Source: Parietichytrium sp. I65-24A (taxonomy: Eukaryota > Sar > Bigyra > Thraustochytrida > Thraustochytriidae). Taken from it: a stretch of DNA of 64,000 nt. The position numbers were made by a program, and so were the translations under genes. The notes under the pieces are model-generated. The model had not been told where the DNA came from and did no database searches. It saw only the letters and a program-made list of their open reading frames with translations. Position 1 is the first letter of the stretch. Every line of letters begins with the position of its first letter. This document shows, piece by piece, positions 1-64,000 of this stretch. The stretch lies in assembly GCA_012862575.1 (NCBI GenBank), contig BLSF01000081.1, positions 1 through 64,000 on the forward strand, in the 5' to 3' direction.

Positions 1-3000
1 AACACTGCGCTGACTTGGTTAAAGTACGTGTGACTTTGACACCGGTTTGGTGACATTTTTAGCACTCTACTAAAATTTCTCGGACTTGGTGGCTGCTGAA
101 CACCTCGCTAAACCTGGAACGTTCTTGATCTTGACTGACACACTCGTTTCTGTCTTTTCTCAGTCTTGAGGTGAATTATCTTGAAGTGTCATCTAAAGTA
201 TACGTCGCAGCTCGCGCACAAATTGACGTTAAAGGTGTGACTGACAGCAAGGATGCAAGGGTTCAAGCGGCGCGAGCGCATGGAGTGGAGGCACGTTCAC
301 TCGAATTGGCTCCTTGCGATGTTCCCGAAGAAATTCTAAGGCAAGATTCAAGCGTGGACGCCACCAACACTATTAATTATTTGCAAGGCATTTTGTACGG
401 AGATGAAGCTGTTCACCAGGTGAAGGTGCTGCTCATCGGCCCGCAGAACGTAGGCAAGACAACGTTACGAAACGCGCTTAAATCTGGTGGGAAACACGCG
501 CAGCCAACCAAAGCGAATCATGCCTCCCGAGCAACTATCAGCGTGGACGTGGACGGTATCACATTTAACTTCCTCAAGCCCAAGAAGAAAAAGAAACTTG
601 TTTCAAAAGTTGCGTCCTTGGGACTCGCTCTGGTGTCCAAAAGCGCTGCAATTGAGAAAAGAGCAACGCAATGAACAATGAGGGATCCGCCAAAATTGTT
701 TTGATGGACTTTGGCGGGCAAGAAGAGTACTACATGACGCATACTTTCTTCCTCTCCAACCGCAGCCTGGTCATGGTCGTGGTGGATCTGCAGGTATATG
801 AGAGCACAAACGCCAAGTTTGAGGAATGCGCCGGTCGCTGGCTTCGTGCGCTTCAGATGCAAATCTTTCGGCCAAAAGTTGTGCTCGTGGGGACCAAATG
901 CGAGGGACTTACGTCCAAGGAAATCAGAGATAAAATGAAGGACCTGAAGTCGCGCGTGGACCAGCTCGGCATACAGGTTAGAGAGACGATCTCGCAAACT
1001 AGAAATGAGGCTTTTTCCAGTGAGTTTCAAGGGCTGACGTTCACTGAGCCCCGGTCTTTTGTTGTGAGCGGCACGGACATGAGAGCAGGCGACAAGGTGT
1101 CCGCGCTTTACAAATTTTTGTGTGACTTGGCGACAGACACAAGTAAAGGTATCGCGCTCCGAGTTCCGAAGGAATTCGAGCAGATCCGAGAAATCGTCCA
1201 ATCTTCTCACGAGAACATGCTGGATGCGTCCGGAGTTTTCTCAAAATTCGTGCAGGTAACTTCAAAGGAGGAGTCGGAGGAGAAAATGAAAGTGACTTCA
1301 GAGGGGGAGTCAGAGGAGAAACTTCAAGTCAAGTTCAAGTCTGCGCTGAGACTGTTGCACGATCTTGGCGTCCTGTTGTGGTATGGCGAAAGCAACGAGC
1401 TGTCCGATGTGATCTTTCCAGATCCATCGTGGGTCATCGAGGTGGTGCGCCAAGTGATCAGGCACGACCTATTTGAAAGGCGAGAGGGGGACATCAAGCA
1501 CGGGGCGTTGTACGACTCCAACATGTCAGCGGAAGGTGACGTTACAGAGCTGCAAGAACTGCTACACACCAAATGCATCCTGGACGAGCGCCTGCTGGAA
1601 TGTTTCCCCATCTGGCGCGATATGCCCAAGAGACACTTTCGGCGATGCTGTGAGCTCCTGGAGCAGTTCGAGTTGATGTACAAGCTCAAGTCTGACGAAG
1701 TCGACCTTGCGCACAAGAGGTTCATGGTTCCGGCGTTCTTGCAGGCAGGATTTGCACGAAATAGGTTCCCAGGCAAGGTAGTTCTCGACGATCGTCAAAA
1801 TGTGGTTAAGCGCAAAAGCAAGCGCATTAGCATTCCCAAACTCATGCGCCCGTCATCGCAAAAGGAGCCGATGCACTCCATTGTGTCAATATATGACTTT
1901 CCCGTGTTTCTTCCGGACGGGCTTTTGTACCGACTCATGGCGCGGACGTTCCGCGTGGCAAACTTGTACGAGCTCGGAACCGACGTCGCTCTCGGTGCAT
2001 ACACACCAACTCCCGATGTCAACGTGCTCGCCAAACTCGAAGCAACGAGGAGCCCGGATGGGCATGGATCAATCCAGATTTCTTGCTCGGCGAGTTCAGC
2101 GAATGCGCCTCCCGAGCTCGGCAACACTCACTCTCTTCTTGAGTACGAGCTACAGCAGCTTATGTCGGAGTCCTTCTCACGAGTGCCGTACAAGGCAACC
2201 AAGTATGAGTCCTCAAAGCAGGCCTCAAAGCGAACGTCTCTCGGCCGCGAAGGTTCGCTCCAGGCTGTGGAGCCTATGGAGCCCGCGAGGACAAGTAAAA
2301 GGTTCTCAAAGAGAGTGTCATCCAAGGCCAAACGGCTGGGGAGTTTTATGTCGACCGAAGACAAGGATTTTTCATGCTTTAAAAACGTGGGAGACAGTGA
2401 AGACTTTATCTTTAGACGCGTTCACGATTTGCGCGACCGGTGTTATTTCAAGAGAATCTCGCTTTTGGCAATCGAGCATCAGCTACCTCTAGGCCAGAAG
2501 AACTTTGATGACCTCGTGTTCGTGGGAAAGTCTGTGAGGGGTAAGCTAAAGAGAATCTTTGGACTCTCCACGGACGACCTGCACGATGACGACCCACTTA
2601 AGCTGGAACTCGCTCATATGGACCAGGCGGCGGAAAATTTTGATGATTGGCGTCTTGCGGAAGCAGAAGGGTTCATCAAACTGGTGCGTCGACTTGTCAC
2701 CAGACTTCGCATGCAATTCGACGCGTTCCTGTCGCATGACTGGGCAGAAGACCGGCTCGGCCGCGACAATCACAAGCGAGTCTGCAACATTGCAAAACAC
2801 TTGAATGAGAAATATGGCATCAAGTGCTGGCTCGACGCTCAGCGGATGCGAGTCGGTGGGGACCTGGAGGACCACATGAGTGATGGAATCTTGGGCTCGC
2901 AGTGCGTGATCGTGTGTGTGACGGCGAACTATGTGGAGAAAGTGTACAAGCGCTCAAATTCCGACAATTGCCGAGCCGAGTACAAGTATGCAAACTCGAT

Positions 3001-3232
3001 GAAGGACGCTTCGGCAATGATTGCCGTCGTCATGGAGCCAAGCGTTTCCGATCCTCGAACCTGGTTCGGGATGATGCGTGTTGCTGGACAGTTATATGGC
3101 GATTTTTCCAAAAGTGATGACGGGCCCGGCCTGACAAGCCTGGCTAGTAGAATACTGGAACTGAGCTTTCCATTCGAATCTGTCGAATTGCGCGAGCAAC
3201 TTCTCCAATTGTATCCAGGTGATACTCCGTAG
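1..3232 (+). CDS. LRR-ROC-COR-TIR protein (ROCO family), 5' partial, with one frame break
   Basis: Large multidomain signalling GTPase of the ROCO type; it continues left of the window. Bases 1-23 encode the end of a leucine-rich repeat (NTALTWLN), followed by an intron (24-163) and an exon starting at 164 that restores the LRR frame (LEVNYL). The Ras-like ROC domain follows, with P-loop GPQNVGKT near 450, switch motif DFGGQ near 705 and VGTKCE near 890 in the guanine-specificity position. A COR-like region follows (about 1300-2100), then a basic Ser/Lys-rich stretch, and a C-terminal TIR-like domain (FDAFLSHDW near 2716; NCRAEY near 2965, whose Glu is a candidate NADase catalytic residue). 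The frame changes between the part ending at 674 and the part opening at 656: one missing A in the A4 run 657-660 would join them. Known: ROCO proteins are intracellular GTPases. Inferred: innate-immune-like or scaffold role. Domain calls are firm, the exact gene model is not. Confidence 0.8.
24..163 (+). other. Intron in the LRR-ROC-COR-TIR gene
   Basis: The donor GTACGTG at 24 follows an LRR-coding end. The acceptor is a pyrimidine tract ending TTTTCTCAG at 163. Removing these 140 nt joins AA|T into Asn in phase 2 and restores an LRR reading (LTWLNLEVNYL). The first half of the intron (GTACGTG, then TTTGACACCGGTTTGGTGA) is repeated almost exactly after another LRR exon on the minus strand near 14011, which supports it as a true intron. 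Confidence 0.7.
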
Positions 3233-3593
3233 AGACACAGAGAGAGAGAGAGAGATGGAGACTCTGTTGTGACTGGCTGAGGATTGTGGGAAGGGCGTCG
3301 GGGTCAGAGCCGTGTTTAGGTGACCGGACATTGTCAGGATAGAATGAGACGGGTTATGCGGCGGGTCGTCATTTTCATTGTCAGGATGATTCAGACGGGT
3401 TGGTTGGTTGGTTGGTTGGTTCCGGGTTGGTGCGGTGGTCCAGTTAGGTTCGAGATCGACTTGGATTGAGAATTGAACTGAGTTGAATTGAACTGAGTTG
3501 AATTGAGTTAAGTTGAATTGAGTTGAGTTGGGTTATGCCTGCCAGCCCAAGACCAACGTTGAAAATCCGTTGATCTTTGAAATCTCTGTTTGA
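3233..3593. repeat. Convergent spacer with short tandem repeats
   Basis: The 361-bp spacer between two convergent genes contains an AG run (about 3238-3254), a GGTT tetranucleotide run (about 3399-3421) and a degenerate tandem block of TTGAA/TTGAG/GAACT pentamers (about 3466-3534). No gene or RNA was seen. Confidence 0.7.
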
Positions 3594-5546
3594 CTATCTT
3601 TTCTTTCCCGGTTTGACTACAAAGCTTAGATGACCCCACACACTTTGTATCGCGTATCGACTCATCCGAATTAAAAAATTGTCAGACGCCCTCTCATATA
3701 ATGGTTCTTTTTTCTTCAGCACCATGGCTTGCCTATTCAAATCACCCCGAACTTTTCTAGCAGCCTGGAGAAATGAATACATGCTGGTATTCGGGTCAAT
3801 TTCAATGAAAACTGGTCTTTTCCATTCGGGGTCCCTGGCTTCGCGAGCGAATCCAATGAAAGAAAATTTACCCTCGTTCCTCAAGCTGGGCTTATTTTTG
3901 GGTGCGTGGTATGTCGTCCAATCACGGACCAGTCGTTCAAAAATTCCCGTCCGGCGGTCTTCTCCCCCATCATCAGTGTATCCACTTTGTTCCAGTCCAT
4001 CCAAGTGTTTGGACGATTCATATGTAAGGTAGAAAAGATCTCTCGCGTCCACATTCATGTTCAGAAGGGGGAAATACACTTTCTGATTCTGACCCGTCAT
4101 TGACACTGCGAATTGCAGTTCTTCATAAGCAGCGTTGTAAATTGAACGGACGAAAGCAGCCTCTTCGCCAAGGTTCTGCGTTGCACTTAGAGCATCTTGA
4201 AAAGGCTTACTGGCGGGACTTTTTTTCAGCTCTTTATACATTAATTCTTCCTCCTTCAAAAGGCCGTTACTCTTAAGATAGGCTTTGATCCTCATGGCAC
4301 TGGCGTAATCCAGCATGACATGATTATGTCCACCGTTCTTATTTTTAAAGACAATTGGCATCTGGAAGCATGAAGTGAAGTTGACCTCCGGAAGATGTAA
4401 ACTACCTTCCTTAAAGTTCAGAGACACGGCCGTTTCATGCACATGATGAGAACTTTCCGCGAGATGGATTACGTTCCCGATATTCTCCTTTGTATCTTTG
4501 TCTTCCCAGTCGATGTTATCAAAAAACGCATCATCATGTTCGTCGGGAGGGTGAAGCCGCGACTCAATATCATCCTTCACCCGATCCAGCAAGAAGTCAA
4601 CTTCAGATTTTCCAATCTCCCCAGTGTGAAATGTTTCATCGTAGCCGAACTCATCCCGAAATGTCATCGAGACGACCTTATCATTAGTCTTCTTTTTCTC
4701 TAGGAAGGCTTTGAAGACCATGAGCCGCCAATACGAGTCGAGGCGGAATCTCTGGACGCACTCCGCATAGTAGTCCTCTTTCAGATCCTTTAAGCTGTCA
4801 TCCAATTCTTTCCCCATATCTACCACACTCCTGTGCTCTGGCGGCTCATAATCGTCCTCGAACGAAGGATTTTGCCCTCCTGCGTTGATGTATTGCATGA
4901 CCGTCTTCACCGCTGAATTAAGTTCCGTTGCCGAATTTCCGCCTAACTTGTTGCGCAGAAATGACTCAAAATTCAGCGGTGGAAGATGTTTGCCCAGGAC
5001 CAACGTCGGAGCCCGAAGGTACCTTCGGGCGATCTCCTCAATCGGATGGTTCGAGGATCGAAACGGGGGTTTGTTTACAGTGTCTTCATGAACTTTAGCA
5101 ACGATCTTCTTGACCTCTCTTAGAGCCTGTTGGGCCCGATCAGCGGTCACCGGTTCCTTAGGCAATGGCACCGGTGATGATGCGATATCCTCTTCGGACT
5201 TTGGAAACACAATGTCAGCCACATCGAACCGATCGATCGGGCCAAAGGTTTTAGGACCGACTTCAGCGATACGAGACGCCGTGCGAGACGCCAGCCATGA
5301 CAAAGCGAGAAGGAGCGTTGCCAAGAGTAGAACGGTGCCGACGATCACCACGGCTATGAGCGCCGCAGTGCTGTATGTGCCTTCCTCGGCCTTTTCACCA
5401 CCACTACCCTCGTCACTATTGCCGGCGTCTTCCCGAGCCTCTTTGTCGAATCCAGCAACCTCCAGACCTTTACGAACAGCAATTTCGCTGAGACGAAGGC
5501 CGGGGAGAACCCCGATGTCCACTCCCCAGAATTTGATGACAGTCAT
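3594..5546 (-). CDS. Unknown single-pass membrane protein, 650 aa
   Basis: I do not recognise this protein. The ATG at 5546 opens a continuous frame of 650 codons. After a short N-terminal segment (MTVIKFWGVDIGVLPGLRLS) and an acidic stretch (EDAGNSDEGSGGEKAEEG) there is one clear hydrophobic segment at about residues 57-88 (ALIAVVIVGTVLLLATLLLAL). The remaining roughly 560 residues are soluble-looking with no motif I can name. The topology is probably a small N-terminal domain on one side of a membrane and the large C-terminal domain on the other. It lies only 102 bp downstream of the stop of the membrane AAA+ ATPase on the same strand, and both have N-terminal membrane segments, so a shared compartment or direct partnership is possible but only inferred. 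A CTAACCTAACTTA motif lies 19 bp upstream of the ATG. Confidence 0.75.
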   Translation of the reverse strand: MTVIKFWGVDIGVLPGLRLSEIAVRKGLEVAGFDKEAREDAGNSDEGSGGEKAEEGTYSTAALIAVVIVGTVLLLATLLLALSWLASRTASRIAEVGPKTFGPIDRFDVADIVFPKSEEDIASSPVPLPKEPVTADRAQQALREVKKIVAKVHEDTVNKPPFRSSNHPIEEIARRYLRAPTLVLGKHLPPLNFESFLRNKLGGNSATELNSAVKTVMQYINAGGQNPSFEDDYEPPEHRSVVDMGKELDDSLKDLKEDYYAECVQRFRLDSYWRLMVFKAFLEKKKTNDKVVSMTFRDEFGYDETFHTGEIGKSEVDFLLDRVKDDIESRLHPPDEHDDAFFDNIDWEDKDTKENIGNVIHLAESSHHVHETAVSLNFKEGSLHLPEVNFTSCFQMPIVFKNKNGGHNHVMLDYASAMRIKAYLKSNGLLKEEELMYKELKKSPASKPFQDALSATQNLGEEAAFVRSIYNAAYEELQFAVSMTGQNQKVYFPLLNMNVDARDLFYLTYESSKHLDGLEQSGYTDDGGEDRRTGIFERLVRDWTTYHAPKNKPSLRNEGKFSFIGFAREARDPEWKRPVFIEIDPNTSMYSFLQAARKVRGDLNRQAMVLKKKEPLYERASDNFLIRMSRYAIQSVWGHLSFVVKPGKKR

Positions 5547-5648
5547 CGCACCGGACTTCTTGAGCTAACCTAACTTAAACTCTTTGACGACGGTGCTAGT
5601 TACAGAAGCCATGGGGGAAAAAAATTGATTCTATTTTCGTTTTGAAAG

Positions 5649-7107
5649 TTATCTGAAATCATTCTTTTTCTTGCTTTCCGCGATTTGTTTGAGAGCATCA
5701 TCAACATCATCTGTAGTAATGCCGTCTAAAAACTGATATTTGGATATTTGTTTTTCGTGCTGAACCAGCTCCTGATTCATCTTGGATACAACTTCTGCGA
5801 ACGGAATTCCCTTCCTTTTGCTCTATCCACAATTTCTTCTTATCGTCGTACACAAAACGGGATTGAACCTTCCTCGTCCTGAATATCGTTATTATGGTGC
5901 CGAACAACTTTGTCAGGTCCGCACCAGAATAATCTACGGTGTTCTTCAACAGATGTTCCTTCATTGCTTTGAGTTTGAGTTCACCATTCAGAAACATATC
6001 CAAGTCCGCTTTATACTTGATCGAGAGCTTTTTGATGATCACTTTTCTTTCCTCTCGTGTGGGCAGTTTAAACTCTATGATTCTATCGAACCTACGACTG
6101 GTCGCCGCGTCAAATTCTGTTACGTTCGTTGTTGCAAGGATGAGAATCTTTTTATTCGTCTTCAGGAGTTTGGACATTTGTGCGAGAAACTCTTCCCTAC
6201 GACCGTTTTGGCCGTTCTGCTCTTTTGACAGAAGCGCGTTGAACTCGTCGAGGAGCAGAACGATGGGCTCATCTGACTCATTCAAAAGTTTGAACAGCGC
6301 CTTCAAATAGAGCTCCGAGCCACCCTGATACGGTGACGAAAGGTCTCCAATCGAGAGAGATAAAAACTTCGCATCCTTGAATTTCTTCGCCACATCAGCT
6401 GCAACTGCGTTTGCAACTTCGGTCTTCCCGGTCCCAGCCGGGCCTCCGAGCATTATAACTTTAGGCGTGTATTTCGGATTTTCCATGTCCGCGACTAGGA
6501 GATCAAATTCATCTCTGAGGCCGTCTTGAATCACAAGGTCGTCAAATGATCCAGTGGGATCTTTCATTTGATTCTTCAAGGCAAGAGCCATATTCCTTAC
6601 GGTTTCATCTTCAGTATCGAACACAGTTCCCTTTCTGAAGTATTTCCCCCATACGAAGAATGAGGCCCAGGCCAGGATGAAGAAGCCGAACAAGGCGGCA
6701 ATAACGACCCCAGCAATGCTTCCACCTGATAAACCGCTACTGGAGATTGCTTTGACGATGTCATCGACCGCAGTTTGCAATGATGTGCTGCCGTTACTCT
6801 TCATTGCCATTGCAATTGCTACTATCCCGCTGAGTACAATGAAGACAGCACAGGTTCTAAACAGGTAAAGAATAAGAACATGTTTCCTCCTTTTCCTTCG
6901 AGCGTCGTCAGACGGGTCCGACTGGCTCGACGTGTACACCCCGTGGTGACGCACCGCGTGACGATAATGGTGGGGATGCCCCTCATGAAGGTCGAGCTCT
7001 CGGACATTCGGACCGATGTTCACCTTTCCTAGGTAGTATTCATTGGCGTCATGTATCCTATCGTGGTTGTGTCCATTTCTAGCTTGCATGACGCTCATTC
7101 GGTTCAT
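5649..7107 (-). CDS. Membrane-anchored AAA+ ATPase, with apparent 1-base frameshift
   Basis: AAA+ family ATPase with a His-rich N-terminus, two hydrophobic segments (about residues 76-102 and 128-153) and one ATPase module: Walker A GGPAGTGKT (221-229), Walker B VLLLDEFNA (283-291), sensor 1 ATTN (325-328), and the arginine pair SRRFD (337-341). There is no protease or zinc motif after the ATPase, so it is not an FtsH-type protease. The literal frame ends at 5707, but its last 30 or so residues look unnatural. Dropping one base in the CCC run at 5809-5811 gives a normal helical AAA C-terminus (starts GIPFAEVVSKMNQELVQHEK) ending at a TAA at 5649. I therefore annotate the longer gene of about 485 aa. 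Role: probably ATP-driven remodelling or extraction of a membrane substrate; substrate unknown. The 650-aa membrane protein just downstream is a candidate partner. Confidence 0.8.
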
Positions 7108-7261
7108 CGACTTCGTGTATCCAGCCGGAACGTCCCGTACTCGAAAGCGTTTGATCCAGTTTGGATTCCGTGACTTTGATTATTCTGTAGAGAAAAATTT
7201 AAAAAAAAGTAGGGAAACAAAAAAACAAAAAATTAATGTCAACGTCAATATTTCGTCATGG

Positions 7262-8219
7262 TTACCATGCGCTTTGAAGTGGCTGACTTGGAGCGGATGC
7301 AGCAGCTTGGCGATCACTTAAATCACACTGGGCCACGCACGCCCGATAGTTGCGAAAGTATGCCCTCTGTCTTTGCATGAGCAACTCAAAGTCACCGTCC
7401 TTGATCATATCGAACACCGAAAAGCCTCTCGGCTTGGGATATTCAGGTGCGGCATTGCCCTGTTAGCACCGGCTCGCGCGAACATTCCATGAGTGCTACG
7501 TTTGCAAACTTACCATCATGGCACCGGACCGCCCGACCCACCGAACGATCATGGACTCATCCTCTACCAGTTTTCCGTTCAACCCCATTGCGCGGTGCGG
7601 GATGATGTCTACCACAGGAATTTTATGCACCATCGCGAACCCACGGTCGATGTTGAATCTACCTTGCCGCAAAGACTGGGAGCACATCCTCTCGGCGTCT
7701 TCCGCGCTCGTACATGTATCCACCAAGAGGGCGCGCTTGCAGCCTCGTCTCCCTAGAATCCCGTTCTGGCATGGAGGACAATCGGTGCACATGTTACTAT
7801 TGGCCCGGGATTTGGTCTTGTTCTTGTTGATCATCTTGCCGCGGTGCCATTGAGAGTCAATTCTGTTCAAGAGGCTGGACAAGCTGAAGCGAGTCTTGCT
7901 TCCGCTCCTACTTTTGAAATTGACCCGTTGCCTGGGCATGTGCTCGCTCACGTCGGCTCTCATTCCTGAAAGCAGGAAGCAGGAAGCAAAATCGCGTTTG
8001 GGGTCTGCGACCTTCTGGGGAAACCATCTGGGGAAAGTTGACGGGGGTAAAAAAATTTCCATGACAGACTCGCGCAGGATCACATAGGCTTTCATGAGCC
8101 CGTACGTACTACCGCATTTCTCTGAGGATGGAGGTAGGTTCCATAACGATCCGCGCGTGCGGGGCGTCCGTCCGTTCGGGGGAGTGGGAGATGGAGTTAT
8201 CACCCAACTTAGCAAACAT
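7262..8219 (-). CDS. Unknown protein, three-exon model, 272 aa
   Basis: No family recognised. The coding parts only fit together with splicing. Exon 1 runs 8219-8113 (ATG at 8219, begins MFAKLGDNS), intron 8112-8028 (donor GTAGTA, acceptor CTTTCCCCAG), exon 2 8027-7514, intron 7513-7460 (donor GTAAGT, branch-like CTAAC next to the acceptor AG), and exon 3 7459-7262, ending TAA. The three exons total 819 nt, exactly 273 codons, with both junctions in phase. The protein is basic, with a Cys cluster (CTDCPPC) and a later region (GFSVFDMIKDGDFELLMQ) that looks folded. A stronger acceptor (CCTGCTTTCAG at about 7967) could shorten exon 2 and change the N-terminus. The junction at 7460/7513 is the most secure part; exon 1 is tentative. 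Confidence 0.5.
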
Positions 8220-8257
8220 CAACCCATGTACCGATGAGCTTATCGGCCTGGAGCTAG

Positions 8258-8262
8258 CGAAC
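8258..8262. repeat. Target-site duplication, left copy
   Basis: CGAAC directly precedes the 5' LTR. The same five bases follow the 3' LTR at 13177-13181, the length usual for copia integration. Confidence 0.85.
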
Positions 8263-8588
8263 TAGTGAAGGATCTCATCCGAAGAACCGAAGAACCAGTA
8301 TCGTTCATAGAACCTGCCTCTCCTACGACAGTGAAATGTGCACCATGCCAGCTCATCACTGTGGCATTGTGCACCATGCCACCTCATGATGCCAACTCAT
8401 CACTCCGGCATATTACACCATACTCTAGAACTCCATGTCACAGAATTGGAGTATCAAGGTGATCTCCATCACTTTTCCATGTTCTCCAATCACCTAACTC
8501 AGGCCGCTCAGATCTCAGAACTACAAGAGTTAATACAATCTCTCTCACGTTCCTCAACTTTCTTCACTTTGTCATTTATCATTCTATA
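8263..8588 (+). repeat. 5' LTR of the copia element
   Basis: A 326-bp direct repeat of 12851-13176. It begins TAGTGAAGG and ends ATTCTATA, so it lacks the usual TG...CA termini. If the target duplication is read as CGAACTA, the LTR would instead begin at GTGAAGG. Small ORFs inside it are duplicated with the LTR and are not genes. Transcription of the element should start here. Confidence 0.93.
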
Positions 8589-8604
8589 TGTTATCAGCAC
8601 TAAT
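8589..8604 (+). promoter_or_regulatory. Primer-binding site
   Basis: TGTTATCAGCAC begins at the first base after the LTR. It differs by little from the TGGTATCAGAGC primer-binding site complementary to the 3' end of initiator tRNA-Met that is common in copia elements, so minus-strand DNA is probably primed by that tRNA. Confidence 0.6.
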
Positions 8605-8638
8605 TGTCTCTACTGTCAACTATTTGATTTAGAACAAG

Positions 8639-11600
8639 ATGGCTAAAGGAAAGAAAACGAACCCTGGCTCGACTCCGGCCACGCCTGTGGCACTACAGCA
8701 ACATGACATGCTCGAAGAGGACGCTCATTCGGTCACATCAGTCATTCGTCAAGAAGGAGTCACCTTCAAGCCCACCATGCCTGTCTTCTCCGGTAAAGAT
8801 CATGACTGGGCTTACTTTGAGACCGACCTGAAGGCGTTCGCTTCCTTTCACGGAGTGAACCTCGATGACTCTCTCTCCCTCCAAGAGGAGAACATGATTC
8901 ACATCATGCTCACCTCTGCAATCCCGCGAGAGCTCCGAGACATCCTCATGCGAGACAACGAAAAAGGTCTCGGCTCCATCGCCTGGAGCAATTTACGATC
9001 TGACTTCGGGCAATCTACTCGCCAACGGCAATACGACCTCTACGTCGAGGCCGCTTCTCTCAAGCCCTCTGACAAGTCGCTCGCTGGTGTCAAGCGCTTC
9101 TGTGACCAAGTCCACGTCAAGACCCAACAATGGGTTCAATTCGACCTCGATCCTTGGGTGCAAGCCACGCTATCCACTCTCGGCACCGTTCGCTCCACTT
9201 GGCCTGAACTTGAGGTCCAGGTTTGCGCTCTCCTCGCCCGATTGCACTCCTCCAAAGACGACAACGGAGATGAGCTCAAGGGGCGACCTCTCTTCAAGTT
9301 TGCCATGAACGAACTCAATTCCATCGTGCAAACTGTTCAAAAGAAATCGCCCTCTGTTTCCCCAGTATTCGCCTATTCTAATGCGCCCCGCAAGAAAGCT
9401 GGCGGCAAAAACTCCAACAAAAAGCAGAAGGAGAACGACAAGCGTCAGAATGGCGAGTGTTTCGGGTGCTCAGGCAAACATTCTCGTCAAGAATGCCCGT
9501 ACAAGAACTCAACTTGCTCCAACTGCAAGCGCCGTGGTCATATCGCTGAACATTGCCGATCCAGGGGTAAAGTTGGTAATCCGGAAAAATCCTCCCGGCC
9601 AATCTTCTCGCTGCTGCCCCTAGCAGCACTCGAGCCGAGCAACTCACCAGCAGCCAATGTGGTAGCCAACCCTCTCCCTGTGTTTTCTGCTACTGCACCG
9701 CTCTGCTCCTCGCGCACTGTCATCCTTGACTCAGGCGCAGGATGCACTCACTGCCCGCACCTTGATCTCTTCGACCAGTCTTCCTTGCGGCAGTCAGAGC
9801 AACAAAGTGTCACCGCTGATGGCACTATCATGAAATCGTCAACCACTGGCCGTCTCATGATCCCACTACGCACTGCACAAGGCGCGAAAATCTTCCTCGC
9901 AATAGATGATGCACTTTACTCGCCATCTGCCCCAGCCATCCTACTCAGTTTCAACTCGCTACTCGCGAAAAACTACTCCATTACGGCTCATGGCAGCAGC
10001 TGCACTGTCCAGCTCAATCAGCATGACTCCCTCTCATTCGGTCTGCATCGCTCGCTCTCGATCCTCTACATGCCTGTAGATGATAACTCAAGTACAAGGG
10101 TAGGCCTACAAAGCCCTCTCACCCTTCTATCTGGAAGGCAGCCTACGAGTCCTATGCTTCACCGACGCCTTGCTCACCTTGGACGCACCAAGATTGACAA
10201 AACTCTTAAGGCAACTGACCACAATTACGGATCGCCATACAAGGTACCTGAATGTGGAATCTGCGCGCAAGCCAATTTGCCGCGCGAGTCGCAGCCTCAC
10301 GGTGAACATAATGCTCGGGCCACACAACCGGGACAAGTCGTTTCTGGTGACATTGCCGGACCGTTTAAACCTGGTAAAGACGGTTTCGCTTACGCATTCA
10401 ACTTTGTTGATCTCTTCTCCGGCCTGCCCATCACCATTCTGCTCCGCTCTCTCACTCAAGCGGACATTGCAGATGCCATCGAACAAATGCGGCGCCGATG
10501 GCACAGCGGACTCGTTTCTCCACCGGAGAACTGTGTTCTGTACCTGGACAACTTCAGTTCATTCCACTGTGACAGTGTCACTCAGCTGGTTCATGCATGG
10601 GGTTGGAGTACGCGCTTCTGCACTCCGCATGCTCATGCAAGCCACCCCAGCGAGCCTCTCAACAAGACTCTGCTCCGCATGTGCAGGGCCATGCTGCTCG
10701 ACTCTCAACGCCCTGTCACCTCCTGGTCCTCAGCGTATGAATACGCCTCCTACATTCTTGCACGTACTGTGCCCACTCGCGGTTCCAAGACTCCGTTCGA
10801 GCTCCACTGCGGCACAATCCCGTCGATCGCTCACATCAGGCGCTATGGATGCCTGGTGTTTACCAAGCAGCAAGACAAGGGCTATCCCAAGCTCAAGCCG
10901 CAAGGCAAAGCCGCGGCATTCTTAGGTATCGACCCGCTCTACCCACACGGGACATATACCCTTCTCAACCTCGAGACTCAGCGAATCATTCACTCTTCTG
11001 ACGTCCATTTCATGGAAGATATCAACGCTAGTCAATACTGCTCCACCGCAGATTTATTGGATCATCTCGCGCGACAAGATGCCTCTGCTTCTGACTCTGA
11101 CTCTGACTCCGAGTCCATCGACTCCGACGGTGTTGCGCCTGCGGAGGTGCCTGAACTCCAGGGTCATAAAATGGAAAGCGCTCCTGCAGGTCCTTTTACC
11201 CTCCAAGACGACGGCGAGCTCGTCGACGTAGATGCGAACCCAACTGCACTCTTCGCTGCAGCACTTGCATCATACCGGGTTCATGTCAGTCCGGAGGTGG
11301 CTGAAACATTAACTATCCCCAAGTCCTTCGCTGATCTGCGCTCTCTGCCAACCTTACATTTTGAACTTTGGTCTTTAGCAATGACTGAGGAGGTTGATCA
11401 CCTCACGCAACTCGGGTGTCTCCAACCATACTCAGCCACGGAGGTGAGAAATATCAAACACAAGACCATCATGAGTTCACGTTGGCTGTTCAAAATGAAA
11501 TCAACAGATCTACGACTGCGTGCGCGGCTCGTGATCAGAGGTTTCCTCGAGCCTGTGTCAAAGGCGGATACGTTCTCTCCAACCGTCAGCAAGACGGCCG

Positions 11601-12853
11601 TACGTATTGCAACAGTCATCGCCCTCTCCAAAGGATATCAACGGACTCAGTTCGACGTGGTCTCAGCATTCCTCCACGCGCCAATCGATGGCAATCTCTT
11701 CATCAAAGCCCCTCAAGGAGTGCCTGGAGCAGCACCCTACTATAAGCTGACCAAGTCAGTATATGGGCTCAAATCCTCGCCTGCCCGCTTCGCGGCTCTT
11801 CTAACCGACATCTTTGTCAAGCACTGCAGTCTCACCCAGTCCGTTCACGACGCATGCCTCTTCTACGGCAAAGACCTCATTGTTCTAGCCTACGTGGACG
11901 ACATCAATGCCTTTGGAACAACTCAGTCTATCGATGCTCTCCTCTCCAACGTGAGAGCTCAAATCGAAATCAAGGTTGTTGACACCAACTCATACCTCGG
12001 CTCCGAATGGGACTACAATGTGGACAAGAATACCTGCCGCATCACGCAGAGCAAGTATATTGAGGATCTGATCAAAGAGCACGGAATGTCTCATGCCAAG
12101 CCTTGCTCCACTCCAATGGACCCAAAGCAGCGTCTGATCCCTCTTGACCAACCTGAGCAATTTGTTGGTTATCGTCACATAGTCGGTCAGCTCATCTACC
12201 TGCTTGAGACGCGACCAGACCTCTCCTTCGCTGTTCACAGTCTCGCTTGTTCCATGCACGCTAACGGTGAAGGCCACTACCGTGCTGCTCGCAAGGTGGT
12301 CAGATACCTGGCCGGAACCAAAGACCTGGGAATTACACTTCGTGGAGTCGCCGACCCCAACTCCTTAGCAGTCACGGTCTACAGTGACGCTTCTCTCGGG
12401 CATCAACAGGCCTCGAAGTCTACGAGCGGTTTCGTAGTCTTCCTCGGATCCTCGCCGGTCCACTGGCAAACCAAACGCCAATCTCTCGTTGCCACTAGCT
12501 CTACCGCAGCAGAACTCATTGCTCTCAGCCACGCCATGGATGACGCACGTTTTGTCCAAGCCATAGCACTCGAACTCGGAGTCCGGAATAACTTTGAAGT
12601 ACTGGCTCTCACGGACTCACAGGTCTCAATCGCGGTCCTGAATCGCGAAGCCCCCGCGCGTGCAAATCGCTACATCAACTTCCGTCTGGACAAACTCTCT
12701 GACCTTATAGCGAGAAAGCAAGCCCTACTCGAGTACATCTCTACCGATAGGCAGGTTGCGGATGCTCTAACAAAGCAATTGAGCTCTGGCCCTCATACTG
12801 AACACTTTAAAAAGATCATGGGCAATTATGACAGCAAGCTCACGGAGGTGTAG
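8639..12853 (+). CDS. Copia gag-pol polyprotein, 1404 aa
   Basis: The ATG at 8639 opens a single 1404-codon frame. Gag occupies roughly residues 1-260, with two zinc knuckles at about 273-308 (CFGCSGKHSRQEC, with three instead of four residues before the His, and the canonical CSNCKRRGHIAEHC). The aspartic protease has the DSGAGC motif near 365. Integrase shows the N-terminal zinc site (HRRLAH...CGIC, about 507-545) and core Asp and Glu positions (GDIAGPF; YLDNFSS; a Glu in SHPSEPLNKT). Reverse transcriptase covers about 945-1190 with YVDD near 1084. RNase H follows (YSDASLGH near 1249, STAAE, LTDSQ). Gag and Pol are fused with no frameshift or stop between them, so the Gag:Pol ratio must be set another way. 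The TAG stop forms the first three bases of the 3' LTR. Confidence 0.97.
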   Translation: MAKGKKTNPGSTPATPVALQQHDMLEEDAHSVTSVIRQEGVTFKPTMPVFSGKDHDWAYFETDLKAFASFHGVNLDDSLSLQEENMIHIMLTSAIPRELRDILMRDNEKGLGSIAWSNLRSDFGQSTRQRQYDLYVEAASLKPSDKSLAGVKRFCDQVHVKTQQWVQFDLDPWVQATLSTLGTVRSTWPELEVQVCALLARLHSSKDDNGDELKGRPLFKFAMNELNSIVQTVQKKSPSVSPVFAYSNAPRKKAGGKNSNKKQKENDKRQNGECFGCSGKHSRQECPYKNSTCSNCKRRGHIAEHCRSRGKVGNPEKSSRPIFSLLPLAALEPSNSPAANVVANPLPVFSATAPLCSSRTVILDSGAGCTHCPHLDLFDQSSLRQSEQQSVTADGTIMKSSTTGRLMIPLRTAQGAKIFLAIDDALYSPSAPAILLSFNSLLAKNYSITAHGSSCTVQLNQHDSLSFGLHRSLSILYMPVDDNSSTRVGLQSPLTLLSGRQPTSPMLHRRLAHLGRTKIDKTLKATDHNYGSPYKVPECGICAQANLPRESQPHGEHNARATQPGQVVSGDIAGPFKPGKDGFAYAFNFVDLFSGLPITILLRSLTQADIADAIEQMRRRWHSGLVSPPENCVLYLDNFSSFHCDSVTQLVHAWGWSTRFCTPHAHASHPSEPLNKTLLRMCRAMLLDSQRPVTSWSSAYEYASYILARTVPTRGSKTPFELHCGTIPSIAHIRRYGCLVFTKQQDKGYPKLKPQGKAAAFLGIDPLYPHGTYTLLNLETQRIIHSSDVHFMEDINASQYCSTADLLDHLARQDASASDSDSDSESIDSDGVAPAEVPELQGHKMESAPAGPFTLQDDGELVDVDANPTALFAAALASYRVHVSPEVAETLTIPKSFADLRSLPTLHFELWSLAMTEEVDHLTQLGCLQPYSATEVRNIKHKTIMSSRWLFKMKSTDLRLRARLVIRGFLEPVSKADTFSPTVSKTAVRIATVIALSKGYQRTQFDVVSAFLHAPIDGNLFIKAPQGVPGAAPYYKLTKSVYGLKSSPARFAALLTDIFVKHCSLTQSVHDACLFYGKDLIVLAYVDDINAFGTTQSIDALLSNVRAQIEIKVVDTNSYLGSEWDYNVDKNTCRITQSKYIEDLIKEHGMSHAKPCSTPMDPKQRLIPLDQPEQFVGYRHIVGQLIYLLETRPDLSFAVHSLACSMHANGEGHYRAARKVVRYLAGTKDLGITLRGVADPNSLAVTVYSDASLGHQQASKSTSGFVVFLGSSPVHWQTKRQSLVATSSTAAELIALSHAMDDARFVQAIALELGVRNNFEVLALTDSQVSIAVLNREAPARANRYINFRLDKLSDLIARKQALLEYISTDRQVADALTKQLSSGPHTEHFKKIMGNYDSKLTEV

Positions 12854-13176
12854 TGAAGGATCTCATCCGAAGAACCGAAGAACCAGTATCGTTCATAGAA
12901 CCTGCCTCTCCTACGACAGTGAAATGTGCACCATGCCAGCTCATCACTGTGGCATTGTGCACCATGCCACCTCATGATGCCAACTCATCACTCCGGCATA
13001 TTACACCATACTCTAGAACTCCATGTCACAGAATTGGAGTATCAAGGTGATCTCCATCACTTTTCCATGTTCTCCAATCACCTAACTCAGGCCGCTCAGA
13101 TCTCAGAACTACAAGAGTTAATACAATCTCTCTCACGTTCCTCAACTTTCTTCACTTTGTCATTTATCATTCTATA
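12851..13176 (+). repeat. 3' LTR of the copia element
   Basis: Reads identical to 8263-8588 over 326 bp. It is preceded by a short purine-rich stretch (CACGGAGGTG), a possible polypurine tract. It supplies the gag-pol stop codon and presumably the polyadenylation site. Confidence 0.93.
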
Positions 13177-13181
13177 CGAAC
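13177..13181. repeat. Target-site duplication, right copy
   Basis: CGAAC, matching 8258-8262. Removing the element and one copy restores GCTAGCGAACTATAGC as the empty site. Confidence 0.85.
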
Positions 13182-13195
13182 TATAGCTTCCCACG

Positions 13196-13972
13196 ATGGG
13201 CCCTCCCGAGCGTTCCAAGACGCGTGCCAACACGCTCGTCAGTGCACGCGCGTGTCGAAAATGCCGTGGAAACTAATAAAGCTGAAAACGCTGAGAACGC
13301 CGACGCTGCCGCGCATCTGATTGAAATACTCGTACGTGTGGAAAATGTGGTGAATGATATTGGAACCAGCTATGATGAGCATCAACACGCAGGGGGCTCA
13401 AAGCTCTTCAAGTTTCATTCGCGACTAGACGCTGGTGCGCATTTCACCAGTCGCGATGACGTAGTGACAGAGCTCTCATCCAACCTCTTGAGGATCCCGA
13501 GTGACGATGAGGACGTGGCGTGTCAGGTTGACATCGAGTTCAAGTTGAACCAGCTCAGCGCCCTCGCCGTGGTCGCAACCTATCGACCAGGCGATGGTTC
13601 GGATAGCCCGGCACCTTCAACCGCTTCGACCGCTTGGCATGCCGTGATACGGGAGGTGTCGATTGCATGTGTTCCGGCAGAGTCCACGGAGGCAATTTTA
13701 GGAAGACTGCTGGGGTTTCGGGGCCCGTCTTCGCGGTCCGTTTCGCGGTTGGATTTGGATTTGAATTTAAATTCGTCGTCACAAACGAACGAACTGGAGC
13801 TCGTGGCGCCGGTCGCCATTGACTATAGACCGTTCACCTTCATGGACATGTACGTGGACATTCGCGAGGCACCATGGGCTCATCACCAAGGCCCGTTCGC
13901 CAGACTCCTCCTCCGCGAGCCTCTCGTCTGCAAGGATCAGAACGGGATCGTAGTGGCACCCGTTCCGCTCAA
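13196..13972 (+). CDS. Unknown protein, 3' truncated at an N, frame uncertain at the 5' end
   Basis: A coding-looking stretch with no recognised family. The long frame runs from about 13224 (no ATG) to the N at 13973. An ATG at 13196 lies in another frame (MGPPERSKTRANTLVS) that stops at 13276. A one-base change near the AAAA at about 13261 or a tiny intron would join them. The readable protein (for example TFMDMYVDIREAPWAHHQ near its end) has no membrane segment. Beyond the N the sequence becomes intron of an LRR gene on the opposite strand, so the true 3' end is missing from this assembly. The gene starts 15 bp after the copia target duplication. Confidence 0.4.
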
Positions 13973-13973
13973 N
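13973..13973. other. Single N, probable contig junction
   Basis: The only ambiguous base outside the large gap. To its left a plus-strand coding frame runs in; to its right the sequence is homologous to the intron at 24-163, on the minus strand. Neither continues across, so this N probably marks a collapsed gap or misjoin. Confidence 0.55.
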
Positions 13974-14011
13974 AAAACTTTTCACCAAACCGGTGTCAAA
14001 GGCACACGTAC

Positions 14012-14323
14012 TTCAAGTTAGTCAGCGCAGTGTTCTTCTCCAACGCGCAACCGATCGCTGATGTTCCTTTAGCGCCAATCTCGTTATCACAAAGACTATT
14101 TCATAACAAAATGACGTGAAGTCGTCAGCCACCAAGTCCGAAAAAGTTCAGCAAGATGCGAGCCTTTTTCACCAAACCAGTGTCAAAAGTCCAGCGTACT
14201 TGCTCAGTTACCCCAGCAACACTCACCCCATGCACGACTTACCCTAACTGTTGAAGCGTTTTATTTCCATTGAGCGCCACGGCCACCTTGATCGCTCCAT
14301 CTCGCCCCACGCAACCACTAAAC
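14012..14323 (-). pseudogene. Fragment of an LRR gene: two LRR exons
   Basis: Two exon-sized units, each encoding one ribonuclease-inhibitor-like LRR. Exon 14323-14243 (81 nt, after GCGCAG, ending before GTAAGT) reads FSGCVGRDGAIKVAVALNGN then KTLQQL. Exon 14095-14012 (84 nt, after AAATAG, ending before GTACGTG) reads LCDNEIGAKGTSAIGCALEK then NTALTNL. Both start after one base and end with two bases of a codon, so all introns are phase 2. The intron between them (14242-14096, 147 nt) and the one after 14012 share sequence with the intron at 24-163. No further LRR exon could be read above 14323, and the fragment breaks at the N at 13973. It is either a decayed paralogue of the left-hand ROCO gene or part of a gene split by misassembly. 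Confidence 0.6.
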
Positions 14324-15433
14324 CTGCGCGTGAAAGGACAGGCACCGTCAGAAAACCAACTCGGCCGGCTCTTCCACTCAGCTGACGGACGTCACCTCAC
14401 TCACCACACAGCCCCCTCTCGGTCGAGAGCGTTTAGTCCTTCGCCCAACGAGCTCACACACCAGAACCTCGACTTGACGCCACAAATATACCGGTCTTGG
14501 TACCTTCCCATCTTTCTCCGTTGTGTCAGCCTCCAGGACGCTTCGATCGCAAACAACGACACCTATGACCTCCACAGCCTCCGAACTGCTGTGTCCGCGT
14601 TGCGGTGTGCTTGAAAATTCATTCAACTGATAGTCAATATTATAGTTTTGTGTATTTAAAAAGCAACTATGGAAAAACTAATAGGGGTAGCCTGAGGTGG
14701 GGGGGGAACCGTGGGGAACCCCAGAATCTCAGGGGTATGTACGCTATAACAGAGTTAGCAAGAATGTCTAGTAAGCTTAGTCAGTAAACTTAGGTACTAA
14801 AACCATTGGGTTAGAAGTGTGTGCTGTGCGTACTGTGCGTGCTTAGAGAAGCGGAAGAGGAGACCCTAAGAAGGATACTACAGCATGGAAGTGCAATAGC
14901 CGACTAGAGCTACAAGTAGATGAAGTTGCAGTGCAGGCAGATGCAGGCAGACTCCAACGAATCCCACTTTTTTTACTTGCTCACAAAATCTAAACTACTT
15001 ACCTCACTCGCTCCAATCTACTGCCATTTTCACATAATCAAAAACGCTGGCCAATGGTGTCTGGTTGAACTTTCTACCAATTTCAAATGCAAAAACCTTC
15101 TACTAATTTTACATGATCAGAACTACTGGTATCCGCTGGTAGTCGCATCAAATTGAATGACATGATCCACCAAGTCTGCTCAGGAATCCCGCCAAGATTT
15201 CTCTCCGAGTTTCTTTCAAATTTTGGACCTACAGACGGGCTCTGGGCAGCGACCTGACCCATGTGATACCTGTGGTAACAGCAATCTTATCTCGATAAGG
15301 AGAGAAGGGAGGAAAGAAAAATCAGACTAAATCACGTTCACATATTATAAAAAATTAATCCTCCCATGATGCAAGGGAAAAGGACCAAGCGACGTCAAGC
15401 CGAGCAACTGATAAATAATTCTTTCGGTTGTTT
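14324..15433. other. Spacer without recognisable gene
   Basis: About 1.1 kb with only short frames lacking ATG starts. A GC-rich inverted repeat surrounds 14712-14723 (TGGGGAACCCCA) next to a G8 run. AT-rich sequence precedes the 3' end of the ALDH gene. Nothing else supported. Confidence 0.6.
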
Positions 15434-16996
15434 TTAAGGCATGGAGTCGTCCGGGCGCTTAATGATGACAGTCTTACTCTCCAAGTAGTTGTGGAGTCCA
15501 TTCTGTCCGAGCTCGCGGCCAATTCCAGAGTCCTTGTACCCTCCAAAAGGAGTGTTGGAATCAAAAACATCATAGCAGTTTACATACACGGTTCCGGTGC
15601 GCAGACCATTCGAAATTTTCAGGGCGTTGTCTACGCTCTTGGTGACGACTCCGGCGCCAAGACCATACTGGGAGTCATTCGCACGCTCGATTACCTCGTC
15701 AATAGTTTTGAACTTGAAGATGGACATGACGGGCCCAAAGATCTCTTCGCGTGCAATGGTCATGTCATCGGTCACGTCGGCAAAAACGGTTGGCTCAATG
15801 AACCAGCCCTTCTTTCCGGCGCGCTTTCCTCCGCAGAGAAGCTTTGCGCCTTCTTTCTCACCGGTCTTGCAATAACCCAAAATTTTGTCAAATTGGGCCT
15901 CATCGATTTGGGGGCCTTGGGAGGTCTTCGAATCGAATGGATCTCCAACAACACGCTTTTTGGCCTCTTCCACAGATCGGCGGACAAACTCGTCGTAGAT
16001 GCCCTCTTGCACGTAGATGCGGCTTCCTGCAATGCAGCACTGCCCCATGTTGAAGAAGATACCAAGCTGAGATTGCTGAATGGCCAAATCGATGTCTGCA
16101 TCATCGAGGATGATGTTTGCGGACTTTCCACCGAGCTCGAGAGTGACACGCTTCAAATTGCTCTTGTGGGAGTCGCGCATGATCTGGTAGCCAACTTCCG
16201 TGGAGCCAGTAAACGCTACCTTGTCCACGCCAGGATGTTGGGCAAGGTGTCTTCCTGCGGTAGCTCCTTGTCCAGGGACGATGTTGACGACACCCTTTGG
16301 AATTCCAGCCTCGACAATGAGCTCACCAAGGCGCAGCGCCGTGAGCGGAGTCTGCTCAGCAGGCTTCAGCACAACGGTGTTTCCAGCCGCAAGGGCCGGC
16401 CCGAGCTTCCAAGTCGCCATCAGGAGAGGGAAGTTCCATGGAATGATCTGAGCGCACACACCGACAGGCTCCATCTTGGTGTAGCAAAAGTGTGGCCCCC
16501 CAATCGGGATGGTGGTTCCGTGAATTTTGTCCGCCCACCCTGCATAGTACCGCATAGTTCTAATCACGAGACCAAGGTCAGCAGCCTTGGCAACGGTGCA
16601 TGGCTTTCCATTGTCCAGGGCCTCAAGTGCAGCCAGCTCGTCAATGTTGGCCTCGATCAGGTCTGCAAGCTTGTACATGAGGCGGCCGCGTTCCGCAGCG
16701 TCCATGGTGCGCCATGGGCCTTCAAAAGCGTCTCTAGCAGCTGCAACCGCCTCGTCGATGTCAGCCTTGCCGGCCTCGGCCACGTCGGCGAGCTTCTCTT
16801 CAGTGGCAGGGTTGAAAGTCTCAAATGTCTTCCCGTCCTTTGATGGCACAAATTTGCCGTTGATCAAAAGATTCGTTTGCTTCACCTTTGCGTGCGTGGA
16901 GAGGTCGCGCAAGGCAACCACCGACGCAGGGCGGAGCAAGCTCGCTCCCAGTGCCCGAGGCACCCTGCGCATCACGACAGTCGACGCCTTCATCAT
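15434..16996 (-). CDS. Mitochondrial aldehyde dehydrogenase (NAD+), 520 aa
   Basis: Class 1/2 ALDH that oxidises aldehydes to carboxylic acids with NAD+. Start chosen at ATG 16996 ([16 protein letters not shown]), since the frame's upstream limit at 17005 is TTG. The first 35 or so residues are rich in Arg, Ser and Ala with no acidic residues, as in a mitochondrial targeting peptide; the mature part begins near [16 protein letters not shown]. Visible family signatures are the cofactor-binding [19 protein letters not shown], the GSTEVG loop, the general-base Glu in [10 protein letters not shown] and the catalytic Cys in GQCCIAGSR, plus the C-terminal [15 protein letters not shown]. Length and motif order match ALDH2-type enzymes throughout. 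No intron. Divergent from the MAPR gene 4.5 kb away. Confidence 0.95.
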
Positions 16997-19900
16997 CTTG
17001 CCCAATCACAACTTTCTTCCACACCACGTACTTCCAATTCGGGGTCTGCTACAATGTCACCAACGCGGAAAGTTTTGCTTGATAACTGCTTTCAAGTTGA
17101 GATCAAGTGGTGCTTTGAATGAGTAGCGGCCAGCCCAGCTCGAAAGAAACACAGGAGATGGGAGGAACTCTACTATGAACTAACGCTTCAGAAAGATACT
17201 GCGCCTCTCTTTGTTGCTTCTTTTACCAACTCTTATTGAGAGACGTGGCAAATTGCTACCGATCAGATCCGCCGCCCTTCACATCTCATGTCCTCACAGA
17301 CGGACTGTTGTGTTAGTACTAGTAATAATACTAATAATACTCTGATTTGCGCAAGCCAAGCTCGCTCGTAGCACGATCGTTTTACCTGAATTCTGAATTC
17401 TGTTTTACCATGCCTTTCAAGAGTGACCATAACTTTAGGCTGTACAAGATACGGTGAAGGAAGAAAGAGGAAGGTGGTGTGGCCTCTTGTCTTCCCCTGG
17501 CAACTCCACGAGCGGAAGATATAAAAAAAAGAAAGAAAAGCGCTCAGCTCTTCGGGGTGGGGTGACGAAAGTGACGTGGATTTTATCAAAACAAGAAATA
17601 AGTTTAGATCTTTCTTCCGCCCCTCCTCACTGTTAACTTGAACTTTTCCAGTGAGAGATTTGCGGATCCACATTTTACACGCTGGCCATCGCCGGCCGTT
17701 CCGTAAGACAGGAATACTCACAGTTAGTACGTACAACTCTTAAAAGATCCAATTCCAAATTTTTCATTCACTGTCAACAACAAAACAAAAGATACGAGAA
17801 CTTGCTGCCTGAGAGTACTGGTAAAAGTACTACATGCCAGAGAAAGGGAACAGGGTGAATTGACCCCTGACCATGTTCATTCAAACAAACGCAATACTCT
17901 TCCGTGGAACTGGCTGTGAACGCTGAACTCTGAACTCTGAACTCTGTCGCACTCTTTTTTCCTTTGTGTGCCCCTGCACGAGTACTCAGATTCATCGCGA
18001 AAGACATTCATTAAAAAGAAAACAAGTCTTCTCGCTCGTCCCAAGTCAGAACAAACGCACTCTTCGGATCTCGGAGCTCTCAAAGCTGAAACGGTACCAC
18101 CAGACTACTATAATTAACGCAAAGCAATGTGAGAAAGAGTAGCGTGTGCATCCTGCCAAAGCTGCGGGTACCGATGGGGTCCTAGTGCCTAAACATTTAG
18201 CCTCCAGTAGGATCCAGTTTAAAAAGTACCGGTACCGACAGTGAGTGTTAGTGTGAGTACTACTTTTTAGGTACATGGCTAATATAGTTCAATCTGATCT
18301 GGGGTAAGCGCTGCTTATATCTTTCCATAAGTGGGTTATTTAGTGCTATTATTACTATTTCATTTCTAGATTAGGTTTCGCTGGATCCGAGGGCTAAGGA
18401 CAACAGGAAGCTATTAATAGGTGCGTTAGTATCCAGATTGAGAGCGAGTGACACGATGTCTTACGATTCAGGCTTCGGTGAGAATTCAGATGTTTCCGAT
18501 AAAGCTCAGTCCCGTGCCAACGCCGGCGCGTTTCAATCCATTCAAATCCAATCAACATCATTCAACTATGGCCTTGCAGGGCTTATCCTTATTGATTGAA
18601 AGTCATTATCCTCAGTACCCTGCTACCCTGCTCTCAAGAATTCCTTGAACAGAGCACACTACTAGTACTGTGCTGACAGTGATAGAGAGTACTGTGCTCT
18701 AGACTTGACTATAGTATCTAGCTAGTAGCTAGAGCTAAGTTTGCTCGTACAGGAGTGTGCGAATTCCCAAAGAGTTCAAGCTTGACAATCAATTTGTCCA
18801 TCGAATTCACCGATTCCAATCAATTTGCGACTGAAGAATACTGCAACTAGCGCTCATGATGGAAGAAGTCGACTTGAAAATTCTGGACTCCCCTGTTTTG
18901 CCTGTGAATTCTGAACCTGCTTTTCGCTAACCGCAAGTCTCCGAAGACTGCCCAACCGACGTAGCTCTCACAGCCTCGATCTCAAAATCTTCACCCCACC
19001 TTCCGATAGGGTTTGTTTACGCTGCACTTCGTGGCTTCACTTGCAAATTTTTACTTCTTTCAATTGAGAGAAACTCATCTCTTCTGAGAATGGTTACTCT
19101 TATCAAAACGTTCATGATCACCACGATCATCATGATGCTCTCGGTCGCACCGGTAAATTTCTTGTGCCAGACTTGCCAGTCTATCCCTTTGAAGTAGAGA
19201 GCGCCTCGCACTTTGGGTCTGGAAAAGGAGAGCACACCGCTTCAAAATCCCTTTCAGCAAGCTGCGCAGCTTCTCACATGGTTTATTTTTTACTCGCTCC
19301 TCAAACCGCACAGTTTCATGGGCAAGCTACATGCACCAGTGCCAGCTTGGCAGAAACCGGAGAAGAGTGCACGCTGTGCACTTAAAACCAAAGGAATCTC
19401 AGCTCTTCCGCAACCACGCGGCAGCGGCTAGTAGCATTAGGGAAACTCAGCTTGTGCGCTCAACGCCGAGCACTGACATGCAGGCGTTTGCCGTTCGGAG
19501 TTCAAGTTCTCGACTACAGCAAGTCGCACGCATGAACAGTCGGTGATGTCGGTGACCGACATGAAAAGTTGGAGTGAAGTTGTTGTTTTGAGACCCAAGT
19601 TGCCAATGCTCTCCCACTTTCTTGAGAGGTATCTTCTCACAGAAAGCCAAGGTCGATACATTAGCTGGTTCATAGCTTCGGAGGTCGGCGAAGTGAGTCT
19701 CCTGTGACTCCTGGGTCCTCACAGAGCATAGTAAAAACGAAAACGCCAGACAGGACGAGTGAGACCAAGTGGTCAGAAGGAGTGCATGCGGACATCGTGG
19801 ATTTGGTGGATTCACCGAAGGCCTATGGGCTTGCGAGCGTTTCAAAGACTGTGAAGTCGGACTAGTCGGTACAGCTAGAGTTCATTGAACATGCAGAAGA

Positions 19901-20221
19901 CGCAGTTCCAACGGAGGCGAACCACAGTGAGCAGCTATAACCTTAGACAGTTGGATAATTTACATAGATGAATTACTCTTAGTTCTCTGCTTGGGTATAT
20001 TTGGGTATGCTTGTGTAAGGTGAGCGGAGGCGAACGACAGAGAGCAGTTGTTATGGACACCCTGGACTCGCTTTCGGTTCTAATCAAGAGAGGGGAGAAT
20101 TAGAATAGAAGAATGGGAGGCATGACTGACTGTGAGTTCCGATTTGACGTTGTTCGAATTTCTTCTATGGATTCTGATTTGACTTCTTTCTCAGCTCGCG
20201 AAGCTTTGCTGTCTCATCGCT
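16997..20221. other. Long spacer, no supported gene
   Basis: About 3.2 kb with frequent stops in all frames. The longest minus frame (17263-17736) has no ATG start and no family resemblance. Short direct repeats of GAATTC/CTGAACTCTG type occur near 17390 and 17928, and imperfect repeats of GGCGAAC(C/G)ACAG near 19916 and 20028. No RNA gene recognised. Confidence 0.55.
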
Positions 20222-20482
20222 ATGTCGTTGATGCCCAGGGCGTCTCAAATGGTAATGAAGGGCAACATTGCACGTGGAACAGTACTTACGGGTGGCGAAG
20301 CCGCGTAATACAAAAATGCTCTGTGAAATGGGCACCGAGTTGTGGAGATTGCCGGCTTCTTCAGCGGTGAACCATTCGAGAAACCAATAATTCTCCGCTT
20401 CCCATCTTCAACGCACAAGTTCTACAACTCAATACCACCAAGAGATTGGTATCGCTGGGTCCGAATTGGCGAGGTAGTGTAA
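20222..20482 (+). pseudogene. Broken small protein, possibly DUF1330/ABM-like
   Basis: One reading frame from ATG 20222 to TAA 20482 reads like protein on both sides of two in-frame stops (TAA 20306-20308 and TGA 20324-20326): before them KGNIARGTVLTGGEAA, after them RVVEIAGFFSGEPFEKPIIL and then RFPSSTHKFYNS. The pattern of a glycine turn, E-x-x-G-F-F, then I-x-x-F-P-S and a following FYNS resembles small alpha/beta-barrel DUF1330 proteins, but the match is by eye. A pyrimidine-rich AG (CTTCTTTCTCAG near 20199) just upstream could be an old splice acceptor. Two stops argue for a pseudogene; other genes here use both TAA and TGA as terminators. Confidence 0.35.
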
Positions 20483-21543
20483 GTTGGGGATTCAGGACAA
20501 GCCTGAAAAACTTCCTCGTTGCCCTGTTCGAGGCGGCAAGCATGAGAGAAAAAGGTCCAAGGTAAAGATTTGCATTAAACACTGTCGGCTGCACTGTGAG
20601 CGAAGGGCGTCAAGCCCACACCAAGGTATGTTCGGGTTCTTGAAGGCACGATGCATTCGCCACAGAATTCCGCAGTTGATGAGTTGATCCAAACTCTTCC
20701 CATGGTCAGCTTTTTCTCCCAATCAACCTTGAGTGCGCCATATTTCCTTATAGAAGTGAAATGTCCACAGATACGTACTTTGGCGATGTGCCTCCACGGA
20801 GCGCCAGGTACAACGGCGACCTCATCCATTTCCCTTTGCAACAAATGAAACAAGATTGTCTTTAGGCAACGACAGAGTATCAGCTGGTCGACTAATAGAA
20901 CTGGAGCAGTGTCAGACAAAAGTACGGAATTCGGATTGCGATTCGGCATCCTCCACATCTTCGTGTCTTTCGTATCACAGACCGCACCTAGAGATTGGGA
21001 TGGGCATTTTGAAGACCTTCGTTGAACTCACCTCGAGGCGATGCTTCTCGATATGACCGAGAATTGTATTTGAGAACCTTGAGTGGCGTAACGAGGTTAT
21101 GCCCAAGCCGTCCCGGAAACTGTTCAAAGGCCTCCAAGCCAAAATCGATGACGCGAATGACGCCCGTCGCACGGATATCTGACCAATTTGTATGGTGTAC
21201 ATCTTGTCAGTATCCACCACAAGATCCCTGGGTCGGGATCTAGTTGTAGGGGGGATTTGACCAAAAATTGGTCTCGCGATCCCTGGCGCGCCGCATCGTT
21301 CCGTTGATCACGTTCATTCATGAGCTCATGTATTATTCGCTTTCATTCCTGGGAATCTACATGTTCTGAGCCAACTCTACCATACTACCTATCGCCAAGG
21401 ATAGTACTCAGTACCCATGCCATCCTCGAGTCTCGCGAAAGTTGAACAAAGTTGACCACATTATCGAGAGCCATCTGGGTGCGACAAGGAGAGGCAGAGT
21501 CGCTGATCTGATAAAACTTTGCTGCTTTGCGCTTAACCACAAG
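20483..21543. other. Spacer upstream of the MAPR gene
   Basis: About 1.06 kb. A minus frame (20575-20958) and shorter plus frames look partly protein-like but have no recognisable domain or supported ends. Possibly more of the decayed region that includes the pseudogene just upstream. Confidence 0.45.
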
Positions 21544-22233
21544 ATGGGCAACCAGGCTAGCGAGGTGGCCGAGGACGGCCATCAGCAAGAGGAGGACAAA
21601 AGGATCCCAGCGGCGGGCAAGCCGAGGGACATGAGCCAGTCACAACTGGAGAGGTACAACGGAGAGGGGGAGGGCACGCATGCGTATGTGGCCCTCGGCG
21701 GAGAGATCTTTGACGTTACGAACGACAAAGAGGCTCTCAAGGAAGAGTACAAGGAGTGGTTCGGCAAGAACAAAATCGATGCGAGCGAGTCGGAATTGGA
21801 GATTTTCAGGGAGAAATACCACAAGCTTGGAAACGTCATTGAGCAAAAGGTCATCTCTGAAGAGGAGCTGGCGAAAGCAACTGGAGAGAATGGTGCACCT
21901 ATCTACATTGCCGCTCGTGGACTCGTTTTCGACGTCTCCAGTGGATCTAGTTTTTATGGCCCAGGAGGGGGTTACCATCTCTTCGCTGGCCACAACGCTC
22001 AGCGAGCCCTTGCACTGATGAGTCTCAAACAAGAGGATGTCGAAAATTCAAGCCTTGAGGACCTCGAGCCCTCCAGTCTCAAGGTCTTGGACGATTGGAT
22101 ATCAAAGTACTACGAAAAGTACCCCCTCATCGGCACCCTTAAAGAGTCCAACACTTCGGCCCCTGTGGACCCCCCACAAGCCCCACCAGCTGCTGAGCAG
22201 GCGGAGGTTGCAGAACCTCCGGCCTCGGAGTGA
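21544..22233 (+). CDS. Double MAPR (cytochrome b5-like) domain protein, putatively N-myristoylated, 229 aa
   Basis: Membrane-associated progesterone receptor (MAPR) family protein; these are cytochrome b5-fold haem-binding proteins that support cytochrome P450 and sterol metabolism. Start chosen at ATG 21544 because it gives MGNQASEV, a good N-myristoylation signal (Gly2, Ser6); the frame's upstream limit (21442) is TTG. A canonical MAPR domain lies at about residues 105-195 (EELAKATGENGAPIYIAARG, LVFDVSSG, FYGPGGGYHLFAGHNAQRAL). Before it is a shorter, degenerate copy (LERYNGEGEGTHAYVALGGE then IFDVTNDKE, about 34-95). Most MAPR proteins are anchored by an N-terminal transmembrane helix; none is visible here, so the lipid anchor would replace it. 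The C-terminal tail is Pro/Ala/Glu-rich. Convergent with the next gene, 242 bp apart. Confidence 0.88.
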   Translation: MGNQASEVAEDGHQQEEDKRIPAAGKPRDMSQSQLERYNGEGEGTHAYVALGGEIFDVTNDKEALKEEYKEWFGKNKIDASESELEIFREKYHKLGNVIEQKVISEEELAKATGENGAPIYIAARGLVFDVSSGSSFYGPGGGYHLFAGHNAQRALALMSLKQEDVENSSLEDLEPSSLKVLDDWISKYYEKYPLIGTLKESNTSAPVDPPQAPPAAEQAEVAEPPASE

Positions 22234-22475
22234 GTGAATGAATGAATGACCCCCTTTCTTTCGCAGCTTCATCTGCGTGATTTCTGTTCCGTCACCCACG
22301 TCTCCAAGCTGGCTCCTGGGCACTGCTCAGAATTTATGATTTGTAGCCCGAGCTGCATCTATTCTGATCGTAACTCCCTTTTACATCTGATATTTTCTAT
22401 TACCACAGTTTAAAAAAAAATGATGTTCACACCTTTCCATCGTCTATTCCTCTGAGCAAAAGAGCTCTTCTCTTT

Positions 22476-24749
22476 TCACTCCCCGATTCCACTAGACGAC
22501 GATGACGAGTGTGACGAAGAGCCACCTTCTTCAGAAGCAGAATCATCTTCAACCTCCTCGCTTTCACTTGTGTTGTCTCTAGGTGTGCCATCGCCGCTGC
22601 TCACACTTTTACTATCGCCATCAACTTCCCGACTTGCAAGAGATGATGCATCTTCGTCTTCGTCGTCATTGTCATTGTCATCGTCATCGTCATCGTCATC
22701 TTTTTCAACCTCCTTGGGCGAATTGTCTCCGCCTCCTTCGGAATCTGAACTCTCAGAGCCAGAGCTGTTTTGACTCACAGAGTCGCTTTCTGCAACAGAA
22801 TCTGGAACACCTTCCTCTCCTGTAGTAGGTAAGGCTTCGTCTCCTCCGTTCTGAGTAAAACCTGGCGCTGCACTTACTACCAAATTGCCTTGGTTGGGTG
22901 ATACTTTGCTCAAGAGATGTGTTTCCATCTTAATATTCTCTTCGGTATTATGTGTAGGCGCCGTCAAGCCATTTGAATTTTCCTTCTGACCGTTGGTGAC
23001 TGGTCCGTCATCTTGGAGTGTTGCTGTCTCCTTGCTGTTGGATGCCTGCAATCCCTGTGACTCACCGTGAGGATTGGGAGAAGCTGGTCCTCGCGACCCA
23101 TTGCTACTGGAGCTATCTTCCCCGGTGGCAACTTTCTCATTCCCCGATCCGATCACTTGGCGCTCAAGAAAATCCTGGGCCACCTCAGGCTTTATCGCCA
23201 TAGTGCCTTGTTGGTCGCCTTCCGTTTCCTGAAAACCACCTTTGCCATGTCTCTTCTCCATTGTCTCAGCGCTAGCTTGACTTCTCATTTCCGTGTTTGG
23301 AACCTTATCACTAGTAGTTTGTCCGTCGGTGATTGCCTCTGCCCCTCGGGTGCCTTGCAGTTCTTCGGAATCTCCCTGCACTGTCTCACAAGTCGTGGGC
23401 TTTCTTCGCCGATTCTGTAGTGTGTTTAAAAAAGCAGTACCAGCAGACAAAAGCTTTCGTTGCATTCGCTTCACCAAGCCCTCGTTTGCACTTGTCGATG
23501 GCTTGGTCGCGATTGATCGATTACCAACTGCACTGGCATTTTTCCCGTCCTCATCTCCATCATCGCTATCCGACAGATTGTCAATGCCGCTCAAGTAGCT
23601 CTTTGGCTCTCCGTCCCTCTCGCGCGTCCCTCCGGCGTCAGCTGTGCTGGACTCCTCGTCAAAATAATTTGGAGACATGGCTTTACTTGGAATGCTCAGC
23701 GAATCGCTCGCAGAATCCGGAGGACTGCCACCTTCTTGGTCCAATGGCGCGAGAGCCATATCACCTGCCTTTTCATTGAACGTTGCGTCTTTCGAGCCTG
23801 CATCAAATTGGTCATCATCCTTGCTGTCCTCACTAGCTGCTTCCGCCACCCTGTTATGATCTCTCGTCCCCTTGAGATTACGCTCTTCCGGAGTTTCATC
23901 TGCGATATCACTTGAAGAATCTGTATCCGAAGAATCGGTTTCCGAATCGGAGACCAATGTAGAGGGTTTCACTACTCTTGCTGAAGAATGCATGTGTTGC
24001 GAGCTCTGGTCAACTGATGATCCGCCCTCCTCAACGTCGTCCATGGTTCCCTCGCTACTTTGGACTGTTATCTCACTATCCTCCGCCAAGGCCATGTCCC
24101 CGCCTAGGTTCCACTTTCCAGGTCCATTGTGCTTTGAAGCAACCCTTCCGATTGCGTAGATTATGCGCGCGTGCTCCACCTTGGCATCCTGCAACCGCTT
24201 GTGCGAGGCGTGAATTCTTTCCTTCACGGATTCTTCCCAGACGTGTCCTGTGGCGATCTGACGTAATTGCCTCTTGGCTTCTTCACGAGCAACTGCCTCT
24301 AGCAATAAACGGAAAAGTCGTCCGTCCGTTTTGAAAGCATGTTGAAGAGCACTATCCTTTCTGTTGCCGAGCGTTGCATGAGGGCTCGCACCAGCCTGGA
24401 TGAGCCCGTCCACGATCGCCTCGGCGTCATCGGACGCTTTTAAATTCTCCCAAGCAGCTGCTACCTTCAAAAGTATCTCAGTACAGCACTCTGAGGGCTC
24501 CGCATCCACTCCATTTCGGATGCACAGCTCGACTACGTCTTTCCGCCATGCCTTAAGCGCCATGCTTCGCCCATCGCTCAGCAGCCTCCGCTGCAAAACC
24601 CTCGCCGTCAGCAAAACCAACACGCCAAAAACCACAAATGAAAACAAATCTGGGGACCACGCACCTCTTCTCCCAAAGCCTCCGAACCCTTGCTCTCGTC
24701 TACCATCGATTCCTGGCGCATGGCGTCTTGATCGTCCAGTATACGCCAC
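22476..24749 (-). CDS. Acidic, Ser-rich membrane protein of unknown function, start unresolved
   Basis: No family recognised. The frame is open for 757 codons. Near its N-terminus is one hydrophobic segment (DLFSFVVFGVLVLLTARVLQ, about residues 34-53) followed by basic residues, then a helical region to about residue 215, then about 540 residues of low-complexity Ser/Glu/Asp/Asn-rich sequence ending in an acidic Asp/Asn/Glu block and a Ser tail. The frame begins at GTG 24749, preceded by an in-frame TGA; the first in-frame ATG is codon 63, which would remove the membrane segment. So an upstream exon or a base error is likely. A nearby out-of-frame ATG (24764) gives only 19 codons. A CTAACCTAACCTAA motif lies 95-108 bp upstream. 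Confidence 0.65.
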   Translation of the reverse strand: MAYTGRSRRHAPGIDGRREQGFGGFGRRGAWSPDLFSFVVFGVLVLLTARVLQRRLLSDGRSMALKAWRKDVVELCIRNGVDAEPSECCTEILLKVAAAWENLKASDDAEAIVDGLIQAGASPHATLGNRKDSALQHAFKTDGRLFRLLLEAVAREEAKRQLRQIATGHVWEESVKERIHASHKRLQDAKVEHARIIYAIGRVASKHNGPGKWNLGGDMALAEDSEITVQSSEGTMDDVEEGGSSVDQSSQHMHSSARVVKPSTLVSDSETDSSDTDSSSDIADETPEERNLKGTRDHNRVAEAASEDSKDDDQFDAGSKDATFNEKAGDMALAPLDQEGGSPPDSASDSLSIPSKAMSPNYFDEESSTADAGGTRERDGEPKSYLSGIDNLSDSDDGDEDGKNASAVGNRSIATKPSTSANEGLVKRMQRKLLSAGTAFLNTLQNRRRKPTTCETVQGDSEELQGTRGAEAITDGQTTSDKVPNTEMRSQASAETMEKRHGKGGFQETEGDQQGTMAIKPEVAQDFLERQVIGSGNEKVATGEDSSSSNGSRGPASPNPHGESQGLQASNSKETATLQDDGPVTNGQKENSNGLTAPTHNTEENIKMETHLLSKVSPNQGNLVVSAAPGFTQNGGDEALPTTGEEGVPDSVAESDSVSQNSSGSESSDSEGGGDNSPKEVEKDDDDDDDDNDNDDEDEDASSLASREVDGDSKSVSSGDGTPRDNTSESEEVEDDSASEEGGSSSHSSSSSSGIGE

Positions 24750-25247
24750 TTTTGTTCATCTCATGACGCAAACGCTCCCAAACGTCCGCGGGTTGCAACG
24801 AAGGCTTGCATCTCGACAACCAGTTTCGTGTGACCGTTCACGACTAACCTAACCTAAGTAATGTTAAAAAAGCAGGCGAACGTCACCAAAGGTGAGGGTA
24901 AAGCTTTGTGCCATATATACAAGTGAACAGCTGATGCATCTTGTCTTTCGTCCTGGTCTTTCTTTCTCATTTGCCCCTTGTCCTCTTCGGGCCTCTTCTT
25001 TTGGGTCAGCAAATGAGTTTTCATTCATTCATTCATTCATTTTTTTATTTATGTTTCTCTTTTTTCTTCTTCAGCAAGGAGGATGGCAAGGCTGAGAACT
25101 CTGCTGCGGTTCCGCCAATTTGGTCACATTGAAGACACTTTTCGGCAGACAATCCAAGCTCTGCAATAAAAGGGCGGAGAGAAAAGAAATTGTTGACTTT
25201 TGTATGTATGGGTTGGTATATGAAAAGAGAAGAAAAAAAAGTGTGAC
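24750..25247. other. Spacer with simple repeats
   Basis: Contains CTAACCTAACCTAA (24844-24857) and a CATT tetranucleotide run (about 25022-25041). No gene seen. The 3' flank of the SIN3 gene is AG-rich. Confidence 0.6.
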
Positions 25248-28200
25248 TCAGCTGTCGGCCATTTCCACGTCCTTGTCTGCCGCAGCAGCGTCGCTAGGAG
25301 CGTCGGCGCTGGATGGCGGCTGCTTGTCCGGCTCGGCAATGACAGCGTGAAACCAGGTGTTCGCGCCAGCGCCAACCTTCTTTGTCGGCTCACTGTCGCC
25401 ATCGCTAGCCGATGCATCAGCGTGAAATTTGATTGCCTCGTAAATTGCCTGACTTGCTCGGAGGTATACCGTTTTGTAGATGGGCAAACAAAGCAGAGTC
25501 GCGGAGCGAGATGAAACTGATGTAGGAGGCGGGCGGTTGAAAACGTCCAGGGTCATGTCCCCTACTTTGGCAAGGTCAAACTCGCTCGAGAAATCAAGTT
25601 CGATTGGGCAAGGCGCACAAATGGGTTCTGCAGCAAGATCTGCAGGTGTTTTGCCCTCCGGGAGAGCCTCCAACATCGGAATGTTATCTACCAGAGATAT
25701 ACCGAGTCGAGGAGGGACCTTCCACTTGGAAGAAAACTTCATGCGGGGCGTGACAATCTGTGGCTTTCCCTTCTCGGACTTTGCAGCTTCCTCCGAAAGC
25801 TCTTCCTGAGTCTTTAGGGTCCCAGGCAGAAACCTGAAACGATAGCAAGCCCCGTCGTTCTGCACAAGGTGCGAAGTACATGCCTTGTACAACTTGGCAA
25901 GATCAAGCGGTGCAGGAGTTTCTTTTGTGACATACTCAGAAACGAGCTTGGCAGGCTCAAGTGACTTTTCGTCCGACACGATGGACACCAACTGTTTTTG
26001 AATCGCCAGCATCAGCTTCTTGATCGTGAAAAGAAAATAGACGTCCGTTCCAATGAGGTTTCGGCACTCATCCTCAAACTTGTCCGAATCCATCGTCTCA
26101 TTAAGGAGCGAGTAAAGAAGCGACAGCAGCTGGGTGTACACCGCAGCGCCATCCTCCTGGCTCTGTGGGGGCGCGCTCTCCTTCTCCTTCTCCTCCTCCT
26201 CCACCTCCATATTCGAGTCCTCCGTGTCCGCGGCAGGTGCCCCAAGCGTGCCTTCCTGACTTCGGTCGATAAAGTGCTTGACTTGCTTTGGTTTCCGGTT
26301 CTCGATGCACAATCTCTTAGCCTGCAACATTCTTTCGTAGAGAAGGTGATACTGTCGAAGAAAGACGTAGGATGACACGGTGGAGTAAAAGTTGTGAGCC
26401 TTCGCACTTTCCGAAGCGGTGGCATTAGACTCTGCCTCCTCGTCAACCATCTTCGCCACCCTTGTGAACACCATCCGAACAGACTCCTCGTCCGAGGCGT
26501 CGCTGGCCACTTTCACTACTGAAGGAGTGAGCGAGCCGTAGCCCATTGGCAGTGTCACTGTATAGAGTCCAGCCTCGGGGTCATATGCTTTCACCTTGCC
26601 AGAACCAAAGGGCGTGGTGACTGCAGTGCCAACAGGAAACGCCTCGTCAGCCGTCGGCTTTGACTTCGACGCCCCATCACTTGGGCTAGCCTCTGAAATC
26701 GCAGGCTGCTCCAAAATGTTGAGGGCATCCAGGAGTGACTTGGCCGGCTTTAACCAGTTCTTTGGCATCATGAAGAGTGGGTGCATAAAGTAGGCGTAAA
26801 GAGCTGCAATCTTCTCTGCCTCCTTCTTCTCCCCACGATCTACTCGAAGCGCAATGAGCCCCCAGACGTCTTCATGCAAAGTCGGGTCTTCGAATACCAA
26901 CTGAAAGTGGTCGCCAGTATCATCGTTTGGAGCGACAGACGTATGCGCAACTGTGGCGGTGTCAGTTGGCGGAAAGAACGTCCCGGTCTTTGAGTTAACT
27001 GGAGAGTTCGATCCACTTGCGCTGGCGCTTGTGGAACCAGACTGTGCCTTGCGCTCCTTGATCTCTCCGACTAAAACCTTTTGCGAGAAAGAGCGCTTTT
27101 CAGCCTGCTTAAAGTAAGCGGAACGATGATCCAAGCTCTTCAGGTAATTCTTCTCCATCACCTCTTTCCATTGCTTGTTTAACTCCAAGCGGTCTTTGCA
27201 CCACTCCCTATCCTTCTCCTTCAGCCTCTTCAGGATAACAGGAATCGCGCCAGCGGGATTTCTCCGCAACAGCTCCAGGATCTCGGTTCCGTGATCTCCA
27301 TATATGCGCGCAATGGCTTTCAAGTGGGTCACAGAGAGAGTGCGTTTCTCCAAGCGGTATCTGAACTTTGCGGCAGCTCCGTGACTAAGACTGAGCCCTT
27401 CAATCTCCCGGTTCAGGGGCTCGAGAGCGCGGATGGCAGACTTGTTAGAGTCGATGATCATGTCCACTTCGTAACGGTCGTCCTCACATCCAAAAAGGGC
27501 TTCTTCATGCATGTTTCTCCGATGGTTTTTGGAGCCAGACTCTTCCGATCCCACCGGGACGCTGACCCAGGTGTCGTTCAGCACAGAGCGACACATGGCG
27601 GTCCGCTCCGAGCACGGAGCTTTGGGGTAGGCCGCAGGTAGGGCGCGATAAGAAGGCGTGCAACGCCTGCAGTTGCCAAAATCAATGTCCGTAAGAGGCA
27701 TAGAAAACCATGCGCTCTCCACTGGGTCGGACGTGGCACCACGTGACGCCAGCAACCGATCAAATTCCTCCAATAAATCAGCACGCTCACCGAAGATGCC
27801 ACTCACCAGGGCAAGCAACTCTGCGCGGGAGATGAGCTCCTGGGCGAAATAGAGGTCCAAACATTTCAAAAACTCCCCCCACAGTTCTCGGGTGCCAAGC
27901 GCGGCTTTGATCCTGCTGAAAAGGTTGCGCTCTAACTGCGGAATGCGGGTTTCGTCATGATCGGGTTCTGGCATCGGCGCAGATACGGCTCCTTTCTTGG
28001 CTTTCACAGCCTTCTTGGGACGCTGGGCTGCCCGCTGCTTTGCGGCGCGTTTGGCAAGTTCCGTCTTTGCGGACTCTCTGACTGCGTCGGGAAGAAAGTG
28101 GGTAAATTTCTCCAGAAGGTCAGGGTGGTCTTTAAACAACTCCGAAACCTGCTCCAGCACTTGCTTGATCGAGCGCTGCTCATTTTGATAGCTGTGCAAA

Positions 28201-29858
28201 ATATCCAAGAACGTTTTGTAGGTGTCTGCTTCTGAAGAAAAACGCATCTTAATCTCCGTCACGTAATTGATAGCGTGGTCAAATTCGACCGGCTGTCCAT
28301 GCGAGCTTGCATTCCCGAGTAGGTCATCCACCACGGTCTGATGCATCGGCATTTGGTTCATACCTTCCATTCCAGGGGGCAAACCAACCATTCCCACGCC
28401 GCCTACCCCAAGAGGCGGCATGGACGATCCTTGGGGCGCACCAGTAGGAGGAGGAAGGCTGCCTGGTAGTGGCGCCGGCACACCGCCGCCTCGACCTACG
28501 CCAGGTGGCATTTTCCCCTGCATGTTACTGGATGCCGGTCCGCCAGCGCTGGCAGCGCCACGGCCGCGGCCACGGCCACCGGATTTTCGGCCGCCTGTAC
28601 CGACACTACCGGGACCACCCGAGGGAGCATTAATCCCACCGACGCCGACTCCGGGAGGAGGCACACTGGACATCTGGGGAATATAAGTCTGTGTGGCCCC
28701 AGCTTGCTGACCTTGAGGCTGCAGGACCTGCATGTTTTTGGTAATGATAGGTCCCCCTGGGGCACCCAAACTGCCAGCCGCGTTGCGATTGGGCAGTTCG
28801 ATTTTGAAACCTGCTGGCAAGAAGGTGTTGAAGCCTAGAATCAAATTGTCGTGCCCCTTGAACAGTTCGCAAACGTGGTTGATCACGCCAGGGGTATCAA
28901 TGTTGTTGGACTTGAAGTTCTTCATAATCTCCAAAAATTGGTTGTAAACCTCGAGACGGTCTTTGAACTGCGTCTTCACCTTGTCCAGGTATTCCAGCGC
29001 ATCTTGGACCCCAAGTTGGCGGTTCGAGGCCAGATTGTCTTGAGCCCCTCCACCATTCATGGGGCCACTCTGAGCGGAAACAGGCATGCCCATCCCTCCG
29101 ACCATATTTGGGGACCCAGCGCCACCCATGGATGGCGGCAGACCCATCTTGCCGACCATCCCGGGCATGCCCATTTGGCTCCCAGGGTTCATTTGCATAG
29201 ACTGGAACCCATCAGAAGATACAGATGGGTTGCTAGGTCCGAGGCCCCCCATTCCTTTGCTGCCAGCACCCTGCATCCCCTTTTCAGACTTGATGCCCAT
29301 TCCTGGACCAAGGTCCCCACCACCCATCTTGTTCGACCCTTTGCCGTGCACGCCACCACCACCCGTGCGCCCCCCTTTTTGCGAGTCTGACTTGCCACCA
29401 GGGCCAGACTGCATGCCGAGGCCTTGGCGTCCTACACCCTTGCCCATGTGGCCATCGTCTCTTTTGCCGTCCGAGTCGTCCATGCCCACGGAGCTCCCCC
29501 TGCCGCTACTATCAGGCATACTTGGCATCATGCCCCTCAGCGCCGAAAAGTTCGGCGCCGGACCTCCGTAAGGAGGCAAGCCGCCTGCACCCCTGCCTGC
29601 ACCCATGTCATCTTTGCCCATTCCAGGGCCTTTGCCACCATCATTGGGCCCGCCGAGACCACCACCACCACCGAGATTGCCCCAAACGCCGCCACCGGAC
29701 ACTACACCGAGCCCCGTCAGGCCTGCAGGCAAGCCACTTGACCCGGTCCCTTGCGGCTTGCCAGGCCCCAAGGAAAACTTGTCTGAGACGTCAGCAGCGT
29801 GACGCTTTGAACCTTTCTCGTTGGAGGACCCCGGTGACTCTGGATTATTTCGCTTCAT
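25248..29858 (-). CDS. SIN3: SIN3-family transcriptional corepressor, 1536 aa
   Basis: Scaffold of the SIN3-histone deacetylase corepressor complex in the nucleus. Start chosen at ATG 29858 (MKRNNPESPGSS); the upstream limit of the frame is GTG. Residues 1-280 and 355-520 are Gly/Met/Pro-rich and probably disordered. Paired amphipathic helix domains are visible at 282-353 (ALEYLDKVKTQF...FNTFLPAGF), 525-592 (AINYVTEIKMRF...FTHFLPDAV) and a weaker third at 643-706. The HDAC-interaction domain follows at about 726-830 (CRRCTPSYRALPAAYPK, NDTWVSVPVGSEE, HEEALFGCEDDRYEVDM), the most conserved part of SIN3. The SIN3 C-terminal domain occupies much of the rest (for example SSYVFLRQYHLLYERMLQAK near 1210). 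No intron across 4.6 kb. Family assignment is secure. Confidence 0.95.
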   Translation of the reverse strand: MKRNNPESPGSSNEKGSKRHAADVSDKFSLGPGKPQGTGSSGLPAGLTGLGVVSGGGVWGNLGGGGGLGGPNDGGKGPGMGKDDMGAGRGAGGLPPYGGPAPNFSALRGMMPSMPDSSGRGSSVGMDDSDGKRDDGHMGKGVGRQGLGMQSGPGGKSDSQKGGRTGGGGVHGKGSNKMGGGDLGPGMGIKSEKGMQGAGSKGMGGLGPSNPSVSSDGFQSMQMNPGSQMGMPGMVGKMGLPPSMGGAGSPNMVGGMGMPVSAQSGPMNGGGAQDNLASNRQLGVQDALEYLDKVKTQFKDRLEVYNQFLEIMKNFKSNNIDTPGVINHVCELFKGHDNLILGFNTFLPAGFKIELPNRNAAGSLGAPGGPIITKNMQVLQPQGQQAGATQTYIPQMSSVPPPGVGVGGINAPSGGPGSVGTGGRKSGGRGRGRGAASAGGPASSNMQGKMPPGVGRGGGVPAPLPGSLPPPTGAPQGSSMPPLGVGGVGMVGLPPGMEGMNQMPMHQTVVDDLLGNASSHGQPVEFDHAINYVTEIKMRFSSEADTYKTFLDILHSYQNEQRSIKQVLEQVSELFKDHPDLLEKFTHFLPDAVRESAKTELAKRAAKQRAAQRPKKAVKAKKGAVSAPMPEPDHDETRIPQLERNLFSRIKAALGTRELWGEFLKCLDLYFAQELISRAELLALVSGIFGERADLLEEFDRLLASRGATSDPVESAWFSMPLTDIDFGNCRRCTPSYRALPAAYPKAPCSERTAMCRSVLNDTWVSVPVGSEESGSKNHRRNMHEEALFGCEDDRYEVDMIIDSNKSAIRALEPLNREIEGLSLSHGAAAKFRYRLEKRTLSVTHLKAIARIYGDHGTEILELLRRNPAGAIPVILKRLKEKDREWCKDRLELNKQWKEVMEKNYLKSLDHRSAYFKQAEKRSFSQKVLVGEIKERKAQSGSTSASASGSNSPVNSKTGTFFPPTDTATVAHTSVAPNDDTGDHFQLVFEDPTLHEDVWGLIALRVDRGEKKEAEKIAALYAYFMHPLFMMPKNWLKPAKSLLDALNILEQPAISEASPSDGASKSKPTADEAFPVGTAVTTPFGSGKVKAYDPEAGLYTVTLPMGYGSLTPSVVKVASDASDEESVRMVFTRVAKMVDEEAESNATASESAKAHNFYSTVSSYVFLRQYHLLYERMLQAKRLCIENRKPKQVKHFIDRSQEGTLGAPAADTEDSNMEVEEEEKEKESAPPQSQEDGAAVYTQLLSLLYSLLNETMDSDKFEDECRNLIGTDVYFLFTIKKLMLAIQKQLVSIVSDEKSLEPAKLVSEYVTKETPAPLDLAKLYKACTSHLVQNDGACYRFRFLPGTLKTQEELSEEAAKSEKGKPQIVTPRMKFSSKWKVPPRLGISLVDNIPMLEALPEGKTPADLAAEPICAPCPIELDFSSEFDLAKVGDMTLDVFNRPPPTSVSSRSATLLCLPIYKTVYLRASQAIYEAIKFHADASASDGDSEPTKKVGAGANTWFHAVIAEPDKQPPSSADAPSDAAAADKDVEMADS

Positions 29859-29998
29859 GATTCCCACACCTATAGATATCTCGCGCTTTCTTCTCACTCA
29901 CAACCAGGAGAAGAGCGAGGGACAAGACGAAGAGGGAAAAAGAAAAGGAAGAAATAGACAAGGGAAGCGCCCCTCTTCTTCCTGGTGCAGCAGACCGT

Positions 29999-30418
29999 TT
30001 AGTCCTGCTCCTTGCCTGCGAGCTGATCCAAATAAGCCTGCGGTGCTCGTGTCAGTTTCAAATTCTGGTCGGCTTTCGACTTGATCATGCAATTCGAGTA
30101 CGCTCCCAGCTCTTTGCCACAGCTGGTGAAGACTTTCTTGCCTGCCTCCGAGTCGCGCTGCCCAACTTGCTGTTTCCCGTTCTCCTCAAAGCACGCAAAG
30201 AGTTGGTTCGCCACGCTCTTGCAACGCTTCTCTTTGTCTACCAGCGGGAAAAAGTCCGGTAGACGCTGCGATTCGCTCTGTAGTGCCGTCTTGCCAGCTA
30301 TTCTGCCCCGCGTCCGCGCCAAAACCACAGTTTGGCGAGGCTCGCGAGTTCCTAAAGGAAACGGTACGAAAACCGAATACGCCTCTCTACTCACCCGCCG
30401 CTCTGTCTCCGCGGACAC
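29999..30418 (-). CDS. Twin CX9C (CHCH) protein, start unresolved
   Basis: Small mitochondrial-type CHCH protein. Two CX9C motifs are exact: CKSVANQLFAC and CGKELGAYSNC, separated by about 25 residues, forming the helical hairpin with two disulphides that is oxidised by the MIA40 pathway in the intermembrane space. Family members are cytochrome oxidase assembly factors or complex I/III components; which one cannot be told. The frame has no ATG: it begins with GTG at 30418. A possible intron (30394-30352; donor GTGAGT, acceptor TTTCCTTTAG) would attach the CHCH part to an upstream exon in phase, but no ATG was found there either. The C-terminal exon (30351-29999) is the secure part. It lies 140 bp upstream of the SIN3 ATG, same strand. 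Confidence 0.75.
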   Translation of the reverse strand: MSAETERRVSREAYSVFVPFPLGTREPRQTVVLARTRGRIAGKTALQSESQRLPDFFPLVDKEKRCKSVANQLFACFEENGKQQVGQRDSEAGKKVFTSCGKELGAYSNCMIKSKADQNLKLTRAPQAYLDQLAGKEQD

Positions 30419-30637
30419 AGAAAGACAGCAGTTTGGTTGTCAGACGAAAAGATGGATCGACGGATCGATGTGATCGACGGATCGATGGGCGACAGACGGA
30501 TGAAACAAACCACACTACACAAGTGCAAGCACAACGGCAAGCCCCACCACCAACAATTAAACAATTAAACGACGTCAGCAATCTCGCGCTCCTCACAACT
30601 GCTCAGCAGCCAGCCACCATAACCAACACCAACCAAC

Positions 30638-30672
<35 letters not shown>

Positions 30673-32539
30673 TGCCTGTCTAACTGCCTGCGCTAGCGTG
30701 AGCGCTCCCGTGTACGCGGACACAGTCCCTGTATGTATGCAAAACTACTCGCTACTGACCACTTCTCCTCTGCCCCTCCCTAACCCTCTCCCTCTCCCTC
30801 TCTCTCCGCCTCTCCGCCTCTCGACGCACACTCTCACTTACCGCTCACTCTCCGCGGTCCCTGCGCGCGTACCTTTTGCGATGCACACCAGACGTGCCCT
30901 CACAACAGCTCTCCCTCCTCTCTCTCTCTCTCTTTCTCTTTTCCGCTTCTCTCTCTCTCTCTCTATCTATCTCTCTCTGTCGCGGTCACCGGTGGCGGAT
31001 TGCTTGCTCAGCCAAGAGAGAGAGAGAGAGAGAGAGAGAGGGGGAGGGAGAAAAGTGAGAGAAACTATGGAAAGTGCAGCTATGGTATGGAAAGAGGTAG
31101 TGCAGTGGTAGTGCGTGGCAGGGGAGATGGAGAGAGGGGAAGGAGAAGGAATTGGATGGAATGAGACGGAATTCTCTCTCAGAGGTAGTGAGAGAGAGAA
31201 AGAAAAGAGAGAGAAAGACCAAAACTTGCTGCTTGCAGTTGTCGATCCACTCATTCCGGCCGGTGTTCTGCTGGACGGCCGATTGGCTCACTCTTATAGA
31301 AGGATTGTTTACTCTTACACTGGACCTGCTTCCTGCCGTCCAGGATACTGATTGGCGACCTGCCTGGGAAGTAGCTAGGGAAACGCGCTTTTTCAAATTG
31401 CGTAGGGATCGTTTAAATATGACTACGAGCTTGCTGGGAGGCGTTACGATTTAGGAACTGTTAAGGATTTGCATAGTTAATGTTTAATAGACTATGACCT
31501 CTTAGTAGTTCAATAATTTGTAGTAGCTCTTGTATTGACTCTCATGTTGTGGAGGGAAAAAAAGACCACAGTTCGACCACTAAGACTCATCTAGTTTGGC
31601 TACTTGTCAGTGACCAAATCTATTCGAAAGTTGCGGAACGCAATTTCCTACCGCCTATTACTAACAATTGTGAACACCTATAATACCTTGTAATAGATGC
31701 AGTACAGTACCGGCAACTATAGTTTACTCTAAAGAACAGCTCATACAAGAGCTTCTATCTAGGTACTAGTTTTATAGGTAGGCCCAGTAGTATAGAGAAA
31801 GCGTAGCTCTTAAGACTAATGCCATTTGACAGAACAGTATTAGTGTAAACAGTAAAACCTCTTATTTTTCACGTGGAATTTCTGTACTTGTGGATCAAAC
31901 AAGAAAAGAACCAGCTGTGTTCGGGAAACACTCCTGCCAAGACAAGACAGAGAGCAAAACAAACTTGGCCTTTTGCAGAACCCAGATGCTAGAAATCGAC
32001 AACCCTCGAACTCAAATCGAACCAAAACCGGAACCGGAACCGGAACCAGAACCAGAACCCTGAATAGATTCCAGTAGTGCGCGAGTACAAGCGCGAAGGA
32101 ACCAGGACCAGCACGCCGGCATCAACGAGGAATAGCGCTACGTCCACGCGGCCCTTTGCGTCTCGTCAAGTTGTGCTCTGAAAACTCTGAAAACTCTGGC
32201 GCGAAACGTGAGAGTTACTTGTGCGGGAGTGCAATTTGGACCATCTGAATTCTGAATTCTCTCTTCTGAATTCTGATCACATCATAGGCGCTTCGATAAC
32301 GACCTTTGTTTGGCATTGTAGTGTGTTGACTTTGATTGATTGATTGATTGATTGTTGAGATTGATTGATTGTGATTGTCCAACTAACAGGCACACGTCTC
32401 GGAACACAGGGAGGTGTGCGCGAGGACACTCTGCGGGTGGGGGGCTGTACGTCAGTACGTCAGTACGTCATATCAGCAGGCTTGGTTGGCCGTTTAGGGC
32501 GTTCAGCGCGGAGCGGAGGAGTGGAGGATCCGCTTGGGC
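30419..32539. repeat. Divergent intergenic region with CT/GA tracts and simple repeats
   Basis: About 2.1 kb between two divergent genes. It holds a GGATCGATG-type repeat (about 30450-30490), CT runs (about 30641-30670 and 30912-30965), a GA run (about 31015-31040), GGAACC/AGAACC hexamers (about 32024-32059) and a TGAT run (about 32333-32354). ORFs through these tracts encode only Ser/Leu or Arg/Glu repeats and are not credible genes. It probably contains both promoters. Confidence 0.65.
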
Positions 32540-33711
32540 ATGATGCTCGGGCTTGAAAGCTCCGCAGAGATGGGAGCACAGTCGCCGCCGAGCTCGTCGG
32601 ACAACGCGCAGGTGCTGATTCCCGTGCTAGTGCTAGCGCTGATGCTGAGCGTGTGGAGCCTGAGCGAGGTGGCACGCAACTGGCGGCAGCTGAAGGAGGA
32701 GCCGGACTTGGCCACTGCGAGCTCCGGATGGGAAATGAGAAGGATGTTTCATAGCGTTTTGGGGGCCTCGCTGCTGTGCAGAAGCGCAAGTATCGCGGTG
32801 CAGATGTTTCTGGACCCCAGCGCCATGGACGAGTGCGATAGGCTATCGTGCTGGGCCCTGGGGTTTGCAAAAGGGATCCCGGAGCTCATGTTCTTGTCCA
32901 CGTTCTCGCTGCTCACCTTGTTCTGGGCGCAGCTGTACTATGCGACGTGGGGAATCTCGTACGCGTCAATTCGCCCGGGGTTTATCTTCGGGAACGCTGT
33001 CTTTTATGCAGTGTTTTTGGTCATCGCGGTTGCTTCGGCGGTGCGGGAAAACTACAAAGTTTTGAGGGTAGATATTTTTTACATGCTCGCCGTAGCCTAT
33101 CTACTTGCGGCCGGCACGATGGTGTACTACGGAGTAAAGGTGATCCTTCAGCTGTGGCCAAAATCAAACTTTTCGCAATCTTTTCCTGCGCGCAATAAAA
33201 TTCTGCTTCGTGTCATTTTGCTCTGCGCACTGTGCTCCTGCGCGCTGATCGCAAGGACCACGCTGGCTACTTTGGCCGTGGCTGCTTTCCGGGACAATCT
33301 AGGGTACCCTGATTTTGCCTCCAAGTATGCCATTGACGCAATCGAGTACTCTGTCTTTGAGCTCCTGCCAAGTGCGGTAATTCTCATCCTCACTCGCAAA
33401 CAGAACCCGGCCACCCCAGAACCTGGAACGGCGCGAGATAACGCTGGAATCTTGAGCAGCACAGCTCAGCATCAACAAAATCTCTTCGATGACTCTACAA
33501 CGGACGTATACGCTCCACTCGTAAGTTTTTCCTTGCCTTTCAAACCGTCGGCTTTGCCAAGAACACCAGGATGATAGGGGTGCTAACTTTTTTCTTATGA
33601 TTTTCGCCATGACAGCAAATGACCCCGCTGCTTCCGGACGGTAATGAGTCTTTGGCGGCTCGCTTGCTTCGTTCTGACCACGATTTGGAGCAACAAGCCA
33701 GGCAGTCATGA
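32540..33711 (+). CDS. Seven-TM THH1/TOM1/TOM3-domain protein, two exons, 358 aa
   Basis: Polytopic membrane protein of the THH1/TOM1/TOM3 (DUF1084, GPR137-like) family, GPCR-like proteins of endolysosomal or vacuolar membranes whose biochemical role is not settled. Start at ATG 32540. Hydrophobic segments cover most of residues 22-290, for example VLIPVLVLALMLSVWSL, ELMFLSTFSLLTLFWAQLYY, AVFYAVFLVIAVASAV, IFYMLAVAYLLAAGTMVYYG, LLRVILLCALCSCALIA, ending with the family-typical VFELLPSAVILILTRK. Exon 1 ends at 33520 before GTAAGT; the intron is 33521-33615 with acceptor CATGACAG; exon 2 (33616-33711) adds a 31-residue cytosolic tail (MTPLLPDGNESLAARLL...). Both exons are in phase (981 + 96 nt). 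Without the intron the frame reads an unrelated tail to 33574. Confidence 0.82.
33521..33615 (+). other. Intron in the THH1-like gene
   Basis: The donor GTAAGT at 33521 follows GCTCCACTC, and the acceptor GACAG ends at 33615. Phase 0, 95 nt. Splicing replaces a non-conserved read-through tail by a hydrophilic tail starting QMTPLLPDG. Confidence 0.75.
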
Positions 33712-33862
33712 AAAAATTATATATTATTCACTGTAATCATGTAGAACCTAATTTTACTGACAATATCCAGCCCTTCGTTCCACCAACTTTGTTAGTGGTT
33801 TCGAAGCGATTCGCCTTGTTTGCACGTCACATTTGGCTGAACATCTGCTCAGCTTGCTCAAA

Positions 33863-35108
33863 CTAGCCAATTCGCTCCTCCGTTAACCAGCGCTTCTTTT
33901 TGCCGTTTTCAAATTCGCCCTTTCTCCATCGGCCGTTTGCGTATCTATAGATCCCGACGCCGTGCTTTTCATTGGTCTTCCACTCCCCATCATACTTTTC
34001 ACCGTTGGAATAATTTTGCACGCCAACGCCATTCCGATACCCATTCTTCCACTCTCCATTGTATATGCTCTTGTCGGCGCTTTTGACGTACCTGCCTTGG
34101 CCATGCATAAATCCATCCTTCCATGCCCCCTCGTAAATATCTCCGTTTCGCCACTCCATTCGACCTTGGCCGTCTTTGCGGCCATTGGCCCAGCCCCCTT
34201 CATAACGGCCTCTTCTGCTGGAGTGAACACCTTTGCCGTGAAACGCCCCAAAACGATACATTCCGATGTACGTCTCTCCATTCGGCCAGCGCTCAGTCCC
34301 TTTGCCGTGCTTCTTACTCTGTTTCCACTCCCCTTCGTATGTATGCATACCTCCGTCACAGACGTAAAGTCCCTGGCCCTCTCTCACTCCATCGAAAAAA
34401 AGGCCTTCGTAGAACGATCCGTCAGACCAGTCCAGACGGCCACGACCGTGGCGAATGTCATCCAGGGTCTCTCCTTCGTAGACGCCATCGACCATTGTTG
34501 CGCCGGGTATGTTGCGTTTGCTGGAGAAATTGCATTTGCGAGGTGCCGCCAATCCTCCCTGCCCTGCCCGATGTATGTTTGAGGCTTTGTGCTCCACCTC
34601 CGGGCCGCTAATCTTGCTTTCTTCGATATTGAGCGACTCCGAATCCAGGGCAACTTCCGCTTCGAGTTCTTTCGGCGGGAGCTCCTGTTTCGCTTCCATA
34701 GTTTGAGGTTCTGCCTCCGCACTCTCTTTTTTCTTCCGTCAGGCCATCCTTACCCGTATTTTGTGCAGCCTCGGTGCCTTTTTCTTCAATTTCGCCACCA
34801 CCATCCGCCCCATGTCCAACGTCAGCTTCACCATTTTCCGCCTTAGCCCCCTGTCCGGCCGTCTTTGCTTGCTCCTGTGACTCTGTAGGCTCCTTGCTTT
34901 TCTCCTCGGGGACGCATTTATCGCCTTGGGTCGTGAGCTGCTCTGCACTCTCCTCCCGCTCGCCAGAGGGAATCTCGGGCACAGTTTCACCTCGCGCTGG
35001 CCCTGCGCCGGGATGCTCGGGATGCTCTAGCTGCTCGGCAGAGGCAGTTTCGGAAGCCATGAGACACTCGACGACGTTGTGTATCTGTGCTGTGTCCGCG
35101 CTTTCCAT
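33863..35108 (-). CDS. MORN-repeat protein with acidic N-terminus, 1-base frame break
   Basis: The C-terminal 215 or so residues are about nine tandem MORN repeats of about 23 residues (YEGETLDDIRHGRGRLDWSDGS, YEGEWKQSKKHGKGTERWPNGE, YDGEWKTNEKHGVGIYRYANG). MORN repeats form a beta-strand array, often in membrane- or cytoskeleton-associated scaffolds of protists. The N-terminal part, ATG 35108 (MESADTAQIHNVVECLMASE), is a disordered Glu/Gly-rich stretch read in a different frame from the repeats. The T6 run at 34727-34732 is where the frames meet: one base more or less joins ...GLTEEK to KESAEAEPQTMEAK, keeping the acidic composition. If the break is real, the MORN part could start by itself at ATG 34699 (278 aa). 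Convergent with the THH1-like gene, 151 bp apart. Confidence 0.8.
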
Positions 35109-35438
35109 TTCGATGCACGGATGGCGTCACTCAATGTGAGGTATTATTACAATATGACCGTTCAAGGTACTCTTAGTCCCTGCCCTGATCGACTATTAGT
35201 TCAATGGGCCCCTGGCCGCCGGAGTGGTGTGTGCTTGCGAAGAGGTGATTGTGACAATATTATTAAAATTCCGAGTTTCCTAAGTTTACTTTTGATGATG
35301 ATGATGATGATGCGCGAGAGAGAGGGAGGGGGAACGAATTGTCTGGTGACATGCACGCGACTGATTGAAACAGTACTGACGGAGGACTCTCATCGCAGGC
35401 ATCTCCGACATGTTGATGGGGGTTCATGGACGTGTGTT
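35109..35438. other. Spacer with GAT repeat
   Basis: 330 bp between two minus-strand genes, with a GAT trinucleotide run (about 35294-35312) followed by a short GA run. No gene seen. Confidence 0.6.
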
Positions 35439-38036
35439 TTAATGCGAGACGTCGCAAATAGTTCCAATTGCAGCGTTTCGGTGGGTCGTTGAGCCCACCT
35501 TATCTGAATACAGAGGAGAGATGGAGCGCAAGCGCTTCTCGATATAATCTTCGGAAAAGTGATGCTGCTTTGCCCCCTTGATGATGCAGTTACGGTACTG
35601 GCGAGACGGCCTGAATCGACGGTACTTGCCGCCAATGTCCTCGCCTGGCATCTTGTACTGCACGCGGTATGTGACGCAAGGGTACAGATTTCCCTGGCGG
35701 TCAGCAACGTTCACCGTGATGGGAGTGACGTGGCTCTCCTCAGTGGCTGCGAGGTTGTGTCGGTCCAATAATTCGCGCTGCGACTTGCTCACTCTGTATA
35801 CCACACCCTGAACGTAGCCACCACGCTTTTTGTAAATGTCCGCCACACCGCTCTTCCAGACCTTTTTGCTGAAATAAGTGTAGTCGAAGCCATACCCAGC
35901 GAGCTCGGCATTCACGACCTTCTTGGCGCTCGTGATACCACTGACGTACAGAAGTTCGTAGAGCATATCCGGGCCATATGCAAAGTATAAAAAGTAGTCC
36001 CCAGTTCCATCAATCGTAGCTTGGTCCAAGTTTTGAACGAGAGGAGTGTGCACTCCCCCTGCAGTCTTTGCAAAGCGGAGGGCGTTGGCCACATCGTTTC
36101 TGCCCTCGGAAAATGGCGTTTCGTCCTCCAGCTCAGCGCTAGTGCTAAAGCTCGATCTTGAGCGAGAATGCGAATGTGAAGAAGAGGAGGATTTGGATGC
36201 AGACATCCCCCTCGCAAATCGTCGTGAGAGCTCGAGGTCTTCCGAGGCATCGTCGCTCTCAAGCTCCGTGAGAGCTTCGTTGTTCATCGACTGGTGCTCC
36301 TCCCGCTGAAAGCCTTGTGAGTCCTCGGAATCTTCGTCATCCTCCATCTGAGTTTCGGGATCACCTTCCTCCTCTGACTCCTCTTCGTTGTCGTCGTCGT
36401 CGCGAGAAGACGCAAACGAGTTGTCTTCGTCATCCTCAGAATCATCTTCGCTCTCCCCGAATCCGCGCACAGAGTCTTCATCTTCGTCTTCGCTGTCGTC
36501 ACCACGGACCATGTCATTGGAATCTTCGTCGTCTTCGTCATCGGATTCCATAGCAGCCACTGGCTCTTCCTCTTCCTCAACTTCAGCAGGTTCCGGCTCA
36601 CTGCCGGCGTTGCACAAAGCGTTCTGGTGGCGACCGCCTTCCTCGGCGAGGTGCTTGCCAAGGGCAACCACACCTTTGGTGATCTCCCGGGATCCAATGA
36701 GCAGGTCTCTCTCAGGAATCTCAATCATTTTTTTCTCGCTGATAATCACCTTGGTGACCTTCTTCCTCTGCTTACTGGAAGGATCTGGGGATGCTTGAGC
36801 CGCAGAGAGGGTGTATGCCAGATTCAATCCAAGCGTGTTTTGCGCCCAGTGAATGGCGTAGTCGTCGGAGTGGATTTTGCTGTGCTTGATAGGCTTGAGG
36901 TTGTAAAAGAAGTTGAACGAGTTGACAATCTTCATCTCGCGGGCAATGGCTTTGCCCACCTCCTCTTGCTCTTCCAAAGCATCTGAGTTGATGCAGGTGG
37001 CGTTCCGTGGAGCGGCGACAGAAGTTCCGCAGCACTGCACATTGACAAAAGCAGCCACATTTGCCTTTGACTTCAACTCTTCCACGTACGAGCGGATGGC
37101 CTTGGTCTCGGTCTGAGAAAACTGGGCCCAGTCCTCGCGAAGATCAGCTCCCTTAATAGAGCTGTGCCTGCGAATAGGGGCGCGATTCTTCGTGTAATGC
37201 CTAGCGTCATGGGATTTGCCGGTCACCGAATAAAAGGCGCCATCAGGATTCACGTATGGGATGACGTGCATCTTGACGTTGTCGAGAACTTGGGTGACGT
37301 CCTCATTAATACCGTAGAGCTGTACCAAGCGAGTCACAAGGTACGTCAAGTACACAGGGACTGACCACTCGCATCCATGTTCGGATCCCATGACCACAAT
37401 GTGTTTCTTTGCGGAGCTCTTTCCGATGACATAAGACCGCATCTCCCTGTTTTCATAGGTCTTGCCAATCGTGGTAGACTGTATAATACCCAGCGACTTG
37501 TATTTGGACTCGTACGTGGAGATGAACGACTTGATATCTTCCTCGTATTTGTATGTTTCGAAGAATTTTGTGAAGCTAGCTTTCATATCAGTCTGTCGCG
37601 ACTGCTGTTCTGCCTTGAGAGCATTTGCCATGCTCATACTAGAGCTACTGCCGCCTGCCTCCTCGTCTTCGTCTTCGTCGTCCATTTCCCCACCGCGACC
37701 ATTTTCATCGTCGTCTTCGTCCTCATCCTCGCCGAATCCGCCCTTCGAGTCAGAGTCGTCGTCCTCCTCATCGTCCTCAAACATGAGCGCACGGCCGCCG
37801 CCGCCAAGTCCATTAGAGTGAATCACAACCTGCGTGGTCTCTCCCGAGTCGGAGAGCGAGAACGTGGCAATAATCAGCAGAAGCAGCAATGCAGCAAAGT
37901 ATCCAAGTCTGAGCCTCCCTTCCCTTGAGTTGGGATCAAACTTGCGTTTCACCGTCACACTGAAAAAGATCAACAGCTGCGTCTTGAACCTCGACAGCGC
38001 GTCTCCGCCCGCCTTCTCTTTCTCCAAGTCCCCCAT
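35439..38036 (-). CDS. Membrane M14 carboxypeptidase-like / GGCT-like fusion, probable double pseudoenzyme, 865 aa
   Basis: Start chosen at ATG 38036 (MGDLEKEKAGGD). A type II-like anchor lies at residues 44-62 (LGYFAALLLLLIIATFSL), then an acidic Asp/Glu stretch. Residues about 165-415 match zinc carboxypeptidases: GSEHGCEW (zinc ligands H220, E223), VIPYVNPDG, HYTKNRAP. But the third zinc His position reads VNVQCCGTS (no His), and the catalytic Glu position reads LAYTLSAAQ (no Glu). An acidic/Ser linker (480-640) follows. Residues 681-848 match gamma-glutamylcyclotransferase: FLYFAYGPDM, VQGVVYRVS, PSRQYRNCIIKGAK, but the catalytic Glu of the LDxxEG motif is Asn (LLDRHNLA, N761). Both domains therefore look non-catalytic; binding or scaffold functions at a membrane are more likely. 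Alignments are by eye. Confidence 0.78.
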   Translation of the reverse strand: MGDLEKEKAGGDALSRFKTQLLIFFSVTVKRKFDPNSREGRLRLGYFAALLLLLIIATFSLSDSGETTQVVIHSNGLGGGGRALMFEDDEEDDDSDSKGGFGEDEDEDDDENGRGGEMDDEDEDEEAGGSSSSMSMANALKAEQQSRQTDMKASFTKFFETYKYEEDIKSFISTYESKYKSLGIIQSTTIGKTYENREMRSYVIGKSSAKKHIVVMGSEHGCEWSVPVYLTYLVTRLVQLYGINEDVTQVLDNVKMHVIPYVNPDGAFYSVTGKSHDARHYTKNRAPIRRHSSIKGADLREDWAQFSQTETKAIRSYVEELKSKANVAAFVNVQCCGTSVAAPRNATCINSDALEEQEEVGKAIAREMKIVNSFNFFYNLKPIKHSKIHSDDYAIHWAQNTLGLNLAYTLSAAQASPDPSSKQRKKVTKVIISEKKMIEIPERDLLIGSREITKGVVALGKHLAEEGGRHQNALCNAGSEPEPAEVEEEEEPVAAMESDDEDDEDSNDMVRGDDSEDEDEDSVRGFGESEDDSEDDEDNSFASSRDDDDNEEESEEEGDPETQMEDDEDSEDSQGFQREEHQSMNNEALTELESDDASEDLELSRRFARGMSASKSSSSSHSHSRSRSSFSTSAELEDETPFSEGRNDVANALRFAKTAGGVHTPLVQNLDQATIDGTGDYFLYFAYGPDMLYELLYVSGITSAKKVVNAELAGYGFDYTYFSKKVWKSGVADIYKKRGGYVQGVVYRVSKSQRELLDRHNLAATEESHVTPITVNVADRQGNLYPCVTYRVQYKMPGEDIGGKYRRFRPSRQYRNCIIKGAKQHHFSEDYIEKRLRSISPLYSDKVGSTTHRNAAIGTICDVSH

Positions 38037-38998
38037 CTCCACTATCGACTCTCCCGTGGACACACACTCCTACACGCCGCCACACGAGCCACCTGCTTTC
38101 CAAGCCGCCCGCCAGAACACTCGCACAGTCCCAACGCGGCTCTCCGTCTCCTGATGACTGATGATGACTGATGACTGATGATGAATGATGTATGATGAAT
38201 CGATTGATGTCTCCTTCCCCTCTTTCTCCTCTTTCTCTTTCACCTCTTTCTCCTCCAACCCGTCTCCTCCCACTGCGCTCCTACTTTCGATTGATGGATT
38301 GATAGATTGATAGCTGCTGCTACTGAGTGCTCAGAATTTAGGACCAACTTACGTCGATTTATCCGTCGGCGGTAGCGCACCGTAGACACTGGACTTGGTC
38401 TCCTTGGTCAGACTTCACGAAAACTTGCCAAGTCGAATCGCTCAGCTATATAGGACCAGCTACTGCTAATTAGGGTGTTGTGGAGGGTAGGAGTGCTATG
38501 TAGTAGTTAGGTTTTAGAGGTAGGGAGGGTAGGCGCGGCTAGACAGCCGGTCGCGTTTGGGGGTACATGCTGGGTCGACTCCGAGTTGGTGACTAAGCGA
38601 GGAGGTAGACGGGACGAGGTAGAGAAAACATATAGACGAGACTGTAAGAGCTGAGTGGCGCTCACTGTCTCTCTGCAAAAGCTGGTGGAAGTCGATCGCA
38701 AGTAGGCACCCTCCCGACTAGTAAGCAGTGAGCGTACAGTTCGTTGCTCCTTTGACGGCTATTCTTGGCGTCCCGATGCGTCAACTTGGTCAAAGATAGA
38801 TGAAAGACTGTGCAGTATGTGGAAAGGCGATGATGGCCGCGCCAGCACAGGAAACTGTCCATTTCGGAAGAGAATGCATAGATAAAAAAAGGTGTAAATA
38901 ATAATGGAAGAGAAAGTTTGAAAAAGGGAGACATCGATCAAAAGGCATGGAGGACTCAGCAGCGGAGCCACACTTTTCTCGCAAGGACTTGAGCACCT
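38037..38998. other. Spacer with GATGACT repeats
   Basis: About 960 bp. A degenerate TGATGA/TGACTGA repeat occupies about 38152-38200, followed by CTCTTTCTC tracts. The rest is unstructured. No supported gene; short frames lack ATG starts or homology. Confidence 0.6.
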
Positions 38999-40735
38999 CT
39001 ACATGCGGAAGACTCCAAATTTGGTCGAAGCCGGAGGTTCCTGGTATGCAGTGGCAGCATGCAGGGCGTAGGCGAGGACGTTGCGGGTCTGGCTTGGCTC
39101 AATGATACCGTCATCCCACAGATTTGCAGAGGAGAAGAAGGCGTGGGATTCCTTCTCAAACTTCTTCAAGATTGGGTCCTTGATCTGCTTCTCTTTCTCT
39201 GCAGAAAGCTCCTTTCCGGCGCGCTCCTCGTTCTCGCGGGCGACCTGGGCAAGCACGTTGGCAGCCTGTTCCCCGCCCATCACTGCAACCTTCGCATTTG
39301 GCCACATGAACATGAAGCGAGGGTCATAAGCGCGGCCGCACATACCGTAGTTTCCTGCGCCGTAGCTGTTGCCAATGACGCAAGTGATCTTTGGCACATC
39401 AGCGCACGCAACAGCGTTGACGAGCTTTGCGCCATTCTTTGCAATACCTTCGGCTTCGTACTTGGAACCCACCATGAATCCGGTGATGTTCTGTAAGAAG
39501 AAGAGAGGGATGCGGCGCTGGCAGCACAACTCAATAAAGTGGGCACCCTTCAGAGCAGACTCGGAGAAGAGGATTCCATTATTTGCGATGATCCCGACTG
39601 GCATGCCTCGGACCTTGGCAAAACCACAAACAAGAGTGGTGCCATACATGGCCTTAAACTCGGAGAACTTGGATCCGTCTACGATGCGGGAGATTACCTT
39701 GCGGATGTCAAAACTCTGTCTCGAGTCTGCAGGGATGATTCCATTCATCTCGTCCAAGTCGAATAGTGGCTCTTCAGGCTCAAATGGCGGCAAGCGAACT
39801 TCCGTCTGAAGGTTAAGGTTACTCACGATCTCGCGGGCGATGGACAAAGCATGCTCGTCGTTCTCAGCGAGGTGATCAGTCACACCAGAGGTCCTGCAGT
39901 GAAGGTCAGCTCCGCCAAGCTCTTCTGCGGTCACCACCTCACCTGTGGCGGCTTTCACGAGGGGTGGGCCACCGAGGAAGATGGTTCCCTGCTGACGCAC
40001 AATCACAGTTTCATCACTCATAGCTGGCACGTACGCACCTCCAGCAGTGCAGCTTCCCATGACCACTGCGATCTGCGGGATTCCCGCGGAGGACATGCGC
40101 GCCTGATTGAAGAAAATCTTGCCAAAGTGGTCCCTGTCTGGGAACACATCGGCCTGCATAGGGAGAAATGCACCACCGCTGTCCACCATGTAGATGCAAG
40201 GCAAGCGATTCTTCATGGCGATTTCTTGTGCTCGCAGATGCTTCTTGACCGTGATTGGGAAATAGGTGCCTCCTTTCACGGTAGCGTCGTTGGCCACGAT
40301 CATGCAAGGGATCCCCTGAACATTGCCGATTCCGGTAATCACCCCGCCAGAAGGCACGTCAATGCCTGGGTACAGCTCGTGTCCGGCCAATGCAGAGAGC
40401 TCGAGGAATGGCGATCCCGAGTCGATGAGTCTGTCGATGCGCTCCCTGACCGGGAGCTTTCCACGCTCGGTGTGCTTCTTCATCGCTTTCTCGCCACCGC
40501 CTTGGTGCACTTTTCCCAGCACCTCGCGGAGGGCGTTGATGGACTTGAACATCTCCGCCTTATTAGCCGCAAAAGCGTCCGAGGAAGCGTCCACCTTGCC
40601 GTCCAAGGTCTTGCCATCTCTTTCCCATTGTCCCAGCTTGCTCGCGCTCACTGCCAGTCCACGGCTTTGTTTGCTTGCGCCGACGACAAGTTTAGACGCT
40701 AGAGCCCTCCTCGACAACCGCAGGGTGGCCGACAT
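38999..40735 (-). CDS. MCCB: Methylcrotonyl-CoA carboxylase beta subunit, mitochondrial, 578 aa
   Basis: Carboxyltransferase subunit that, with the biotin-carrying alpha subunit, converts 3-methylcrotonyl-CoA to 3-methylglutaconyl-CoA in leucine breakdown. Start chosen at ATG 40735 ([20 protein letters not shown]); the upstream limit of the frame is TTG. The first 40 or so residues are an Arg/Ser/Ala mitochondrial targeting peptide. The carboxyltransferase fold is complete: [85 protein letters not shown], and in the C-terminal half [36 protein letters not shown] and [13 protein letters not shown]. The [11 protein letters not shown] and ITGFMVG segments are typical of MCCB rather than propionyl-CoA carboxylase beta. 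The alpha subunit is not in the window. Confidence 0.95.
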
Positions 40736-40903
40736 TTTCGCGGGCTGTTGTGCACCTGAACGCGCGACGACCAACGTTCTCGCCTTGCGATCTCCACCTC
40801 CGAGAGCTCTTCTTCACTGCTTTCCGCCCGTGCTCGTCGTCTCGACAGTCTCAACTCACAGTACAAAAGGCACAAAGGTACAAACTTTTGCTTTGCTACT
40901 TTG

Positions 40904-40934
<31 letters not shown>

Positions 40935-42617
40935 CAATCTATCCATCTCTCTCTATCTCTCTCCCCTTTGCTTTTCCTTTGCATTCACCCATCTTCTATG
41001 TCCACAGCTATCACTTGCTAGCTGTTTCCCACATGGACGAAGAGGCTCTACCTATGAGGGCTACGATTTCCTTTATTCCTCGTCCTACCACAGCGATAGT
41101 ACCCAAAGAGCCGTAGGAGTATTATAGCGAGCGAGGTAGTGCGGAGAGCTTATGCTTAATAGCTTTGCTAGCAAATAGGGTAGATCGCTAACCCAGAGAA
41201 TTAGCACCTGATCAACCTAGGTAAGCTCACTTAGGCGAAATTTATGCGAATCTCTGCAAAACGATCTAGTGCGGCTCGTATGACTCCGAGTGTTAAATTA
41301 GCCTAGACTAAAATTGTAAGACTTCGCTTTGTGTTTTGCGGACTTTGCGGAGACCGGCGCACTGATTGCATAGCAGTGATTCTGATTGGCATGGGCCATT
41401 CTTATAGTATCACGTAGAGCGCTCCTGAGTGAACACTGGGCACAAGAAGTCGCTCGAGTTGACGATTTTGCCAATTTCCAGTCAAAAGTTTCAATGAAAA
41501 GAAGCGAGAGGACGTCATTGAGCCGGAAACTCGCACGTAACTTTTCTTCAAACGTTTATACTGTTCTTGCCAAAGCAAACTTGAAGTGTGCTTTGAAATT
41601 CGAACAAATCGATGTGCCAAACGAAGTCAAAAGTTCACCGCCACGACTAGAGCAGCTAGTCCTATCATAGTAAGAAAAGTACCACCACCACACACGACGA
41701 TGTGAAACGATACAAACACACTTATATTAACTCCAATTGACAATTTATTACTACTTGTCATGATGAGTTTAACATCAGCCCTCCTGATCACAAAAACCAA
41801 GCGGCGAACAATTCCTCAGTCACGAACAACTCTGCAGAACTCTACTGAAAGAACAGCTCTTTGATCGGCGAGCGCCAACGGTACCATAAATCAATCCGCA
41901 ATTCGAAAAAAACAATTGCAACTAAAATAGTGCGAAGAAGAAGACGAGAAGAAGGCGAAGAAATAAACAAAAGACAAAAGACAAAGTCAGATTCAAAGTC
42001 AAAGACGAATACGTTCCTGCACACGGACCAAAGCAGCGCCGCCCCGCACTTGACCTTGTCATCTTTCAATTGAAAAAAAGCAACCACGAGTAGTCTGAGA
42101 TAGTCTGAGTTGTGCAGCTGTGACTAGGAACGCGGGTACTGCGAGTACCGCGACACAGAAGTGCTCCCAACCAGCTCCTAAGAGAGAGACAGAGAGACAC
42201 CGAGAAACGGAGAGACTGGGAGAATAAGAGAAATAAGAGCGAGCGAAAGTTGACAAGAGCAACCTGCCGGCGCAAAGACGTGCGTGCGAGTGGCTCGAAC
42301 GCTCTTGACGCTTCATTTGGAGGTTAGAATTCCCTCTCTATCTCTCTATCTCTCTCTATCTCTATACATCTCTCTCGCTCGGTCTGTCTGTCTGTCTGTC
42401 TGTCTGTCATTCTACCTGCGAGCGAGGAAGCTGCCGGAAAGGAGGAAAGTGGGAAAGCAGAAAAGCATCGGAGGGGAAGACATTAAAGTCGAGGACAGTG
42501 TATTGGCCGGCATCGGGAACAATTGGCGAGCCAAGACGGGCCGGGAGCGGTTCGGCCTTCATTTCGTGGACGAGTTGAGCGCCAGGGGTGACGTGAGCAG
42601 GTGGCGGTGTGGTGGAA
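40736..42617. repeat. Divergent intergenic region with AAC, CT and TCTG repeats
   Basis: About 1.9 kb between MCCB (-) and the WW gene (+). It contains an AAC run (about 40903-40932), a CT-rich tract (about 40947-40968), a longer CT tract (about 42328-42375) and a TCTG run (about 42383-42408). An open frame at 41386-41670 starts with TTG and has no recognisable family. The CT tract nearest the WW gene reads CT in the gene's own direction. Confidence 0.6.
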
Positions 42618-45600
42618 ATGCCGCTGGCGTATCAGAGCGAGCAGTCTTACCTGCCCAAGCCCAAGGTGGTAGTGTCGCGCATGTCTCCGAGGCATGAGGA
42701 CACTCGGAGCGTGGGAAGCGGGTTTGGGCCGGCCAAGCCCAGCGGTAGCAAGCAGAACAAGGTCGTCACGAAGGACAGACTGCTCAAGCATCAGCAGATG
42801 AAACTCGACAAGGCCAGTTATTATCAAGGGTGTGGATATGTCAAAGATGGAGAGTTGGAAAGGCGGCTGCCGTCTGGCTGGAAGCATGCGAAGGATGGGT
42901 ACGGTAGAAGCTTTTATTCGCACGAGGCAACGGGCAGATCATGCTGGGTGGAGCCCAAGATTGTCCAGATCCCTTGGAAGTATCGCGAGGTCCTGGATGC
43001 GATGGAGCATCTGCTCACAGCGGCCTCAGATACGCAATGGGTCAGGATAACCCTCGAGTCGGACGAAGATCGCTCCAAATTGTTTGGGTCCTTGTATCAC
43101 CTCGTGTTGGACGAGATACTTTCCGATACCCATCGTCCTTTCGTCAAAGAAGGCGCCGCACCGAATGTTAATCTCCCCACACTCGCTGAGTGCCACAAAA
43201 AATGCAAGAAACTTAAGGTCCCAGAGGGCAAGTACTGCTCGTTTTTGGAGAAATTCTTGCGCCATAGGTCGACTCATGGCTTACAGGTGGAGACTGGCGC
43301 TTCCACGCCGAAAAAGTCGGCTGTCACACCGAGGAGTACTAGGTCACCAAGCAACAGGTCAGTTTTGAACGCTTCTACGGCTTCACCCAGACCGAGGAGT
43401 TCGAGCTCCACGCGCAGTATTTGTTCGCTGCATTCGAGCCCTTCAAAGCGGTGCAGGTCCACGAGCCCAGGAAAGAGGTCGCGGCTCTCGATCGATTCTG
43501 ACGCTGCTCAGCAAGACAACCTGTCACTCGCAGAGTATGGAAGCTTACAGGCTCGAGTCTTCAGAGAGAAAAAGCTGAGAGAGGCTGAAAAGGCGAAGGC
43601 TGTCAAGGCAAGTGCAAATTCCCATTTTGGAAGGTTTGATGGGCTCTCAGATGGTTATGCTACTGAAGACTCTCAATCGGTGGCCATTCCTCAGCTGCCC
43701 AAGTTTGGACTGGTACGAAAGAATAGCGCCTCAAGTATTGAGCACGTCGGCCAAACAGTTGTGGAGCAGATTAATATACCGTCAACACCCCCAGAGACGA
43801 GGTCGCCATCGCCGCTTGATCCAAACGAACTGCAACGCACTCTTGCACAGATCGATGACATGAGAGCTCAGGTGGTAAAGGCTCAACAGAAACTAGGGAA
43901 ATCGAAGCGCCGAAAATCAGCCTCTGTTGGGTCTCCAGCCGAGCTGGACAACACCCTGGACGCCTATTTTGATCATATCGACATCATCAGCCCAAACACC
44001 AACCAAGAACACAGCGCCATGCTTGAGCCCGAATCAGCCGAGAGCGAGGAAACGAACCACAAGTATTGCGTTGATGAAGGGCTTCAGTGCGACTTGGCAG
44101 CGGATGACGAATGGAAAAGTGACATGGATTCTGTACTTCGGCTTTCGAATGAACGAGAGGCGCATTTGGAAAGGAAGCTAAAAGCTATGGAAGTTACGAA
44201 GGAAACACTCCAGCGCGAAGTGGACGCCAGTACCAAAGAGCTCTGGGCTACTCGAAAGAGCCTTGAGGAAACTAAAAATCGCTACTCAACACTCCTCTCA
44301 CAGGCGGAGGAGCGAGAGTTGGACCTGCAGGGCAAAATTGAGGCGATGAAGATAAGATTGGAGAGCGCAGAAAAGCTTCAAGTTGCAAGCCAGACAAAAG
44401 ATTCTCATGGGCCTTGCTCTCCCAAGTCCCCTGCGGAGGTTGCCGCCACGAATGTTGCCATGAAGAACTTGGAGCGTCTATCGGAGGCGCAGGAAGCGCT
44501 ACGTCGCGCAAACGAAGCCCGCGCGCGCGCTGAAAAGCGAGCTTCAGAGGCGAGCGAGCGGGTCGTAAAACTTACTGAAAAGCTCACTCAAGCTTTGGCA
44601 GAAGGGGATTCCGAAAAGTCGGAGGTACAGAGGCTTCAAACGGAGCTTGGCATTATCCGAGAGTCGCAAGAGCAAATAGCCCAAAGCCGAGACCAGCTAA
44701 TGGATGAAATTCGCAGCGCGAGGGAAAACCACTTCGTTGCCCTCGAGGCGGAAAGAGTTGAGCGCGCCGCGCTGAATAGGGAAATTGCTGATCTGAGGGG
44801 GCAAATCGTCAAGCTGAAGAGGAAGGGGTCTACGCCGAGAATGAGCCGGGACGGCACATCAAAACCGTCGTCCGTGGACACAGGCGACGAGGAATACCTA
44901 TTCGAGCACGCCGAAACAAAATCTGCCGCGTCATTTCTAGGACGAACCGAAACTAAGCGCAGTGATCCCGCAGAGGCTCAAGATGATGATGAGGAGGAGG
45001 AGGCAGGCGATGCTGAAGGGCATGAGCTGGATGCAGGATCGAGCGTAGAGTCTGTCCAGCTCAAGTTCGACCAGCAGACAACGAGGCTGCAGCAGCTCGA
45101 GAAGGAGCTTTTTGATGCCAAGTGCAGTCTCTCCCGTATGTCGCAGCGCCTAAAGCAGAATGAGAACGACTCCGCTAGCCTCAGATTTGAAGCCAAATCA
45201 GCTCGCCAAAGCTGGAAGGCGTGCGAGCAAAAGTTGGAATTGCGAATTGCAAACCTGCAGTCCAAGCTACAGGAGAAGAGTGATCAAATCGAATCTTTAA
45301 GAGCGGGCGAGGGCAAGCTGAAAGATTCACTCTCCGCGTCCAAGGAAGAAGTCGACACGCTTAGTTTCCGCATTAAAGATCTTGAAAGCATGCTGAACCA
45401 GGCGCAGAGCGTCAAGATGGAAGCGGAGAATCAAGCCTTTGCACTTAAGCGCGATCACGCCCAGATCCTTGGAATTAAGCAGCAAGAGATGGAGGAGTAT
45501 CGCCATGGTTTGGAGAAGCACTATGCCAAGTGCAAAGCTGTGTGGGAACAAGACCATAAGGATCAGTTGGAAGAGCTGAATGCCAGACTCTCTTCCGAGA

Positions 45601-46940
45601 TGGAAACCACCGTTAGTCGTGTTAAGGTGGAGTCGCGAGCGACGTTGGAGGAACAACGCGCTCAATTCCTGAGAGACCTGGATGAAGCCAAGGCGGCCCA
45701 CGAAGATATACTAAAGGCTCTTCGCGAGGAGCACGACTTACGAGAGGCGAAAATTGAGGAGGCGCACTCTGCAGAAGTGCGGAGGTCCATCGACGCTGCC
45801 TTGAAGTCAGAGAGAGAGCGATCGGAGGCTATTATCTCTGAGGCGCTTGTGCATCGCGAAGTGGAAATTGTCAAGATACGACGCACGCATGCCATTTACT
45901 TGATGGAAAATGCAGCACGAAAAGCTCGGGCGGCACGACTTGCTTCAGGCATATTGCAATGGCAGAGAGCTGCTGCACAGCGTCGTACAGATGAGCTTGT
46001 GGAGGTTTATGGATGGGCTATGGACCAGACCAACGCGGCTGCCAAACTGATACTTTTGTTTAGCCGCGCGTACAACAGCACTTGCAGGGTCGCATTTCAG
46101 CGCTGGAAAAAGTACGCCGAGCAGTTCAATCAGTCTTTGTGCTCGCCTCCACCCCCGCCACCAGGCTCGTGGCCTGGACCGCTGTTTGGCTCTCAGTCCC
46201 CACGGCACTCACGAATTTCCGGGCAGCGAAGACAGGAAGACCAGGCAGCAGGGGAGCAGCCTATGTACCCTTCTGAACTTGCTCGAAAAATTCGCCGCCG
46301 CCTGACACAGCCTCGGTTCGTTACGTACATTCAGAGTTTTGTGAAAAACCTTGCTGTGAATCTGGACGGGAAAGTCGCGCACCAAACATTTCAAGATGCT
46401 CTGTTCGACGCGAACGCTCGGTGCCAAGCGCGAGCCAGAAGTGCGACGCTCGTGTTCACTGCCGATTCAAGTATTGACGGCGACGCTGGACGAGACCATG
46501 CAGAGTTTGAGGCCAAGCTATGTTCAGCTTTTATGGGTGACGATCTGATGGAGCGTCGAAGGCTCCGAAGCAAGGCATCTGGCTTGGCATCCTCGTTCCT
46601 TTTAGAGCCGAGCAAAGATTGGTCCATCAGAGCTGCCGTTGTTCTCACTCAGCTTTCCTCATGGGCAGACAGGAGAGTTCTTCTCGCAAAGACCAAAGCA
46701 TGGGCTGCTCTACAAGCGCACAACCAGGGGCTGCAGCAAGATTTGCATAACATGAGCTACGTTTCGTCGTCTTCGAAAGGACTCGAGTCTGATTTTTTGA
46801 GAAATATGGAAAATCAGGCTCTAAAGGAAGAGGTGCGCGCTCTTCACGCGCAATTAGGCGCATCGAAGGCGGAGGCATGGAAGTACAAGCGAAAGTTGCT
46901 TTCGCAGTACTTGAAGGGGCCATCTCCTTCGATGTCCTGA
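42618..46940 (+). CDS. WW-domain, long coiled-coil protein, 1440 aa
   Basis: Start chosen at ATG 42618 (MPLAYQSEQSYLPKPK); the frame's upstream limit is GTG. A WW domain lies at residues 83-113 (LPSGWKHAKDGYGRSFYSHE then ATGRSCWVEP), with both tryptophans (88, 110) and the closing proline. A basic Ser-rich region (about 225-300) follows, then long heptad-rich coiled coils from about 510 to 1135, broken by an acidic stretch near 790. The C-terminal part has Trp-bearing helices (GILQWQRAAAQRR, AFQRWKKYAEQF) reminiscent of Sfi1-type centrin-binding repeats. An N-terminal WW domain before a long coiled coil is also the plan of the centriolar protein CEP164, so a basal-body or centrosome role is a reasonable guess but only inference. 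No intron. Convergent with the hydrolase gene, 300 bp apart. Confidence 0.85.
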   Translation: MPLAYQSEQSYLPKPKVVVSRMSPRHEDTRSVGSGFGPAKPSGSKQNKVVTKDRLLKHQQMKLDKASYYQGCGYVKDGELERRLPSGWKHAKDGYGRSFYSHEATGRSCWVEPKIVQIPWKYREVLDAMEHLLTAASDTQWVRITLESDEDRSKLFGSLYHLVLDEILSDTHRPFVKEGAAPNVNLPTLAECHKKCKKLKVPEGKYCSFLEKFLRHRSTHGLQVETGASTPKKSAVTPRSTRSPSNRSVLNASTASPRPRSSSSTRSICSLHSSPSKRCRSTSPGKRSRLSIDSDAAQQDNLSLAEYGSLQARVFREKKLREAEKAKAVKASANSHFGRFDGLSDGYATEDSQSVAIPQLPKFGLVRKNSASSIEHVGQTVVEQINIPSTPPETRSPSPLDPNELQRTLAQIDDMRAQVVKAQQKLGKSKRRKSASVGSPAELDNTLDAYFDHIDIISPNTNQEHSAMLEPESAESEETNHKYCVDEGLQCDLAADDEWKSDMDSVLRLSNEREAHLERKLKAMEVTKETLQREVDASTKELWATRKSLEETKNRYSTLLSQAEERELDLQGKIEAMKIRLESAEKLQVASQTKDSHGPCSPKSPAEVAATNVAMKNLERLSEAQEALRRANEARARAEKRASEASERVVKLTEKLTQALAEGDSEKSEVQRLQTELGIIRESQEQIAQSRDQLMDEIRSARENHFVALEAERVERAALNREIADLRGQIVKLKRKGSTPRMSRDGTSKPSSVDTGDEEYLFEHAETKSAASFLGRTETKRSDPAEAQDDDEEEEAGDAEGHELDAGSSVESVQLKFDQQTTRLQQLEKELFDAKCSLSRMSQRLKQNENDSASLRFEAKSARQSWKACEQKLELRIANLQSKLQEKSDQIESLRAGEGKLKDSLSASKEEVDTLSFRIKDLESMLNQAQSVKMEAENQAFALKRDHAQILGIKQQEMEEYRHGLEKHYAKCKAVWEQDHKDQLEELNARLSSEMETTVSRVKVESRATLEEQRAQFLRDLDEAKAAHEDILKALREEHDLREAKIEEAHSAEVRRSIDAALKSERERSEAIISEALVHREVEIVKIRRTHAIYLMENAARKARAARLASGILQWQRAAAQRRTDELVEVYGWAMDQTNAAAKLILLFSRAYNSTCRVAFQRWKKYAEQFNQSLCSPPPPPPGSWPGPLFGSQSPRHSRISGQRRQEDQAAGEQPMYPSELARKIRRRLTQPRFVTYIQSFVKNLAVNLDGKVAHQTFQDALFDANARCQARARSATLVFTADSSIDGDAGRDHAEFEAKLCSAFMGDDLMERRRLRSKASGLASSFLLEPSKDWSIRAAVVLTQLSSWADRRVLLAKTKAWAALQAHNQGLQQDLHNMSYVSSSSKGLESDFLRNMENQALKEEVRALHAQLGASKAEAWKYKRKLLSQYLKGPSPSMS

Positions 46941-47240
46941 ATAATATTAATCAAAGACTCCGCTAGCTGCTCACGCATGTATTCCTCGCGAAATGCTGGT
47001 GTCTGTGGAGAGTCTTCTTACATTTGTGTCGTCTAAATAATATATGTAGTTCATCTGGCATTTTGTCTTTTTCCCCAAAAGAGAGGGGTAATTTGCATAG
47101 TTAGGTGGTGGAGAGTATAGTACCTTCATTTGATTGATGTTGCGTGTCTAAAACGTAAACAAGCGCAAAAAGTATGTTTATAAATAGCTTGGGTTGACGC
47201 TCGCTTTGGCCCAGCCCAGAGAAAGTCCCTGGTCAAGATC
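46941..47240. other. Convergent spacer
   Basis: 300 bp, AT-rich, between the WW gene and the hydrolase gene, containing the 3' flanks of both. Nothing else seen. Confidence 0.6.
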
Positions 47241-48704
47241 TCACTCTTCGAAAAATTCCGCCTCGAGTAAGCCCATTTGTCTTGACCACCGCATCAGTTC
47301 TTTGATCGCGTGAACCATTTTGTCAGTTTGACCAAAATAGTAGTGTGTTGCTCCCTTGATAAGAATGTACTCCTTCTTGTCGTGCGGAACAGCAGCGTAC
47401 ATTTCCTCGGGATGACTCAGCGGTACCAGGTGGTCCGATTCATTAGCCAAGACCAGAACCGGAACAGAAACGTTCTTCAAACTCCCTGGCCCATCTGCAT
47501 TGGATTCGTCAAAGCTCCACTGTGAAAGCCAGCTCCTCAAAGTGCTAAAGCGAGCCAATCCTACTGGAGAGTGGTTCTCGGCAGCAAGCTGCTCGATCGG
47601 AGTGGGCTCGCGCCCGTTGGGGTCAAGGGAGGTGTCCAGCCGTCGTAAATCAGCTTGGGTACAATGAACCAAGAAGCTTTCCTCCCTTTGCGACATGCGC
47701 CAATCTTTCGGGTGACCGTCAGCAATTTTTTTGAGCTTTGCTAATCTTTCGTGGACCCAGGCAGTGATTCTCCTATTGCGCGCAACCTGGGCGGCTCGAA
47801 ATTTTTGGACAAATGCCTCGGAGTACGGAGGCTGGTTCGGGCACTCAGGGTTAAAGATATCCAGCTCAGGGTCTCGTTGGGACGGGTCTGCTTCGTTGAG
47901 TACCGCAGGATCGATCCACTCTGTAAAAATTTTCGCGCGAGAAATATGTGCCGCCATGATCATTAGCCCATCTGCTGGGATGAGCTTGGCCGACTTTAGA
48001 CTAATGCGGTCTCCTGCTGGGGTGAGCTGAATCGTTGGTTGCTCGGCCTGGGCTTGATAGAATGAGGACAAGGAGCCCCCTCCGCTCCACCCGCAGAGGA
48101 TGACCTTGCGGTAGCCAAGCTTTTCCTTGGCATGTCTGATGCATTCCCCAAGGTCAATTACAACCTTTTCCATAATTAGGCACGAGTCGTTGTTTGGGTA
48201 TCTGCTGCAGCAGGTGATGACGTGCAAGCCCGATCTAGCCATGGCAACTGGCATCGGCAAGAGATTCTATCGTGCGCAACGGCACAGGACGAGTTGGTCA
48301 GTTCGATTCATGGCCGAGCCCATTCGGTGAGTCTCGCAAAATCTACTTACCTGGATCCCGCTTGGGTGCATGAAGACATGGACAGTCTCGCTCCTGGTCG
48401 GAGGTTTGATCAGTTCTCCCTCGATGATCGCCATGTCCCCGCTCCCGGCGTATCTTTCATCAGCAGCGTTGGCATCCGGGAACGCGATCTTGATTGTGTG
48501 ACGAACATATCTATACGGCAGCGGCCCGCGCCTCTTTCCACCGTCTTTCGCCATCTTGCCAGCATTCACTGTTTCCAGGTCCGCCTGCACCTGCCTGTTC
48601 TCCATTTCGCCGATGCATAGCTGCTGCCCAAGCTGGTCGGCGCTATTTGGCGTGTGCTGCTCGAGGTGGCCAGCCACTTTGGCAAGTCTCCTAGCCCCAG
48701 ACAT
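47241..48704 (-). CDS. Alpha/beta hydrolase, two exons, 459 aa
   Basis: Serine hydrolase of the alpha/beta fold. Exon 1 (48704-48351; start chosen at ATG 48704, MSGARRLAKVAGHLEQ, since the frame's upstream limit is GTG) ends ...VFMHPSGIQ before GTAAGT. After the intron (48350-48267) exon 2 (48266-47241) resumes NLLPMPVAMARSGLHVITCC, giving the oxyanion-loop HPSG and a continuous core. The catalytic triad is visible: nucleophile Ser in GWSGGGS (about residue 179), acid Asp in ANESDHLVPL, and His in GATHYY. The gene has a long lid insertion between the nucleophile and the acid. Substrate unknown. Both exons are in phase (354 + 1026 nt). The upstream promoter probably lies partly in the N gap. 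Confidence 0.82.
48267..48350 (-). other. Intron in the alpha/beta hydrolase gene
   Basis: Donor GTAAGTAG (from 48350 downward) and acceptor ACGATAG (ending 48267). 84 nt, phase 0. Removing it joins HPSGIQ to NLLPMP, a continuous hydrolase core. Confidence 0.78.
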
Positions 48705-48801
48705 TTCCCCGGCTCTTGCGGTCCACGGCAAAAGCACGCTTCTTGGCCCCACTCAGTATGGCACTGCAAAGCTACGAATCCGGTCTGCTGCTCGTCAGTT
48801 C

Positions 48802-49696
48802 NNNNNNNNNNNNNNNNNNNNNNNNNNNNNNNNNNNNNNNNNNNNNNNNNNNNNNNNNNNNNNNNNNNNNNNNNNNNNNNNNNNNNNNNNNNNNNNNNNN
48901 NNNNNNNNNNNNNNNNNNNNNNNNNNNNNNNNNNNNNNNNNNNNNNNNNNNNNNNNNNNNNNNNNNNNNNNNNNNNNNNNNNNNNNNNNNNNNNNNNNNN
49001 NNNNNNNNNNNNNNNNNNNNNNNNNNNNNNNNNNNNNNNNNNNNNNNNNNNNNNNNNNNNNNNNNNNNNNNNNNNNNNNNNNNNNNNNNNNNNNNNNNNN
49101 NNNNNNNNNNNNNNNNNNNNNNNNNNNNNNNNNNNNNNNNNNNNNNNNNNNNNNNNNNNNNNNNNNNNNNNNNNNNNNNNNNNNNNNNNNNNNNNNNNNN
49201 NNNNNNNNNNNNNNNNNNNNNNNNNNNNNNNNNNNNNNNNNNNNNNNNNNNNNNNNNNNNNNNNNNNNNNNNNNNNNNNNNNNNNNNNNNNNNNNNNNNN
49301 NNNNNNNNNNNNNNNNNNNNNNNNNNNNNNNNNNNNNNNNNNNNNNNNNNNNNNNNNNNNNNNNNNNNNNNNNNNNNNNNNNNNNNNNNNNNNNNNNNNN
49401 NNNNNNNNNNNNNNNNNNNNNNNNNNNNNNNNNNNNNNNNNNNNNNNNNNNNNNNNNNNNNNNNNNNNNNNNNNNNNNNNNNNNNNNNNNNNNNNNNNNN
49501 NNNNNNNNNNNNNNNNNNNNNNNNNNNNNNNNNNNNNNNNNNNNNNNNNNNNNNNNNNNNNNNNNNNNNNNNNNNNNNNNNNNNNNNNNNNNNNNNNNNN
49601 NNNNNNNNNNNNNNNNNNNNNNNNNNNNNNNNNNNNNNNNNNNNNNNNNNNNNNNNNNNNNNNNNNNNNNNNNNNNNNNNNNNNNNNNNNNNNNNN
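48802..49696. other. Assembly gap of 895 N
   Basis: Unknown bases. The right edge is a 7-bp tandem repeat, so the gap is probably an unresolved repeat array. Open frames across it are artefacts. Confidence 0.99.
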
Positions 49697-49745
49697 GAAG
49701 ATTGAAGATTGAAGATTGAAGATTGAAGATTGAAGATTGAAGATA
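49697..49745. repeat. GAAGATT tandem repeat at the gap edge
   Basis: Six perfect GAAGATT units plus a variant GAAGATA, directly adjoining the N run. The array probably continues into the gap. Confidence 0.9.
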
Positions 49746-51039
49746 GGTCGGGAAACCTGGAACCTGGAACTTTAAACCGGGGAGACACGGCACGACGCCG
49801 TTCAAATTGCCGTGTTCAAAAGTAAGCTTCAGGGTTCTCACTCACTCTCGCACTGACATTGCGCCAGTGTCTTGGTCGGACGTCTCTCTGTGCGGAGCTG
49901 TCATCGTTGTGTTTCTCAGCGTTGCATGGGCTCGCATGGTTTTCTGACTTTCTTACTATCAAGGATAGATTTCTCATCCACTTTCAATGTTTTTCAACAA
50001 TTTATTGAACAAAAATCATTCCAATCTCGAAAGAAAGGTTTTGAATGAATAATGAATGATTTCAATTTGAATGAAAATGAAAGGAAAAGAAGAGATGGCA
50101 GAAACAACCAACGAACCTCAGAACCATCTTGCGACTGTGCAATGCAGAGTCTAAGGACCATCATCAAATACTTACAATAGTCGCTAGACAAAGATCATAT
50201 AGATGCCACTCTGCTGTGTTAAAGTACCATAAAATGCCAACTGCCACATACGGCTATTTCCTATGGGAAGGAGTAGCACTTACGTAAGTAGATGATGGAC
50301 TTCATGCTAGGAGAAAAATCGACTGGCTGGTGTGGTGCCTAAGGGGTTATTACGAGACCATTACAGCGAATTGGTGGCAAGCAAACAGTGAGACAACAGT
50401 GCTCGCCTACCAATCCTCTCTCTACTCTATCCTATCTTCCCGCTACTTCTCCGCTATCCGCCTCTACCACCTACTCCTACGTTTGTATGAACACAGGTAG
50501 CGATGGTAAGGACTGCTACTGCATCTACGGCGGACTGTTAGCCGCCTGGCTATGCACCACCATAAGAGGCGTGATTATTATGGGAATCACATCACTGTCA
50601 GTACCGAAGTATCGCATCGGGGTAATGCTAGTCGCGTCACTATCTCTTGGCTGCATTGATTAGTTAGAACAGTGTTATAGATTGTAGTAGGTAGAGGAAG
50701 TGGAAAAGCAAACTCACTCACTTTCTGTCTCTGTCAATGTCAATGTCAATGACAGTGACATTGACATTCACTCATTCATTCATCAGTGAACACAGTCAGT
50801 GAACGCAGTCAGCCACAGAGGAAACAGAAGCAGCAGCCAATTGCGAAGGACGTGCGTCTGTTTGTGTTTGTGTCTGTTGTGTGTGTTTGTGTGTGTGTGT
50901 GTTTGTTTGTGCGGCAGTCCAAGTTGTGCGTGGCGTCGGCGAAGGTTTGCGTTGGGATAGGTATCGGTGGATAGATCTGCGGCGGCGGTGCCGGCGGCTG
51001 GCGTTGGATCGCGAGGACACTGCGCGGGGGTTATCACAC
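49746..51039. other. Spacer upstream of spermidine synthase
   Basis: About 1.3 kb. An open frame at 50388-50663 has no family resemblance. It contains an inverted repeat at 50736-50768 and a GT-rich run (about 50872-50912). It presumably includes the spermidine synthase promoter and 5' UTR. Confidence 0.55.
50736..50768. repeat. Perfect inverted repeat, 13-bp arms
   Basis: AATGTCAATGTCA (50736-50748) and TGACATTGACATT (50756-50768) are exact reverse complements separated by 7 nt. The left arm is part of a TGTCAA hexamer repeat. It lies 272 bp upstream of the spermidine synthase ATG. Confidence 0.8.
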
Positions 51040-52020
51040 ATGGGGGTTGAAAATGGATGGTTCTCGGAGAGCGAGGTGCTATGGCCAGGGCAGCGCATGA
51101 GCCTGGAGGTGGAGCAAGTGCTCTTCGAAGGGCGGTCCGAGCTGCAGAATGTGCTGGTGTTCCAGAGCAAGACGTATGGCCGCGTGCTCATTTTGGATGG
51201 CGTGATCCAGCTCACGGAGCGCGACGAGTTTGCGTACCAGGAGATGATCACCCACTTGCCCATGTTTGCGCACCCGAACCCGAAGAGGGTGTGCATCATC
51301 GGTGGCGGTGACGGCGGCGTGCTGCGCGAGGTGTGCAGGCACGAAGGGGTGGAGGAGGTGGTCATGTGCGAAATCGACCCGATGGTCTGCGACGTGTCCA
51401 AGAAATTTTTCGCGGAGACCGTCGCCATGTCGTTCAGTGACCCGCGTGTTACACTTTTGCACGAGGACGGGGCAAAGTATCTCGTGGAGACCGAGAAAAA
51501 GTTTGACGTAATTATCGTGGACTCGAGCGACCCAGTCGGCCCTGCGGAGACTTTGTTTGAGGAGTCGTTTTTCCAAAAGGCCAAAGGCGCTCTGGATCCT
51601 GAAAATGGCATTCTGTGCACTCAGGGCGAGTGCGTTTGGCTGCACCTTTCGCTGATCAAAGACCTCCTAACGCGCTGCGGACATGTGTATCCGACCGTCA
51701 ACTATGCGTACACCACCATTCCAACTTACCCTAGTGGCCAGATTGGATTCGTAGTTTCGTGCAACAACCCATCCATGTTGGTTTCAGAGCCTTCTAGGGC
51801 GCCTTCAGCTGAGATGCAAACCAAGCTTCGATACTATCATCCTGAGGCTCATCGCGCAGCCTTTCTCCTCCCGAAATTTGCGGAGGATGTAGTTTCTCAA
51901 GCACGAAAGGAAAGCCGTGCTTCTCTGTTCACCAAAGCAACCTTGTCTAAAAATCTCCCGCTTATCGGGGTGGTTGCAGGTGCAGGATTTCTTTTAGGAG
52001 CCGTCCTTGCAAGATGTTGA
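51040..52020 (+). CDS. Spermidine synthase with C-terminal hydrophobic tail, 326 aa
   Basis: Aminopropyltransferase that moves the aminopropyl group of decarboxylated S-adenosylmethionine onto putrescine. Start chosen at ATG 51040 (MGVENGWFSESEVLWPGQ), which matches the usual N-terminus; the frame reaches upstream through GT-repeat sequence only. Motifs: LTERDEFAYQEMITHLP, the nucleotide-binding IIGGGDGGVLREV, CEIDPMV, the catalytic-Asp loop VIIVDSSDPVGPAETLF, and TIPTYPSGQIGF. The core ends near residue 280. The extra C-terminal 45 residues end in a hydrophobic helix (LPLIGVVAGAGFLLGAVLA, about 306-324) followed by RC, preceded by basic residues, which resembles a tail anchor. Spermidine synthases are normally soluble cytosolic dimers, so membrane attachment would be unusual. 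Convergent with the next gene, 358 bp apart. Confidence 0.94.
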   Translation: MGVENGWFSESEVLWPGQRMSLEVEQVLFEGRSELQNVLVFQSKTYGRVLILDGVIQLTERDEFAYQEMITHLPMFAHPNPKRVCIIGGGDGGVLREVCRHEGVEEVVMCEIDPMVCDVSKKFFAETVAMSFSDPRVTLLHEDGAKYLVETEKKFDVIIVDSSDPVGPAETLFEESFFQKAKGALDPENGILCTQGECVWLHLSLIKDLLTRCGHVYPTVNYAYTTIPTYPSGQIGFVVSCNNPSMLVSEPSRAPSAEMQTKLRYYHPEAHRAAFLLPKFAEDVVSQARKESRASLFTKATLSKNLPLIGVVAGAGFLLGAVLARC

Positions 52021-52378
52021 TCGGCAGTGTCTCTTATGCTTTTGGTGCCCGGCGCACTCCATCCATCCATACCCGCTCTTTCATGCATTCGTTCACAAAC
52101 GACTCCAAATGTCTAATTTTTTAAACTCACAAAAACACGGAATTTTAATTTGCACTTGATGTTTACATCCACTCGAACCCAGCGAGGAGAAAGCCAGAGG
52201 CAAAGAAGCAGAATCAGATCTCACTCAACCCTACAGAGCATATATTTCCCGTCTCATCTCTTCTTCTTCCAGCCCGATTGAGTTCTCCTTCCACTACTAA
52301 AAGTTAGCCAACTCCAAAGTAGCAGATTGGTTGATGCATATGCATATGACGTTCTGGAAATGGTTCTCGTTGACTTCA
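52021..52378. other. Convergent spacer
   Basis: 358 bp between spermidine synthase and the ANL-like gene, containing the 3' flanks of both. No gene seen. Confidence 0.6.
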
Positions 52379-55300
52379 CTAGCTCATCAGAAATTGCAAG
52401 AGGTCAGTGTACTGAGGGCCCCCGCCGTCCAAAGAGTCCGCGCCAGAATCGTTGCCATCTCTTGGCTCAAAGCTTTGCATCACCAACCTGCCATCAAACA
52501 CCCCGAGACGCAAAATATGCTGCTCATTCTCGTTGTCATAAATGTACTCATTCGGAGTGGAAGATTTTTCAAGGGGAAATCGTATTCCGTTCTCCTCGAA
52601 AAGCATCTGGAGAAATTCCACGTGGTCATCAACCTCGCTTGAATCGGTATCCACGAGATGAGCATTGCGATACAGCATATCATTTAAGTCCAACGGTTGC
52701 ATTTTCGATGGGCTCAGCTTCACACGCTTCTCTCTCCTCAGAGTGCTGAGTGTTGGCGTGGCAACAAAACCTGGTGAACCGGACAACCTAAAAGCTTTAG
52801 GGTGCTTTGGAGTAGCCGTGCCATTGTGCGTATTTTTAAAGTTGAGACGGGAAACTTGGTTCTCTGCATCTTCGCCGTCGTCCTGGTGTTGAAGATTAGC
52901 AATGAAATCTACGGCCGCTTCGTTTTCTCGTTGTAGCTCAACGTTCTTAAGCTCTAGACTCTTCACCTTTTGCCGGAGCTCTTGGAGTTGCTCGCGCCTG
53001 TGTTCGGCTTCAAGTTTGTACTCCGCTTGTTTTCTCTGAGAATCCGCCATTTCCAGCTCCGTTGTGCAGAGCAAATGGCATAATTGCGCCGTCATAGTGT
53101 GGTCCGCTGCGAAAAGGCGTTTGGAGCGGACTGCGGCTACTGGAGAGGACGGCTTTGCTGCTTTCGGGCCAAGCACAAGGCGTGACGCGTTGTGCTCGCC
53201 TTCACGGATGTGCGCGCTGGTGAGCTCTGCAAGCTGCCCTCTGGTCTGATTCAAACGAGCACCGAGTTCTCGTACAACTTTCTCACTTTGGTTCCTCGCC
53301 CTTTTATTATCTTCACACTCTTGTCTTGACTTGAGTAGTTGAGTCTCCAATATCTTGTTCGTGTTGAGTGCTTGCGAAAGACTGTCTTGCAACTGCTTGA
53401 CCCTAGCTTCGTAAGCCACCCGCTGCTGCATCAGCGCACGAGAAAGTTGGCTCTGCGACTGGGTCTGGTCAGGCACACATCTGTCTTCCGAGTTCGAGGG
53501 TGCACTAGGAGCTGATTGCATTGAGTCGGCTGAGCTTTTGGGGGTATCTGATCTGTGCAAAGGCACACTGTGCGGCACAGACCGAGAGGAGAATGAGACG
53601 GTGGATATTGTAGACCTTGTTGAGCCGGGGCTCTTCGGTACCCTCGGTTCCTCAGGAATCGTGGTGTCAAATTTTGCACAGAGGCTGACCGTGATGGGCG
53701 AGCCTCGCACAGCCATAGAGCTCGAGTTCTTGCCTTTTTCAGCATCTCCTGGGCACTTGAACTGGTTTCTATTTCTCACGGTCTCGAGTATCCTGTCGTA
53801 ATAATGCGGTTCATACTGCCGTTCCACTTCGGACTCTGCGGCCTCCATGTTGGCAAGCGTGAACCTGGACAACCCTTTCCTCACTCGACTGTCGGCAACC
53901 AGCTTGTCGACAATGAAACATTCCAAGGTGAGCTCCACCCCTACGGCAAGGTTTTTAAGGAAATTGCACAGTACAAATTCAAGCTTGTCAGTGCTCAGAC
54001 CGCTGCTGGAGTGCGAAGGCTCGACAAATGCAGCCAAGTGAGACACCCCGCGGGTGATGTGGACTTGATGCACCGCGCTCCCTAGGTGCTCCATGACCTT
54101 CTTCTCCAACTGTGCTGGATAGACCAGGATTTCTCGGCGCACGGTGCCCGAGGGTGGGAAAGAAACTGCCAAGTCAGTTGCTGGGAGCGGGGACATGCAC
54201 AAAGAGCCATCTGGCGCGAGAAAGCCGGAGCACCCAGTTTGAAACCAGACCCCTTCTTCTGCCGGAGTGTGCAAGCAGATCTGCCCTAGCTGGAAGACAG
54301 ACCTGGCGTCTGGCTCGTGAAGTTTTGCGTCTGCTTCGTGACTGGGCAATGCAAAACCATACTCGTCGATAGGAATAATGCGCGTTTGCGTGTCAATGTG
54401 AGGATTGACGAAGCACAGCGTATCGTCGCGGCACTCGCCAGCCGGCAATTTGTAGACCAGGTGAGAATACGACGCACAGGTGAGGACACCAGAGTCTGAG
54501 ACCTCCTCCCCTACATGAAACATTGCAGTCTCGTGCGGGTAAAGATTCAAGCTTGACAGGACGACGAGAACGGTATTGCGCTTGTTGTTCAGATCGGTAT
54601 GGGCCCTAGCACTAGACAAGAAGAGAATATCGTACTCGGCCGGAATAGCCCCTGGAAAAGTAGGAGAATCATCTCCACCTACCTGCAGCGCTCCAAACCA
54701 TACCCTGCTGCAGTAGAGAGCTGCCTGCTGTGCGGCCAGAAATATGTTCAAGGGGTGGCCTAGGAGCGGGTCGACGTACGCATTGCCAACTGTTTTGTCT
54801 TCGAGAAAGTCAACGGCGATTGCAGGAAGCATGTCCGTGTAGCACGCCGTAGTTCGAAAGCTATGAACTTTCCCGTCCATCTGCGAGAAAGCAATAAGTT
54901 TCGAGCAAACTTCCAAGTCTGTCTCTACTGCCGTATCTTGGCCCTCCTCCTCGGACTTTAGCTGTGCCGCGCATTCTTTCAAGACAGCATCAAAAGCGAC
55001 AACAGGAGCGTCACCAACGCCAGGAATAAGTCTTCTATCAATCGTGTCCTGCATGGCATCTCTTTTGATGATCACGGTATACGGAGCCGTGGCGCACGAC
55101 TCAAACACCGCCGAGAGATCTTCCAGCGAGGAGTCGCTCTGTTGCACAAAGAGCGTGTGGCAGACATGTTGCCGAATTACGCGAAGCTGCTCTTTCAATC
55201 CCGTGGCTTGGCCTTTAAGAGGCTGGCTATCGATGAAGACTACATCCATGCCCGCGGATATCGCCGCGCACGCTACCCAACAGAGCTCTGGCACGACTTG

Positions 55301-55564
55301 ACTGCACATGATGGCCACGGCACCGCCCTTGCCATGCGCAGCATGAAAGTCCTGCGCTCGCTTCTGCAGCCACTCCCCCATTCGCAGGATTTGATCATGG
55401 CTAATTCTGGTCTCTTTTGCGCACGCTTCTTCCGGGCATGAAATGCTGCCCCCGTCCAGGAAGCTCACGCTTGCCAGCCACGCCCAGCATCCTCCACTAA
55501 TCCCAGAGGTTAACGACAAAGACGATTGCCCATCCAAGTCCGCGTTTGACTCCAAGTCCGACAT
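52379..55564 (-). CDS. Degenerate adenylate-forming (FAAL-like) domain fused to coiled coil, 1061 aa
   Basis: ATG at 55564 (MSDLESNADLDG). Residues about 30-600 follow the layout of acyl-AMP ligases: ISHDQILRMGEWLQKRAQDF then GGAVAIMCSQVVPELCWVAC, an AISAGMDVVFID strand, a late VWFQTGCSGFLAPDGSL (family motif TGD-x-G, here TGC-x-G), the hinge-side ILVYPAQLEKKVMEH and VSHLAAFVEPS. The signature phosphate loop (normally STGTTGxPK-like) reads FSQMDGKVHSF, so ATP-dependent adenylation is doubtful. A Ser/Pro-rich linker (about 620-720) leads to heptad-rich coiled coil (about 715-790 and 850-910), then a Ser/Lys-rich stretch and a short acidic C-terminal domain. Likely a binding or scaffold protein derived from an acyl-AMP ligase. 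The relationship is read by eye. Confidence 0.65.
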   Translation of the reverse strand: MSDLESNADLDGQSSLSLTSGISGGCWAWLASVSFLDGGSISCPEEACAKETRISHDQILRMGEWLQKRAQDFHAAHGKGGAVAIMCSQVVPELCWVACAAISAGMDVVFIDSQPLKGQATGLKEQLRVIRQHVCHTLFVQQSDSSLEDLSAVFESCATAPYTVIIKRDAMQDTIDRRLIPGVGDAPVVAFDAVLKECAAQLKSEEEGQDTAVETDLEVCSKLIAFSQMDGKVHSFRTTACYTDMLPAIAVDFLEDKTVGNAYVDPLLGHPLNIFLAAQQAALYCSRVWFGALQVGGDDSPTFPGAIPAEYDILFLSSARAHTDLNNKRNTVLVVLSSLNLYPHETAMFHVGEEVSDSGVLTCASYSHLVYKLPAGECRDDTLCFVNPHIDTQTRIIPIDEYGFALPSHEADAKLHEPDARSVFQLGQICLHTPAEEGVWFQTGCSGFLAPDGSLCMSPLPATDLAVSFPPSGTVRREILVYPAQLEKKVMEHLGSAVHQVHITRGVSHLAAFVEPSHSSSGLSTDKLEFVLCNFLKNLAVGVELTLECFIVDKLVADSRVRKGLSRFTLANMEAAESEVERQYEPHYYDRILETVRNRNQFKCPGDAEKGKNSSSMAVRGSPITVSLCAKFDTTIPEEPRVPKSPGSTRSTISTVSFSSRSVPHSVPLHRSDTPKSSADSMQSAPSAPSNSEDRCVPDQTQSQSQLSRALMQQRVAYEARVKQLQDSLSQALNTNKILETQLLKSRQECEDNKRARNQSEKVVRELGARLNQTRGQLAELTSAHIREGEHNASRLVLGPKAAKPSSPVAAVRSKRLFAADHTMTAQLCHLLCTTELEMADSQRKQAEYKLEAEHRREQLQELRQKVKSLELKNVELQRENEAAVDFIANLQHQDDGEDAENQVSRLNFKNTHNGTATPKHPKAFRLSGSPGFVATPTLSTLRREKRVKLSPSKMQPLDLNDMLYRNAHLVDTDSSEVDDHVEFLQMLFEENGIRFPLEKSSTPNEYIYDNENEQHILRLGVFDGRLVMQSFEPRDGNDSGADSLDGGGPQYTDLLQFLMS

Positions 55565-56860
55565 GGGAAACGACTCTTCTCCAAGCTACTGCTCCCTTCC
55601 GCTTGCAACTCACCAGACCCGAGAGAGTGTCCCGTTTACACTGTCGTCCACCAAAAATAACTAAACTTCTAAAAAAGTAGATTTAGTAGACTACACAAAC
55701 CTAAGTCGCTCTCCTCCCGAGCCTCAAAAGGCACATGTGCATATGCGCAGTGAGCTATTCACGTCGCCTCTCTGCTCTAGTAGTAGCCCACTCTAGCTAG
55801 CGTTGCTGCGCCTGTACTCGTGCAGCGCATACTCAAAGTTAGTGGTACCTAACTACGGTGCTCGCACTCGAGTACTGAGTACCCTCGCAAGCTGTACGTG
55901 GCTAAAAAAATTTTCCCTCCACCACAGTAGGACTCGGTTATCTTTAATGGTAGTAATTTACTGGTCCGGACTTGACGTTTTGCAACTTTCCCTTATCTTC
56001 GCTCCTTTTCTCTTCGGAACAGAAGGAAAGGAAAGGCAATGTCTTTGATTGTTTTGCCAATTGTTGGCAAATCTCAATCAATTATCGTTGGAATCAGAAC
56101 CCAAAAAGGCAGAAAAGGGGCGAATGAGTTCGACATGTAATGAGCCGGTAGAAAGTAGCAGTGAGAGTGAGAAGGATCATATCATATCTTGTGTGGGTTA
56201 TATAATAAGAAAGAGAGAAAAAGAAGATGATCCGGCGTTATCTGCTGTTGATTGTGACAAAGCTGGCTGCCAGGAAGATCGAGGTTCTGCTCAGAAACAT
56301 GCTGCGCAAGCTCGCTTCACAGCCCGGCTGTGGGGCATCGCCAATCGGGCAGATAAGAAGGACGTGATCTAATTGTACAGAACAAGTGGTCTTGTCCACA
56401 AAGAAGAATCCATCGCCACTGGAGCAGAGGATCAATCAGTTCATGGAAGACAACAGAAGGGAACACACAGCGCCTCATAGAGGAGCAGCCAGCAGAGCGG
56501 AGAAACGGCGAGAGGGAGCGGCGAGAATTGGGGCGGACGACTCTATAATCAAATAAACGTCTGCCCCCGTCGTCGGTTTCGCAATTCTTCAAGCTCGAAC
56601 GAAGCGCACAAATCGCAAGCAAGCCAAGCTAAAGCCTACTGCGTTCTGGCGAACATCCGGTCGTCGACCGGATTCACGGCCGGTCTTCTCAAGACGAGTA
56701 TCCACTCTGCATGCGTGTGAAAATGTTTTGCGTGCCCCCCGGTCCTCCGTTGTGATGGAGGATGTGCATTGGAAGAGGACCGTGCCGGATCCCAAAGACT
56801 CAATGAGCAAGTGCATGGCAATCTGGAGGCAAGCCAGATCTCGCACGCAGGTCGCCGAGT
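55565..56860. other. Spacer without supported gene
   Basis: About 1.3 kb between two minus-strand genes. Several 80-110 codon frames (for example 56049-56372 plus, 56317-56622 minus) show no family resemblance. AT-rich stretches near 55655-55690. Nothing else recognised. Confidence 0.55.
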
Positions 56861-57976
56861 TTATTCATGAGGACCGAAATCCATCAGATCCGAGTCGTTG
56901 GTTTCCGGGTTAGAATGCCACGCTCCGTGGTGAGGCTGCATCACCGCGTTGTAGTCCATCGCGGAAGAGGAGGTATTGGTCAAGTGACCCTGGTCGTCAT
57001 CGAACATCCAATACATTGGGTTGTTCGGGTCCTCGTCGACAAAACTCATGGAACCCTGGGAAGCGTTGTATGCTTGCTCCGGGTATGAGATTGGGTCCAT
57101 GTGATGTTGTTCAGGGTGCAAAGAAGCTCTATCTGCATAAGCGTTGAGCCTCTCGTGGTAGGGATGCTGATCAGGATACGCCTGGGAGAGCATATCATGG
57201 TGATGATGAGGCATCGGAGAAGGGTCGTTGTAGAGGTCGTTGTACTCGAAGCGTTGGGGTGGCTGAGTTTCGTGCGTGTGTTGGTTTGGATTGTGAATTT
57301 GGTGCGCAGGGCTCTCGACGTGTCCGGTGTGCATGTGCTTGTCCGCATTGTTGTAAAGGAACACGTCGCCGGAGTCTACGCTGTTGAGCTCTGCGCTTCG
57401 GTTGTTTTCGTCCGAAAGCGACATGAGGACCTTCGGTAGGCTCGCGGAGCGCTTGGCCGCCTGCTGGGACGAGCCAAGCGAGAAGTCGTTGATCTTGCGC
57501 TTCGCGTGTCTGCCGAAAATGTCTGGGGTCTGAATCGAATCGGAGTGCGTGATCTTGTTAAACCCGGCCTTTTTGGCTTTTTCAAAGTACTTTTGAGCAT
57601 GTGTTCTGATCTGCACATGGCTCCGGGTGTTGACGTGCTTGGATATGTTTTTCCAGTTGCGCCCGTACATCTGAAGCCCCTCCAAGAAGAGCCCATGCTC
57701 CTCGTCGGTCCATCTTCCCACCCTGTTTTCACCTTGGGCATCGGGAGAGGACGTTTCGCTCGAGTCCTTGCCGGACTTGTTGGCCTTTGCGGGCGTTTTC
57801 TTTTTGAAGTAATCTGACAGCGGCGACGCGGTCTGCAGCGGATGCTGCTGGCTCCCAGTGAAACCTCCCCCCGTTCCAATCGGCGAGAAGTACTGGTGTT
57901 GCTGCTGCTCCATGGACCCAATTTCCAGACTCTGTGTGTCGATCGTCGGCTTGCTCGCTGACTGCGTCATCATCAT
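56861..57976 (-). CDS. SHAQKYF-class single-repeat MYB transcription factor, 371 aa
   Basis: ATG at 57976 ([20 protein letters not shown]). One MYB/SANT repeat at residues 88-138: [20 protein letters not shown] then NWKNISKHV and the third-helix motif [16 protein letters not shown], a Thr-for-Ser variant of the SHAQKYF signature. Such proteins bind DNA as single-repeat MYBs and are common in plants, slime moulds and stramenopiles. N-terminal of the repeat is a Gln/Ser-rich region. After it come a basic stretch ([10 protein letters not shown]) and a long His/Asn/Tyr/Gln-rich, probably disordered, region. The C-terminus is acidic ([12 protein letters not shown]), a possible activation segment. 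Target genes unknown. Its upstream region is a very long CT/GA tract. Confidence 0.9.
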
Positions 57977-58639
57977 ATCTCCCGCCTGCCCTCTCCTCCT
58001 CTTCTTATCTTCTTCTCTCCTACTCCCTCAACCCACAACAAACGACAAACACACTCTGCGCAGCCCGCACTTCGCCCTCGTCCCGGATAGCGATCTCCCT
58101 CTGTCTCTCTATCTCTCTATCTATGTCTCTCTCTCTCTCTCTCCGCCAGAGGCGCTGTGTACCCCGCGTCTCTTGTACGTGGCGCCCGTGTGTGTCGCGT
58201 GTGTCGGGTGTATCGCGTGTATCGCGTGCCACTGTCCGCGCTCCTGCTTTTCGCGTTTATCGCTGCTCGCTTCTGCGTTTCTGCTTTTCTGCTTTTCTGA
58301 ATTCTGCTTTCTGCGTTTCTGCGTTTGCGAGGAGGAGATGAGAGAGTAGATGAGTGACTGAGAGAGTGAGTGAGTGAGTGAGTGAGAGAGAGAGGACTGC
58401 AAGGAATGCAAAAGAAAGAAGGAAAGAAAGAGAGGGAGGGAGAGAGGTGGAGGGAGAGAGGAAGAGAGAGAGAGAGAGTGAGAGAGAGCCAAAATTGGGA
58501 GATATTGAGAATTTGGGGATTTGAGGCGAATTGTTGTGAGGGGGTTTGGAGATTGGAGAGGGTAGAGACGCCCATGAGGGGGAGATGAGTGGGAGAGAAA
58601 AAGGGGAAGACTGTGTGAGGATAGAGAGAGAGAGAGAGA

Positions 58640-58675
<36 letters not shown>

Positions 58676-58850
58676 CTGTAAGGTAATGGGGAAAGTGGGT
58701 GAGTGACTTGGGTGGCGATTGGCGATTGTGAGTGGTGAGAGTGTGAGGAAATTGTGTCTTGTCTCTCAGGAGAGGAGAGTGGAGCGTTCTCCTCTCCTTC
58801 GTTTGTATTGTTTTTGTTTTGTTTTGCTTCTTTAGCCTAGAGAGCAAACT
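57977..58850. repeat. CT then GA low-complexity block upstream of the MYB gene
   Basis: CT-rich runs (about 58098-58142) are followed by GTGTATCGCGT-type short repeats (58190-58230), TGAG repeats (58370-58385) and long GA runs (58420-58490 and 58621-58672). ORFs through it are Ser/Leu or Arg/Glu repeats only. It spans the MYB promoter region. Confidence 0.75.
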
Positions 58851-61800
58851 ACTCCTCTTTCCGAGAAGGAAGCCAATCGACCTCGTTCTCCTCTCTGTCT
58901 GTCTCCCACTCGCTCATCGTGCCCTCAGAGCTCCCTCGCTCTCACTTCTTTCTCTTTGAGAAATATTATCTTAGAGCCCTTCTGAGGGGCTGAGAAGGTG
59001 TGTCTCTGAGACCACTTCTGCCCCTCTGCACTGTGAGAGGGTCTAATTTTATTTTTTTGGAAACCGAAAAAAAATTGAATTTAATAATTTAGAAAAAAAA
59101 AAAAGAGAAAACTTATCCCTTCTCCTCCGCTGGGAGATGTTGTTTGGAGATTGCTGCGATGAGAGGGCGTTTGCAAAGAACGGTAGGTTGTGAGGCAGGG
59201 ACTACACGAAGACAACCAGTGAACGAAATTTTCGAAAATATGAGACTACTAGGTTATAACATAATTTGGCCCTACAGAGATAGCAACATATTAGAGCATG
59301 CATTGAGTGGGCTACCATCGTTTCTCCCTCTCATGGAAATTATAGAAAGTTGAAACAATAAACTTGGCCACCCTTCCTTACAAAGTGTTTTGCTCTGTGG
59401 AAACTAGAGAATTTGGCCATCCATCCATCCCTCACAAAAATTACTATCTTTTCTCTCCCCATTCTTCTCACAATTCACAATTCCGAATAATAACTGTAAT
59501 AAATTAATTATTAAACTAAATTTATAACTAAATAAAGAAGAAGTAATCAGAAAAGCTCAGGCTCAGCTGTTGGTTCCATCAACTCAACTTTTTTAGAGGG
59601 GAGTACTGAGAACATGAAAAGGAGGACAGTTGCCGCTAGTTTCCTCCACTTGCGGCCAAAATTAGCAGAATGAGTCTTCCTTTGCTGATAAAAGCGTTGA
59701 ATAAAAAGCTCGGTCGCCTTGCCTCTGACCGAAGCACGAGCTGCGAGAAAAGACAAGCCTTCGGGAACCAGGCAAGTTGTCGCTTTAACTGCACTGACAG
59801 TGAGTGCTGACTACGAGTACTTGGTTCGCTCATTCTTCATTTCTTCATTTTTTCATTTCTTCGCTTTTGGTTGGTTGGTTGATGGTGTTGATTGGCTGAT
59901 ATTCGAGCAGAATGTGCTCTCCGTTCATTCCTTCGGCTGCGCCGGAATTGAAAAAAACGCATTGTTTTCTTTGAACCTGTTCAATCAAAAAACAGTTGGT
60001 TTACCCTATTTGCGGTTTTCATTCATTCCGTGCAATTCACAAGGGAATAACACCCATCGCACTGCTCATTGTTCTAATTTATTTTGACTTTTATTGCCGT
60101 TTTGTTGAGTATTTGGTTGGTGATTTTATTTGATTCACTGTCAATGAACATTTTATTTCGATTGATTGACTGATTGAAAGCTGCTCGGAGTGCATTGGCT
60201 GGCTCATGTTCCATGAACTGGCTAGCGACTCGAGACAGGCTTCTCGCCCAGTCCACAACAACAGCACCACAATTACTCCATTGACTAGATCATGGTTAGC
60301 GCTATCAGCAAATCTTTCTTCTTCCAAGCGTTTGGAAACATTTGATGTACTTTAGAGATTGAGAAGTGGAAAGTTTGTTTGCCTTTTTTATGAGGTTTAC
60401 TTCCGGTCAAGACGTTGTACTCAGAACAGTACTGAGTACCGCATGGGAAAAGGAAATTCACTGACAGCACATGTGAAAAGAAGATGGGAGGAAGGAAACT
60501 TTGTGGTGAGAATGTGAAGCTTTTTTCCGACTTTCTTCCGCTTTGGGGGAGGGGGCCGAGTGTGTGAGAAAAGGCACCGTTTTTACTGGGGGTTTATAGA
60601 ATTAGATAGCAGTGCGGTCTTTCCTTCTGAGAGCGAGTACGGGGATGTGGGGAGCAATTTGGCAGTTTTAAAAAAAAAAAAATTCTTTTCCCTCCGGGCC
60701 TCTGAAGACTTTGGCTCCTCACTTGCTCCGGCTAATGTAAAGATTAGAGCTGACTAATGACGTACGCAAGGCGATGTATCGAACGGAATATCGTCTTCTA
60801 AATGAGCTACACGCGCCTCCATCATAGTTTGAAGTGAGTAGCATTAGGTATTATTCTTCCCGTTTCGAGAAGGCCATCGACGCTCGCACGGAGATGTCCC
60901 GTCCTTTGCTTCACACCTATTTAAACAAAGTCATAGAGGTTCCCATAAGGCACTCATTCTTGTTGTAAGAGTCAGCGATTCTGTTAAGTCGACTTCTATC
61001 AAGAAGAGTGATGTTCAGTGCATTTTCTCACCCCGTTCCCTTAGTGCGCGTGCTTAATTAGTGGATAGGAGAGCTGAAACTAGTGTTTGCTTCTATGCAA
61101 CCATTATTAACTTAGTTTTCTTTCTGCCGAGGACATGCATAGAATAGATATACATAGCCTTAAGCGTGGCGAAAAGCTGGAATGCCGGCACGTGATGTAC
61201 ACTTTACATATTATAAACAATAGGAAGCGATATCGCCCCTGTACGGTAGTGACAGTAGTGGCATCTTCTAATTTCTTCTATTTATTCTTTCATTTTTTCT
61301 ATTCTTTCATTCTTTCATCATCTCATCTGAGGAGGAGTTCCGAGTGAGGAGGACCGCAACTCAGACTCTTCATTGGCCACCAGACACACAGTCTTACCTG
61401 CTCTCCATTGATTCACTAGCTAGTCGCTGACCCCTCTCAGTTCCTCTCCGATTGAGAGAAAGACCCAAATTCAAAACAAAGTGAGGAGAAGTCGACAAAC
61501 ATCAAAATTCAATGAACTAAAGAGAAAGAAAGCGCTGCACTCAGTCAACAACAACTCATTCAGTGGTGCGGCTTGCCTGTGAGGGAAAGCAGAGGAAGCC
61601 AATAACTGTAACAACAAAACGTTCGAATGTCTGGTCGTTCATATCTCAACCCAAAGGGAGAGTTAAATTCTCACTGCACATTTCTCAGAGGCGGTGGGCT
61701 CGGCTTTGAAAAGACCGCCCAGGAGGAGACAGAAAGGAGGGCATGCACCGATAAAAGCTTTGGAAAAAAAGAAAAAGAGAATGGGAGCGCAGCAAGTTTA

Positions 61801-63051
61801 GACCAAGAATAAAAAGCAGAATGGAAAAGGGGGAAAGAATGAACCTGACCAGTGCCGACCGTCTTTCATTCACGAGCGGTTTACTTCTCTTATCGAATAT
61901 CTACTCCAAACCATGAAAGTGCCTGGCTGCAAGCGGCTTTTTCGGAGAATTACGCGCATTGTATAGCGGACATCTATGAACCAGGAAATGAGCGCTTTGA
62001 GAGGGCCAGAGAAGTTTATCTTTTTATAGTGCGGATTTTTATTTATATGGGTGGAGTACCATGAACAGTAGCACTCTGGACCTCCTCAGACACGTGTGCT
62101 CCCAATTTGACCCCTCACACCCTTTTGGTGAGAATTGGTGTGAGGAGAGTTTCCTAAAATGAAAAAACTTCCGGAAAATTTTGCGGGGAGCTAGAGGGGC
62201 TAGTGAAAATCACTTCCCGACGTAAGACTATCTAGTGAATAGGTCCCATTCTATTGCATCACTAATCATATTTGATAGGAGCAAGTAGCTTTGTGCAAAT
62301 TTCTTCTGCGGAGTAGGGTTTAGGATAGACATCTCATTATAGATAGAGCTTTGATACTTTCTTCGTTGAATAAATTTTGGGCCGAATCATTCGTATCACA
62401 TTGAACTACAAATTAGCGTACTTTGATGTGAGAGAACGATCGCTTGTTATTGTTTTAAGTAATACAAAGTTAGTAGGAGTATTCGATGTCATATTGCTGA
62501 GAGGGGGGACCCTACATGCACGCCTATGCTTAAACCTTATCTGCGCAGTTAATACGAGGCTAATAAATGCGCAACTAGAGTTCCCTCTTACAAGATCCAG
62601 AAACAGAGGTCCGCAATTTGATAATTCAGCCATACAATGGAATGCATCGGTCACTAAATTGCGGGCTCGGTAGCTATCTTTACTAGTATCATTACATATT
62701 TCAGTACGTTAGTGTCTAATGGATGGCTCAGAGCAAGCGATACCCTAAGTCTGGTATTTAATCCCCGCCAAAGTTGTCGCGCCAAAAGCGGGACCAAAGT
62801 CCGGCTAGTCCGGCTAGCAAACTGCTGTAGTGAGCGACCGAATGGTTCTCCGGATGGGTTCTTCAAGCGAGAACCCGTCCTCTTGGGTTCTCGGTGTACT
62901 ACACCATTTTATTTACTTTTCAAAAGCATGACAGAAGAGTTTGGCATCGACAACATCAACATCGACGTCAAAATGGAGAAGGCTGGCTGGCGCACGTGGA
63001 ACTCGCAATGTAATTTCCCCAAACAAAGCGCAAAATGCGTACGGAGTCCGT
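58851..63051. other. Gene-poor spacer, 4.2 kb
   Basis: No credible gene on either strand: frames are under 125 codons and show no recognisable domain. It contains A/T runs (59048-59105, 60669-60681) and a CCTCACACC/GGTGTGAGG inverted repeat (62113-62121 and 62137-62145). AT content is higher than in the coding parts. An unrecognised RNA gene cannot be excluded. Confidence 0.55.
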
Positions 63052-64000
63052 TCAAACCGACGAATCGGCGTTGGCAGCTGCGTTTGCCGCCTCCCGTTTC
63101 TGCTTTTCAGCGACGTATTCAACCTCGAGGCGAAAGATTTTGCGAAATTGAGCGGCATAGATGGCGAGAAGGTTGTCGTACCGGCCGTCGTATTCCACCC
63201 GAGGCGCCTTCGCCGCGTTTTGAGCTCGCGAGGTCATGGCGCAAAAATACTCCACGTAAAAGTGGTAGATGGCTTCGATGGTGGCGAGGTACGAGTCCGG
63301 GTATCGCTGGTATCTCCAAAACATTGTCTTGTACTCCTTGAGGTGAACGCGAGGAATTCCGTCCAGTTGCGGAAGTCTGTCCAAGCCCGGCGCTTTCGAC
63401 CACTGTGCGTCAAGCACCACGACCGTCTTAATGTTGGCCAGGTTTGGCGTGTCCGAAACGAGCGTTGAGTTCTCACCGGGAAATATCACGCATGTGGATT
63501 CTTTGTCAAAGGTAATGTTCTCGGGCAAAGGCAGCTCATACGTCTGTGCTTGGTCCGCGCCGGCGAGCACCTGCGCATGAAGTGAGCTACTCTTCTGCCT
63601 CTTCTCTTTCGGGTGACGAACCACAACGAGCTTTACTGGCAGATCCGCCAACTTTGGCAGCACCACATTGTCGAGCGGAATCAAGCAATCGTAGCAATAC
63701 AGACGGTTGTTTCTCACCATGCCGCACTTGGAGCACGGCTGTTTGGGCACATTGTCGGGAGGGCTCAGGTACTCGTCGAGGCGCTCGGTGTCGGTGAGCT
63801 GAAGCTGCATGGCGTCCATGACCTCCTTCTTCTTCAGCAAGATGGAGTAATTCAGCGGGATCGCGTATCCCGTCGGCTGCACCCACGAGTACTCCGCGCC
63901 GTGCATCGCCGGGTGGTCTGGTTTCCCGCCTCGACTCGCTCCGGGCGAAGGCGGCACCTGAGCAATAGCATCTCCGTGGGCGACGTCCTGCTGTTGGTCG
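63052..64000 (-). CDS. DTW-domain protein (tRNA-uridine aminocarboxypropyltransferase-like), 5' part beyond the window
   Basis: DTW-family enzymes transfer the 3-amino-3-carboxypropyl group of S-adenosylmethionine to tRNA uridine (acp3U). The frame is open to the right edge with no ATG in the N-terminal part (GTG at 63957 is not a convincing start), so the gene continues outside. A Cys4-type zinc site PCSKCGMVRNNRLYCYDC precedes the core; then LPVKLVVVRHPKEKRQKSSS, STCVIFPGENSTLV, the signature VVVLDAQWSKA and the C-terminal RYPDSYLATIEAIYHFYVEY, which matches the family's R-x(n)-LST-x-EA segment. The signature Asp and Trp are kept, but the Thr of D-x-T-W is Gln. The C-terminal tail is Ala/Glu-rich. 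It resembles DTWD1 more than DTWD2 by its N-terminal Cys cluster (tentative). Confidence 0.82.
   Translation of the reverse strand, partial: DQQQDVAHGDAIAQVPPSPGASRGGKPDHPAMHGAEYSWVQPTGYAIPLNYSILLKKKEVMDAMQLQLTDTERLDEYLSPPDNVPKQPCSKCGMVRNNRLYCYDCLIPLDNVVLPKLADLPVKLVVVRHPKEKRQKSSSLHAQVLAGADQAQTYELPLPENITFDKESTCVIFPGENSTLVSDTPNLANIKTVVVLDAQWSKAPGLDRLPQLDGIPRVHLKEYKTMFWRYQRYPDSYLATIEAIYHFYVEYFCAMTSRAQNAAKAPRVEYDGRYDNLLAIYAAQFRKIFRLEVEYVAEKQKREAANAAANADSSV

Follow-up and report, generated by a model that had tools for sequence, protein, structure and literature searches.

A predicted membrane protein fusing M14 carboxypeptidase-like and GGCT-like domains that both appear to lack an intact active site

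We identified a gene in a 64,000-nucleotide stretch of Parietichytrium sp. I65-24A (hereafter the window, part of contig C81 of the assembly) that joins an M14 carboxypeptidase-like domain to a GGCT-like domain behind a predicted membrane anchor. Judging by alignment, essential residues of both active sites have been lost in every member found of this fusion family, which probably belongs to the labyrinthulomycetes. Because the degraded state is common to the relatives found, chance or drift within a single genome is not enough to explain it, and because the same fusion has been kept in several of them, the protein probably serves for binding or holding and not as an enzyme. We give roughly an even chance to its being a non-catalytic type II single-pass membrane protein that serves as a tether, scaffold or sorting factor at the cell surface or in the endomembrane system; a binding role as such is likely. 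As far as we found, a dead GGCT domain joined to a dead M14 domain and kept across relatives, with the GGCT end held more tightly, is undescribed. Because it extends to a family of proteins, the observation is stronger than the initial annotation of this DNA claimed.

Gene, domain architecture and relatives

The coding region (35439..38036, minus strand) is an open frame of 865 aa from its ATG with no internal stops, and apart from this gene the 42.5-Mb, 172-contig assembly contains no full-length match to the protein. Pfam places an M14 domain at residues 171-413 (E = 3e-26) and an AIG2_2 domain at residues 742-834 (E = 3.9e-11); the sole other entry at E ≤ 10 is GGACT, at 0.0037, which falls under its own cut-off. 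A PDB sequence search matched about residues 141-410 to carboxypeptidases (best E 6.3e-11) and residues 680-847 to human GGCT (best E 9.9e-12), and NCBIfam returned no families for the protein. The Pfam and PDB matches bear out the M14-like and GGCT-like assignments first made by the initial annotation: a carboxypeptidase fold is present in the M14-like part, and a GGCT fold in the C-terminal part.

Reading from the N-terminus, all on the minus strand, the protein consists of a basic, presumably cytosolic tail (residues 1-43; 37908..38036), with a model helix at 11-32; a membrane anchor, type II by flanking charge (residues 44-62; 37851..37907); a first acidic tether (residues 67-137, 38% D/E; 37626..37838); the M14 A/B carboxypeptidase-like domain (about residues 150-470; 36627..37589); a second, acidic and serine-rich tether (residues 471-674, net charge -57; 36015..36626); and the GGCT-like domain (residues 675-865; 35442..36014). 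The full-length structure model is weak (pLDDT 56, with residues 266-306 below 50), so interdomain contacts cannot be read from it. Elsewhere in the window, a 1404-codon open frame at 8639-12853 (plus strand) has the look of a Ty1/copia-type retrotransposon polyprotein, with motifs identified by eye, and an 853-aa frame at 671-3232 (plus strand) has a C-terminal part that is TIR-domain-like by eye. Low G+C at about 48800-49700 is explained by a string of Ns, either an assembly gap or masked sequence.

Searching with the M14 part found three relatives, and the GGCT part found eight, all with both M14 and AIG2_2. A joined profile found 18, namely the same eight, a 343-residue fragment of the GGCT end (P0009) and nine sequences with M14 for which AIG2_2 is not listed. 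The fusion architecture is present in all eight full-length relatives, in a search that may miss other architectures because candidate length was bounded and short shared words were required. Two of the eight carry organism names, Mucochytrium quahogii and Hondaea fermentalgiana, both Thraustochytrida. Identity to the window protein is 50-69% in the GGCT part, 29-60% in the M14 part and 19-50% in the tethers. Residues 11-43 of the N-terminal tail share 61-70% identity with five of the eight relatives and 13-33% with P0005-P0007, where the tail is not conserved. A 17-row tree built from M14 domains groups all nine fusion members in a single clade (support 100/99) and singles out no nearest paralogue of that clade. 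The joined M14+GGCT profile produced 22 and 26 pattern matches among prokaryotic and viral contigs; tblastn bore out none of them, a weak negative given that each scan used two short peptide patterns.

Predicted topology and tethers

The N-terminal membrane anchor proposed by the initial annotation, a hydrophobic stretch at 44-62, is found likewise in all nine members and is in each the most hydrophobic stretch near the N-terminus. Its N-terminal flank is positive in 9/9 and its C-terminal flank neutral or negative in 9/9. A search of the genome with the anchor region (E ≤ 1) matched no gene other than the fusion gene. Beyond the anchor, six cysteines are kept in 9/9 members, one of them, just past the M14 part, in slightly shifted columns; the pair at 817 and 861 also occurs in a lone GGCT-like paralogue on contig C67. 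By alignment, N345-A-T-C348 (36993..37004, minus strand) combines an N-glycosylation sequon with a cysteine. The sequon is present in five of nine members, missing from P0005-P0008, and its cysteine is present in all nine.

Anchor charge, cysteine pattern and sequon together suggest a type II protein with both domains in the lumen or outside the cell; the topology, the cysteines and the sequon likewise suggest that the domains lie away from tubulin tails. Long, flexible acidic tethers would then hold the folded parts in the secretory lumen or extracellular space, with disulfides lending stability and N-glycosylation occurring in some family members.

The long acidic and serine-rich linkers described at the outset were also recovered. 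An acidic tether reaches 60% D/E over 60 residues, with 48% as the next-highest value among the 19 ATG-started open reading frames of at least 250 codons in the window. A separate frame at 22476-24749 (minus strand) encodes a protein with a hydrophobic stretch at its N-terminal end, seen by eye, and an extended acidic, serine-rich C-terminal part with up to 48% D/E over 60 residues. An idea based on charge, setting acidic tethers against basic domains, was weakened by the finding that two of the five intact M14 paralogues (L008 and L010) are equally basic.

Two degraded active sites

The genome holds 14 M14 matches, the fusion gene included, and six A/B-like sequences (L008-L013) of the other 13 were aligned to the fusion protein. 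Five of the six are intact at the compared positions, and L012 is not. We scored M14 positions used in Table 2 of a pseudopeptidase review (PMC11266112), adding N144 from PMC7706225. By alignment, all on the minus strand, the fusion protein keeps an HxxE remnant, H220-E223 (37368..37379; H69 and E72 of carboxypeptidase A, CPA), and has Q334 (37035..37037) in place of the zinc ligand H196, leaving the zinc set incomplete, and S411 (36804..36806) in place of the catalytic E270. Further replacements, absent from the initial annotation, are C222 for R71, T282 for R127 and R300-E301 (37134..37139) for N144-R145; likewise unmentioned there is the loss of about 20-30 residues following LREDW. The replacements at R127, N144 and R145 rest on sequence alignment, as their region of the model (266-306) falls below 50 pLDDT.

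The paralogues make these differences concrete. Compared with L008, HGRE has become HGCE, WRKNRR has become YTKNRA, LNRN has become LRED, and S411 occupies the place of the Glu in the last key strand. The zinc His motif reads VHCC in four intact paralogues (L008, L010, L011, L013), IHSY in L009 and VQCC in the fusion protein; V-x-C-C is common to the fusion protein and five of the six aligned paralogues. The S411 column holds Glu in L008, L009, L010, L011 and L013. Because intact paralogues from the same genome carry His and Glu in those columns, misalignment does not account for the loss of H196 and E270. Across the nine fusion members, H69 is kept in five, E72 in eight, N144 in one (Asn in P0008), and H196, R127 and R145 in none. 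The E270 column holds Glu in one member (P0005) and Asp in another (P0006), both of which lack H69 and H196. With an M14 fold and substituted catalytic residues, the M14-like part is, on its sequence, a pseudopeptidase.

The GGCT-like domain was aligned across ten members, human GGCT residues 15-172 and the lone C67 paralogue. In human GGCT the acid/base residue is Glu98, according to PMC7022552. By PDB search match and alignment, N761 (35754..35756, minus strand) stands in its place, and none of the ten members has Glu there (Asn in seven, Gln in two, Ala in one). The substrate loop, YGSNL in human GGCT, reads Y687-G-P-D-M691 (35964..35978, minus strand): Y687 and G688, equivalent to Tyr22 and Gly23, occur in 10/10, but Ser24 is lost, a change that had escaped the initial annotation, with P689 in the fusion protein and Pro in nine members and Thr in one. 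Tyr139 of the pocket is kept in 10/10 as Y814, within the family signature P810-S-R-Q-Y-R-N-C817 (35586..35609, minus strand). The Tyr105 column varies with the alignment and is left out of the argument. Measured against the intact paralogues and human GGCT, Q334, S411 and N761 thus uphold the initial view that both domains lack catalytic residues, and the numbering given there for H220, E223 and N761 is correct.

In 10/10 members 44 GGCT columns are invariant; the human fragment agrees with the family at 20 of them and the lone paralogue at 24. Invariant residues unlike human GGCT include D690, K728, S729, R807, R812, R815 and C817; C861 falls outside the aligned human fragment.

The lone GGCT-like gene (L006/L026; C67:48909-49769) has a 287-codon open frame, listed with a GTG start, and its protein has Lys at Glu98 and, by eye, a hydrophobic stretch ahead of the domain. 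L012, on contig C91, has H69 replaced by Arg and H196 by Lys, retains Glu at E270 by alignment, and combines a hydrophobic stretch near its N-terminus (by eye) with a long acidic region. It forms a divergent pair within about 5 kb (C91:100400-105428) with L008, an intact-looking M14 carboxypeptidase with a hydrophobic stretch at its C-terminal end (by eye). A PAN-like domain considered in L012 was dropped, as Pfam lists none. On the evidence of the C67 protein and L012, membrane-anchored M14 or GGCT folds without a full active site are not confined to the fusion.

Possible roles and comparison with known systems

If the protein is a non-catalytic tether, scaffold or sorting factor, its GGCT-like end may be the main working part, binding a partner through a re-tooled face that would include the conserved stretches Y687-G-P/T-D-M, W727-K-S-G and P810-S-R-Q-Y-R-N-C. 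Candidates for that partner are an anionic polymer, some other protein and the acidic tether of the fusion protein itself. The M14-like part could act as a protein-contact module, after the known M14 pseudopeptidases.

The initial annotation had imagined a receptor or reader for gamma-glutamyl, polyglutamyl or C-terminal residues. The GGCT fold, the universal retention of the Tyr22, Gly23 and Tyr139 equivalents and the basic character of the GGCT domain in all ten members fit such a role, but the residues that would hold a carboxylate (R127, N144, R145) are replaced, R127 and R145 in 9/9 members, the gamma-glutamyl loop has lost Ser24 in 10/10, and the domains are predicted to be extracytosolic. 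With the grip on a C-terminus lost, the loop altered and the domains facing away from the cytosol, the case for a sensor of glutamylated tails becomes weaker, and we consider this proposal rather improbable. Alternatively, the dead M14 domain might pair or compete with intact paralogues and so regulate active membrane carboxypeptidases. The number of M14 matches in the genome, the intact look of most aligned paralogues, the hydrophobic anchors seen by eye in some of them and the C91 protein without two zinc ligands beside an intact M14 gene are all in keeping with this, and the pseudopeptidase review includes cases of pseudoenzymes regulating active cousins (PMC11266112). The M14 part is the less conserved one, such regulation would leave the GGCT end poorly explained, and we regard this reading as unlikely. 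Doubtful to nearly the same degree is the idea of a secretory-pathway sorting module, convergent with part 2 of the Paulinella chromatophore transit peptide (crTPpart2). That peptide shares a GGCT-like fold with the fusion protein, and its carrier proteins are proposed to take a secretory route (PMC12176269), but it is N-terminal on imported proteins whereas the GGCT-like domain of the fusion is C-terminal.

That one or both domains remain enzymes through other residues is less probable still. The H220 and E223 equivalents occur together in five of nine members, P0005 and P0006 have an acidic residue at the E270 column, and the loss of one Glu is not always fatal in GGCT-fold enzymes, ChaC2 being reported to retain activity with one of two Glu changed. 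Equivalent Glu mutations, however, abolish activity in GGCT and ChaC1 (both statements from PMC7022552), the M14 part has no invariant His among nine members, and the surroundings of N761 contain no invariant acidic residue. A decaying gene or gene-model artefact would account for the degraded active sites, but the stop-free frame, the fusion in eight relatives and the many invariant columns make this extremely improbable.

To return to the non-catalytic binding protein, a broader and speculative form of this reading, to which we assign a low probability, is that in labyrinthulomycetes the GGCT fold moved to the secretory side as a non-catalytic binding or sorting module and was fused once to a dead carboxypeptidase. 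If so, the fusion would belong to group-specific machinery such as the bothrosome or ectoplasmic net. A 2025 ectoplasmic-net proteome describes its candidates as largely uncharacterised, and its main text has no occurrence of carboxypeptidase, glutamyl, M14 or AIG2 (PMC12221091); since that study required its candidates to lack high-scoring homologues elsewhere among eukaryotes, we infer that an M14-containing protein could have escaped the list. A clam-parasite transcriptome paper mentions serine carboxypeptidases, with no occurrence of M14 or glutamyl (PMC3986615). The initial annotation knew of no described fusion of this kind, and we found no description of an M14-GGCT fusion among the open-licence papers listed, judged by title and opening of the abstract, weak evidence given that subscription journals and preprints lie mostly outside it. 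Labyrinthulomycete cell biology gains a concrete, conserved membrane protein for study.

Among known systems, the M14 pseudopeptidases named in PMC11266112 include vertebrate proteins and one yeast protein. AEBP1, CPXM1, CPXM2, domain III of CPD and yeast Ecm14 resemble the fusion protein in having an M14 fold, an incomplete active site and a place on the secretory side, and CPXM2 matches it at H69, E72 and Q196 (Table 2 of that review). Their companion domains are of the discoidin, transthyretin-like or pro type, whereas the fusion protein has a GGCT-like domain and acidic tethers and, at Pfam E ≤ 10, no discoidin or transthyretin-like companion. Compared with human GGCT (C7orf24) and the AIG2_2 family, the fusion protein lacks Glu98 and Ser24; unlike them, it is membrane-anchored, presumably extracytosolic, joined to an M14 domain and equipped with two family cysteines. 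The closest likenesses are the Hondaea fermentalgiana "Carboxypeptidase A2" (P0004) and the Mucochytrium quahogii "Peptidase M14 domain-containing protein", which share its length and architecture. Despite these peptidase names, both lack H196, R127, R145 and the GGCT Glu98, and P0004 also lacks E270, so the name "Carboxypeptidase A2" calls for correction, activity being unlikely from the sequence. If the GGCT fold was indeed exported, then, taken with the Paulinella transit peptide, this small fold would have been recruited more than once for protein handling.
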